DNA from: Hypomesus transpacificus
Lineage: Eukaryota > Chordata > Actinopteri > Osmeriformes > Osmeridae
Direction: 5' to 3'
DNA length: 64,000 bases
Assembly: GCF_021917145.1 (NCBI RefSeq)
Contig: NC_061068.1
Coordinates: 6,031,344-6,095,343 of the forward strand
Shown: positions 1-64,000 of the stretch, one piece after another
How the letters are laid out: the number at the start of each line of letters is the position of its first letter
Position numbering within the stretch: the stretch's first letter is position 1
Notes under the pieces: model-generated
Told to the model about the DNA's origin: nothing
Database searches by the model: none
Seen by the model: only the letters and a program-made list of their open reading frames with translations
Program-made: the position numbers and the translations under genes

Positions 1-504
1 ATATACTTTAAAAAGAACGGACGACGCGTCTCTGCTTCCTCCCACTGTACAAAAATGAACCCAAAATATCTGGGATACGGTAATGCCATCTAGCGGTGGG
101 GATGTCATTTGTAGCCAGAGTCTGCGCAGTAGTGATTGGGTGGTGGGGCCACGGTATCGAGCTCCCACCCATGACCTCCTCTGACCCAGAGCCATAGAGA
201 GAAATGGCTCTGGCCTGACCCAATCGCAAGCACACACTAAACCCTTTTTAATATCGTCAAAAACGAACTAAAAAATGTGTACTGGAGCAGACATCAGCGT
301 GATAAGAATGACCTAAAATGACAGAAACAGAAAAGGTCGCACCATAACGATTATTTGCACTCATTTTGCTCTGAAGTTTGACATTTTCATTATTCACTCA
401 GGCAAGGGATAATGATTATTAAAGCTGCCCTGACTGATCTTGAAAGATGTGGCTGAATTGTAGTTAATTGTACTCATTATGACTATGTATTTGTATGCTT
501 ATAG
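1..504. other. ppil1 intron, partly repeat-like
   Basis: This stretch precedes the first recognisable ppil1 exon and should be intron. I find no upstream cyclophilin exon in it. Positions 1-240 are more GC-rich than the flank and have an open minus-strand frame that resembles no protein I know; I suspect an old interspersed repeat, but no terminal repeats are clear. The rest shows no feature. Confidence 0.4.
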
Positions 505-912
505 GTAGAGGTGGTGCTTCTATATATGGCAAGCAGTTTGAGGATGAGCTTAATCCCGAACTTAAATTCACAGGCAAGTAGATACTGAGCTAAATATTAA
601 AAGTTTTGACTCTGTGACATGACCATAGTCACAAGAAAAAGTGTGCATCACTACAGTAACTTTGCTTCTGGTGTTTGGTGTTGCTGTTTAGGTGCAGGAA
701 TTTTGGCTATGGCCAATGCGGGACCTGACACCAATGGAAGTCAATTTTTTCTGACTCTTGGGCCCACACAGTGGTTGGATGGGAAGCACAGTATTTTTGG
801 AAGAGTGTGTCAAGGCATGGGAGTGGTAAACCGCATTGGAATGGTTGAGACAAACACCCAAGACAGGCCTACTGATGACATAAAAATACTTCGGACAAAT
901 GTGGCCACTTAA
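505..912 (+). CDS. ppil1: peptidyl-prolyl isomerase-like 1, last two exons (partial)
   Basis: C-terminal part of a cyclophilin-type prolyl isomerase that belongs to the spliceosome (it binds SKIP/SNW1 in family members). Exons are 505-573 and 692-912; earlier exons lie left of the window. The first reads [13 protein letters not shown] and the second NGSQFF followed by QWLDGKH, so the Gln/Phe of SQFF and the Trp and His of the cyclophilin active site are present. The protein ends in NVAT at the TAA of 910-912. A poly(A) signal AATAAA lies at 975-980. The intron between the exons starts with GC rather than GT (574-575, context CAG then GCAAGT) and ends in AG at 690-691; only this join keeps the frame [13 protein letters not shown]. 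Identity is near certain because the match to vertebrate PPIL1 is almost continuous. Confidence 0.95.
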
Positions 913-1037
913 TTGCCCTTCCTGCTTTTTATTTTTGTCTGTGCAGTAATTTTCTGTCAATGTTGTTTTTTATTAATAAAAATGATTTTGGATCATTTTC
1001 TTTATCAAATTTATTTTGTAATGTGGGTGGGTAGGGT

Positions 1038-1581
1038 TAGCCTGGTCCTTTCATTTGTACAGAGGGTCTGGGATGTCTCGATTGACAAACGTTAACTTCC
1101 TTGAAGGCGGGTCCTCTGTTGAAGTTTAAAACTATTGGATCCGCCCAGAGCCACTCTGATTTGCCATAACCAATCGCAAGCGTTCGCCTTAGCCAACTCC
1201 TTCACCACTACTGTAACGGAGCTAGCTGCCGTAGCTGGAAAATCAAACTTTTCCCGAACCCCGTGGGGAGGAGGGCCACAACATCATGGCCACCAACAAA
1301 ACTCAGCAAGTAATGTTCTTGCTCCGGCTTTAACCTATATTTGGCAGCGTTGCCACAACCGCAGAATAGTTTCGCTCGCATCTTTCTCCGCCGCCATTAC
1401 TGAACTACTCAAACAAGTGCACAACATTAACGTCATCGTTCTCAGCCCCTCCCTCTGTTCGCTGATTGGACCTACAAAAAAATTTGTTTCTGGAAACCGA
1501 CTTCAGACCCGACATCCCAGACCTAGTACAGAAGCAAAATCCAAATTGAGCGGAAGTACGTAGGAAGGCAGAGCCAGGCTA
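1038..1581. mobile_element. Non-autonomous TIR DNA transposon (MULE- or hAT-like)
   Basis: The 544-bp interval begins TAGCCTGG and ends CCAGGCTA. Both sides are flanked by GGGTAGGGT (1029-1037 and 1582-1590), a 9-bp target duplication. Inside the ends, the sequence TCTGGGATGTC recurs in inverted orientation, displaced by about 35 bases, so the terminal repeats are long but gapped. Nine-base duplications suit MULE elements; if the first T is counted as element, 8 bp would suit hAT. The open frame at 1135-1563 is inside the element, has no transposase-like residues that I recognise and is not a gene. It inserted about 60 bp past the ppil1 poly(A) signal. Confidence 0.7.
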
Positions 1582-3500
1582 GGGTAGGGTAGTAAACATT
1601 ATAAAATATCTTGGGTTAAACCCGTGTCTTGAATGATCTTGAGAAGGAAAGTATATCTTAAAGGCCTTCCCAATAGTTCCTGTGTTAATAGTGTTGTACT
1701 TTCAGATTGTGAGTGCCTTTAACATTTTGGTTGGAAAGAATAAATCTTAAAAAATCCTCCCTCAAAGTGCCAATGTTTAGAAGCCCAATGCCCCATTGTA
1801 TGTGTGGTTTAGTAATTCATAACTGGACAAATTTACTCAAATGCGTCATTAACAATGGGGCTATCAACACATTTTATATTGTCTGCATATTTACCTAATT
1901 GCATAGCTTGATACAGTGGCCAGAAACATTTTACAACTCATAGTCTCAATATCGTCCCTTGAGAATCATCTAGGGTTGTATTTGTGGTTGATGCATGCAT
2001 TGGCAAGGGCATGACGCATTGTGCCAGTTGCCCAGGAAATCAACAGTGAAAGGCATGTGTGTCAAAGTTAAAGAGGTCAGTTGAATGAGCCAATCTTGGC
2101 ATAAGTTATCACTGCATACATTTAGTCATTCTTTACACAATATTTCATGAAGTCGATTTGTTCTCACGAGGCATCACATACCTTAAAGTTGAAGCTATAC
2201 AAATATTCCTAGTCTTTTTGTGAACTATAATTACCTGTTCCTTTGATTTACAATGCAAACTCTGCTTAACTGTTTATTGAGGTACAACTCTGGCTGATCT
2301 TTCCTCCCTGACTATTTGACACAGGGCCAAGCACACTGAAGAGTTTTGTAATGCTTTAAAGGGTACTTACGCAACCATTCTGTGTAACCTGAACACATCC
2401 GTACATACCCAATACACTGAATACAGAGATATTTCTCTAGAACTGTACACTTTCTGTTTTAAATTAATCTTTTATTTGGAACAACTTAAAATAGTCAAGT
2501 ATTTATTTCAAACATTTAAGTAGATTCCATACTGTCAGTCATGAGGCCTTAAGGTGGCGCTAATAACGTTTCTCTGGTAGACAGTCCACTCTCCTAAAAT
2601 AGCTGTAAGTTGCTGAAATGTATTTCTGAGTGAAAAGGAGAAATGGAAGTTAGTTCCAGTTTTTGTTGACAGCCCCTAGCACAAAAATACTTAAAATAAA
2701 ATAAAACAAGCATAACTGAGTGACTGGTTTTTATTCCTGACTTTCAACTATTCATAATTTGGTTTTGTATTATAAAATATAAATACCTGTTAAATGAGTA
2801 CAGGAAAAAAAAAGTTAGTTGAGTATGTCATGGTCTATGGTTAAAGGGTTTTATTATACAACAATTCAAAAATATATAAAATATTTTTAGCATTGTCTTA
2901 TACAATTATGAAAATACATAAATCTAAGTTCAAAATGCAATTATGACACAATGCAAGCTATACATGATTATATGATTGAACAGGCTAAAGCAGTTGAACA
3001 TCAAGAAGCTTGCAGTAGCTTATTCAACCAAATATGGCACTATGTAAAATAATGTACTGTAATCTATCAATTTAAGGCAATATAGCCTAAATATATTGCT
3101 TTACTCCCTTCCCAACACACACACAAACACATGTGGACAAGATACTTTACTCACATAAGTAATTCTTAGTTGTTATTCTCATCTCAGGTTATTCTCAGAT
3201 GGTAGGTCAATTATTCAGTATTATTTTATTTCCAAATACTTATTAATTTTAAATATACTGTAGAAAAGTATAGTAGCCCATTTAGGTAAATATGTTTTAT
3301 TTCAGGTGTAGATCATATTAGAAGTTCAGACCCTTGGGATTGTCAAAGTGCAGGACCAATTAATTCCAATATACCTATACTTGTTACAAATGGCAATAAA
3401 CTTGAAAATACACACACAATACGAGTCTTAAAAAAGTTACAAAAATACCATTACTTATAGTAGAAGTAATATGGGAACATCTTCTATATGTCTATATATG
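1582..3500. other. Intergenic and 3' flank between ppil1 and the SLC6 gene
   Basis: AT-rich sequence without a convincing exon. The part nearest 3500 is the 3' untranslated region of the SLC6 gene; the closest reverse-strand poly(A) hexamer (TTTATT as read on +) is at 3225-3230. ppil1 and the SLC6 gene are therefore tail to tail. Confidence 0.5.
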
Positions 3501-6500
3501 TTATATTGTGTTTATATTATTATTGCTGGACTTATGTTCTGTGTTTTCTATTCTACAAATATTTCTCCTTTCCTTCTGAAGCATTGGAAGGTCGGCTGCA
3601 GGGCGACATAATGTCTGAAGACGCTGGGGAAAGATTTTATTAGCATGCTAACATTACCACACATATTTAAACTTTTTACAATTACATTTTAATGTTACAC
3701 TGAATAATGTTCATTTTGAGTTATTTTTAAAACAAAACAACATCTTGAATTAATTGTAAATGTTTAATATTAGGCCTACAAGTTAAGCTATATCATATGA
3801 AGTGGAACACAGTTGAAACTGCCACTTACCTGCCAGAGAGTTCCTTTGCCCTTGGCTAGTTTGAAAGCCATAGTAATGGGAATCAGAGAGAGGGATGACA
3901 CTGCCAGGAACCAGCCAAGTCCATATGCCCACCAGGGATACACGTAAATGTTATTGAATTTCAGAGGACTGTACTTAAGCACAGAGAATACAAAAGTACC
4001 CTGGAAAAAGAATTATAATTAAATGATTGGGAGTTTGTTTGCAACAGTTTATAGGCCAAACATGTTCATTATGTCACAACCACACAAGTCCTGCCCTTTA
4101 TTTATTTTTTTATTTAAGATATGAAATTATTATTTTGATGAAGTTTTTATTATAAAGTAATTTAACTGGATTGAGGATTACATTGCCACTACATATATAA
4201 TTGTCAAATTGTACATTGAATTACCAATTGAAAAATGTATTTCCGTTTGAATAGTCCCCAAAAAACTTCCATTGGACCTGGTCTACTGTGTTTTGACATG
4301 AATAAAATAAAAAGTTTAACATTTGGGAACTTCTAAACTAGCTACCGCACTGCACCCTGTAATTCTTTGATCAGATCAGCCCAAGTTACTGAATTATCTG
4401 TAGTTGCGCACAAACAAGACAAACAAAATTTTAAGGAATTTCTACTTGAAAACTATCCCAAATTATTCATCGCTTAATTATTTTTTTTGCAAGTGGCGAG
4501 GTGAGGCGCTGTACCAAAGTTCTTGGTTATTGGTTGGTTAATGGTGGAAATGTTTGCAATGTATGAATGAAAACTCAGATGTTGATTAAACTCAAACTTA
4601 CTGTGCATATAGTGGGTGTAATGTACATCCAACAGTATTTCAGAAGAGTGGAAGGCTTGTAACCAATCATATCCTCAATGTTGTCACAGAATCGATCAGC
4701 ACCTTGGAGATGAAAAGTGGTTTGAATTAGCTTTTAAACCGTTATTTAACTGCAAATCCGGGAATCTGTCTGCCTGTCTGTCTGACATATATGGATTTCT
4801 CAAACCGCCACTGCACTGGTTCTATTAACTGACTTCTGCACCGGGATCAGCTGATCGGTAAAATTCAATTATAGCCAACTTATAGCCTACTGAATACAGG
4901 CTGGTTTTCGAGAATACATTTCTTTAAAATAAATTTACCCAACAACAACAAAAAACACAGTGTCAATGGCTCTAAGAAATAATATATTGTAATGTATGCC
5001 TAGCCTATACTGGAATAATCTTACCATACACCCATCCAATGGCAACTGATTGGCAAATGGACAAGAATAACAAAGTTGCTCCACTGCACACATAATGATC
5101 AAAGAGCTGGAGGATGTAGGGGCCACCCTGCAAAAAAAAAGCCTACTTACACAAGACACCAGAGATGTCCTAAATAAACTGCTTTGCGCTATCCTTGTGT
5201 TCTTACTTACATAACATTGCACTTTTATAGCCTAAACGCCTCCCTCTTATAAACACAGCACCACAAAAACGTATCGGCCTAGTTAAACACTTTGGAGGTT
5301 AAATGAATATGTATGGTATGTAGGGCCTATACATATTCATGAAGAGTGCATAGATACAATTACAATATAATGTTTAGCTTATTTAATGTTCACTTCAAAA
5401 TACTTGAGGTGATGTATGGCTCACATAGTTGAAACAGTTGCATCAAAACAAAACAATTGGGCAGTTTTGTGTAAAATCCTAAACTATATTATAAATTGAA
5501 CTTCCCTATACATTTCCCCCTTCTACTGTTTTGAGTATTTACTCATATTTCATTACCCCTTTGAAACAAGCTAATTCAAACAACTATGCCAACATTGTTA
5601 CTCTCTGGCACGGCACGGTACTGAGCTGGAATCACGATACAAAAATGTTGCATATGCCAGAGGGAGAATGTGATATTTCACCTGTGTGACCATGAAAAGG
5701 CCAAGTAGGAAGCAGACACTGCAGAACACAAGCAGTAACGCCTCTCTCCGATACCGTCTTCTTAGTAGGATGGGGAAAACATCTGTGACTGAGGTCATCA
5801 AAGTCTCCAGGCCAACAAACTGGGAAACAACATGATATATGGGTTAGTGTGAGAAAATAGATGAAGGACACAGACAGAGATGGATGGCAAACCAAAGTGC
5901 AAACCTGGCTGTCCACCCCAAGCAGGATGATCATGGTGAAGAAACACACTGACCAGAACTGTGGAAAGGGAAGCAGGGTCACTGCCTGTGGGTACACAAT
6001 GAACACTAGTCCAGGACCTGTAAGGGAAAACGTTACAGTTGAAAGTATGTGTAAATTCATTTTGAGCTTATACTGAATGTATCTCAACTATGTGAGTGAG
6101 AAAATCCCATTATTTTGTCATACATAAGATAGTCTTGTCAATCCTCACCTGACTCAGCGACTACAGAAATGTCCACATTCTGCTCTTTAGCCATGTAGCC
6201 CAGGACTGAGAAAATGGCAAAACCAGACATAAAGCTGGTCCCACTGTTCAACAGGCACAGATAGAAGGAGTCTCTGCAAGACATATAATTAATGAGGCAA
6301 TGTTGTGTTGTGGTTGTGTAAATACATTTAGCATATTTAGTTAGCAATACGTGGAACCTTTACAGCCATATAAACAAAGATTTATTGCATCATTCTTTAT
6401 ACTCACTTATAGCAGTTGTTGTTGTACTTATTATAGCTTCCAAGGGAAGTCAGAAATCCTAGGCTAATGGCATAGGAATAAAATATTTGGGTTCCAGCAT

Positions 6501-9500
6501 CCATCCACACCTTTTGGACAAAGACAGCTGATTATGACCCAAACCATGTAATGTTGTACTGAAGTACTTCTTAAGTATAGGTATTAAGCAAACCAGAGGG
6601 AAGTTGGACTACACATCCTGATACCTGTGGATCAGCTAGTCTAGTAACATTGGGGTGGATGTAGTAGTAAATGCCATCCATGGCTCCAGGTAGTGTTACC
6701 CCTCTGACCAATAGTACCACCATCATCACATAGGGGAATGTAACTGTGAAGTAAACTGCCTAACAAGATATACACAAACTAATTATTTTAAGACCATGTC
6801 AAAAATAAAACAAAACCATGTAAGACATATGTCAAGACCTTATGGCAGAAAAGTATAAATCAAATAAATTGTCCAAGTTATCCAACTACAGTGGCAGTCA
6901 ATATCTTACCTTCCCTGTCGACTTTACTCCTTTCCAGACACAGAAGTAACAGATTACCCAGACCAGCAGAAGACATAAAGCCAGCTCCCACCGTATACTT
7001 CCAAGATCTTCGATGCCACTTGATAACTGTAGAACCCGACGTCTATCAAAATAATTTGATGACTGTAACATCTATAGTAACACACAAAATATTTTCAAAT
7101 AAAAGTAGAAATGTCTGGAACCTCTAACAGAATACAATGAATTTTCTGACTCACTGCCAAAACTCCACAACAGATGAAGTACTCAAGGGAGATGTCCAGT
7201 TGCCAGAGTTGTTCTTGCCATCAAACAGAACACACGTATCTGAAACATAGTGATTAAACATTCAACAATAAAAAACTATCCTAGTGTGTAAAATAAAAAA
7301 CACTCTTTCCTTAAAGCAATCAAATCCAGATTGTCTAAAGGTTAAATTAGTGATTAAATTTATCATGTGCTTTATAACAAGTAGACCTATGTCAATGTAT
7401 AGAAATATGACAGAAAGAAGGAATCACATCTCTTTAGAAAGTAAGATTTACCATAATAAGTGATATTCGCTTGGTAAACTACAATCTAATGACTATACAT
7501 AGATAAATGCATGTTTAGGTGTATTTAGAGACTGTAGTAACTCGGTGGTAGGGAGTCAGGTGTCAGGTGGCTGAGTGGTTAGGGAATCGGGCTAGCAATC
7601 AGAAGGTTGCCAGTTCGATTCCCGGCTGATCCAAATTACGTTGTGTTCTTGGGCAAGGCACTTCACCCTACTTGCCTCGGGGGGAATTTCCCTGTACTTA
7701 CTGTAAGTCGCTCTGGATAAGAGCGTCTGCTAAATGACTAAATGTAAAATACAGTGCTTCCCAAAAATCTATGGATGTTTCTTTTAAAAGTGATGTAAAT
7801 CCTTGAATTCAAATTGTTACATTTAGTTGAATGACAGTTACAATTATGCCACTTTTTCAATTGAGCATGTAGTGTACCTGTATTCCAAGAGTTGTTGCAG
7901 CTGGCCCATGGTAGAATAACAGTAAATGAAGAGAAAAGGTAGAGAAAAGCCCATGCAAGAATCACAATGTAGGTGATAGACCCGTAAAGAATGATCACCT
8001 GGCTGGCATATCCCATACCTGAATGACAGTAAATAATATGTAATGAATATATATTATGACATATTACCATGACAAAGTTGAAAGGGTATCACTTAATTAA
8101 ATAACAATACAGAAATTGTTTGTAGACATTGTCAAATGTCTACAAAAATAGACATTTGAGCCTCTCATGACAAATTCAGAACTAATAAAGAACACTCACC
8201 CTCAAACAATGGACAGAGTTTCCGCCAACATGTGATTCCACCTTGACTAGTGTACTGACCAAGAGCAGTCTCTAGGATGAACAGAGGGATGCCACAGGTA
8301 ACTAGGAAGAGGATGTAAGGGATAAGGAAGGCACCTGCAGGTAGAAAAGATAAGGTGTCTGTCATTACACTTTTCATTGTACAAAGTAAATGCATTGTAA
8401 GAAAATGAAGACATATTAGATAGTACCCAGTTGCTGTGAAAGTACAGAGTCAATGAAGTGAATCGCCAAGCACAAGTTCAGGACAAAATCAACGTATTCA
8501 TTATAGATCTGTAAGGTGCAGGTGTCTGATACACTTCACTACAAAATCAGGTGCGATTTTAAACTTTTTTTAGGGGTGCTCAAGCACACTTAAATTTCAT
8601 CTCAGCACCCCTTAAATAATAATAATGAAAAAAATGAATTATTATTATCTTAATAATAATTATAAGTTTTAGTGCTCTAATGTAAGAGTTTGCAAACGTG
8701 TCTGTTAGTGACAGATGACAAACAATTACAGAAACAAAGGACTTTCAACAGGTTTAATATCCAGGGTCACCATGCACCTTTTACATTGGTAATCTGCCAG
8801 TAAAACCAAAAGAGAAAAAGTAGGTAGTTAATTTCATGGCACAGATTTCAGTTTTTCCATTCATTCAATATTTGTATAATACTATATTTTTGTTAATTAA
8901 TTGTTATCCAGTAAAATGTGTGATTTATTAGCAAGTGGGTTTAACACATTTGCAAGGCACTGTATCCATGTCACATTCTCATTGGGGGCTGAGCCCCCCT
9001 AACGGTCTGATCCTAGAATCGCCACTGAATAGAATGTATGTGGGTTTCAAGAGTGTTTTCAATTACAATGGTTTTATCAAGGGAGTTAATGGCTTCACAA
9101 TAGGGAGGATAGGGGACGATTAACATAGCCTTTGCAAGCACAGAAAAGAACACTGCATGCTAGATAGCTTTCTGTTTAGGCTTTAGATAGGGCTCTTAGA
9201 AATGGCCCTGACGTTCCATGTTCTCATGAGATAATATAGCAGGGTATAGTTCAAACATTGTTTATTATATCCAGAGCATTCCAAACAGTATAAAACTGAT
9301 CACTCACAATGACTCTTAATGAGAGACTTGTTTCTCTCGTTGGTTAGTTGTAACTGACTTAAAACTATTGTACTTTCCGTGTAATATAATTTTGTTGCAC
9401 TTTTCAAGGTTCATGTTGTTTAATTGTATCTTGTTTAACTACATGCTCTTATGGTTCTTCCCTTTGGGACTTATTTAGTTTTCACAAATAATGTTTGGGA

Positions 9501-10291
9501 CTATCTCGTAGTTATGATCAATGACCTATGCACTTTTCTAAAGCTCTCTTTTGGAAGTCGTGTTGGATAAAAGTGTATGCTAAATGCATAAATGTAAATC
9601 AGTGGTTAAGGACAGACCTCATCAAAGACAATCAATGAACTATATCACAGACCTGTACCTTCAAAAGTGTGAATAAGATACTCTTTTTGTGCTTGTTTGT
9701 CTACAATTACACTTTTATTCCTTCAAACCGCTTTTATTAATATTCACAGTGACAATATATTTTTTAATAATTAACTAGATGTTTCATGGAATGTTATACA
9801 CATAGTTTTAGGTGAACATGTAATGTGTTTTATTTGAGTCAGTTAAATTCAATCAATGGCTTAACGTTTGCTGAACAACAAAACAACCCTTCAGGACTGT
9901 TCTTAATCCATAGCTAATCACCACCTCAATCTAGGAAGTTTACTTTCTGGTAATTAGCAGAGAAACAGAGAGTGAAAGAGAGAGAGAGCATAGTGACTCT
10001 TCAATTGAAATTGCCCTTTACTTTTGTTTTTTTAATAAATGCACATTTTAATCCAAAGCCAAGTCAAATGTTTTTATTTTTTTTTAACTTTTTCACGCAT
10101 CCACTCAAAGACTTACCTCCGCCATTCTTGTAGCATAGATACGGAAACCTCCATATATTTCCAAGTCCAATAATAGCACCAGCCACAGTTAGGATAAACT
10201 CCATTTTGTTAGCCCACTGGTCCCGCTGTTTGACTCTCAGTGGGATGTCCTGCCCTGGGAGAGCCTCCTGCCTGTGAAGAGAATCAGCCAT
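3501..10291 (-). CDS. SLC6 Na+/Cl- dependent transporter, GABA/betaine/taurine group
   Basis: Twelve-TM plasma-membrane symporter that would import a GABA- or taurine-like amino acid with Na+ and Cl-. Fourteen exons join in frame: 10291-10117, 8334-8200, 8018-7878, 7239-7155, 7042-6910, 6759-6625, 6510-6407, 6273-6149, 6017-5905, 5819-5682, 5127-5025, 4702-4602, 4000-3830, 3623-3501 (1782 nt, 593 aa, the usual family length). Every intron fits GT-AG. Landmarks: TM1 [40 protein letters not shown]6 [15 protein letters not shown]8 GVDSQFVGLE, and the glycosylated loop with NNSGNWTS. Closest remembered relatives are SLC6A12/SLC6A13; the TM1 position that is Glu in those proteins (AGEIIGLGN) is Ala here. 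No lesions, so probably functional. Exact paralogue not resolved, hence no symbol. A related decayed copy lies upstream on the same strand. Confidence 0.9.
7563..7750 (+). mobile_element. tRNA-derived SINE with L2-type tail
   Basis: Starts with a Pol III A-box-like segment (GGCTGAGTGGTTAGGG) and a B-box-like segment (GGTTGCCAGTTCGATTCC), resembling a Ser/Leu tRNA, then an unrelated body and the tail CTGGATAAGAGCGTCTGC followed by TAAATGACTAAATG. The same structure recurs at 25770-25962. It lies in an intron of the SLC6 gene, on the opposite strand. Not a tRNA gene: there is no closed acceptor stem. Confidence 0.85.
8548..9027. mobile_element. Short TIR DNA transposon in SLC6 intron 1
   Basis: Left end CAGGTGCGATTTTAAAC and the reverse complement of the right end, CAGTGGCGATTCTAGG, align as imperfect inverted repeats that extend through a shared TTAGGGG-GCTCA block. 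The flanks share only AAT, which would be a 3-bp target duplication. The core is AT-rich and noncoding. Superfamily uncertain (CACTA- or hAT-like non-autonomous). Confidence 0.55.
9548..9600 (+). repeat. Decayed SINE/L2 tail
   Basis: GTTGGATAAAAGTGTATGCT then AAATGCATAAATGTAAAT resembles a diverged copy of the tail of the SINEs at 7563 and 25770. No head is present, so it is an orphan 3' end, as expected from 5' truncation of an L2-type element or SINE. Confidence 0.55.
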
Positions 10292-11732
10292 GCTGCTCGT
10301 GAGACGGTCTGTTGGAGTCTATGGTGAAGTTGTTGGAGATCAGGGCATGAGGTTGGCTGCTGCTGCTTTTATGAGGACAAACCCAGAAAGGCTGCCAGAC
10401 ACTTAAGCCTCCAGGGGGACCAAAAAAAAGTACTCTCACTAGGCACCCATCAGTTTGCCCAAAACTCTGAGAATTAAGATGGTTGACAGTGAGACTAACT
10501 TGCAATTTGACATGCTAAAGAATGCTTTTGAGAACTTCAAGGGTGTGAGGATGATTGATCTTCAGAAAAAAACTTGTGAATAGCCTATGTTCTGTGATGT
10601 AACTACATAATAGCTACTTAACTTCAGTTTTCATAATCGCTTATGTTGCAACCTTTAGTGCAAAACACCATGAAGAAACATCTGCTTAAAGAAACATATG
10701 ATTAATTTTAAGATTAATTATGCATCATCATGCAAAACGAAGTCTGAGACATATATTTTTGTACAATAAAACCCACAGCATTTTTCCAAATGGGAGCAAA
10801 TAAGGAAGAATTAAATTTAAAATGTAAGTTACTCTAATGTTGCAACTTCAAATAACCAGCACAAGTAAGGGAGTGTTTGTCTATTATCTAAATACAATAG
10901 AATGTCTGTGGCAGAGCCTTTGGGACAAATAGCTGTGGAGACATCGATGCATAATTAATTTGCATCCACAAAATGATTGTCCATGCAAGAGTTTAGTTGA
11001 TTAAGTTTTCTGTTGTTGATAGGACTTCATGTTGCAACTTCAAATGGTTTGCACAGTAGGGGTGTAACCTAAATGTAGCTTTAGTATTTGCTGTACTGTA
11101 GGTAGGCATCTGATCTTTGAAACCTTAGCTGAAATCTCATGACAGCCACAGCTGAATGTGTTGATCAACTGGCTTATTTCCTAGTAAAAGGCTCAGAAAT
11201 AATAGATTGCACGTCAGCACGCTTGTGCGAATACCAACAATGTTTTGATTTTTATTTACAATATATATCTGTTTTAATATGTAGTCGGTAAACGTGGTTG
11301 TAATGGTTTGCTGACAGAAAAGACTTGAACCCACCACAAAGCCTTCTCACCATATGCAAAAACATCACAGTATAATAGATGCGAGTGACCAAGGCTAATT
11401 TAAGATCAATATATCGAAAGACAACCATGCATAATACATTTGCACCGCAAATAGCTGTTGTTTTTGAACAGGCTTCTATCTAGGGAAAGTTGGTAATCTT
11501 ACCAACTTTTGTTTTGTAAGGAGTGTCAAATTTTTGGGAGATAAAGATCTTGACAGTGTGTGAATGATCTTAAATCATGGTGTAAAACAAGAATGAAATA
11601 GAATGGCACATTATCTGTAATTTTTTTGATTTTTGCATTGTTGTGTACCTTAGGGTATATGCCCTCACACCGCAAACACATGCAAGTGTTTGAAAAAAGT
11701 TGGTCTCACCACACACATCAATGTAATTCAAT
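10292..11732. other. SLC6 upstream region
   Basis: Contains the 5' untranslated leader and presumably the promoter of the SLC6 gene just above 10291. I see no clear TATA box or other exon. The remainder is AT-rich and featureless up to the transposon at 11733. Confidence 0.4.
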
Positions 11733-12782
11733 CAGGGCCGTAACTACCATTGAGGACACCGAGGTCGTGTCCTCGGTATTTTTTTTCGTATTTCTGTTTT
11801 TTTTTTGCTTAAATCGTGGTATATAAACTCAAAATAAAGTACACGTGAAACTGACTGCAGGACGATGATCTTGGTCTCCCACAAACCGTAACGTGATTTT
11901 ATACATGAATCAACATTCATTTTGCGATTGATATGATATGTCATTGATGTGATTGATTGAAAATGAAATTCAGTGGCAATTGGGAAATATCAAACTGACT
12001 CGCTATCGCTCGGTCGATACGTTCCAGCCTCAGTTTGATATTTCCCGGCATGACCGAACGGTCGAGGTTAGTAAGTAGTTTATTATATGGCAATTTTAGA
12101 TTCTTTTCATTTTGTAAACGAAAATAAATGGTACCTTTAGGCTAATTGTAGCTAGCTCTTAAGTCTTCTCACGGTGTGTTTCATGTGTTGCCAAGCAACT
12201 CATTACTTTTGATAGAAAGCGGACAACATGGTTCTGCTAAAATGGCTTTAATTTCATCACAAAATAACGACACAAGTGATTCAAAGAGTCTGGTCTTCAT
12301 CCTCACTTTCGATGACAAAGCTTTTCAGCATCATCTGGATAGTAAAACTCAGCAGCTGACTCGTCGATATCGCTCATTTTGAAGCTGACGTCAGAGGGCA
12401 ATACGGATCCGTATTGACCGGCGAGGAGGGCAACACGCTGGGGTGACTACCCGTTATCCAATCAAAACGCTCGTACCGTCGTTGCCATATAATAATAATT
12501 TAAAAAAAATTGTGGTAACTTGCCCTTACTTCATGAGTCCCATAAAGGTCCTTCAAAAAGCCTCAGAATGCCCCATGTTTACCTCAAAATTTCAAAAGCT
12601 CCACACCGCCCCATATTCAAATGTCATAATGATGATGTTTTTGCTCCTTAAGACTCAATAAGAGAAAATGGCCATATTTAAATAATGTAATTTAAAAAAA
12701 ATCCGGGGGAGCATGCCCCCGAACCCGCCTAGAAGTTCTGACTCATGACCTCAGTATTTTTTGGGGCCTGCGTACGGCCCTG
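11733..12782. mobile_element. hAT-type DNA transposon with nested inverted-repeat unit
   Basis: Ends CAGGGCCGTA and TACGGCCCTG are perfect 10-bp inverted repeats, and both sides carry the perfect 8-bp duplication AATTCAAT (11725-11732 and 12783-12790), the hAT signature. The 1050-bp body has no transposase frame. Between about 11982 and 12495 it holds a second, differently organised repeat with its own inverted repeats (separate entry), so at least two insertion events are stacked here. Confidence 0.8.
11982..12495. repeat. Nested palindromic repeat unit
   Basis: Three inverted structures are visible: a 17-bp perfect hairpin GGGAAATATCAAACTGA at 11982-11998 with its complement at 12030-12046; a 14-bp pair TTATTATATGGCAA at 12080-12093 with its complement at 12482-12495; and an 18-bp perfect palindrome CAATACGGATCCGTATTG at 12399-12416. 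Parts of this unit (the palindrome, the ATGAGCGA segment and the CGGTCGATACG-TTTGATATTTCC segment) recur in rearranged orientation at about 58716-58935 inside another element, so it is a dispersed family. Confidence 0.65.
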
Positions 12783-12790
12783 AATTCAAT

Positions 12791-13639
12791 GCTGTTTTCT
12801 TTTTTTCTTGATTAAAATGGATCATTCTGTTGGCAGCCACCAGGATGTATTATCCAGTTGGTTTGATGAAACTCGAGTCCCGCATTACAGCACAGTAGGG
12901 GTCTGGGATCCAGCCAAACTGTAAAAATAACCTCACTAAAAGCGTTCATGCTACTCAATGCATTTATGATTCAGATGGGCAGTACTGATTGCAATATTAT
13001 TGGTGTCCTTTTCAAATATGGGTTATTAAACATTTTCTGACTTGTAACCGTGAAAAATAAAACTTAATTGTTTATCTTTATCTAGTCTTTACCCAATACA
13101 TAGGTAATAAATTAACACCCTGTCCTTTATTAAACTTTGAAGTGTAAAAGGGCCTGTCTGAGAATGATATGCTGTTTTTATGCCTATGGGGAATTCCTAC
13201 TTAATGAGCTCAACTTGTTATTACCATCTTGACACTTCTTGAGAGAATACTGCCTATACCCTATCAGATTTCCAAAAACTGCCATGAAACCTGATTGATT
13301 GGTTTAATATTTTTCTACACATTTTAGAACACCTCCTGCTCAATGTTGTCACCACATCTTTCACCCACATCACCATACAGGAGCAACAGTTATTTGTATG
13401 TTGAATAAAAATGTATCGCTGACATCCATAAAGGATGAAAATGATGTTAAGGGAAATGATAAATCACCTTTTCACTAAAACTATATATATTTTTTTTAAC
13501 TACTTCCTACAGGTATGCCATACATATGCCAATTTTTGGTATACATTTATGCCATGAAAGAAAAAAAATACATCGGATGAATAAGCTGCGATTTCACCTT
13601 TTTATGGGAAGGTTTTAGCAAATTTTATGTTACCATATC
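12791..13639. other. Intergenic, no feature seen
   Basis: Between the hAT element and the last recognisable exon of the SLC6 pseudogene. AT-rich; no exon, repeat ends or RNA gene detected by eye. Confidence 0.4.
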
Positions 13640-15170
13640 TAGAAGATTTTCATATTTGCATTTCAAGCTCAACTTCCTTTCTTCAGTCCTAACTGGGTTC
13701 AGGACATCAAATGTCTTCTTTAGGTTGACTGTCTTAATACTTTCAGGCTGACAGAGCTGGTTGAGGATCTGTGAAAATAAGGTTTTGTGAAAAACTCATT
13801 GTTGTCATTAAAAAGCAGAGGCATAGAATATTAATAATGTTAATTTACAGGATATGAACAGCTGGAGGCAAATAAACAAACCGGATTTACTACTTAGATT
13901 AGATTATGGAGGATCAAATAAATATTGTTGTATAAGACAATGAAGTATTTACCTGTGTGCCTTGCCAAAATATACAGAACTTTTGCCAATTCTCACCTGC
14001 CAAACAGTTCCTTTGGTCAAAAAAACCTTAAACATAATCCAAAAGGGACCCAAGAGAGTCCAGAAGAGCCCAACGAGCCAGCCCAAAGCAGAGGCGCAGT
14101 CCGGATACACATATGTTTAGTTAAACTTGAGAGCAAAGAGACGAACGCACCCTAATTGGAGACACAGAACACAGATGCTGTAGTGTCTATACATAAAACA
14201 TTTAGCCAAAATGCAGATTAAGTATTGTCAGTGATGATAATCAGAGTTTCATCAACTCCATACAAACTTTAGAAGTAACAAAAAGCCAGTAGTACCTTAT
14301 CATGGCCAGAGACGATACCCAATCGTATCCTCAATGTCGTCATACAGGTAATCTATACCTGTAAATGTACAGTAAGACAGAGTTGAATGCCTTCCTTATT
14401 AAAATCAACATATATTCAACATTCGAGTTTGGATCTTGTCGCTCCCAATAATGTAATAATTTCCAGAAAATGTTATAACATCTGAAAATGTAAGTGCATT
14501 TACACTTGATCTTAAATGTAATAAAACCCAATAATGTAATAACCTGAAAGCCTACCAACCTACATTTTTGGTCAAGCTCCTTTTTAAACTAGAAAATCCA
14601 TGATTGGATCCCCCCATCAAAGTCTAAACACTTCTCCTTTCAAATGTACTTAGTATTAAGGTAAACCTTTTTCTCGATTTCAAATTAAATTTGCAACCCT
14701 TTTTGAATGCACCATGCCACAAAATCAGACGATGCAAAGGAGACCCTTCATTCAATAATAATCACTTTGAGGATTTTTATGGAGATTGAACTGTTTTGCC
14801 TTCATCTCTTGCTTGTGTAATGTTAACCATCTTCTGCTGTTTTTGGAATCTTTTAATGGTGTCTGATCTAAGATCCACTCTGGTCTAACGTACATTCCTT
14901 GCACAACAACCAATAAGCATGGGTATAGACAGTTTCATTTCCTGATTAATCCTCACTGATACTACCACTTGCCATTCTTAATTTCAAATTCTACAAAAAG
15001 CCTAGAATTTACATTTAATGTCGATTTGCAAACATAAAATCATTGTCAAATGATAATGATTTCAATAGGTTAAGGTTATGCTAACAATAATATACGTTTT
15101 AGATATTTGCAGACTTTACATTTCTGAGAAAAAAGCACAAGAATATATAAAAGATCAGAGTTAGATCAGA

Positions 15171-15220
15171 CTTACTGTAAGTCGCTCTGGATAAGAGCGT
15201 CTTCTAAATGACTAAATGTA
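15171..15220 (+). repeat. SINE/L2 tail fragment
   Basis: CTTACTGTAAGTCGCTCTGG followed by ATAAGAGCGTCTTCTAAATG and ACTAAATGTAAA is nearly identical to the 3' tail of the SINEs at 7563 and 25770, without the tRNA-like head. Confidence 0.75.
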
Positions 15221-18200
15221 AAAAAAATGACATAATAATAATAATCGTAGGTCATTATACATATTATCATAACATAACATTCTCTGTCAAAATTATTACA
15301 TTAGTTTTGAAGAAAAATTATCCACCTGAAAATGTAATAAATTCCCAATGATGTTACAAGGTATTAAATAATCGTGGACAATTATATTACAATATCAGTC
15401 AAGACATTTCATAAACTCTTTGGTCAAGTTATTAAATAATTTGTTTTTTTAAGTTCTGCAAGTGCACATTTTATAACGTTTCCAGGAAATTGTTACATTA
15501 TTGGGTACTATAAGACTAAATGGCTAAACGGTAATTGCTGATTAAACTCAAGATCATGTAACAGGCAGGAATCTGAGAACTGTGACATTGTATCCTGTCT
15601 GCCAAGCCTTGTCAACTGCATCTTCCTTTGGTCTCAGGGCAAGTCTTAGTTCAGTCTATGTAATAATGAAGGGCTATTCCTCTCTGAAAAATATATAGAC
15701 TACTACTATTATATGTGGCACATATGCAGGTTAGGCTTTGACCAATAGCACATTCAAGTTGTGTAAGTCAAAAATACAATTTCTAGTATGTGATCTTTGG
15801 CTGCTGTATTTTAACAATATTATTACTACACCCTGATGCTGAGAAAACAGGAGAAAAGAATGTTATGAAAGCTCACAATTGTATCCCTGCCAGATGGCCC
15901 TGTTTTATAACTGTATGAGCAATAATGACATGCTCATACATGAATCTATTACATGTCTAGTGAAAGCATTCATAAAGACACACTTCATATCGTTAAGTAT
16001 AGGAGCAACAATGCACCATTGAGTAGATGTGTGTTAAGTCAAAATGTTCATAGTGTTTTCTTGTGCACTTGCATGTGAAAAGTATTAAGATAAGGATTAA
16101 CAGTATAAAGCCATAAATTGTTTTCCCTGGGGCCCATTTGTCTATCAAGCTTAAAGGGAGAGTACTTCTCAAACAAGCAAACAACAGAACAGTGAATTTG
16201 AGCCAAACAGAGCATACAAGTCACTCTAGAGGGAATGTCAAAACCTTAGCTACAAAGGAGCAACAGGAGCAACAGGGTGACATCTTAAACAAAGATTCTA
16301 GTACTTAAACTGAATGGTTGCTTCGCTCAGCACTTTAAAATCTGGATCTTAAAAAAAAACATACAACCAAATATGGGCCTGTCAGGAGACAAAACAATGA
16401 ATCAGTTCATTTATTACCTGAGAATCTTAGGCACTCACCATAAATCCATCCAGCTGCTGTTGGCTGACTAATTCAGAGTAGCAGAAGATTGTTGCCACTG
16501 CAAGCATAATGGCCCAAAAGTTGGAAGAAATACAAGCCACCCTGCAAAAGAGCACAACATGAGCACTGTTACAATGAAAATGGGACGTAAGCTTTCCAAT
16601 GGTATGGGTCAATTTTACACCCTTTTTCGTGGAAGCTCTAATTCCAAAATGACACATTGGCACAATGAAAGCTTACTTTCTAAGATGACTATCTCTTTAA
16701 TTCCTCATGGGTTCTGAAGTATAATGAATAAAGCACACGGTGTAATATTACTTGCCAACATTTGAGGGTGTGTTGCATTTAGTCTTTGCGGAAGCATACA
16801 TGCATACAGAGCAGAGGACAAGCAGCAACAACTCTCGACAATATCTTGTCTGAAACACAGCAGGGATTATGTCTGTTACTGATGTCATCAGACAATACAA
16901 ATGGACAAACTATTAGACGGAAGAAACAATAGGATCCCTTTTTGTTGTACCCTAAATATGATAATTTCAGTTGATTCATTATAGCCGACACTATGTGTCT
17001 CAAAAGAGAGTGTTTCCTCTCGCCTGTGTGTCCACACCAAAAAAGATTACCATAATGAAGAAACATATGGCCCACAGCTGGGGTAAAGGCATCATGGATA
17101 TAGCATGAGGGTAATCGATGAATGCCCGGCTAGGACCTGAATACAAAGAATACACACTAACATTAATTCAATCAGTACAAATCCTTACAATAATTAAACT
17201 ATTTTTTGTTTAACGGTTCTTCATACTAAGAGTGTACAGAAAAGAGCTACACTAACAGGATGCAGCCACTCATAGGACATAAGCCCAAAACAAGAGAAAA
17301 TGGCAAACCCAGCTACAAAGCTTGAACCGCCATTCACCAAACAGGGGATAAAGGTGCCCCAAGAGACATTCCATGGGTTTATAGAAGTCACAGTGAAGTC
17401 GTCTTTCTTTCTGTACCTAATTTACACAGACTCAAATTGACAGCCATTTTAGCACTTTGACATTTTTTGCATACTACTTTCAGAAAGTTGTCATTTTGAT
17501 TGACTGAGCTCTTCTCCAACCTATAACAGTTTCATTAAATCATTTGAGCAGTGTTTGGTGCATTCATGCAAAAAGGCCATTTGTGTGGCGGCCTTCACAT
17601 GGTGAAAATGTAACTTTCTTGGTATAGTTGGTTAAATCACTTTGATATCTTTATCACAACTGAAGTTACATCATTTTAAAGTTGACCTGTGTCAAAAAGT
17701 AATAAGGGTAAAAACTGCATTCAAAGATTCCACTCTGTTTCATTCTAGTTTACTGTGGCGAATATGGAAAGGAAATCCTTTTGTTCGTAATCACATTGTG
17801 AACGTAAATGTCAGTTTAACTATAGGATACATTAATAACATCTCAGCAAGTTATTATAAAGTTTAAGAGCCAGACTTTATTGATCAGTTGTTTGGGGCTG
17901 CTGCTGCAGCACTCAAAAGAAGCAGGCAAATTTACCATTTGATTTGACATGGCTTGAAAATCTTGCTAGCTATCTCCAAAAACCGTTGAAAGTAACAGTT
18001 TTTCATAAGTAATCACATACTTTTTGTACATTACAATAATGTTAAGGTGTTAACGACACAAAACATCAAAAATCTCAATTTGGTCAGATAACAATTTTCG
18101 ATCTTTTATTTTAACAATAAGCGGCCGTGACATCCGATGGGTTTCCATAAGCCACCACACATTTGTCTTCATTTTCTGGATTTTTGAACAAAAAACTAAT

Positions 18201-18320
18201 AATCCCATCGTATATAGAGGGTTCAGTCTCAGTGACGCACTTTCTAAAAAAATTACAGATGAGGAGTCTAGTGTTTATGTAATGAGATACAATTAAAGAA
18301 AACAAGGACTGGATGACACC

Positions 18321-18358
18321 TTAGTCACTTAAGTTACTAAAGTGACTTAAGTGACTAA
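18321..18358. repeat. 38-bp near-palindrome
   Basis: TTAGTCACTTAAGT at 18321-18334 is the exact reverse complement of 18345-18358, with a 10-base spacer that itself partly continues the symmetry. It lies in an intron remnant of the SLC6 pseudogene. No flanking duplication was found, so I cannot call it a transposon. Confidence 0.6.
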
Positions 18359-21001
18359 ACAGTAACTACTGGTAAGTGACTTACCTTAAACCAGTCATTT
18401 TTCTATTGGTTGTAACTGCCCCGAGCAGTCTGGCTCTCCAGACATTACTCACTTGTGGTTCCAAAAACCGAGCCAGTTCAGGGTAGAGGTGAAATACTAG
18501 GCCATAGATTACTCCAAAAGAAACACCACTGTCAGACAGCTGTGAAGTAAACAACATATATAATTAAGTAACATTACATTCTAACCATTGGCATTGGCAG
18601 CCTTGTAGGAACATATAAATTACAAATGTTTTTTGTCAAGTATCCTAGACAATATCAATTATACAATTTCCTCCCCATACACATAATAGTCATGTCATTT
18701 TGAAATATAATGTCTGCTAAATTATAGAATATGTAAGAAAATCATTAAGTATTATAAAAGTCCACTCTAATGCAGCAGATGGTGGGTAGTTCAGGGTAGA
18801 TTGTCTGGACGAGCATGAACTGGGTGTGACTTTCATGATTGACAGCTGGTATTCTATTATTACATACCAGACTGCACACACACCATTACTTTGATTAGTC
18901 GCACTGACTGAGACAGGATGCTGTGAGAATAGAAATACACTCAAATTGCTCCAGTTGTTGGGATAAATGCTGTTACCTCATGCATCTTTACTGTATTTAT
19001 CCAGTCATATTGACATCAGTATAATCATAGTCAGTAAACATTTTATGGTTGAAGTACTTTCCTTATGTATGCTCATTACAACAGCTGGAATGTCGTTTGT
19101 TTGGAGATATCTATATAAGGTCTGATTATTTCACAATTAGCTTCCACTAATTTAAGTAACTAGAACCAAATTCATTTGATCCCAATCACAATATACCTTT
19201 CCTGTAGACTTCACTACTTTCCATACGCAGAAGTAACAGAGTATCCATACCAATAGGAAGAATAAAACCAACTGCCAATACAAATTGCCAGTCTGATCAT
19301 TCTTTAGGAGATGCTTAAAACCTTTCTCCTGAGAAAAGACACATTTGAAACACGTTAAGCACATCTGCAATTGTTCGTTACAGTAGAGTTCATATACACA
19401 TAACATTAAAGCCACAAGAAGTAGTAGACAGTAACCTGAATAAAGGATGTATCTTATTATGAGGAGGGTGGAGCAAAAGATGACTTTGTGTTCAAGCCAA
19501 GTGTGATGAACCAACTTGTTGAAACATTAATTTATGGTAACCAAACATGAATGCCTTTGAAGTATTGTTGGTAGTTATCCATAAATGTATACCACTAAGT
19601 TTGCATTTAACATTACAGTTAAGTGTAGGTTATGGAAGATCCAACTTTCTCCCAGAAGTCAGTTGTAGGGGATGTTGCATTCGCTGGCACTGTCCATTTC
19701 ACACATACCTTTTTTCAAATTCAACACAGGCATCTATGGACAAAAAAATAAAAGAGAATATTATCATTATTAAAGACATACATTTGTGGCAACCGAACCT
19801 GGAATCCATACACTGAGCACATGGAAATATAATCCCTATATTATGATTTACACAACCCTCTTCTCTCTTGTTTCAACATCACTGAACCCAAAATATGGGA
19901 ACATCATCCTTATTATTATTATTATTATAAAAATCTCCTGGCTCCACTATTATTTTTAAAGTCATCTATTGTCTTGGGCGTTGTTGGAATGTATGGTCAT
20001 TCAGTGATTATGGGTGTTGTTTTACCCTTAAAATAAGCAACCTAACTCATCTGTGAGGGCGTTATACTCCACAGGGGTATCAACTCGTACTTCTTTAAGC
20101 TGACATAAAGTTCCTGTATCTCATTCATTTGGCACAGTACAGGAATACTCAGATAGGATTAGAATTCGGAATATTACAACTGTAGAATTAAGAGAGAATT
20201 TAAGTCATCGTCTCAATAAGGTTTCCAGTTGGCCACGACTTTAGTATACTAGTTTAACAATACAGTCATGCTCTGCTATCTACAGGATATCTACGGAATT
20301 GTGTTGATGAAACTTAATGCAACAACGACTATCCTCCTTAAGTAAAATTAAAAACCAATTAAGCAAATCTGCAATGTTTATTACCTGTATTCAAGTCATT
20401 CTTGCAGCAGGACCATGACACGTCTCCACTGCAGGGAAAGGAACATGTCGGCCAAAACATGGATTATAATGTAGGACACTGCAGCATAGAAAAATCCCTA
20501 CATGGATGGGATCACCAATCCCTGAATAGACAAAAGCACACCGTTTACAATTTACAGATTTTATTCATGCAATTAAAATATATTTTTGTTTGTTTTGTTA
20601 TTTTGCCAAAAAATGTATTTGGTGACCCAAAGGCCACCTATGTTGATCTTTCATTATACTCAAATAATTTGCACAGAATTATCACCAGAAAATAATAATA
20701 GTCATTATGATCAAGGATATTATCAAAGTTACTATTTTCAGTGTTGACTTTACATATGGTCCAAAGCAAGCAAAGCTTTTGATCAGTCTATGAAAAGGTT
20801 CCTTACCTCTTCTGTTTTTGTAAGAAAGATAAGGGAACCTCCAAAGGTTCACCTGCCCACCAAGGTCCCTGCGACTTCCAGCAAGAACTTAAACTTGTTG
20901 GCCCCCTGGCCAAGATCCATCAACAGTTTGCTCTTTTTCATCAGACTGTCGTCTTGTGCGGGAATTTCATGATTGGTAAACTTAGGGAAATCCTTTGCCA
21001 T

Positions 21002-24000
21002 GTCAATGAGCACACGAGTGTTTAGATACATTCCAAAATTTGTTTCAAGTGTTTGTTAATTATAAAGTGTTGCCAATTAAATAGATTTTCTTCAACCAAT
21101 ACCTCGGCACAGATCGGTACATGAAAATGGAGAAGCTGAATCGTCATTGTTGCAGATAGTTTACAAAGATACGTTTGTTTTTTCACGAGTAACTTTCAAG
21201 AATCTCTAATTTGGTATTTTTTGTCATCAAAAGTATAGAACGACTCAGCTGACCCTTAGCTGGCACTGGTACTGAGCTTTAGTCATTTACAGTTCAACCT
21301 AAGAATGTAGGATTATGAAGAGTGGATGTTTTGTCTCAGGTTTTTAAGAAAAGTTGCATTGCTAGATATAACGTAGTTCCTGTCATACTTTATGCACAGC
21401 AAATACATTTACTTACCCGTCCATCACTAAAGACATTTCCCAGCCTAATCAGTATTCCTCTCAGCCTGGGTGCTCCTCAGCTGCTGTATAATGGCAAGAG
21501 GACATTAGTAGAGCCCACGTGAGGAAGTTATCTTGTTCTCCACGTTTTCTTCCCCACATTAAGAATCGTGCAAAGTCACATCCACTTTGAACTCCTTTGA
21601 GCTGCATTTTTACACCTAAACCAAATCAGCTGAGCCTCAACTGTACTGTAAGGTCCATAATTAGGCTTTAGTTTAGTCAATGGGAAATGCTGACTATGGA
21701 CAGGTTACATCACCATATGCAATTTCATTAGAAACTATTTTTTTTTACTATTTTTTAACTATTTTTTGTTAAATCAATGACTCGACATACTTTTCCATCC
21801 ACTTTATCTTCAGTTCACTCCTGGTATAAACGTTCATTTTCACTTGAGATCACTAATCATCTCTTGGTCTTATATTATTGACACCAAACGGAGTAGAAAC
21901 AATAAAAGCTCTGCTTTATTTGAGAGATTCCTCTTTTGACACAATGACTTAGTGGCCATGAAACAAGACAGACATACCAACACAACAAGACAAGACAACC
22001 ATAAGGCATATTTTTACAGCTTGCTGGAAAATCTCTAGAACTATCAAGACCATGCTCTCTGTACATCAAATCATTGAAACATGTTACACAGGCAGACACC
22101 AAGTGCATGCTCTAAATGAGATAGTAAACAATATTCACCTGCAAAAGCAAACCTCAAATAATACCAACGTTTTAGATCTGTGTTTAAGCAACATGATGCT
22201 GTTCACTTGGGAATTCATTTCTTACGGAGTGACGAAACCTCCTTCATATGAAAATACTGAGCAAAAGAATACTTTCTCAACAGTAGGATTTTAATATGGA
22301 AATAACATTTAGTCATTTTTTACAAGCCCCACTTTTTTATGAATTATAAATCAGGGTAACATTCATCCCTTTGGACACAGATGGAGGAATGAAGATGACA
22401 TACTGGCCATCTCCTAGAGTTTGAATTGCAATTTTAGATGGAAAATAATGAAATGTTTCACAATTCAACAGATGTAACAAAACTAGCTTATATCAGTTAC
22501 CTTTAATGACATGAGCAACCTTTACTGCATACACATACAGTTTGAGTATGTACATACAGAGATATAAACTTACAATAAATGCAAATAGGAATAAACTTGG
22601 ATTGCAAAATTTAAATAGAGACTTTTTTTCTCACGTTCAGCACATGAAGCATAATGAACCATCAGCTTTACAGTCTTTCTACATTCGTACAGCAGGTTTA
22701 CTCTACACCAGAGGTGCTTCATTGGCTTCTCTTGTGAAGAGTCCTCATACCTAGGTTCAACCAGGTGAGCCCTGGCCTTAGTCTTACTTAAAGAAATTTG
22801 GCACTGGTACATATTAGTTTACATCACAGTCATTAAGTTTGATTGGTCAACCCCACCAAATAAGTGTTACTTAATAGATTTTGCACAATTCTCCAAACTA
22901 ATGTAAGTTTATGCTCTTAAAACAGTTCACACAGTCATCTTCTTTAGTTTGTAGGAATGTGCAAAAACTGTAACTGGACCTTTACATTAATAAACACAAA
23001 CCCTCAAAAGACAATCACCACATAGAGGGTCAACAGATTTCCATTGCTTGGGGTACTTGTAAAGAGCTTTTTTGAGGGAAAATATGAAAAGGGACCTATA
23101 TTATTACCATCCAGTAGTGATTGCTTACAATTGAAAAAAAATTACAAATGAAACAAACCTTTGACAGGGATATTATAACACAGCACCAAGTTACTATAAC
23201 ATTTCCTAGGTATTTAAGCTACCATTTACACATTAGGACAATAATGTGTACTTATAGAAGTAAACTGAGTCACATTTGTTGAATGTGCATGGAATACCTC
23301 ACAACATTGTATCATATCACACCACAGGACTGACGCTAACTGGAGGGTGCCTTTGCTTCTATTTCAGTGATGGACTCTAACTTCCTGAAAAGACATTGAC
23401 CTTAATATTGTTCAAAGTTACAAGTTTACTTAAGGTCGTAAGATCTTCGATATGCTTTAAAGCACTGTAATAATAATACCTATCCACTTAATTTTTTAGT
23501 AAAGGTTACATATTTCAAAGTTAAGGGTAGGGACTGCTTCTTGATTCTTGTGGTATTAGCTTTACCAAAATTCATGAAAAGCACTAATACACCATCTAAA
23601 ATAATAGTAAGTACCTGCAACCAATGAAAATGTAACACTTCCAAAAACAGACAACAGAAGCCCACTTGTTACTGAAAAACAGTAAATTAGGCAGTGTGCC
23701 TCCTGATATCTGTTCTGTAAATAATACACATCCAAGAGCCACAAAATATTTAGAGCTTGGAACCATTCATTTGTGGCACAGTTAAGGTGTGTGTGTAAGC
23801 AAATAGTCTAAATAAAAGTTACAATAAAAATATAAATAAGTGTAAAAAATATATAAATAATTGAAAGAAAGAAAAAAGAAAACGTTCTTACCTAAACACA
23901 CATTACAAAAGTTGTACTATCAACACAGGGCCTGAGAAAGTAGTCAGATAATGCTGATTGACAAAATAACTTGGCCAAAATAAAATAGGTCTGCAGCTCT

Positions 24001-26543
24001 ATAATCTGTTAAAACTTCACACATGGGTTGGGAGCATTATCTTTATCAACAAAACTCTATTCAACCATTATTGCAAAATGTAAACACCCTTTAAATGTAT
24101 CATGAAAATATATGTGTTCAGTACATATCCCCATGTACACGTAGATCTCTACCAGAGTATCTACTTTCACCACTTCAAATAAGCAGTTAATATGCACTCA
24201 TGAGAGGGTTATAGTTGGTGGATATGTGCTTCAGCAACTTCACTTACTAGACAGCCAGATTGTGATGAAAACAATTACAAGGTCAAATATTTGAAACATT
24301 GCCAAATACAAAGAAAGGAATTTAGAAATGTAAATTTTTACATGTATAATTCAGAGGCCATGATCTTGAGGAATAAGACAATGCTAGTTCTATTACCAAA
24401 CAACATAGCAAAAAATCCTGCATAGGCTCCAACACAACAGCATTTTTACCATGACTAGTAGCTTACATACTGTTTTTATGTACATACTGTAGCAGCATTG
24501 AACCACAGGATTTGTGATTACCAGATTACACGATTACCAATCCTTTGTCTCACTCCAATATGGCTGTGAATTAGGTGAAATGTGTCCTTCTTGCCCTTTT
24601 TTGTCTAGCTAACCTGAAAACAATGGATTCACGAGGAGTGAACTTGATGAACACTGACCTCCCTCCTCATTCATTTTGTCACATTTTTTTTGTATTATTT
24701 TTCATTCCTAATGGCACATTGATTTTATTCATCATGTTAATACAGATAGCAGTAAAGATTTGGCACTTTAAATGTTGATACAGTCTTTCTTTTTCAAAAC
24801 ATAGTACAGTTATAACAGTGTTACCCCTGTCTCCAGCGGTAATCCAAGGTGATACTTTGGTCTCCCAATCACCGACTGGATAAAAAAAGCTGGTCATCAC
24901 ATTTGGATAAAGCAATAACAAAACAGACAACAATTTAGTAAATAAATAAATAGACAAATAAATATAATCATTCAAAAGGCTTTCTGCATGGCACTCATGA
25001 GTTTGCATTTAAAACATACTGACATATTCCCCTTTAAACTAATCCTTTCAGCACATGTCAATCTGACACTTGGTAAATTACTGAACAAGTAGGTGCCATT
25101 ATTCGAGGTTATCGGAGTCAGATCTGAAATATCCATAAAATGTTTGGTTCAGTAAAATAAGCATTAAGAACAAGCGGCCTATACCAAATAAATAGTTTTT
25201 ATCTCTATGCTCCACCCTAACTCATGTGAAAAGGAAGTACCAAATGCATTCATCTTTGCAATAAACTGAAGTGGCCCGAGTCTGACTCATGCACTGTGTG
25301 TGGTTGGTGGAAGAAGACTACCTAGTGAATGTGCACCAGGACATGCTACAATTCTAACTACTCCACTAACCCTAACCCCTTTCATACCTATTTTCAATTT
25401 AACATGGGCTGATCTTAAAGATGGTGATAATGTGATCCATTCTGTGTCTCTGAGATGGGGTCTCAGTCCAAATAATACTTTACATGAATGTGAAGGAATG
25501 TAAATTTACAATTCCAAAGGATTGTGCAAAACATTCTGATCTGTTATATTTCCTGAGGGCAGATTATAAATATACATCAACTGTCCTTTCTAACAGCCCC
25601 AGCAGAATAAGTGCTTGTGAACTGAGGAATACGCATCATTTCATGGGAATCATTAACTATTTTTCACTTTCACTTCAGCCACCTTGAGTGGTGGCAGTAT
25701 CAGTATGATACTGAAAAAAAGGAAATATTAACTTCATAAACTATTTCAGGAATAATACTTGATTAAGAGTGAGCCAGGTGGCTGAGCGGTTAGGGAATCG
25801 GGCTACTAATCTAAAGGTTGCCTGTTCGATTCCCGGCCGTGCAAAATGACGTTGTGTCCTTGGGCAAGGCACTTCACCCTACAAACCTCGGGGGGAATGT
25901 CCCTGTACTTACTGTCAGTCGCTCTGGATAAGAGCGTCTGCTAAATGACTAAATGTAAATGTAAGAGAATATTCATCTAGGGCCAATAACGAGGGTAATT
26001 ACATAGTAGAAAAATAATATAAAGAATGTCCATGAAAAATGGAAAATCTAGTTATTTCCTGGGCAGTGACTTTTCATCTCATACAAAGCATTATGGGTAA
26101 ATACAAGGTAGCTGATATAACCAAGCTGTATCTTTCTCTGGTTTATGTCCAAGGGCCTCCAATACACAGCTAAGGCGAAAGATATACAGCAAAATCTAAA
26201 TTAATGCAAAGGTTAAAGCACAACCATAAATCTGGCCAATCAGAGGGGGTGCCGTTAAACTAAACAGCCTTACACTACATCCAAATAACAGACAATAACA
26301 GGGCAATGCCCCAAACAGCTTCCTCAATTACTGGTATATGCACAGACAGTTTTCAGAAAGTTTCTAATTAGGTACCTGTACTGTAGATAAGCCAGCCAGA
26401 CAGTCGAATGGGTGGTTGACAGTGAGGGGTCCAGTGTGCTAAACTTGTCCACTTAAGCTGTCCACCCACCTCACCTCTATCCCTTCATTCATCTTTGCTG
26501 TATTTGCTCCTTGCTTTCATCTTTTCCTTTCCTCCAACCTCCT
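21002..26543. other. Intergenic region and frs3 3' flank
   Basis: About 5.5 kb without a gene I recognise. The pseudogene's former upstream region is at the left; a GTAAGT-type donor on the minus strand near 21411-21416 could mark an old noncoding first exon. The part adjoining 26543 is the 3' untranslated region of frs3. Many short open frames were examined and none resembles a protein family. One SINE lies at 25770-25962. AT-rich, consistent with ordinary teleost intergenic DNA. Confidence 0.4.
25770..25962 (+). mobile_element. tRNA-derived SINE, second copy
   Basis: Same family as 7563-7750: A-box-like GGCTGAGCGGTTAGGGAA, B-box-like GGTTGCCTGTTCGATTCC, shared body GGGCAAGGCACTTCACCC and the tail ending in TAAATGACTAAATGTAAATG. 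The two copies differ at only scattered positions, so the family was active fairly recently. Confidence 0.87.
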
Positions 26544-29270
26544 TTACAGAGGCAGGTCTGTGCTGTTGTGGCGAGTCTTTCTTGAGGTCCCATCGTCCCT
26601 GGGAAGAGCTTTCTGCAGGTTAGACATGGCTGCTGTTTTCTTCAGGTCGATGACTGCGTAGAAATCACTTCGTCGGGGTGCCTGGGGACCACATTTAAGG
26701 GGTGGTAGGCGCTGGTGCTGTGGCTGGGGTTGGGTACCCCCAACACCATGAGGCTGACATGGTGGCTCTCCCTCCAAGTCCACCTGGATGTAGTTAAGCT
26801 GCCCCGAGGGAGGCATATGGCCGTGCTCGCACCCTCCCACCCCTACCCCAGATCTTCTGCGAAAATCAAAGCTGAATATTCGCCCTCCTCTGTCTGACTG
26901 GCATGGCTGGGGGTGTGGGGGGCAGGCGTGTCGGAGCCGGGGTGGTTGAACCTGCTCTGTGTTGACGTAGTTCTGCAGGGCATCCCGGTGGATCCCCCCG
27001 CCATCCTGATGGTAACCATTGGGTGTGCTGGGACCTTCTGAAAACTCATACTCATCAAAGTCCTCCTCCTCCTCCTCATACTCCTCATCCTGCTCGTCAT
27101 CTTCCTCATCCTGCTCCTCGTCCCTCTGCAGAGCACGATATTCCCACACTGGGGGCAGGGAGGGTAGGTTCTCATAGTTGAGCAGAGCTGTCCGCCGGTG
27201 ACCTCCACCCATACCCCGCTCACAGGGGTAGCCCTGCGGAGGCAATGATGAGGGGCCATGGAGGTGTGGGTGGGACATGGGGTGGGAGTGACTGTCTCCA
27301 GTGGTGCTGCTGCTGCTACTGGAGCCCACAGACTGGGATACACTGCTGGGACTGAGTCTCAGCCTGCGACTCCTACTCAGGCCGTTAATGTTCTCGTAGG
27401 TAAGTTGGCTACCCTGACAGCCCTCCTGATGCTCATGGCTTGGATGCCGGTGCATGAGGTGTTGGTAGTGATGATAAGAGTTGCACATGTGCAGAGGAGG
27501 CTCGTCACCCTCTGTTTCTGAGCCTGTTGCACCCTCTACTGGCCGCAGAACATGGGGATTATGCCCATGTCTTTCCCTTTCTCGCTCTCTTTCCAGTAGA
27601 TGACGTTGGGCTGGAGTAGGTCCCAACATGAATTTGACCTCCTGTGAGGAAGGCTGTAAGAATACCTGGGGATCTTTGCGTTCCTCCAACGGACAGCAGT
27701 GCATGCTGGACTGGCCACCTCCTTGCCCCCCCACAGTCATGGAGCTGCGTGCCGGCTCAGGAAAAGAGCTAGGCCGCACCTCTGGTAGGGAGTGCACACA
27801 GTGTCGACTGGAGAGGTCCCCATCCACACTAACAGTGTTCACGTAGGTGTGTGCCTTTTGTAGAAGAAAAACAGTGTTTCGTAAGCCCTCCAACAGTTAC
27901 AGCATCAGTGGAGAATGAAGATTAAAGGTGAAAATGTTAACAGTTCTCCCTTACCTGGTCCTCAAGGCCCATGAGGCTGTGGCCATGATCGTCAGCCAGA
28001 GAAGGCTGGGAAGAGTCAGCTCGGATAGGGTATCCAGGGTAACCATTAGGGAAACCCTGGACAGGGAATGCTGGAGCTGCAGACAGATGACAGTATAATG
28101 ACTACCTTTACATGTCCACAATACTAATGACTAACAACTGTGTGTCAGACGTCCCCAGACTTATGTGTTGTAGGTTTAGTAAGACTTAGCAAGTGTGTGT
28201 ATTTCGTTGTGTAGATGTCTCACTGTTGGGGGTTTGAGGTGTGCGGGGAATGTCCATTTCTGGAGTGTGGCCACTGCGACTCATCATCATAGGCTCTTCC
28301 ACCACATTGATGCTATTGCACTGCATTAGCTCCTGGAGCAGGTTGAAGATCTCCTCTGCCCGGGAACACTTAAAAGCAAATATTCCTGATGGAAAAAGAA
28401 ACATTTCGATAGAAAAATTTGATTTAACAAATTGTAGTTATGTGTTTGCTGGAAGTTGTGAGAAACTGTTGTCCAAATGTCCAAATTATATTCATTAGTT
28501 TGGTGTTGAATAATAAAACAACAGTGTGAAACTAAGCAATAGTATGAATGATTGAGATGGTGCCTAAGAGATAGAGGTTAAACAACTGTTAGAACAGCCT
28601 TAGAACTACTTAGCTTTAACAGTAGATTCAAAGTGACAATGCAAGCACTAACACAAAGTTCACAATGGAACTTAACTTAGTTTACTACAGCAGTGCAGGA
28701 ATCATTCGACTGTAGACCAGGTTACTCACCCTGTCCAGTTTGGCAACGCCTTCCACTCTCAAAAGAAAAGAGGTTGGAGTCATAGCCGTAGCGGCGCAGA
28801 CAGAGGTAGGGCCACCGAATGGCATCCCTCTTGCGTGTGTGCAGAATGAGCTCTGTCTGGGTGAGCTCCATGGTCCCAGAGCCCAGTTCATTGCCTTCAT
28901 CATCAACATTAGTTACCTGTCATGGAAAACATGTCATATTTTATCACTGTACAATTAACATCATTTCATCTCATGCCAACCGTATCAATCCTGTATTCAG
29001 AAAGGAAAGTGTCTAAATTGTGTGTTTAAATTAGGAATACAGATAGTTGTGGGGGTATAATGTGCAAAACAACATTTAAAAGTGAATACAGTAAAAATAT
29101 CTTCAATGCAAACATTGTACACAAACCTTTATTTTAAAACAATCAAACTGTCTATCTTAAGTAAAACAATACATTGTAAAAAAGAGTGTTGACAAGCAGA
29201 CAACCTTAAATTTGGTGAGATGGTTGTCTCTGATGCGGTCTCTGTATAGGCAGCTCCAACAGCTCCCCAT
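26544..29270 (-). CDS. frs3: Fibroblast growth factor receptor substrate 3
   Basis: Membrane-anchored docking adaptor that links FGF and neurotrophin receptors to GRB2 and SHP2. Five coding exons: 29270-29205, 28916-28730, 28385-28224, 28076-27955, 27854-26544 (615 aa; human FRS3 is about 490). The N terminus MGSCWSC is a myristoylation/palmitoylation signal. A PTB domain follows (VTNVDDEGNELGSG, RWPYLCLRRYGYDSNLFSFE, GIFAFKCSRAEEIFNLLQ). The tail has GRB2-type YxN sites (TYVNT, TYENI, NYENL, NYVNT) and SHP2-type sites (NYIQVDL, DFYAVIDL), and ends TRKTRHNSTDLPL like mammalian FRS3. Extra length comes from His/Ser-rich stretches and an acidic run near EEYEEEEEDFDEYEF. The exon 1 donor is a weak GTTGTC. 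Start chosen for the lipidation motif. The leader is probably spliced: a minus-strand acceptor-like motif lies just upstream of the ATG. Confidence 0.95.
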
Positions 29271-31377
29271 AACTTCAGCAGGCCAGCTGAAACCTGACAA
29301 CAGATGGAAGTGAAAACAAACCAAGCAGATTTGACTAAAAAAAGTAAGGGACAGCCTAGGTGAATGAGAACTTGTCCATCATTTTTCAATTGGTCTACTA
29401 GTCACAGCATCTTACATTTTGACTCATTACACACACAATGTTTTTACCCAGTCCAGGCCATCAGTGGTAGGGATCCAAGCATAAATCCCTAAATCTTCTG
29501 CTGGGTGTCATGGTGAAAGGAGAGCTGGATGGTTGCATTATAATTTTCAGGAGGAGCATTATTTTCTCTCTCCTATAAGTGAGATGGGCAACAATCTTTG
29601 TTAAAACTCATAGGCCTAGTAGACATTAGAAAGAAAACTTTAGATTAAAAAGAGCAGAATCTGATAGAACTCCAAATGGAAGAATCACACCCACAATAAT
29701 AGGAATAAAAAACATTGACAATGCAAATCACAACCTATTGTTATTGTTATTATTATCCTTTAGTGTTTGGTATGGTTAAATAATTTCAATGTGGTGATGT
29801 CTACAACTTGTATGCATGTTCTTAGTTACACTCAATCGTCTTAATCAACATGTAAGAGATTGAGAAGAACCCCATGAAGGGTAAAATGAGTGTATGAAAA
29901 TACCAGTAGTCTTTAAGTATGAAACATCGCATTATCGTAACAAAAGATTCGTTGTAGGCAACTTTCAATGGCCCACCATTATTCAAAGCAAGAATATTTC
30001 TAATGACACAAGATTCTGGGCATTTTTTAGTTTGTATCTATGTGTAAGGTAGGTAGCATTTGCCGAGGTCTAAATACGCTAAGCAACGCCAGTCTATATT
30101 GGCTATGATGCTAGGATGCTAGCAATACGATGTCTATCAAAATAATGTCTGATAACAAATGAACGTTATCATATTGACATTTTAACACAAAGAATTAAAA
30201 TGAATAATATCGTAGGCAGCGCGACGACAAACACGCAGTAATACCGATATGTTTTCAATCTGCGGCGCAGTGAACTGCACAGGTAGGCAGTAGGCTACAG
30301 AGCAGTTATTTAGGTGAAAAACTGCATTTACACATTGTACAGTATCTTTGGATAAGAATCACCGAGGTTATGCACAGGCTTTATCGTAGATATAACGGGT
30401 TGTTGAATTAAGACAGCGGGGGTTTGCTACTCACATGTCTGACAAGGATTGTGATACGAAACTACCGAGAATAGTGAAGGCTGCAAATTAATTGTCGGTG
30501 GTGCTGGAGGGATCAGATAGCCCACGGGTCGGTTTTTGATAATAGTCCATGGGTTATGGCACTTGTTTAAGAAGAACGGAAAATTAGACTAATTGTGTTC
30601 AAATAAAGCCATAAACTGTTTTTTTTTGTCCGCCCCCCTACTGCAGCACGGGCCTCTCTTTGACATTTCCCAACCGTCAGGGTGAGAGTTCACAGACAAC
30701 GAGGTTTTGTGGAGAGACAAGAAGATGTTGAACGCTGGAGGACCGAGATGAAAGGTGCGACTGTTTGCCTAAGCATGATGAGGTGGGAGGAGGAGCAGAT
30801 AATCCCAATATGTTAATAAAATGGTTTTCATAATACCCTTCTTAACACAATAACATATCCATTATAAAAATGAAAACCCCTGCTTCATTATTGTAGTTTG
30901 TGTGGTAGTATACCTGGCTCATAGCCTATAGCTCCAACTCAACCTCCGATATTTGTCTGTGCAAGCGTTTTTAAATTACATACACATTTTGAACGTATAG
31001 GATGGACCCAACATAAACTGACATTGTTTATGTCATTCAGGTATAGCATCTACACTTTGTATGACAGATTTGAAAATAATTCGATAGGCTACAAAGACCT
31101 ATGCGCCAGAACTGGTAGCCTATCTTTATATTTTACAATATATTAAATATTCTTTCAAACAATACTTTAACGCCAACTGGTTCGTGAGATAAATGGTCCC
31201 CAGCTAAAACTACATTATATTTTATTTGTAGACAAATTTGCAAAGCTGGTCGACATAGGCGCATTATTAGCGCAACGTTGAATCTATCCAACATGATGTC
31301 TGTCGTTATGAAATGGTCACATTATTTACAAAATCGTCCTGCCTGTAGCATTATGGCAAACCCTGGGAGTGTCCTCG
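29271..31377. other. frs3 / tspo intergenic promoter region
   Basis: Holds the 5' leader and promoter of frs3 (read leftward) and the upstream region of tspo (read rightward), which are divergent. About 30640-30740 is less AT-rich and may be the frs3 first noncoding exon and promoter. No coding exon seen. Confidence 0.4.
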
Positions 31378-31456
31378 TATAAACCTTCCCTTGTCTGATA
31401 AGGAACTCTGACCAGAAAGGGAGAGTTTCATCTGACTGTTTTAGCATGACTTAGCA
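31378..31456 (+). promoter_or_regulatory. Putative tspo core promoter with TATA, GATA and NF-E2-like motifs
   Basis: TATAAA lies at 31378-31383. TGATAAGG, a consensus GATA-factor site, follows at 31396-31403, and TGACTTAGCA at 31447-31456 differs at one base from an NF-E2 half-palindrome (TGACTCAGCA). A noncoding first exon would start about 25-30 bases after the TATA box and end at 31544, just before a strong donor GTAAGAG. The matching acceptor is two bases before the tspo start codon. Motif calls are by eye. Confidence 0.5.
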
Positions 31457-32095
31457 TTACGGTGTAGACAAAAACTAGCGAAAACCCTAATTCTCAATCC
31501 TGAAAGAGCGAGCCAGACAAGTGCCCACAATATTGAACTGACAGGTAAGAGTGAATTCGTGTGCTCTAATTGTAGACTATAGCCACCTCTTCCAGTTTAC
31601 AATGTTCTACACATTGAATGTAGGATATTCGGGATGTTAGGTTTAGTATTGTCGATTATTTATTGCTATCTGTATATTTAGGAAGTTTCACTTATTTAAG
31701 CTCAGCATAGATGTAAATTATTTTCCCTGTACTTATATGTTATGTTATGTCAGGTGCTTGCGTTGACTTGTCTTAAGAATTTCAGTGCCCAGTCTAACCT
31801 TGTGTTGTTCTGTGTACCTGGCAAATAAAATACTTGAACTTGAACTATTCACAATACAGACTTTTTGTTTCTAAACTGGTAGGTCTGTCTACTATTTCTA
31901 CTGTGAGAAATAGATATAAACTTAAATTCGAATTTTGTAATAAAATACTTCGAATAATAATAATTCGAAACGGGAAACTGATGTTGTTACATAGAAGTAA
32001 TACGTTTTTCAAACCCGCTGCTACGTTTACATAGCCTAAGCTAATGAAGTTTCAAGTGAATTTTAAATCACATGCCCCATATCCTCCCTGTAGAC

Positions 32096-32869
32096 ATGTG
32101 GCTGCCTATGCTAGGACTGACTGCCCTACCACATCTAGGAGGGCTCTATGGAGGCTTCGTCACACGCAAAGAAGTGAAAACTTGGTTTCCCTCTCTTAAT
32201 AAGCCATGGTGGCGCCCGCCCAACTTTGCATTCCCAATAGTGTGGACAACTCTCTACACAGGCATGGGGTGAGTGATATTGTCCTTCTCCAGTCTCACTG
32301 GCAAGCATGCCCCACCCACTCCACCGCTCATGCTACAGCAACACCTGACCGTAGGTAACCCCTTAAAGTATTTCTAAGGCTGATATATACTTAACTAAAC
32401 ATTTCTCAAATGTTAGATATGGATCCTACCTGGTGTGGAAGGAACTAGGAGGTTTTACTGAGGATGCCATGGTGCCAATGGGGCTGTATGGACTTCAACT
32501 TGCTCTCAACTGGGCCTGGACACCCATCTTCTTCGGCGCACATAAAATCAAACTGGTATTTAACAAAACTTTATCCGCATGGTTAATTTTTCCATCATCC
32601 AGAAAATGATGAGAATACAACACTGTACGGTCATTTCTGGTCTCAACTAAAACTGCGGCAACGGTTTTGATTTAATTCTCCCTCCCTTCCAGGCACTCAT
32701 AGAGATTGTGATGCTCACTGGAGCGGTGGGAGCCACCATGGTGTCCTGGTATCCTATCAGTTCCACAGCCACACTTATCATGGCACCCTACTTAGCTTGG
32801 CTGTGTCTCGCCACCGCACTCAACTACTGTATATGGAGAGACAACCCTGAGGAGGAGAAAGAGGAGTAG
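32096..32869 (+). CDS. tspo: Translocator protein (TSPO family)
   Basis: Five-helix cholesterol- and porphyrin-binding protein, normally of the outer mitochondrial membrane. Coding exons 32096-32268, 32417-32555 and 32693-32869 give 162 aa, close to the 160-170 aa family norm. Landmarks: [57 protein letters not shown], and the cholesterol-recognition motif LNYCIWR. The acidic tail EEEKEE closes the protein. The ATG before WLPMLGL fits fish relatives and follows a splice acceptor by two bases, so an intron in the leader joins it to an exon ending at 31544. A poly(A) signal is at 32993-32998. Position next to frs3, uqcc2 and tomm6 resembles the neighbourhood of mammalian TSPO2, so orthology to TSPO2 rather than TSPO is possible but unproven. 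Confidence 0.93.
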
Positions 32870-33479
32870 CGCTATACAGGCCTTAAACTTGCTTCACTTA
32901 AAAATTCAGAAATCCTTATGCTTAATTTGCATTTTCTTAACAATTCAATTATAATCATATATAATTTCTCATATATTCAAGACACCATATAAAATAAAGG
33001 GACATTTATGGTAAAATATAACGTATTCATTTGCTTCTTTACTGCACATTCCACTACCATTGCATCCTTCATTTATATTTTTACTATACATTAACACTGA
33101 ATACTTGCAAGATGTATTTACGAATCTATTGGATGTTGAAACATTAGACTAGTTATATATAAAATAAAAATATTTTGCACTGGTTGCTATACATCTCATT
33201 TTTGCTTTGAAAGTCCTCATCTTAATTTGGTTGACTGTTCTATAACTGTATTGAGTACCTTTGTAATTCTAATGAAAAATATGGTTGTTTACATTAGTTT
33301 TGTTTAACTTAACTTATTTTTGGACCCCTTATCAAAAGATGTTACATTAGTAAAGAGGAAGCACTCTAGATTTCGGAATTTACAACGTTAACTGAGGTAG
33401 CTACATATATAACAACCTTATTAAATATAATAAGAGGTGCTTTATTTTTACAGGAAGAGGCAAATGCAAATATGTAACA

Positions 33480-34326
33480 TTATTTCTCAGAAGGTTTATC
33501 CAGACTATCTTCTGGCGCCTTTGAAGAGAATCGCTCCATCATTGTCTTCCATAATCCTTTCTTCTCCTCGTCCATTTGCTGCATGCTTCCTGTAAAAGGA
33601 AAAATTTAAAGTTCCTGACAGTAAACTTGATAGTTTCAATTACCACACCCCATCCAAGGTACAAAAAAGTGGATATAACTGGAGGTATAAAATGGGATCT
33701 TAATGATTAACATGGCAACAGTCTTAATCCTAGCTACATCCTCAAAAACATCAACCTTACACATAAATAATACTTAAATTGTGTCCATACCTGTTGCCAA
33801 CAGCATTTTACATTCTTCCAATGTCACACCGGTAAAGCTGGTATCTCGTATGCGAGGAAACTGAGTTAATGGGGAAAACGAGATTTTCATAATTAATGGG
33901 TAATTTGTGTTTGTGTAAAATAGCCTAAACAATTCTGTAATACACGAGGTTAACTTTCTGTAAGTGGGTTTACTTACTCTTTCTCTGTACACATTGGTGT
34001 TAATCCGGGCCAAACTTTCGTACATTTGATCACACTTTTCTGGGTCCGAAATCTGCAACAACAGTCAGTGTACAAACACATCTCAAATACACTAGTCAGT
34101 AAAGCTAGCTAGCTAGCATGTTGTATCTATTCGAAATAAGGTCATTACAGACTATTTGCTGGTGACTGTGCAAGCATGTGCACTCTACCTGTGTGTTTTC
34201 ACCCTCACGAAATGCATGGGCGACTCTTTGTCGAAGAACGGTCCCTAAATCGCGGCCCTTCTTCGATTCGTCCCTTGGCCATTCTTCGCAGAGTTTCAAG
34301 AACCGACGGTACCGTGTAGCAGACAT
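33480..34326 (-). CDS. uqcc2: Ubiquinol-cytochrome c reductase complex assembly factor 2
   Basis: Mitochondrial matrix/nucleoid protein that, with UQCC1, supports cytochrome b synthesis during complex III assembly. Four exons: 34326-34189, 34052-33978, 33860-33791, 33589-33480 (130 aa, near the 126 aa human protein). Matches: [39 protein letters not shown], and [12 protein letters not shown]. The C terminus is Glu/Lys-rich and diverged, as usual in the family. The reverse-strand poly(A) hexamer at 33441-33446 lies 34 bases beyond the stop. The start codon faces that of tomm6 across 133 bp. Confidence 0.94.
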
Positions 34327-34459
34327 GTTTTGTTATGGAACGCAAATGATGGACGGACCGTCAATGGTAAGGACTAGTGTTACATCAAAATCATTCCCAC
34401 TGTAAAATTGCCGCATGCTAAAGCAAAAAGCCACAGAAGACAGAACACAGGCATTCAAG
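34327..34459. promoter_or_regulatory. Shared divergent promoter of uqcc2 and tomm6
   Basis: Only 133 bp separate the two start codons, so leaders and core promoters must overlap or be very short. No TATA box. A GCCGCATGC segment near 34407-34415 resembles half of an NRF-1 site, which would suit two mitochondrial genes, but it is not a full consensus. Confidence 0.55.
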
Positions 34460-35354
34460 ATGAGTGGAGCTGGGAAAAAGGGTGCTGTGGGACCATCTGG
34501 TGTTGTAGAATGGATTCGTTCTGCTTGCCATTTCGCCACTGATAGAAACGATTTTAGAAGGTGCGTTAACGCCGTTTTGTCGTCCTTTCGTTAACATATC
34601 TTAGCAAGTATGGCTGAGGTAAAGAACTACCTACGGATAATGCTAGCTAACTAGCATAGCATAGCTAGTTACCTTTGAATACTGTATCCATGTCAGCGAT
34701 GCGTTGTTAAGCGATTCCGGAAAGCATGCCTTTCATTCGCCCTTTATCTGTACAGTGTCGAGAGTAGTCAGCTATCGCTAACTTAGTGATGCATTTACAC
34801 ATAACCGCTGTGCTAGTTACTCAACTATTGGTTCGTTAGTTTGACAAGTCATTAGCTTGTAACAGCTAGACTACATAGTGTTACACAAAAGTAGCAATTG
34901 TGCACACCGGGATTGATGTTCTAGCCAGACAACAGTACGTCGTCTACATTAGAAATGTAAATCAAAAATGTGTTTTCAGTCTTGATCCAATCAAATGTGT
35001 AACATATTTTTACAATGTCCAACCACATTAAATATTGATCTGCATAAATGTGCTGCCAGTACTACATGCGTTAATACAAATTCGTTAATACTTGAGTTTA
35101 TTGGATGATGCAGTCCAATAAAAGCATTGTTGAATTTGATCTGCTGTTGCAGAATGTAGATAGGTTACATATGACAGCCTAATGAAAATGTATCAACTTA
35201 AATGAGTGTGTTGTTTTAATCCAGATATAACCAACTACCATATTTGTATTTCTGTAGGAACCTACTGGTCAATTTGGGCATATTTGCAGCTGGTGTGTGG
35301 GTTGCCAGAAACTTGTCAGATTTTGACCTGATGTCTCCACAACCTGTCACGTAA
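34460..35354 (+). CDS. tomm6: Mitochondrial import receptor subunit TOM6
   Basis: Small tail-anchored subunit of the TOM complex, which imports precursors across the outer mitochondrial membrane. Two exons, 34460-34560 and 35258-35354, encode 65 aa. The N terminus MSGAGKKGAVGPSG is cytosolic; VEWIRSACHFATDRNDFRRN leads into one membrane helix NLGIFAAGVWVARNLSDFD, and the protein ends SPQPVT. This matches vertebrate TOMM6 closely in length and sequence. A poly(A) signal AATAAA lies at 35427-35432. Arranged head to head with uqcc2. Confidence 0.92.
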
Positions 35355-35814
35355 TGATGGAGACCATGGGCAGTGTAAGAGGGTCAGTAGACTAAATGCT
35401 TTATAGAGAATGTAGCTGTTGATCAAAATAAATTAGATGATTTACAATTATCAGATGTATTGATAATGTTCTAACCTCTTTATTCTTATTTAGGTGTCAT
35501 GGACCAAACAGGAGCCAAAAGGGATAGGATATTTGTTCAATGACAATATTATTTGTTAACACTTATTAAATATTTTCTGGAAACTGAAATGTTGGCCTTA
35601 TTGTTAATACTGCGATTTAATACAGTTAACAAGTTTATTCAATAATACATTCTTTACGTCAAACCTGAGGAGTCGTAAGCTGGAACCAACATTTGTGAAG
35701 CGGAAGACGGTCGATGTGACACCCATGGCTATTTTAACAAGTCCTGAAGTACACGGAATGGAAACATGTCGAGTTGAAGCAAATTTATTGATAAGCCAGT
35801 GCCACTAAAATACT

Positions 35815-36606
35815 ATGGCCACACAGAACCATTTTGTCGCTGCTGCTCAAAAATGGCTGCGTGTTGGAAAGAAATCGCTCTCAATCCCTCGGAGTTTGGA
35901 CCTGGCTGCTGGAGTCATGGCTGTTAACACAGGTCTGAAGCCTGCACTGCTGTATGATGCCAACTCCGCTCTGGCTGATCAGATCCAAAGTTATCTTACT
36001 TCACTACAGTCAGAACAACTCGTATCTAAATCTCTCATAACATTGGACATTAATGGAAATAACCTAATTGTTAATCCATCTTTAACAATGGATCATTTAG
36101 AAAAGTTCACAAAGACGACTGTGGCTGTTATTGACGTGCGTCACTCACTGGACCAGCCTTCTATTATCACGGATTTACGGGAGGGAGATTTGGAAGAGAT
36201 GATTCAGACTTTGCTTACTTTTCTTAAGGATTTTAGACAAGTTTCAGAGGTTAAGACTCCTCTCCTTATTGGGGACCTTTCTGAGACATGGAATCTATGC
36301 ACCCTCTTTGGGATTCTATTGGGTTACCCAGTTACTTACTGGTTTGATCAAAATGAAAGCTTTGAGAATTGCTTGACTATGACCCCACTTGTGGTGACCA
36401 AAGCTCTTGCAACTTGGCAGGTTAACACAGAGTCTCGCCAGTGTTGCCTGTACTCCTTTAGCTCACCAGAGGCCCTGGAGGCAGATACTGTGTCAGTCCT
36501 GGATGACTGGACTTCAAGGCTTAAAGAAAGATTTCAGCAGCAGACTGTGTTCTCTGGACTTAATATTTCCAAAACCACTGCCACCTTACCCTCAGTGACA
36601 CTTTGA
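35815..36606 (+). CDS. UPF0739 / C1orf74-like protein
   Basis: Single-exon frame of 263 aa. The landmarks KPALLYDANSA, LLIGDLSETWNLCTLFGILLG and YPVTYWFD resemble my memory of UPF0739 (human C1orf74, about 269 aa). The function of that family is unknown and I claim none. The start has a reasonable context (ACTATGG) and no acceptor directly before it; a noncoding first exon upstream is possible. No signal peptide or convincing transmembrane segment. A poly(A) signal at 36744-36749 lies only about 65 bp from the reverse-strand poly(A) hexamer of sirt4, so these genes are tightly convergent. Assignment rests on remembered similarity and is less sure than for its neighbours. Confidence 0.65.
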   Translation: MATQNHFVAAAQKWLRVGKKSLSIPRSLDLAAGVMAVNTGLKPALLYDANSALADQIQSYLTSLQSEQLVSKSLITLDINGNNLIVNPSLTMDHLEKFTKTTVAVIDVRHSLDQPSIITDLREGDLEEMIQTLLTFLKDFRQVSEVKTPLLIGDLSETWNLCTLFGILLGYPVTYWFDQNESFENCLTMTPLVVTKALATWQVNTESRQCCLYSFSSPEALEADTVSVLDDWTSRLKERFQQQTVFSGLNISKTTATLPSVTL

Positions 36607-37069
36607 TTATAGTCTTTCTATCTTCAATCTTTTAGAAACAGAACATAAGTACATTGCAATGACCTTCAACTAGTCATCACCTTATACTAAATCAAAGAGG
36701 AAGATCTATTGGAGTAGAACTTGTGTATAAACAGCATTTGAAAAATAAAATGTTAGAGGGACACAATGTCCACTTTCATGAATTAACCTTAAACAAAGAT
36801 TTCCGACTGCTAAATTTATTAAACTCATGTTTCAACCAAAACACATTACATTATTTACAGTATTACAGCTACAGTTCCTCAAGATAATACCAAGATTCCC
36901 GGTGACTGTTTTCATTACAAATGAGTAAAATGCATTCACTTCACCCTATAGTCCTGAAGCTGTTTGCATTGTACAAAGAGGTAGAGTAAAAGCACCTGTT
37001 GAGAAGTTATTCCAGGCTCAAGGAGTGAATTCAACTCGTAGTGAGCCCATTTCTGGTTCCATGGTGAGG

Positions 37070-38198
37070 TCAGAGGGGCAAGATGACAGACAGCACCTCC
37101 CCACAGCGTGCACTCAATCGTAGCTCCGCCAGATGATCAGCCCTGGTAGAACCAATGTTCACAATGGCCACTGGGATCTTCATGTCATTGGCTGCTAAAA
37201 GAAATCTGTACCCGGAATACACCTGGAAAAAATGTGGCACACCTGTCATATTTGTAATCTGATAATCTAACCCGTAATTATTGCTTCATGGTTAGCCTTG
37301 ACATCAGCATTTGAGCAACCTTGCCTGCCCTACCTGTAAAGAGGATCCAGCAACTAGTACTGCATCCGATTCAGCCAGTCTTTTATGTACAAAATCCACT
37401 GTTGTTCTGTTGACGGAATCCCCAAAAAATGTAACCTCTGGCTTTAGAATCCCTCCACAGCCCTCACAAGAAGGCACTCTGAAGTGGAGGACCTGCTCAT
37501 CCTCCAGAAAAACGTCCCCGTCTGGTGCGGCTCCACCTGCTTTCGCTCCCCACTCGGGGTTCAGTGTTTCAAAACGCTTTTGGAGCTCCTCTCTGGGAGA
37601 TACAGCGCCACAGCCAAGGCACACCACCCTAGGATAAAGCATACAGAAAGACTAATAATGCATCCTATGCATTTGTGTGTATGCATTTAAAGTTTTTTTT
37701 AGGTCTCTCCCACCTGTGTGTACATCCATGGAGTTCAGTAAGTCTTTTGTGCCCTGCCTTAGAGTGTAGGGCATCCACATTCTGAGTGACCAGCCAGTGC
37801 AATTTCCCCCTTTCTTCCCACTGCCTTAAAGCCAAGTGTGCAGAGTTTGGCTTGTGTGATGAGAAATGTGGCCAGCCCACATAGTTCCTAGCCCAGTAAC
37901 GTTGCCGTGACTTGGCACTACGGACAAACTCTGCGTGTTGCATCGGGCGTCTGTCTGTGCGGGCGTACAGACCCACGCCCTCTGAACGATAGTCTGGAAT
38001 GCCAGATTCTGTTGAGAGACCAGCACCAGTAATGACGAAGAGGCGTGTAGAACGTGACACAAAAGCTTGCAGCTGCTTCAGAACATGATCATCCATGGTA
38101 CTACTGGCAGGCACAAAGCTCTGCACCCCAGCAGGAAAAGACAACGCCCGCATCCCAGGTGCCGAACACAGGGTGACTGGTCTCCATAGCTGCCACAT
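37070..38198 (-). CDS. sirt4: NAD-dependent protein lipoamidase/ADP-ribosyltransferase sirtuin-4
   Basis: Mitochondrial class II sirtuin, known for weak deacylase/lipoamidase and ADP-ribosyl transfer activity on glutamate and pyruvate metabolism enzymes. Three exons: 38198-37714, 37628-37334, 37222-37070 (310 aa; human 314). NAD-binding [27 protein letters not shown], the catalytic His in TELHG, zinc cysteine pairs CLGCG and [15 protein letters not shown] and VAGSSLQV are all present. The N terminus with Arg and few acidic residues suits a mitochondrial presequence. I chose the ATG giving [10 protein letters not shown], which directly follows an acceptor-like sequence TTGACACAG, suggesting a spliced leader. 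MDDHV further in is an alternative start. Poly(A) hexamer (reverse strand) at 36815-36820. Confidence 0.95.
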
Positions 38199-39265
38199 CT
38201 GTGTCAAGACAACAAAACTTACTTTGTTTGTTACAGAAGTTCATGTATCTGAGAAAATTGTGTTGAAATGTACACAATGTTTTGAAAATGTATTGTGACA
38301 CTTTTCCTCAGCCCTTCTCAATTCCTTATGACCCCCTGACCTGCACGTTTTTGATATGTCCCTCTTCCAACACACCTTACTCAAATGAACTGGTCGTAAT
38401 CAGGTTTCTGCAGACCTTGAAGACGACCCTACATCATGTAGATGCAGATGTAACATGCAGGGCTGGGGCAGAGGGTCTCGAGGACCAGGATTCATAAGAA
38501 AGACTGTATAACAAGGCTTTGGAAAAGTAGGCTAGCTAACAAGATGCAAGGCAACGTTATTGTACTGTCTGCCGTATATGTGGTTACCTTATGTTATCTG
38601 TAAGTAACATTTAACATGTCCTAGGTTTTGAGCTGATTGGCGTTCTCTGTTACCGGTGTTATAACATTATCTTTAAGTCCCTGTCGAATTGTCCTACCAG
38701 GGCTAACTAATTTGACACGGAGGTAGAAAAAGAAGACCTGTCTATACTAGGTCAAAGGCAATGCTCCGATAACTATCGATAGCTTCCATTTTAGTAGAGT
38801 AGTGCCAAAGCTTATACGCAGTGAAATGTACAAGTCAAAGTGAACTACTGGTAAATTAATGTAATTATTACCTTGACCTTAAAGCTGAGACGGTATCGTG
38901 CTAGTTAGTTTCTTAAACATTATGCGTTCCGGTTTTTGTTCTAGGCGGACAATTGAATGAAGAACACACCAGTTAAAGTTCAAATGTAAGCAACAACATC
39001 CTCCCGATATGCACCTCCCACACAAGTTAGGACTGTTCTTTTTAAAAACCACAAGCTTAAAAGCACGCAGGACAATCGTAATTATTAGCACCAAATTATG
39101 CTGGAACAATAGCAGAGACCGTCATTAATACAAGTACATCAATCGCCTTGAATTAAACACATTTGCGAAACCGCGTGAGTACCTGAATTGTAAAAGACGA
39201 CTGTAACCATAGATACTCATACATCTTAAAATATGTTTAATCAAATCGAGACACAGGTATCAGCC
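38199..39265. other. sirt4 upstream region
   Basis: Lies between the sirt4 start and the 3' end of the transferrin-like gene; both are on the minus strand. Should contain the sirt4 promoter and perhaps a leader exon. No coding exon or repeat ends seen. Confidence 0.4.
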
Positions 39266-39317
39266 TTTATTGGCCTCCAAGTCCTCTCCATCACGCTCAT
39301 GTTTTCTTCCATCTGCC

Positions 39318-42300
39318 TCAGAAAATGCTGCAGATGTCCTGGTTGCAAAATTCCAAAATGTCTGTAAGAGAAGGATACATAACCTACATTAGGTGTATTA
39401 ACATAGACATAGCCTATTAATGTATATGACATTGTAACAAAGAAAATGTGATACACAAGTAAAAGGTCTCACCAGAATGTGTGCAGTTGAATACAGTCTC
39501 TGCTTGTCTGTAAAAGTCCTCCCCAAGGATAGTGCGATAGTCCAGATGACTGGTGTGGACCAGGCACTTTGTAGCATCTTTGAAAAGCAGGTCACTCTCT
39601 CCATACTGCTCAGACTGAAAGAGTCTAAACTCAGTACCCTGGTTGGCTGCCAGAGTCTCCTATGGGGAGAGGAAATATTAGAATCATTTTGAATAGATAA
39701 AACAATGTTTGATAAATATCTCTAATAAATAAATATCTCTCATAGACAACCACACAAAGAAATGCGGCAGAGAAGATTATAAAAAAATAACAATTAGTCT
39801 CTGACCTGTGACTTCATGAGGAAATCATACACACGGGCAGTGAGCACAGGACGAGTCATAATAATATTGGGAGGGATGGTTCCTAAATTACAACTCTCCC
39901 ATTCTGACAAAGGAGCACGACGGCCATCCCCACACAGAAGCTCAAAGTCCCAGGGCAACCACCCCTCTGCCCAACCACTGGTGCTCAGACCTAGGACACA
40001 ACAGGACAAAAGAAAACTACAACACAGAGTACATGACCATGTAACAGAGGGAAAAGACCAGAATATACTATATCTACACCTCTGGTCTCATGTACATGAG
40101 TAATAGTTTATATACATAAGACCATGTGTGTGGGAGTATTCGTATCTCACTTAGGATATTTGTCTCCAGGTTGTGCTGCTCAAGGAAGGCCACATCTCCA
40201 TAGCTTTTGCCACTGGCATCTCCAACCAGGCACCTGCAAAACAGTGAGGGTAATATAAAGGGTAAGATTGTGTGAAGCATATAAATTGAACAATTCTACT
40301 TTTTTACTGAACTGAAAACATACAGTCACCTTAAAGCCCCCATATTTCCATAGTAGCGTTCATTGTGATTGTCTGCGCAACGTTTGGTGGCAGCCTCCAC
40401 TGTGCCACCCATGCACACTTTACACAGATTCCCCTGGGAGCCAGGGAGGCACCCCTTCCAGAACACTTCATTGTACACTTTAAGAGAACACAGAGGATGG
40501 AATGTCACCATATAGACTGTGTGCAAAAACGATGTGTCTACTTTTCTACTGGGTTTTAACATTCTAGTCAATGAGCAGAGCTTTGTTATTTCAGACGTAA
40601 GTCATACAAGACATATGCCTACTACATGAGGCCATAGAGCGAAATAGAGTAGGTTTGTTAAGAGACTTCCAGTCAGGAACAATACCTTTTGTAGGGTCAC
40701 ATGTGGATGTACTGTTGTGCTCTAGGCTCAGGTGGTACTGGTAGGGAAGGATCCAGCCAGCAGGACTGTACATATGACCATGGCAGGAGCGTCGGCCTCC
40801 AAGGGTCCCAAAAGAAACACTTCTGCTGGAGCGTTTCACCACTGCCACCCCCAACACAGGTGGTAACACTAAGGGAAACAGAGAACAGCTCACAACAGGA
40901 CATGTACAGTCACGGTACTCTTTAAGTATTTATGCATACTATAGTGGAATATGATCATATCTATGTAGTATATAATATTACTATGCCATGTTCATGCCTG
41001 TATCATATCAGCTCACCATCCGTCTCTAAGTGGACCGCTCCATCAGGTCCTCCCTCAGAAGGAACACATGTTGTCCCTAAGAAAGGCAGATACACACAAG
41101 CCATTAAATGATAAAAGAGCATTAATGATCAGAAGCTACTTCTGATTATGATTGCATTACTTGTTAAATGTAATAAGTCAGCTATGCAGAAAGAATGCTC
41201 CCTCCTGTGATGGAGGGTAATGTATACAAATTCACTAGAAAGTTAAGATTAGGATCAAACCGTAAAATTCTGTTACAACCGGAACAAGGCCACATTTTCC
41301 AGCAATAAAGGCATGTGTGGCATCCAGCGAGACAGCGTCCACTTCATCTCTCTGAAAGTGTGGATTATGGTGGGGGTTTTATCTTATATGAGAAAGCATG
41401 ATACATCTTTATGACTGTGATTAAAGGCTATGGTTAGTGAGCTGTCCTGTAAAAAATGTGCAACTTACCTTGATCTTCTCTACACAGTCACTCATTGAGA
41501 CAGCTCTGACACACACCAATGGGTCTGACTTTATACTGAGGGCCCATTTCTCACATTTTGCCTGCTCTGCATTGCTGATACAGCACCAACGCACAACACT
41601 GTCCTCCAGTGAGCTACCTTCACACACACACACACAAACACACACAAACACACACACACACACACACATACAGTTAGACCTTTTGATAGTCATTCTAAAC
41701 TACCAGCATACTCAGGCAATTATGAGTACATTGGAGTGGAGACATACCTTCATGTCCGAGGCCTTTGAGGAGAGCAACATAATCCAAACCGAGGACCTGA
41801 CTGATGTCCTTGTCATCTGGTAGAATAGCCAGTTTCTGTGTCACATCCTTGAAAAGCAGATCACTAGAACCGAAGGGAGCTGACTCAAATAGCTGAAAGC
41901 GCTGCTTCTCTCTTCCTCGTTGGCCAAAGGCCATCTGACAAAGATTATTTTCTCAGCAACAGATATAGATATAAGACAGACACGAGTTGGTGCCAAATAT
42001 GGGTCCACATGATTTATATTTGGCAGGATATAACTGTTCTCAGATCCTTTATTGGCTGAGGAAGTAATGAAAACATTGCTACCTGTGTTGCCACCAGGAA
42101 CTTGCGGGCAGTCTTCCGATTGTTTAATCGTGTGACCACCCCTCCTCCTGGACCACGACCCAGGTTGCAGATCCTGAACTGACTTAGTGGAGCCTGAGTG
42201 CCATCTGTACACAGCAAGCTGAAATCCTTCCTATCACTCTCTATCAGAGGAAAGACATGAGGGACACATGACAGTTGTATTAGATCTTTTTAGACAGATT

Positions 42301-43995
42301 TTGGTCCAGTCATGAGAGTTGTAAGAGTTTGAATGACTCAAAATGCACCAAACAATGACAAAAAGTCAACTAACCATCAATACTTTCCAGAGCAGTGTGT
42401 TCAACAAAAGCAACATCCCCTGCTCCTGTCTTCAAACATCTAGAAAGGATTCAGAAGTTTTAGTTGGTACTGATTGTTCCTTCCCTACAGTCAACAGTAT
42501 GCCTGAAATGTTTGCAATTATATGGTCCACATTTACTGGTGTTGCGTGTAATACTACAGGTAAAATTTTTGGTTCCCCAGTAATGCCCCTCCCATCTGAC
42601 CTGAGTGCTCCCTGGCTGTTATAGAAGGGTTCACTATGGGATGTCTCACAGTGGTAGTTACGATGGCGAATGTAAGACTTCTCCCCCTGACAGAGGGCAC
42701 AGAGGGCGGTTGCCATGCCAGCTGCCCCAGGGACACAGCTGGCACTGAAGAAGGCACTAACAGCTGAGGAGAGGATGAGATGAGATCCTGACGTCACTGA
42801 ATCATCTCAGTATCTAACTTCATTCTCTCCTATACAAATCCTAACAAGAAAGCTCTATTGTTGCCCGGTCTAAATTTGCTTCTCTCCTTCATGTTAATAG
42901 GTCTCTTTACCCTGGCTCAGCGGTTGGTCCTCGGCCCAGGTTAGGTAGTTACGAGACAGCAGGAAGCCCAGTGGCAGACTCCAGCCCGCTGTCCAGCGGG
43001 CTCCACTGTGACAGCTCCTGTGGCCCTGTAGGGAGCGCAGGTCTAGGGTCCTGTTTCTCACCACAGCCACAGCCAGAATACAGCCACCTTGTGAAACACA
43101 GGGCAGAGGGAAGCACTGTGATGATGTTCATGATGTACATGCTGACACTAAGGACAACAGGAAGAACCATGAGGAAATACTATCTTGATTACCTACCTTC
43201 ATTGTAGATCTCCTTGGCAATGGCAGTCAGACCAAACTGCTTCACAGCAGTGTAAACCTCCCCTGCATCTAACGTAACCACGTCAGCACGATTTGCCTGG
43301 GGGGGAAAAAACACATTAGCCCCATATCCAAACAGAATGGATTGATAAATGTTGAGTGTTAAGTAAGATAAATGTCAGCAATAATGCAACTTCTACGGTC
43401 TCACCCTGATTTTGTTGATGCAGTCAGTGGTGCTGTAAGCACGCACACAGGAGAGCCTGGCAAAGGCTGCCACAGCAGCAGGAGGTAACACTGCGACCAG
43501 TGCTTTGGCCAGCTCCGCACACTTCCTGTGCTCTGGGTCGGACACGGTGCACCACCGCATCTTCTTAGCTGTGACCCAGAAAGCCCAAGTAGAAACTCAG
43601 TGACCAACTGACACCGCCACAAATATCCACATTCATTTGTCAGGAGTAAGAAAATAACTTGGATTAGCTGCATGGTAGATGCTAGCTGTGGTTTCTTCAA
43701 TAAAACAGTAAAACACCTGGGAATAAATACATCCTTAAAAATCAGGTCAACAGAAATAAACAGGCCAGTCCCAAAATGTTTTCCGAATAGTTAAAAGATG
43801 ATAGTTTGTTATGAATGTTTATGTAAAAAGAGCTTCTGTATTTGTTTATCTTTTTGTCACTAGGGATAAATATAGTTTGTTGCAAATAAATACATCAGTT
43901 TAATGGGTAATCATTGATATTCAGCTCTTAAGACACTTACCCAAACCGAAGTGGAAATAGATGAAACTGATAAGAATGACAAGAACTGCCCGCAT
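39318..43995 (-). CDS. Two-lobed transferrin-family secreted protein, iron ligands replaced
   Basis: Seventeen exons join in frame to 732 aa: 43995-43941, 43568-43405, 43296-43197, 43087-42911, 42763-42601, 42439-42375, 42240-42083, 41934-41748, 41617-41469, 41351-41261, 41076-41017, 40868-40686, 40477-40330, 40233-40151, 39990-39806, 39659-39473, 39361-39318. A signal peptide (MRAVLVILISFIYFHFGL) precedes two lobes, beginning MRWCTVSDPEHRKC and VVRWCCISNAEQAKC. Sequence is nearest to melanotransferrin (LGLDYVALLKG, SDLLFKD twice), but no GPI-anchor tail follows the last residues CNQDICSIF. By alignment to remembered transferrins each lobe keeps the Asp (VTLDAG, VSLDAT) and first Tyr (EIYNE, EFYG) but lacks the second Tyr (YNSQGALRC; YGNMGALRC), the His (RGPGGGVVTR; IPPNIIMTR) and the anion-binding Arg (SCHSGARWTAGW; SCHGHMYSPAGW). 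Reading frames are intact, so a non-iron role seems likely. Poly(A) hexamer at 39266-39271. Confidence 0.88.
41621..41670. repeat. (CA)n microsatellite in a splice acceptor
   Basis: A 50-bp CA tract, interrupted twice by AAA. On the coding (minus) strand it is a TG tract that ends four bases before the acceptor of exon 9 of the transferrin-like gene and replaces the usual pyrimidine tract. Confidence 0.9.
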
Positions 43996-44534
43996 GATGG
44001 TCACTTATTAAGGATATTACCGTCCAACAAAGACATAAACGCCGTCAGTTTTACATAACAGGGACAGATGTTTTTTTCTGATCTCAAATCCGTTTGAATA
44101 CTTCAGCATGTCAGTTAACAGTATTGTCGCAACCACGAGCGACGCAGTGTTGAAGCAAGTTGAAATAACAGTATTGTGCAAGACTCAAGAATAGTAGGCT
44201 GAAAGCAGCTTTGAACACATATGGAAACAATTTCCTACCAGCTGTTACAGTAACCAACCACATCTAAACAGTTTTGCACATGTATTCCCACTGTGGTTTA
44301 TACAGTGGTCTGTTTGAGGCATTTGTTTTAGAACATAATTAAAATGTACTTGTTCACACCTGCTGAAATAAGTAACACTAACAACTAAAAAGGTTAAAAT
44401 CGTAATAAATACTTTATTCAATGACACTATTATCATGCTCTTGCATTACAAACTTTTGACATGTATCGATTACAATCCAGTGTGTTTTGTGTGTTAGCTA
44501 CAGACATTCCACTGCAGTCAAGTGTTTGTGTGTG
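43996..44534. other. Promoter of transferrin-like gene and 3' region of sfi1
   Basis: Contains the leader and promoter of the transferrin-like gene at its left, and the sfi1 3' untranslated region at its right, with a reverse-strand poly(A) hexamer at 44413-44418. No clear TATA box and no other gene. Confidence 0.45.
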
Positions 44535-47500
44535 TTATCTGGTGAGCACAGAGGGTTGATCAGTGGCTCTGTGTTCTGGTGTCCTGCTGAGAGAGGCATG
44601 TCCAGAGCTGAGGAGGACAGACTCAATGTTGTGGACCCTGGCAGCATGAAGACGCATCACTGGCTTCTGCTCCGTCACTTCATCGGATAACCTTCTGATA
44701 CGCTCCTCAAGCTGGGAACAAAATAATATATTCTACATGACGTAACGACCAAATGTGATGGATAGTGGGGATTAAGCTACTATGCCATTTTATACTTGAA
44801 CTAGATTAATAGTATTTATTGACTGAACTTGCTATGCTACAGTACTACAAACTTGATTAGTCACAGCTAAATTGTATGGTACAAATGATCTGACACACAA
44901 CTAATTGTCTTTTTCAAACTCCCATTTCTAACTGCTGCATTATCTTTGTATATGTATTTGTTTAATCATCAATGTTAATTATATATCATGTATTCATTGT
45001 TCACTGTGACTCCCACCTCTGCTAACTCTTGACATGTGTCATTCCTCTCCTTAGTCTCTCCTTCACCTTCACTTGACTGCAGCCAGTTCTTCAACACCTC
45101 TTTGAGCTTTTGCCAAGTCCTACACACAAAAAAATGTTAAGAGTGTGCAAATACATGTACACACACGCACATCAGGGCTAGTGGCTTATGATACTGAATA
45201 AGTGGGCAATCAAAACATCAATCCAATTATTAATGATAATAAAACAAATGGGCACATGCAGGTGTGAGATTCCATACTGGAGTTGCTTTTTATTTTGCTT
45301 GAAGCGCTGCATGTCAAAGCGAATGCTGAGCATCTCCCTGCTCAGACATAGAGCTGGATCACAATCTGACTGGATGCACTCCTCCTCATCCTCCTCCTCA
45401 TCATCATTTCCTTTTAAACAAACACCTGCATGGACATATCGTGTCATTACATCTTGCACCTTTCTCTTGACCAAATGACAGAACAAAACTGTTACTAAAC
45501 AGCTGCTAAGGACGACCTGGGGGAGATGATGAGACGACAAGAGACCCTCTGGGACAGAAGCTGTGGGTCTGACTCTTCTGAAACAAGAGACGCCATCATA
45601 TCACCCAAAATAAAATACGTTAGCTGGAATTCAATGTCCAAGTAATAATGAGCAGTTACCGTCGTTGAATGGTGGTTGGTCATGAAGGAGGAAGGGGGTA
45701 ACAGAACATCCTGGTGTGCTGTTCCGTGGAAGTATTCTGGGAGCTCTTGGTTTGAAGCAGCATTTGTGTCTGTAAGCAGCCCTTGGGTACTAGGTTTTAA
45801 GGAGTTAGAGATACAGTACCTGTTATTGCCTGGGACTGGGATAGTACCATATATTTGGTGTGGTACTACATTTATAAAGGAATGTTATATAATGATGTAA
45901 GTGTATTATATTGTATGTCATGTTTTAGATTGGCACATCAAATATCATTCATTGGTTGGCTGTACAGAGGCATCTTTATGAAGATATGTACCTTTTATGT
46001 AAAAGCTCTTTGATTGGTGAGTCTAGTAGATCTCTGGGACGCCGGGGCTGAAGCCGGGATGCACGAGCCACCACCCTGCAAACAGGGATAGACTCCGTGA
46101 GACAAAGGTATCAAAACATACATGGTTAAAGCTCACGTCACTATGGCAGCAGCACCCACTCACAATTGGTTGAGGAGTCCTGCTTCTTGCTCGGCCCTTT
46201 GGGAGGGGCCTTCGGTGCCACTTGCAGGTAGACAAAAGGTCACACTCTTTTTTGGTGTCACTGCCCTGACCTGTCGCACCCTGTTTGGACTACACAGGGC
46301 CCGATGCTTCCATTTCAGGGCACAACGCAGCACTAGCCCTTGGAGCCGACGAGAGTTCTGAAGGACACATATTGACCTGAAGAGGTTGGTTCTGCATACA
46401 GACAGTACACATACATATATTATCCATAATCAACATATGTATCACCTGTTCCTGGCTGTGCAGTGCCATGCTGCTGTGGAAGCTGCCCATGTGAGCAGCG
46501 TGTGTAAGGATGCTAGTGACTCCATCCTTCAGCAGCTGGTGTCTGTAGAAGTGCACTGCCGTAGCCAGTCTCTGCTGCTTCCTGTGCTGCTCCGACACCC
46601 ACAGTCTCCATGCCTCCAGCACCTACAGAGGGCCCGAGACAACAGGGGTTTTAGTTCCATCTCGTCTATCGATTCCTACGAAAAATCTATTTGCATTTGA
46701 ATCGCGATTCAGTCTTCTAGCAATTCACAAATGTCTAAAAAATAACAAATCGTGAATCAAAAAATCGTGAATCTATTTTTTTTTATCAAATCGTGACCCC
46801 AAGAATCGAATTGAATCGTGAGGCACCAAAAGATTCCCACCCCTAGTTCATACATCATCTTTCTTTTTCTTCCATTGACTTGATGGATTTAATATGTCAA
46901 GGAGAGCTGCACTGCTGCCAGGTGTGCATTCCTACATCACACAGAAAGCAGCGGGTTTCTGTGAACGTGTCAATAGCTGACAGTTAAGTATGTGCAGGTG
47001 TTACCTTGGCCTGCAGACTAAGGGACCAGTGCCAGAGGGCCAGCTCTGTCTGCTCAGTCTCTCTCTTTCTGCACTGCAGCTGTGGAGGGAAGAACACACA
47101 GTCACTAGTTCACCATTAGTTCAATCCCAGGGATCTGTGAAAAAATGTGACGCCCTTTTGGATTTTTCAAGAATGGTATTTCAACAGCAGGTATCCCAGC
47201 TTAGATAGAAATGTAATCCAATAAGAAGTATATTTTCCACTTATCACAACAATGAAGTTCGATAAGGAATGCCTTCAAGCTTTCAAAAATATATTGAAAG
47301 ACTCACAGAAATATTTTACATACTAACCGCAACTTTCCAACACTCAAAGAAGTGCCTGATTTTCTTCTGTCTCAGCAGTAAGGTTCCTCTCTGTTTCAGC
47401 CCCTTAATAGCACGATCACATACATTAAAACACATTCAGCAAAAAGTACCAGACAGCAGAGCACAAAGATGCCTCTATGACAGGACTGGAGGTGAACAGA

Positions 47501-49309
47501 ATGTTTGAACCTTATTGCACTGCTGTTGTTGGTGGTGCGCACTCCACAATCTCAAAGCTTTGCACAGAAGCGTAGACTGAAGGTGTTTTCTGGCCTTCTC
47601 CAGGCCCGTCCTCTCCTCCAAAACCTCTCTTCTCCGTGCCCTCCATCTCTTGAATGTCTGCTGCAGACACACTGGTGACACACAACAACAACAAACATCT
47701 GTATATGATTTATCTGTAACTGATATAAACACTTAAAATTACACTCTTAAACTGGTTGGCAGTTGATTGTGTCCTTACAGAGATCCATGTGACTTGAAGC
47801 CTGGTTCAATGTCTCCCTCTGCTGGTCACGCTTTGACATAGCGCATGAAGTGAATTGTCTCCATGCCAACAGCACCTTAGGGAATGGTACACAGACTGAG
47901 TAATTTACCCTGAGGAGTGGTTGTAACTGTACTGGTGACAAACAGCATTGAAGGGCTTGTTAGGTCACTCATAAAAACAGCTTTCATACCTTGATCTGCA
48001 GGCAGAGCTGAAAGTGCCTTTCTGCCCTCTGTTCTTTCCTCCTCATCTCAGCTGAGAGGACTGCATTTTCACTCCACACACCCAGAAGCCTCCTGTGGAG
48101 ACAAGAAGGCAAAAGTTTTGTTCTTAAATAAACAAATACGGAAAAAAACTCTGAACATCATGTGGAAATAAACTTTCCATAAAACAAATCCAATACGGTG
48201 ACAACCTCCAGGTGCAACCATAATCAGTGACCTGGATTGTAGATAATATTACTGCCTCAGAGGTGTTTACAAAACAGGTAGGCTGACCCCTTGAGGTGGT
48301 TACCTTAGAGAGTGCAGCTGCTGCACACTGTAGCGGTCCTCTACATGGGCATAGGCCTCCTGGGTCTGGTGCTGGTGATCCTGTGGGTGAGAAGAGGAGG
48401 ATTCATGCACATCCCACATACTAGGAGTCAAGGACAACTAGATGAATCTGGTGTGGTGATACACTGTACACGAGCTATGGTGTGACTATGCTTTACCATA
48501 CCTTCCAGGCATGCAGGGTGTGTTTCAGGAGGTTTTTTTCATAGTAATGATCGATGTGCTCTCCCTTGTGCTTCTTCTCCTTTTTGTACTGGACATACTA
48601 AGCAACGTGGGAATAGAAAACAAGATTGCTCAGGATAAAAAGTTTCCCAAGATATTTACTTTTAACGGCAACTAAATGAATCTACAATACCATGCTCCAG
48701 CCACTCATGGCTCTCCTCATACAGCAAAGGTCCCCAAGATAATCAGCCTGCCCCTCCCTGTTTCTCCTGTCGGACATAACCAAACATACTGTCCAAAGAC
48801 AAACAAACTAGTAAACAAACAAAGTAAGCATTTGAGGAGATGTCCAACGTACCGGTCGATGATATCTGTGACATTGTCCTTCCACTCGTTCAGCATCTTG
48901 TGAAGCAAAGCGTGTGCGTAGTGTGTGTCAGAGAGCTTCTGTTTCTCCCTCTCCTCTTGTCTCTGACACGTTTGTCTTCTCCAGTAGATCCAGGTGTCCT
49001 GCACACGTGTCCTCTCAGCATGCAGAATAGCCTGGAGCACACAAAGAAAACAATTTATCTTTCAATGATTGATGTTAGTGTGTGAGGACTTGGTATAACT
49101 CATTTTTGCAGACGATTTGCTGATTTGTATGTCGAAATATGTTGCTTTATCTACCATCCTCTCAGACAGCCTCTGTTGCTTTCTCTCTTCTGAATGACTC
49201 CACCATGTGTAGAAGGCCCAGTTGCACTGCCGCTGCCTTGGGTGATCATGTAAACACAATGACATCATAAAAAACAAACACTGAGATTGTGAGGGTAGCT
49301 GTGATATTT

Positions 49310-49371
<62 letters not shown>

Positions 49372-52300
49372 CCTCAAAAAAAAGTTGAAGCTTGCGAGTG
49401 ACTGACTGATTGTGGAGCTCTGCACGCCCCCTTCTTGCTCTTTTCAGTTTCCTCTGAAGAGTAAATCCCACCCAGGAGTTGAGGCACCGAGGCAAGATAT
49501 GGCCAGCAAACCTGGCGTCGGCACAGCGTTCCAGCTTCTACACTCAAGAGGAGAACACAAACCACAGGGAGTTGAATATACAAATGTGTGTGAGTTTATG
49601 CGTGTGTTCAGTCATAAATACAGTACCTGAATGGCCCTGCACTCAGCAAGTTGTTCTCTCCATAGGTGCATACATTTTCTGATGACTAAAGTACTGTAAA
49701 AAAAAAAGAAGAAATTAAAACAAAATTATAGCTATTCTTATAATGCATACCCCTGAACACATAACACATTTGTTTTTTTACTTGGCCAAATATCCATACT
49801 TGGCCATAATATATGTCATATAGCTTATTAGCTGCCACTCTTAGCATTTAGTAGGTGTCCAGGAAAATGGTACATTGTGAAACTCCATTGGCTGCCGGTG
49901 TGCCAGAGAATTAATTTTAAAATCTTGCTTTTAGTTTTTAAATCAATAAATGGGTCAGCTCCGTCCTACCTCTCTGACTTGCTGACAGTCCATCAACCTA
50001 CAAGAACTTTGAGATCTGCAAACGTAGGCCTTTTAACAGTTCCTAGATCGAGACTAAAGACTCGAGATAGAGCATTCTCTATTGCTGCTCCAAGACTTTG
50101 GAATAGTCTTCCTCTGGACATTAGAACAGCACCTTCCCTGTCTGTTTTTAAAGTGAGGTTAAAGACCTTTTTATTTGATGTGTCCTATAGGGATGAGTGT
50201 TGATGCAGTTGTTTGTCTGTATGTATCTGTTGTCATATCATGTCTGTATGTATCTGTTGTCATGTTGATTTTAGCACTCTGTATAGCACATTGGTCAACG
50301 AAAGTTGTGTTTAGTTGTGCTTTATAAATAAAGATTGATTGATTGATAGATATACTATATACTACTTTATAAAGGCAAAGATAAAAAGAGGCACCTGCGG
50401 TGTGTAATGGCAATCTCCATTTGTGGCTGCAGTTGCCGATTCTCAGCCTTCTCAAGGGAAACATGCCATAACTTCCAGTAACGATCTGTTACCTATCGGA
50501 TAAAAACAACAAACACATTAATATATGAAATAAAATAAAGTTGAACATCTTTGGAGACATGGAGAGAGTACTATTTCAGAAAACACTACCTTTACTTACA
50601 GTGTGATGAAAATGCAGCAGAGCAACATTCTTGTTAAGCTGATGTGTTTTGCTCAACGTGACATTCATTTGGAGCCGTCTGAGCCCTGCATGCTGCAAAC
50701 AAGAGCAGATCAGAGAAGGAAGGTGCTGTCATATGACAATACAAAGTGGTACACATGCAGAGTCACAGACGTTATTCTCCTTCTTACCAACAGATAATGA
50801 TGATAATGTTGGTGTGCGGCAATTTCTCTTTCAGCCTCGTACACCCCCAATTCCACATCTGCACATTAGCTAAGAAATAAAAACCACTTCAAAGAAACTT
50901 AATTAGGTTTAAGTTACATTTGCATGGTTTTAGTGAGTGAGTAAAGGGAGTGAGGATACACGTTTTCCAGCGTCCAAATGCCATGCGCTGCAGGCTTAGC
51001 TGTGCCAGGTGGTAAGCAGATTGCAATTGGTCCTCTTCTCTCTGTTTCAGCTGGTGTCTATAATGCCACTTATTCCAACTTCTCCTGGCCAGCCTGAGGT
51101 GAAAGGCATGCACAGCCCCTGCTAGGAACATTCAACATCACAAATCAAGAACAGAAATACTGAAAAGCAACATTAGTGTTTATGTCAGTAGCATAATTTC
51201 AGTTGCTGGCTGAACAAACACCTCTAATATGCATTTCACCATAATCTTTATGTGCTTAAGTGAGAAATATGTTGATTGACAAAATATAAATTTGATACCT
51301 TGTGGCTTCCCTTTAGCTTGGCGGTGGTGAACATAACCTATCCAGCTACCAAGAGCTTTCCGCTGAAGCCCATGAATGTAATGAAGTGAAGCCTTGGACT
51401 CTCTCTCTCTCTGAGAGCAGACAGCTACAAACATTTCTCTCCATTGAAGCCATGCCTAAATTATAAGACAAACAAGCAAGAGTAAGCATTCTCTATTAAC
51501 ATATTGATATAGACCACAATCAAATATATCAAATGTTCCCTACCCTGCTCTGTAGCGTCAGAGCCCAGTGCTGCAGTGCACTGTCCTCCAGAACGCAATC
51601 GTTGTATCGACGCTGCAATCCAGACTGCCACAAAGTCCATGTTGAACTGTACCATAGTAAACATATGATAAGATATCATCAGAATCTTAGTGCATTGTAG
51701 CTGGTTGTTTTCTTACTAAATGTGAGTCAATGCCTCACCGAAGAGATGCAAGTCTCTCAAACTGGAGAGCTGATTTCAACATCCTACGCTTCGTTTGCCT
51801 CATCTCTAGGTACACTTCCCAGCAATCCAAGGCAGCACGCATACGCCGCCTTTCATCTGGAACACAAGGATAACAACTGCTGTGAGAGAATTGCTCAGTT
51901 GGAGAAGTACCTGTCACCCCCAAAAAAACTGTTCTAACTATAAGCACTTTCTTTCCATACCAAAGCATGCAGCCTTTTGAAGTATTTTTTTCTTATCCTT
52001 TTCCACAGAGACAAACTTTTGCCAGCAATGGAATGACTGACTGTACAGGTAATACCTAAAACATAAATAATAGGATTAGTTGATCAGCGTAGTACCAAAC
52101 GAGATCCAACTAGCATTGTATTTAGGAGAGGATATGGCAGAGGTTGCACTAACCTAAAATGGCACTCTGCTCGAATTGTGAGACTCCATTCTCTTCTGGA
52201 TGTCCACCATTCATCTCTCCAACCACCGAATGCTTTCTTAATTGCCCTTTGGTTATGGTAAGCTCTGGAATTGGTCAACAACACTTAGTGTGTTACTAAA

Positions 52301-52679
52301 TAAGTTAAAAACAAACATACCAGTTCTAGTTTTCAGCTATTTGCAGTTACACCTGCCAGTTGTACCTGGCTTTCCATGGATGAACTCGGCCAAAAGTATT
52401 AATCCTCCATATGCGAAGAAACTTCCGCGCCAGGTGTCTGAAAATAACAGACATTAAGCACGAAAGGATCTCTCTGATGATGATGGCGTAGAATAAGCCT
52501 AATTATGAGGTCCGTAAAATGTTCGTTCACCTTATCCTCAGCTCCTTCAGTCTTCCACCTTTGTTCCAGCTGTATCCGACTCTATATGAAATTGTTCGGG
52601 ATAAATAATTTCTTGTACGTCTGGATTGTCCAGGACCCGTGTTGTGCTCTGGTGGACGTCGCCCCTTGACAGTAGACAT
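44535..52679 (-). CDS. sfi1: SFI1 centrin-binding centrosomal protein
   Basis: Long helical repeat protein that binds centrins at centrioles and spindle poles. About 29 exons: 52679-52531, 52437-52366, 52264-52154, 52055-51961, 51856-51739, 51646-51544, 51455-51299, 51121-50962, 50858-50788, 50692-50600, 50492-50395, 49693-49627, 49537-about 49312, 49232-49155, 49031-48853, 48597-48502, 48380-48304, 48092-47990, 47875-47779, 47671-47511, 47402-47328, 47079-47005, 46622-46446, 46357-46164, 46075-45992, 45789-45660, 45516-45278, 45119-45017, 44711-44535 (roughly 1190 aa; human about 1240). GRLKELRIR, FGGWRDEWWTSRREW and IRAECHFRYYLY match vertebrate SFI1, and repeats of the form L-x-x-F-x-x-W recur throughout (AFGGW, AFYTWW, HFFECW). 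The C-terminal part has an acidic DDEEEDEEE stretch and a coiled coil. One exon runs into a 60-base G homopolymer. Some internal junctions are best guesses. Confidence 0.88.
46643..46845. mobile_element. hAT-like element fragment in sfi1 intron
   Basis: Contains repeated ATCGTGAATC/AATCGTGA units and ends GATTCCCACCCCTA, which on the other strand begins TAGGGGTGGGAATC, a common fish hAT terminus. The other end (CAGGGGTTTTAGTTCC) is diverged and no target duplication is visible, so the left end may be truncated. Confidence 0.55.
49311..49370. repeat. Uninterrupted 60-base poly(C) run
   Basis: Sixty consecutive C on +, hence G60 on the sfi1 coding strand, between the coding segment KLQLFFEA and the donor GTAAAT. 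If translated it adds about twenty glycines where a Trp would be expected in the repeat. It may be a true expansion or an assembly/sequencing artefact. Confidence 0.95.
49865..50345 (+). mobile_element. L2-clade LINE 3' fragment in sfi1 intron
   Basis: The open frame 49877-50203 reads LHWLPVCQRINFKILLLVFK, then PSYLSDLL and LWNSLPLDIRTAPSLSVFK, the standard C-terminal end of fish L2/Rex-type reverse transcriptases. A short 3' untranslated part ends at TTTATAAATAAAG and a GATT repeat tail. Only the last tenth or so of the element is present (5' truncation). It lies antisense to sfi1 and is not a host gene. Confidence 0.85.
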
Positions 52680-54502
52680 TGTAAGTACAATCGGCTAGCG
52701 CATGGTAGTGGAGTCACGGACCACTTTTTTGTCAAGTACCCCACAGATTTATGACTGAAAGACAGAGACAAGAAGTTGACTGAGACTGTTCTGTTTGTTT
52801 GTGTAGGGAAAAAAATTAACCGTCGCGCGGTTGGAAGGACCAATGTTGTGTGCTCTAGTTCAAGAATCGACAGTATCAATAATTTAAGAAAGGTTCCGGT
52901 TAAAATATTTGCGGCATCTTGACTTATTGTTTACGCATGTCTATGGATTTGTTTTCAACTATTATATTATTAATGTTATATATGATGAATTCATTCCCTT
53001 TACAATCGCACAACGGCAAGACCAGCACGTCTCTGGAACTCAAGAACATTGGCAAAGTGGAATCGGGGAAACAACCCGAAAGACTACTAACAGTTGCCCC
53101 TATCATTGCCTGATAGAAAAATCACAAGATGCATTACAACTCTCCATGCTAGCAATAAAGGGCATTCGTGCATTTATGTAGATGTACACAAATTATACAA
53201 ACGTATGCAAACTATATAAGTGATATCTATGATTATATACATACAAATAGAGAAATACATTTTGTCTGCATTAGATATTTTCGAACACTGACATCAATTG
53301 TACAAAGGCGCTAGTGGGCACTATATAATCCTTTCAAGGCCCCTGTCTCTGAAGCGGTGATCAGAGGAAAATTGCTCCTACGACCGAAACATAGAAAGAA
53401 GCCATAGCTACATCTTCTTGTTTCTCAGTCCCATTCGGACACCAGTGTATTATTTGCACATTTTCTTGTGGCAAAACCAGGACGACGCCCTTTGCTGAAA
53501 TTCTTACTTTACTCTACTTTATTACTGGGGAGCATTATACTCACTCGGCTAGCTAGCTAGCCAAAAGGGGGGCAGCTAGCTAGCCTAGCTAGGTTAGCTG
53601 GCCAGCTAGCATCTCAGGCGGTTTCAAAACGTTGGCTAGCCAGTCGCATCGTAAGTGAATGTTTACCATTTGGATTGTTGACTTTTCCTCATATAAACAG
53701 AATCTAAGTATTTTCTATCACTACCTGATCTAGCTAGCTAATTGGTGTAACGTTTTGCTAACTAAATTGGTCGACTAACGTCATCGACATTATGGTATGG
53801 TTGTAGTTAGCTAGTATGCTCATGTCGGGTTATTCCATTGTATTATTGTGGTTTGTTAGCTTGCTAGCCAGGTAGCGACGGTATTTAAACAAGGACACAT
53901 TTCTGCCACCGTCGTAAGACCCCAAAATTGCCAATTAGCCAGTCATGCTGGTGATTAAACGCAGCACGTGCTAATTAACTAATTGGCTAGCTTGATAGAT
54001 GGGTGGATTCACAAGTAGCTAGCCTAACTCTGATGCCAGGCTAACACCGTTAAGCCTGTTCACGTCAACGCGTATTTAGGTTACTACAAACGAGTCAAGG
54101 GAGTATGTATTTAAGAACACGAGTTGGTTAACCAAACATATTCTGTAGTATGTTGCCATACAGTACTTCGACTGCGTTGAACAATCTCGTATGCCTAATG
54201 TTTTCACACTTCTAAACATGTTGAATAGTCCTCTCGACTTAACACCTGTATTTACTATGCTGACCTAGGCGTCGAGTCTCAATCGGACTCGGTTGGTTAG
54301 ATAAAGTTAAGAAAATCAAGCTCAATTATAAGTTAATATTATTAATTATATTCATATATTTTAAGTGTTTATTTTTCACTGCCTTAGGCTGTAAATCAAC
54401 ACGATTATGATTCTAATCGTCTTAAACGTTTTTTTCTTCTTCAACAGATACGACTAGAATTCAAGAACTGAAGTCTTGCATTGGATTTGCCCCCTGAAAG
54501 TC
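52680..54502 (+). promoter_or_regulatory. Divergent sfi1 / eif4enif1 promoter and eif4enif1 leader
   Basis: sfi1 reads left from 52679 and eif4enif1 reads right. A leader exon of eif4enif1 ends at 53650 (followed by GTAAGTGA) and the next begins after CTTCAACAG near 54448, so an 0.8-kb leader intron is likely. The leader exon end, 53548-53640, is dense in GCTAGC palindromes. No TATA box. The remaining sequence shows no other gene. Confidence 0.55.
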
Positions 54503-57500
54503 ATGGAAAACGATGCGTGTGTTGAAGAAAAGGAGAATGGTGAAGCCGTCATGGAGCTTGCAAAGGAGCCAGTGAGAGACCCAGTGAAAGATCCAACTGC
54601 ATCATCAGCTTACAGATACTCAAAGGTAATGAAAAAAAATCACAACTCGCGATTAGTAAGGGTGCATTAGTTTTGGATGCATTTAATTTAACTTTCTTTT
54701 TCTCTTTTCATAGGAGGAACTTTTGGAAATAAAGGAATACCCATTCTCTAATGAAAGGCCTGAGTGTCTTTCAGAAAAATATGACAGGTAAGATAAAATA
54801 GCTGTTATCAAATACAAATAAAATATAAAAGTATTGAGTCTAGATTATCAATATGGTTTTAGTTTTCTCCAGTCTAACTGACTTTTGGGTTTATAGTGAT
54901 GGTGTGTGGGACCCAGAGAAATGGCATGCCTCACTCTACCCAACATCAGAGTGTAGCTCCCCAGTAGAAGGTTATAAAAAGGAATATGTGGAAGATCGAG
55001 TCCCTTTGAAACGTAGAATTGCAGGTAAACAATCTTTCCATATTGTATCTATCCGCTTCAACGGTCATTTGCTTAATCATTTGAATAATTGCCCATGGCT
55101 TGAGAACTTAATGGAAAACTTTTAATAACCCCTGCGGTGCTATTTTTCAGATCCCCGTGAGCGACTAAAGGAGGATGACCTAGATGTTGTGCTGAGTCCC
55201 CAACGCCGCAGCTTTGGAGGGGGCTGTCAGGGCATTGCTGCTCCTGCTCCACTCACCCGCCGCCCTGTCAGCCCATTGGAGAACAAGGAGAACGAGAGTC
55301 TCAGACTAGGAGGGGCTCGCCGCATTGGCAGTGGTCGCATCATGGCAGCACGAGGCTTTGAGAGGGAAGGTCGTGTGGAGAAAGAAAGAGAACGAGAGAG
55401 GGACTTTAAGGATAAGAGGTTCCGGGTTAGTATTATACATGGATACAGTTACTGTGATGTTGTAGTGAAGGCAATTTTACTAATATCCTCTTTGCCTTTA
55501 AGTGTTGCATGCCAAATACTGCCTGCAAGTTTTCCCCCAATGCTCCTTTCTTATCCTGTCCTCAGCAGCGAGACTTTGGTGACAAGCGTGTCTTCAGTGA
55601 AAGAAGAAGGAATGACTCCTATGCAGAAGAAGAGCCTGAATGGTTCTCAGGAGGTCCTACCAGCCAATCAGAGACCATTGAGCTCATTGGATTTGATGAC
55701 AAGATTCTGGAGGAAGATAAACGTAGACCCAAGCGTTCAAGGAAGCGAACGGACTCTGTGAGAGAAGGCATGTCAAACCTGTGTCCCTCAGAAATGGCCT
55801 GCCGTATTTACTAAAAGAGCAGCTTTGTCAAGTTATTTTTAAATGCAGTGTCACTTGGACAGCAGACCATTGTCAGTCCATTTCTAAGTGTGTGTTTCTG
55901 TGTACAGCAGTGGAATGTAATGGTGGTTTAGCAGAGGAGCCAGATGTGGTCCGAGATTCCACAGCAGATCAGGAGGTCCCACACCCGGAAGTTCTTCCAG
56001 AGCAAACATCTGGAGACTTTGACTTCAATGAGTTCTTCAACCTGGAGAAGACCATGCCAGGGTTGGCTTCGGTAAGTACCTGGGGAGCACTGCAGGATTG
56101 GTGTTTCAGGCTTGTTGGTCATTGTCAGGTGTTGTAATTCAACACACGATGGGGTGACTGCTGGTGTGAAGGAGATGGATTCTTTAGCTGCACTTGGGCT
56201 CTTCCTCAATCACCAATGGGGTTTATTCCATGATTTCACTAGGAATATCTCTTTGGTTTGTGTTTTTGTTTGTGCATTTATTTGTCAGAATGCAGTTCAA
56301 TAATGCAAATTTATGCCCATCAAAATATTTAACCGTACTTTTGAACCTAGTAACAAGTCTAATGGGAGTATCAAAATGACTTCAAAAACCTTGACAGTTT
56401 AGACATAATCTAAATCTTAGATACATTTAGCTATAAATGGCAAACTTAAGTGGATCCATTTAAAAAGTTTCTTCGAGCACACTGCTTGTCAGATGGAAAG
56501 AACTCTAAACGTAAGTCCCAGCTCTTGTCCTTGCACCCTTTAGTCGGCCCTTACGGATGTCCCATGCTCTTACAGCTCTCCCTCTGTTTCTTGCAGATGA
56601 TAGAAGATGTTCTGGGGGAGGGCCCTGTGTCAGCCAGCCGCTTCAGCCGATGGTTCTCTAGTAACCTGAGCCCCTCTGGTAGCCGCTCCAGCAGTCTACG
56701 CTCCACCCCACACGAAGAGCTGGAAAGACTGGCAGGTAAGGATCAAACTAACTCACAAGTATGGATGGGTATCATTTGGGTTTTTACGATACCGATGACA
56801 AATTGATACTTAAACGGTTCCGGTGCCATCGATACAAAAAAGAGCCACAAAATGACAGCTTCAGAGCACCAGAGGGCAAACATCTCAATCGATAGCTCAG
56901 GCATTTAAGTGGCACCAAAATCTGTGTTCCAATTTGGTCCAGTACATACCGGTCATATTGGTACCGGTGCCATATTAGCACAGGGTTTCTGTACGCAACC
57001 CTACTCATAAGCCTGGCCTGTCTACTAGAATTTTTGTAAACCAAGAGATTGGTGAAAAAGTGAATCATGCCTCACATCCCTCAGGCTTCGACCCCCGATG
57101 TACCTCCCCAAGCCAGGGACCGGCGCCGTACTTCACGCCCATCCAGTCAGAGCGCAAGGAGAAGGTTGATATCCTGGAGCTGCTTCACAAGGCCAAGATA
57201 GACCTGAAGCCTCTCCTCTCAAGCCTTTCTGTCAACAAGGCGCGACTACGAGAGAGTAGTGAGTGAATTATGTTCAATGCATGTCTTTGGCTAATTAGTA
57301 TATAGTTCTCCAGAGGATTAATAGAAAATAAACCTTTAAGCTTAGTTTAGGCTGAGTGTCTGTGTATTTGGTTTAATAATGGCTGTATCATGTCTGCAGC
57401 TCACTCAGGTGTGGTGCTCTCTCTGGAGGAGGTGGAGGGAGGGCTAAAGGGGCTGAAAGTGAGTTCTGAGCCACAGGCTCGCAAGGCTCCCCATCAGCAG

Positions 57501-60500
57501 CGGGGGGATGGCACACCCTTCATGGCTGAGCATCTGGAAGAAGCTTTAACAGGCAGCTCTGTGGGGCCCCGCGGCCGTCCACGGGACCCTGACATGTCAG
57601 CCTTCAACAAGCTGGTCAGCAGCATGAAGGCAAGTGGAACTTTGCCTACCCACCCCAAAGTCAACACCAACAACGTAAGTGTGCCACCATGGCTCTGGAT
57701 GTTAAAGCTTTGCCAGCATGCTGCCTCAGGTAACGCTGGATGTGTAACAGCTTTAAGCATGCTGCTTCAGGTAACTGTGGATGGGCTAACATACTAAAAT
57801 GCAATGTCTGCTGGTTCAAGTCTGACGTGAACTTGTAGGGCTTGGCTTTTGAAGGTCAAAACCAGTGTGCTGCATGCAAGCACTTTTCTAACAAACATTG
57901 TCAAATGTTAAACACTAATGGTACTGGAGGTTTGAAAGAAACGATGGGCATAAATTTGTGTGTATATAAGTAACTTTTACAAAAACTTGTGTGTGGATTT
58001 TATGACATGCAAAACTTCACACTAATGTTCTGGCTGCAAGTCAATGTCTTTTTTCACCGGGTAGGGTAGCTTTTATTAATATCTGATTTTATATTGAACT
58101 ATTAACTTACACTCAGAACATTAAATATTGTATACTGTCTTCTGTCATTGGGCAGTCTTGTTTAATGTTTGGTTGCTCGGCTGTCGCTATTGGATTGGAC
58201 AGCTTGTCATTCCAAGTCCTTTACGATTTCCTGCGTCTTTGTTGAAGCAGAATCCATTTTTAATTGATCTAATACTTTGAAATTGCAACGACACTACTGA
58301 AATGCCCAGGGACATGGACTGGAGAAGTTGTCTGGAACTTGTCTTGTTTGCACCTTTCCCCAACCCCTTTCCACCTTCTATAGCTTCAGCAATCATCAGA
58401 CCCTACCTTGATGCCACTGCCTGAAGCCCAGGTGCCTGCTCCACAGCCGAAGAACATATTCCAGGTAGGGTTGGGCGATATGGTCAAAATCTTTTATCCT
58501 GGTATGAGTAATTTTATATCACGGTTACGGTAGATATCACGGTATAGTAATTGTTCTGTAAATTCAATTAAGAAATGGTACAAAATAACCATACCGTACA
58601 TCATCACACTCTATTATTTATTTATTACAAACAAAAACAACTGCCTCACATGAAACAACACTTGAGTTAAAAACTAGACTATAAAAAAAGTTAAAAGTAC
58701 GAGCGTTCCTATTGGCTGATGCGCAGTCATGCCATCCGCGTGGTGACCTACTCACAGCTCAATACGGATCCGTAATGCCCTCCGACGAAAATTTCAAAAT
58801 GAGCGAAGCGATCAGTCTGACTTTTTTACTATCCATATAACTTTGGTTTCGGCGTGCCTCGTTAAAACTCGGTCGATACGTTTCAGTTTGATATTTCCAG
58901 GCATGACCTCACTCTCAGTAAGTAGTTAGCCTTCACTAGTCATCCTAGATCCAGAATGCAATGCCACCAGTGTAATTTTACAACAAGAATTTTACAGCGC
59001 GAGACATAAAACTTGAACAACAAATCGAATTGGTTACCTGCAGAATGGGACATCAAATATATAAGTAATCAGCATCGGCATGAATGTGGTCCGCTTAGAC
59101 AAAATACTCCACATCGAAAATTCCGTCAGACCAACACAAATGTGCTTCAGGTCAAACGAAAATAGTAAATCAAATAGAAGTTCAACTACAATTCTAAATA
59201 TCGCAAGAATGCGATTTATATGATGGCTTATATACAATACAACAACCCGACATTTAATTGACACGTGTAATACAAAAATATAGTATAAAGTATACCGCGG
59301 TTGAAAGGGTATAGCCAAATCTCTCCCGGTAGACAAATTTTACCGTTGCACGGTATATACCGCCCAGCCCTAATTCCAGGTGTGTAGCTAGGTTTTTGCT
59401 GTGTGTGTATATGGCCTGTTTTAAGCTATGTTAGTGATGAGACTTTTGAGGGGGCTATTTTTATAGAAGCAAGAGTAGATCCTGTTTTGAAGTGCATTGA
59501 AAATAGTGGTGAGGTACTACTTTCTGGACCTCCTTGTAAGCTAAATGTTTTTATAGGAGCTCCTGGGTGCCCAGTGTCCTCCACACAGTGGCTCCCCCAT
59601 CCTCCTGAGCAGCCTGCTGCCCAGCCCTGATGCCCTGCCAGCCTCTACCCATGGCCTGTTGCAGCACAGGGGCCCCTCACCCCCACTCTTCCCACAGAGG
59701 GCACCATCACCAGACTACTTTAGTGGACACATGCAGCCTGCAGCAGGTAAATGCACAAGTACCATAAACTGATCGGTGTGTTCTTGGGAGGTTTGGAACT
59801 GATTTTGTTCTTGGGATTCATATACTGTCTTGGGGAGAGAGGTTTTCTTGGGCAGCCTGTTTTGTTTAGGCATCTATTGGTTGGCAAGTGTATCAAACTT
59901 TATTTGATGGACTGTATTTGTCTCACAGCTCTGACATCAGAAAATTGAAATGCCAGATATCAAAGACCAATTTGGGATATATATTGCTGTTATCTTTGCA
60001 AGTACTCCAGGGTACTCAAGGGTGTAAGTACTCCAGGGTCTAAGCTGTTATGTTTTCAGGGTTTCCTGTTGGTCCACCACCTATGTTGGCAGATCAGTTC
60101 CCAGGCATGCATCGATCACTGAGCCCTGGACCTACTCCACAGCAGCAGGTGAGACCTTGACGTTAGATTAGCAGTTCCACAGATTTGTGGTGCTATCAAA
60201 CACCAAATTGGATTTTAAATCCACTTACCTTTTTTCAAGTTTGACTTTTAAAATGGTGGAAGTGCTGATTACACAGTTGCTTCAGGAACTACAGTGTTAC
60301 ATTCAACATGGTTCTATTCCTTGTGTTCTCGTGTTTGTGTTGTCTAGATGAGGGTGCTTTCTATGGGGATAGATCAGGCTGACCTGGAGGCCCTAGTGTT
60401 TCAGCAGGACCTGGCTCTGCATGCACATCACTCTTTCCAGGCAGGCTACAACAAGCAGCTTCAGGACAAGGCCTATCGCAACAGGTTTGTACAAACTAAG

Positions 60501-62277
60501 AAGGCATTTGAGGCCTGTATTTGGTATACTTCCGATTTGGTTGTCCATTATTGCTGTTCCTTCTTGCAAGGATCTGGCGAAGTAAATGGCAAAAACATTT
60601 AGCTATTGTTGGTGAACATGTATCAGCAAGCGTGTGAATGCAGATCTGTTGTTCTATGATTTATGTTTGTGGTCCACAGACAACCACAGATGAATCGGTC
60701 CCCTGGCCCAGGCCCTCATCCTGCTGGCAGAAACTCTCCTTGCAATGCTGTCACTGTGGTGCGTGTAAATGCTGTCCTTAAAAAACACTGTTCGGTTTTA
60801 ACATTTGACATGGTTGGTTTACTCAAAGCTTGCATGTAAACATCCTGTTAATGCTTGTGTGTTGCACAGCTGTCTGCGTCCTTTACTCCCACATCCGTGA
60901 TCCGGAAAATGTACGAGACAAAAGAGAAAAGTAGAGATGAGCCAGGAAGTCGTCCTGAGGGCAAGGAGGATGCTGGAAACTCTCAAGAAGGTATTTACTG
61001 GCAGCTGCTCCAATCTGCACTCTACACTTTATGGAGACCTATGTAAGAATCTAAACTCTGAGATTTTGACACTAGCGAGGCGACCAAATGGACAGGGGAC
61101 AAGGAAATGTTCTACAGACAGATTCCATGCAATTTCCTAAGTCACCACACGAATGATCCCATTTTATTTAAAGAAATGTCTGACCATTGGGTCAAAGGGT
61201 AACTTGCCCCCTAGATGGAAAACAATGTCATCAGTGGAAGGTTTACAGCTTATTGATTCTTCAGGTTTTCTCCTCTCGTTACAGATGGCAGCTCCCCTAA
61301 TTCTTTCCTGGAAGGGATGGATGGGAATGGTCCTCAGACTGGTGGGGTAAAAGCCTGCTCCACCCCACTCTCCTCCCAAACTCGGCCCTCCAAGGAACAA
61401 GAGCGTCCAAAGCCCGGCTCTGCTGGACACCACACCCCCACATTGGTGTCCCCTGGGACATCCTCCCCCTATCCCAGACCTATCTACCCAGTACCGCTGC
61501 TATCCCATGTTCCAATCGTACGGCCACCTCCACCCCAGCTTCACCCCAGCGTGGTGCAAAGGATGTTGGCCCAGGGAATCCAGCCCCAACAGCTTGGCCC
61601 GGCTTTGCTACAAGCAGGTTGGTGACGTTTCTGAAGTTTATCCACAGCATTGTCATTGATTTTCAAATGAAATTACATGTGTGGGCTTTGCTAATTTAAA
61701 TATTTGTGTTTTTTTTGCACCAGGTATATTTCCACAACATGTAGACCTTGCACAGCTTCAGAGTTTACCCCCTGCCTTGCTTGGACAACCCCTCTACCCA
61801 CTTGGTGCAACAGGGCACCCTCTCTTACCTCCTAGAGCCAACACCCACATGCAGCTAGCAGTTATGCAGCAGCAACTCCAACAGCAACAAAGACCAAGTA
61901 AGATGTGTTTTCAGATCATTACACCCATGAAAATACAAATAGGACATTGTCACCTCATCTTTATTGCAACTTGCCAGTTATCCTAATTAGAATGTTCAGT
62001 TAACATTTAGAATGGCTTGTTTAATTTGACACAATCCATGAATTGTCATGGTTCCAGCTAACCCATATTTTTGTTTATCCAAGCACTGCATCATCCAACA
62101 ATCCACGGCCCTCAGTCTCAAAACCATGGCCCCCATCGGACGAACCACTCCCAGAGGCGCGAGGGCAGCCCCCCTCTCGGCCTGGCCAAGTGGTTTGGCT
62201 CGGATGTACTGGAGCAGCCCCTTCCCTCCATGCCTGCTAAAGTTATAAGCGTTGATGAACTGGAGTTCCGGCCGTGA
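54503..62277 (+). CDS. eif4enif1: eIF4E transporter (4E-T)
   Basis: Nucleocytoplasmic shuttling protein that binds eIF4E, represses translation and scaffolds P-bodies with DDX6, LSM14 and CCR4-NOT. Eighteen coding exons: 54503-54625, 54714-54787, 54897-55024, 55151-55425, 55566-55767, 55908-56071, 56597-56735, 57085-57258, 57400-57674, 58384-58464, 59557-59746, 60060-60148, 60348-60484, 60680-60758, 60870-60990, 61285-61617, 61724-61897, 62084-62277; all phases agree and give 983 aa (human 985). The eIF4E-binding motif YSKEELL spans the first junction. DGVWDPEKWHASLYP, DVVLSPQRRSFGGGC, NDSYAEEEPEWFS, the DDX6-binding Cup-like segment IEDVLGEG-SASRFSRWFS, SFTPTSVIRKMYE and AKWFGSDVL-PLPSMPAKVISVDELE are all conserved. 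The intron after 55767 begins with GC. The donor after 58464 is partly transposon-derived. Numbering in these notes counts the exon ending at 58464 as exon 11 (leader exon = 1). Confidence 0.97.
56760..57003. mobile_element. 244-bp hAT-like MITE in eif4enif1
   Basis: Left end TATGGATGGGTATC and the reverse complement of the right end, TAGGGTTGCGTACAG, are imperfect inverted repeats. Flanks CTCACAAG (56752-56759) and CTCATAAG (57004-57011) are an 8-bp duplication with one mismatch. The interior contains the GGTACCGGTGCCAT-type segment common in fish elements of this kind. Begins 24 bp after an exon end. Confidence 0.75.
58466..59372. mobile_element. 907-bp hAT-like element on the eif4enif1 exon 11 donor
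   Basis: Ends TAGGGTTGGGCGATAT and (reverse complement of right end) TAGGGCTGGGCGGTAT are inverted repeats with two differences. The perfect 8-bp duplication ATTCCAGG lies at 58458-58465 and 59373-59380. No transposase frame. The stretch 58716-58935 resembles the palindromic repeat unit at 11982-12495, so another element may be nested inside. The left copy of the duplication contains the last coding bases of exon 11. Confidence 0.88.
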
Positions 62278-63109
62278 GCATTTAGAAGATGCTGGCAATA
62301 GCAGGACTTTTCTTTGTCTCCCATCTTCACATCCCCATTAGTGACAAATGTGAACTTTCATTTCTAAGTCAAAATGCACAGATTTGAGATGTCTGTCAAT
62401 TATTTGTCTTAAACCTTGAAGTCACTGGTAGTGTTTAAAGAGGCCTAAACTTAAGAAAGGGAAAAATGAGTAATGGGGTTCTTTTCTGCAGCTTATTTGT
62501 TTTGAGTATTCTTTTTGTATTCAGTTTTTGCAGTAAAGATGAAGTAAATAATGTATAGGCCCTAATTGTACAGACCATGGGAAAGAAACGTATTCTCCCT
62601 GTACATAATAGATATGATTTCTTTTTCTTGGTATGGAAAAGGTTGTACTGCAGTTAAATGGAGAACTGCCAGGGACTTGAGTGGAACCTCCAAGATGGGG
62701 TAGTGTTTCCATCTGATCCTGGTGTTACCCAACCCCCATCCCGGCCCCAGATTGGAACTGCACTGAGAAAAGGGCTACTGCAAGTCATGTTTGATTGTGG
62801 AGGTTCCCAGAGTGTTTCCCATCAAATGCCCCTCTAAGGCATGGTCAGTGGCCCTGTTTGTAGCGGTAACTAGTTTGAGCATTTCAGGACGCCCCCAGTG
62901 GGAACAGCAAGTGCTGGTTGTGCCTTTCTCTTGTATTTCTTTTTTTTTTTTTTTTCGTATTCCCCTCCCATTCGCCCCGTCACTGGAAGAGAAGCACTGC
63001 TGAAATCACGATTTTCTTTTTTGGGGGGGTGTTTGGGATTCCGTTTAAGGTAATGTGCTATTAAGTTATAAAAGCACAATTAGAATTAATAAATAAAATG
63101 TTCAATAAA
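62278..63109 (+). other. eif4enif1 3' untranslated region
   Basis: Runs from the stop at 62275-62277 to overlapping and adjacent poly(A) signals between about 63087 and 63109 (AATAAATAAA and AATAAA). Contains a T-homopolymer of about 16 bases near 62940-62955. No other gene. Confidence 0.7.
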
Positions 63110-63960
63110 ACGAATTCACAAAAGCATTTTGTATTATTTTAAGCTTGTACCAACCTTGCGATATTACGATGTGAGTTTTGCTGTATTTTGATAAAGCAAT
63201 TTAAAAAATGTATGGTGTTCAAAGTAGTTTTGAGCTATGGGATTTAAAGCAACCGACTTGGTTTGGTCGATCGTACAGAGACGCGGGTTGGCAAAATGGT
63301 GCTAATTCACGGTGTCACAAATTCACGGTTATCTCGTGATTGAACCTTTAATTATATGAACGACGTTCGAATCATTTTTATTCGGACCTTTTTATTTGTA
63401 TTAAAAGTACATTTCACAGGGGCACATTTCACAGGGGCACAAGTGTTGTGTATAAGCTATTAAACTATGTACCACGAAGAGTATCCATTTCGATTTCAAC
63501 ATGCGCGCTCGTGTGTCGTGTTCTGTTTGACCATACAGGAAAGCTTGTGCGTCTGTTATTGGGGGAGGGGGTTGTTCTGAGGGGGGGGGGGGGGGGCGAC
63601 AACGGCAGAACAGGAAGGGGAATTTTATACTATATTTTTGTGTATAAACGTTCTACGGGATCGAGAGCTGTCAAGGATAATTGACACGTTTTTAATACAA
63701 TATACATGAGAAAGAAAGTGACGTTGACATGTTTCTGGAAAGAGACCCCCCCTCCCCCGCAGAATATAAGGTCAAAGTTCACAGGAAGCTGGGGGGCTGC
63801 CATTTTTTCCTGCTGCTGCTAACATTTTAGATGCTAAGGAGAAAGGAGGGGTGGCTTTCGTTGGTAAATTTTATATTTAATTTACCCCAAAAGAGTTCAA
63901 AACATTCGTTCCTTTCTCCACCCCTTGTTGCAAACATCATAACTATTGAATGAATTCGGC
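63110..63960 (+). promoter_or_regulatory. Putative promoter and leader of the next gene
   Basis: Separates eif4enif1 from the start codon at 63961. It has a G16 run at 63581-63596 and, near 63797-63806, CTGCCATTTT, a YY1-type motif often found just downstream of TATA-less start sites. The following CTGCTGCTGCTAAC and the open leader to 63960 fit a 5' untranslated exon. Confidence 0.4.
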
Positions 63961-64000
63961 ATGGAGAAAATAGTGGAACAGTCTTGGAATTCTTCCTACA
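63961..64000 (+). CDS. Possible first codons of an unidentified gene (cut by window end)
   Basis: An ATG in good context (CGGCATGG) opens MEKIVEQSWNSSY and is still open at the window edge. I do not recognise the protein from thirteen residues. Supported only by the promoter-like sequence before it, its strong start context and its position right after a complete gene. Confidence 0.35.
   Translation, partial: MEKIVEQSWNSSY

Follow-up and report, generated by a model that had tools for sequence, protein, structure and literature searches.

A hAT-type element between the first two intron bases of an eif4enif1 splice donor in Hypomesus transpacificus, with a donor motif re-formed at its junction

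Introduction

What becomes of a splice donor when a transposable element enters between its two invariant bases, and what is it about the end of such an element that could leave the exon border intact? The question is posed by eif4enif1, the gene for 4E-T, in the fish Hypomesus transpacificus, where a short element in an intron sits between intron bases 1 and 2. The window, that is the whole stretch of DNA analysed, comprises 64,000 nucleotides of contig NC_061068.1 (positions 6,031,344 to 6,095,343, forward strand), and all coordinates below are numbered within it unless a contig is named. The reading that the sequence makes probable is that the donor of exon 11 received an insertion of an Ac-type hAT element, that the GT was rebuilt at the junction, and that the exon border at 58464, the mRNA and the protein would all be unchanged. 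The features on which this reading turns are as follows, with a hyphen marking a junction here and throughout.

58384..58464, plus strand: exon 11 of eif4enif1 (tenth coding exon of the model), ending in phase 0, lying between the Pfam EIF4E-T matches and itself without a Pfam match
58458..58465, plus strand: left copy of the target-site duplication, ATTCCAGG, its final base being the first intron base
58465..58470, plus strand: present donor GTAGGG, with G from the host and TAGGG from the element terminus; U1 duplex -11.5 kcal/mol
58466..59372, plus strand: putative non-autonomous hAT-type element of 907 bp, ends TAGGGTTGGGCGATAT and ATACCGCCCAGCCCTA, without a long coding frame
58531..58533, plus strand: in-frame TAG, met if the element stays in the exon
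59373..59380, plus strand: right copy of the target-site duplication, ATTCCAGG, with AG at 59378-59379, then the old donor
59380..59385, plus strand: ancestral donor GTGTGT, displaced by 915 bp; U1 duplex -9.6 kcal/mol; with the preceding AG it forms an AG-GT (ratchet-like) junction
59557..59746, plus strand: exon 12, joined in phase 0 and itself without a Pfam match

The insertion site

The border of exon 11 reads ATATTCCAG-GTAGGG, and an open frame from 58384 to 58533 gives the translation LQQSSDPTLMPLPEAQVPAPQPKNIFQ as far as 58464. A preliminary description of this DNA had ended the exon at 58464 and begun the element at 58466, and both positions are seen in the border sequence. The element starts with TAGGGTTGGGCGATAT at 58466 and finishes with ATACCGCCCAGCCCTA at 59372, and it is flanked by a direct repeat, ATTCCAGG followed by T, at 58458 and 59373 (915 start to start). 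The duplication is perfect over its 8 bp; the computed chance of one 8-base match is 1.5e-5, and since the element belongs to a multi-copy family in which 23 of 27 paired copies carry perfect duplications, this one is more than chance, and the earlier proposal of a hAT-like insertion with an 8-bp duplication is upheld. The donor has thereby changed from CAG-GTGTGT to CAG-G of the host followed by TAGGG of the element, such that G58465 alone is the host share of its intron bases and the element supplies, with its first base, the T of the invariant GT, as the description had also proposed. It was right, too, about the old donor, a copy of which stands downstream as CAG at 59377-59379 followed directly by GTGTGT, and about the earlier intron of about 177 bp: the present intron measures 1092 nt and, without the element and one copy of the duplication, would measure the 177 nt that separate the old donor from exon 12. 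The empty site before insertion would have read ATTCCAGGTGTGTAG.

The gene model

A spliced model of 12 exons, from 54503 to 60148, is open over 637 codons without a stop and matches the Pfam profile EIF4E-T at 9.2e-106, covering the profile up to position 489, and a downstream 3' part, scanned as a protein of translated frames concatenated by hand, aligns with the closing part of that profile (positions 575-663, 1.2e-13). Exons 11 and 12 lie between these two matches and have no Pfam match of their own, so that their identity is drawn from position, frame, phase and the junction motif KNIFQ-ELLG that runs across the two exons, a motif which we take to be conserved in human 4E-T. A text search of the literature for this motif gave no paper, and a search for a relative of exons 11-12 with a solved structure found none. 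The name exon 11 presupposes one non-coding 5' exon.

A search of the 437-Mb assembly with the EIF4E-T profile gave a match at the eif4enif1 locus only, and a single match was also obtained when the right flank was searched together with exon 12. A paralog or second haplotype carrying the empty site in this assembly is therefore rejected, and, the gene being present once, there is no other copy there to carry its function.

Some further features of the gene and the window were observed in passing. The donor after coding exon 5 (55767-55773) appears to be of the GC type (AAG-GCATGT), with the frame kept into the next exon; the intron that precedes exon 11 contains, at 57714-57780, short tandem-like repeats in which a donor-like word, CAGGTAAC, occurs twice (57727-57776); and at about 49290-49395 there is a low-complexity run with long frames of poly-proline on one strand and of poly-glycine on the other.

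The element and its family

By the look of its ends and its duplication, the element appears to be a non-autonomous member of the hAT superfamily, Ac family. Its terminal inverted repeats agree at 14 of 16 bases when the ends are read inward, and when the terminus pattern was run over the whole window with up to 3 mismatches allowed, only the two ends of the element were matched, each with 0 mismatches (looser matches of this kind have a chance mean of 0.66, and two or more occurred in 13 of 100 shuffles). A Charlie-type hAT terminus, for which an assumed pattern was used, matched the window 7 times where 9.3 matches were expected, and was rejected.

A genome search for the family gave at least 44 matches. 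Forty loci, among them the window copy, were fetched as a first sample: 27 had both ends, 13 lacked paired ends, and 23 of the 27 paired copies were flanked by perfect 8-bp duplications. A second sample, made up of 30 additional loci selected through the 26-base 5' end, held 16 perfect pairs, five of them already present in the first sample. The exact 26-base end occurs 125 times in the genome and the exact 16-base end 705 times, with a reversed control pattern giving 0 in both cases. The duplications of the 27 paired copies are biased, position 2 being T in 14 of them and position 7 being A in 16, which fits the target consensus nTnnnnAn given for the Ac family in PMC8961557; the eif4enif1 insertion itself has T at position 2 but G at position 7. 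The window copy differs by 3.7% from the family majority sequence.

Domains of the hAT type are plentiful in the genome (150 matches were scored). No transposase was found inside a family copy among the loci read, the lists of hAT domains and of family ends having been compared unsystematically, and no autonomous partner was identified among the family loci and hAT-domain matches examined. At two loci, L103 (C23:9389200-9392500) and L104 (C356:650000-653300), a hAT-type transposase gene lies just outside the family 5' end, upstream and in the same orientation, and the junction at L104 reads GACAGCCC followed by TAGGGG, as if two elements abut.

Strength of the re-formed donor

Donors were compared by modelled U1 duplex energies, which are computed with an assumed U1 5' end and take no account of proteins or context, and by a weight matrix built on assumed frequencies. 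Modelled U1 pairing favours the new donor over the old (-11.5 against -9.6 kcal/mol) and places it tied second among the 12 modelled donors of the gene; the weight matrix scores the two as equal (5.03 for the new, 5.19 for the old), with no gain. The safe statement is that the donor is not weakened and may be stronger.

How far does this depend on where the element happened to cut? When the cut was moved by script so as to leave 0 to 8 intron bases with the exon, the GT was lost only after base 0 and thus kept in eight of nine positions. The actual cut, after base 1, gave the best U1 pairing of the nine, modelled cuts after bases 2-4 paired more weakly, and those after bases 5-8 were about unchanged. 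A hypothetical cut at +1 kept or improved the pairing at 8 of the 12 donors of eif4enif1, and the opposite end of the element, being TAGGG as well when read inward, would have the same effect. The case stands out in that the T is supplied by the element and that the modelled pairing is improved. The survival of some donor needs no story of mending, given that the GT is kept at eight of nine cuts; the earlier idea that the terminus saved the site holds in that TAGGG after a G gives a donor, and overstates how surprising that survival is.

A proposed course of events

The duplication places the cut of the element after intron base 1 and before base 2. The last letter of the duplication is that first intron G, and with the TAGGG of the element terminus next to it the junction again reads as a GT donor, A being at +3 and G at +5. 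By the modelled energies U1 should pair with the exon border as well as before or better, so the exon should still be defined at 58464, and the element and the old 177-nt intron would then be removed together as a single 1092-nt intron with the protein unchanged. That the insertion repaired the very site it had interrupted may be why it was tolerated.

Alternative readings of the two donors

The preliminary description had the two donors now in competition, in which case an appreciable share of transcripts would use 59379, retain 915 nt made up of the element and a copy of the duplication, meet the stop at 58531 and be truncated or lost to nonsense-mediated decay. The old donor is indeed intact at 59380, and among the 71 GT sites between 58465 and 59556 it is second-best by U1 and best by the weight matrix, which scores the two donors as equal. 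Distal use, however, requires an internal exon of 996 nt with a stop in it, whereas the proximal donor pairs better with U1 and leaves the 81-nt exon unchanged, and on these grounds we consider competition unlikely. The in-frame stop on read-through is present as described, the TAG lying 67 nt past 58464 rather than about 68.

What that description did not draw out is that the distal copy is also an AG-GT junction, and hence a possible acceptor as well as a donor: ATTCCAG-GTGTGT would place an acceptor directly before a donor, in the geometry of a ratchet point. The element could on this basis be removed first as an intron of its own (58465-59379, GTAGGG...ATTCCAG), which would restore CAG-GTGTGT for a second step and yield the same mRNA. 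Pyrimidines make up 13 of the 20 bases before the junction AG, against 11 of 20 at the acceptor of exon 12, in keeping with such a course; but another CAG, at 59365-59367, lies 12 nt ahead of this one and would probably be reached first, and a single intron of 1092 nt needs no help, which makes stepwise removal quite improbable. That the insertion is an error of assembly is more improbable by far. The element has complete ends and a perfect duplication, and the stretch to its right, exon 12 included, is present a single time in the assembly; the window copy differs by 3.3% (Kimura) from its nearest sampled relative, and is therefore not a misplaced copy of a sampled relative. Removal of element and old intron together from the donor at 58464 thus stands as the probable reading.

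Comparison with known systems

The maize element Ds has reportedly been described as an intron, by Dennis in 1988 and by Giroux in 1994. Maize Ac/Ds elements have ends of the form C/TAGGG...CCCTA and make 8-bp duplications (PMC3260210), and the termini of Ds1 contain functional splice donors 12, 22 and 33 bp inside (PMC5432752). Maize Ds therefore has the same type of end and length of duplication as the eif4enif1 element, and its termini likewise give donors; the Ds1 donors, however, lie inside the terminus, whereas the donor in eif4enif1 is the junction itself, composed of one host base and the element, and replaces a donor that already existed.

In introners derived from DNA transposons a splice site can be common to the duplication and the element (PMC9860276), and according to a review of intron gain an element that enters AGGT gives AG-GT and AG-G (PMC3443670). 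By sequence the first of these features is present at eif4enif1, where the duplication gives the G and the element gives TAGGG, but introners create introns while this element lengthened an existing one. For vertebrates the survey of introners saw no pattern of gain, and among animals it recorded introners in two groups only (PMC9860276). The [D1,2] stwintrons of fungi have a donor split between bases 1 and 2 and no target-site duplication (PMC12403724); the split point is that of the eif4enif1 donor, although the latter, unlike the stwintrons, has a target-site duplication and an internal intron that is only hypothetical. Ratchet points of recursive splicing have acceptor and donor side by side (PMC8605326), an arrangement also seen at 59379/59380, here with a short intron and what appears to be a doubtful acceptor context. 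Transposon-made donors are thus known from maize Ds and from introners, and the split between G1 and T2 completed by a terminal base is a variant of them. In the open-licence literature no paper was found on a donor rebuilt in just this manner, which, with subscription journals mostly outside that literature, speaks weakly for novelty.

A habit of the family or chance?

Does the family make a practice of such insertions? The sequence AGG-TAGGGNTGGGCRNTAT occurs 31 times in the genome, or at 4.4% of the 705 ends, and 30 of these sites were read, eif4enif1 included (29 of the 30 others). A perfect second copy of the duplication is present at 10 of the 30, and at four of those 10 (L043, L045, which is eif4enif1, L052 and L056) the base that follows is the T which an interrupted AG-GT requires. 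With looser ends on both strands, 58 nonredundant insertions were collected, a sample enriched for AGG by the choice of loci, and in eight of them the element is preceded by GG and the second copy is followed by T. Two of the four sites pass a crude acceptor rule and are possible exons: L052 combines an open frame with an acceptor-like site 144 nt upstream, and at L056 such a site lies 23 nt upstream. A second proven exon border was found neither among the 29 other AGG-TAGGG sites read nor among the seven other insertions of the GG/T kind, and a Pfam scan of 10 of 21 long upstream frames gave no match over the cut-off (one was weak, at 15 bits against a cut-off of 25).

As none of the other insertions read is a proven exonic case, chance is likelier than an introner-like habit of the family. 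With a genome donor count of about 2.2e5, an assumed order of magnitude, the 705 exact ends would be expected to give about 0.2 chance cases at this donor position, and more if decayed ends are counted, so that one case is compatible with chance. Two observations on the AGG sites stand apart from this estimate: the share of 31 in 705 (4.4%) looks above the 1.6% of equal base use, and some of the sites are themselves duplicated, with L049/L050 and L066/L067 sharing flanks and duplication.

Implications

A wider idea, which we regard as doubtful, is that hAT elements of the form TAGGG...CCCTA could carry a portable half-donor at both ends and leave an AG-GT ratchet behind, an introner-like path in a vertebrate. 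Were it true, any duplication ending in G would complete a GT donor in either orientation, vertebrate donors and AGG sites could be hit without being broken, and the ratchet junction would let the element be spliced as its own intron.

On the reading preferred here, eif4enif1 would be a natural case in which a transposon separated the two invariant bases of a donor and restored that donor with its own first letter, showing how a critically placed insertion can be neutral. This reading predicts that the donor at 58464 is used and the mRNA unchanged and, more generally, that elements ending in TAGGG would be over-represented among tolerated insertions at donor positions +1/+2.
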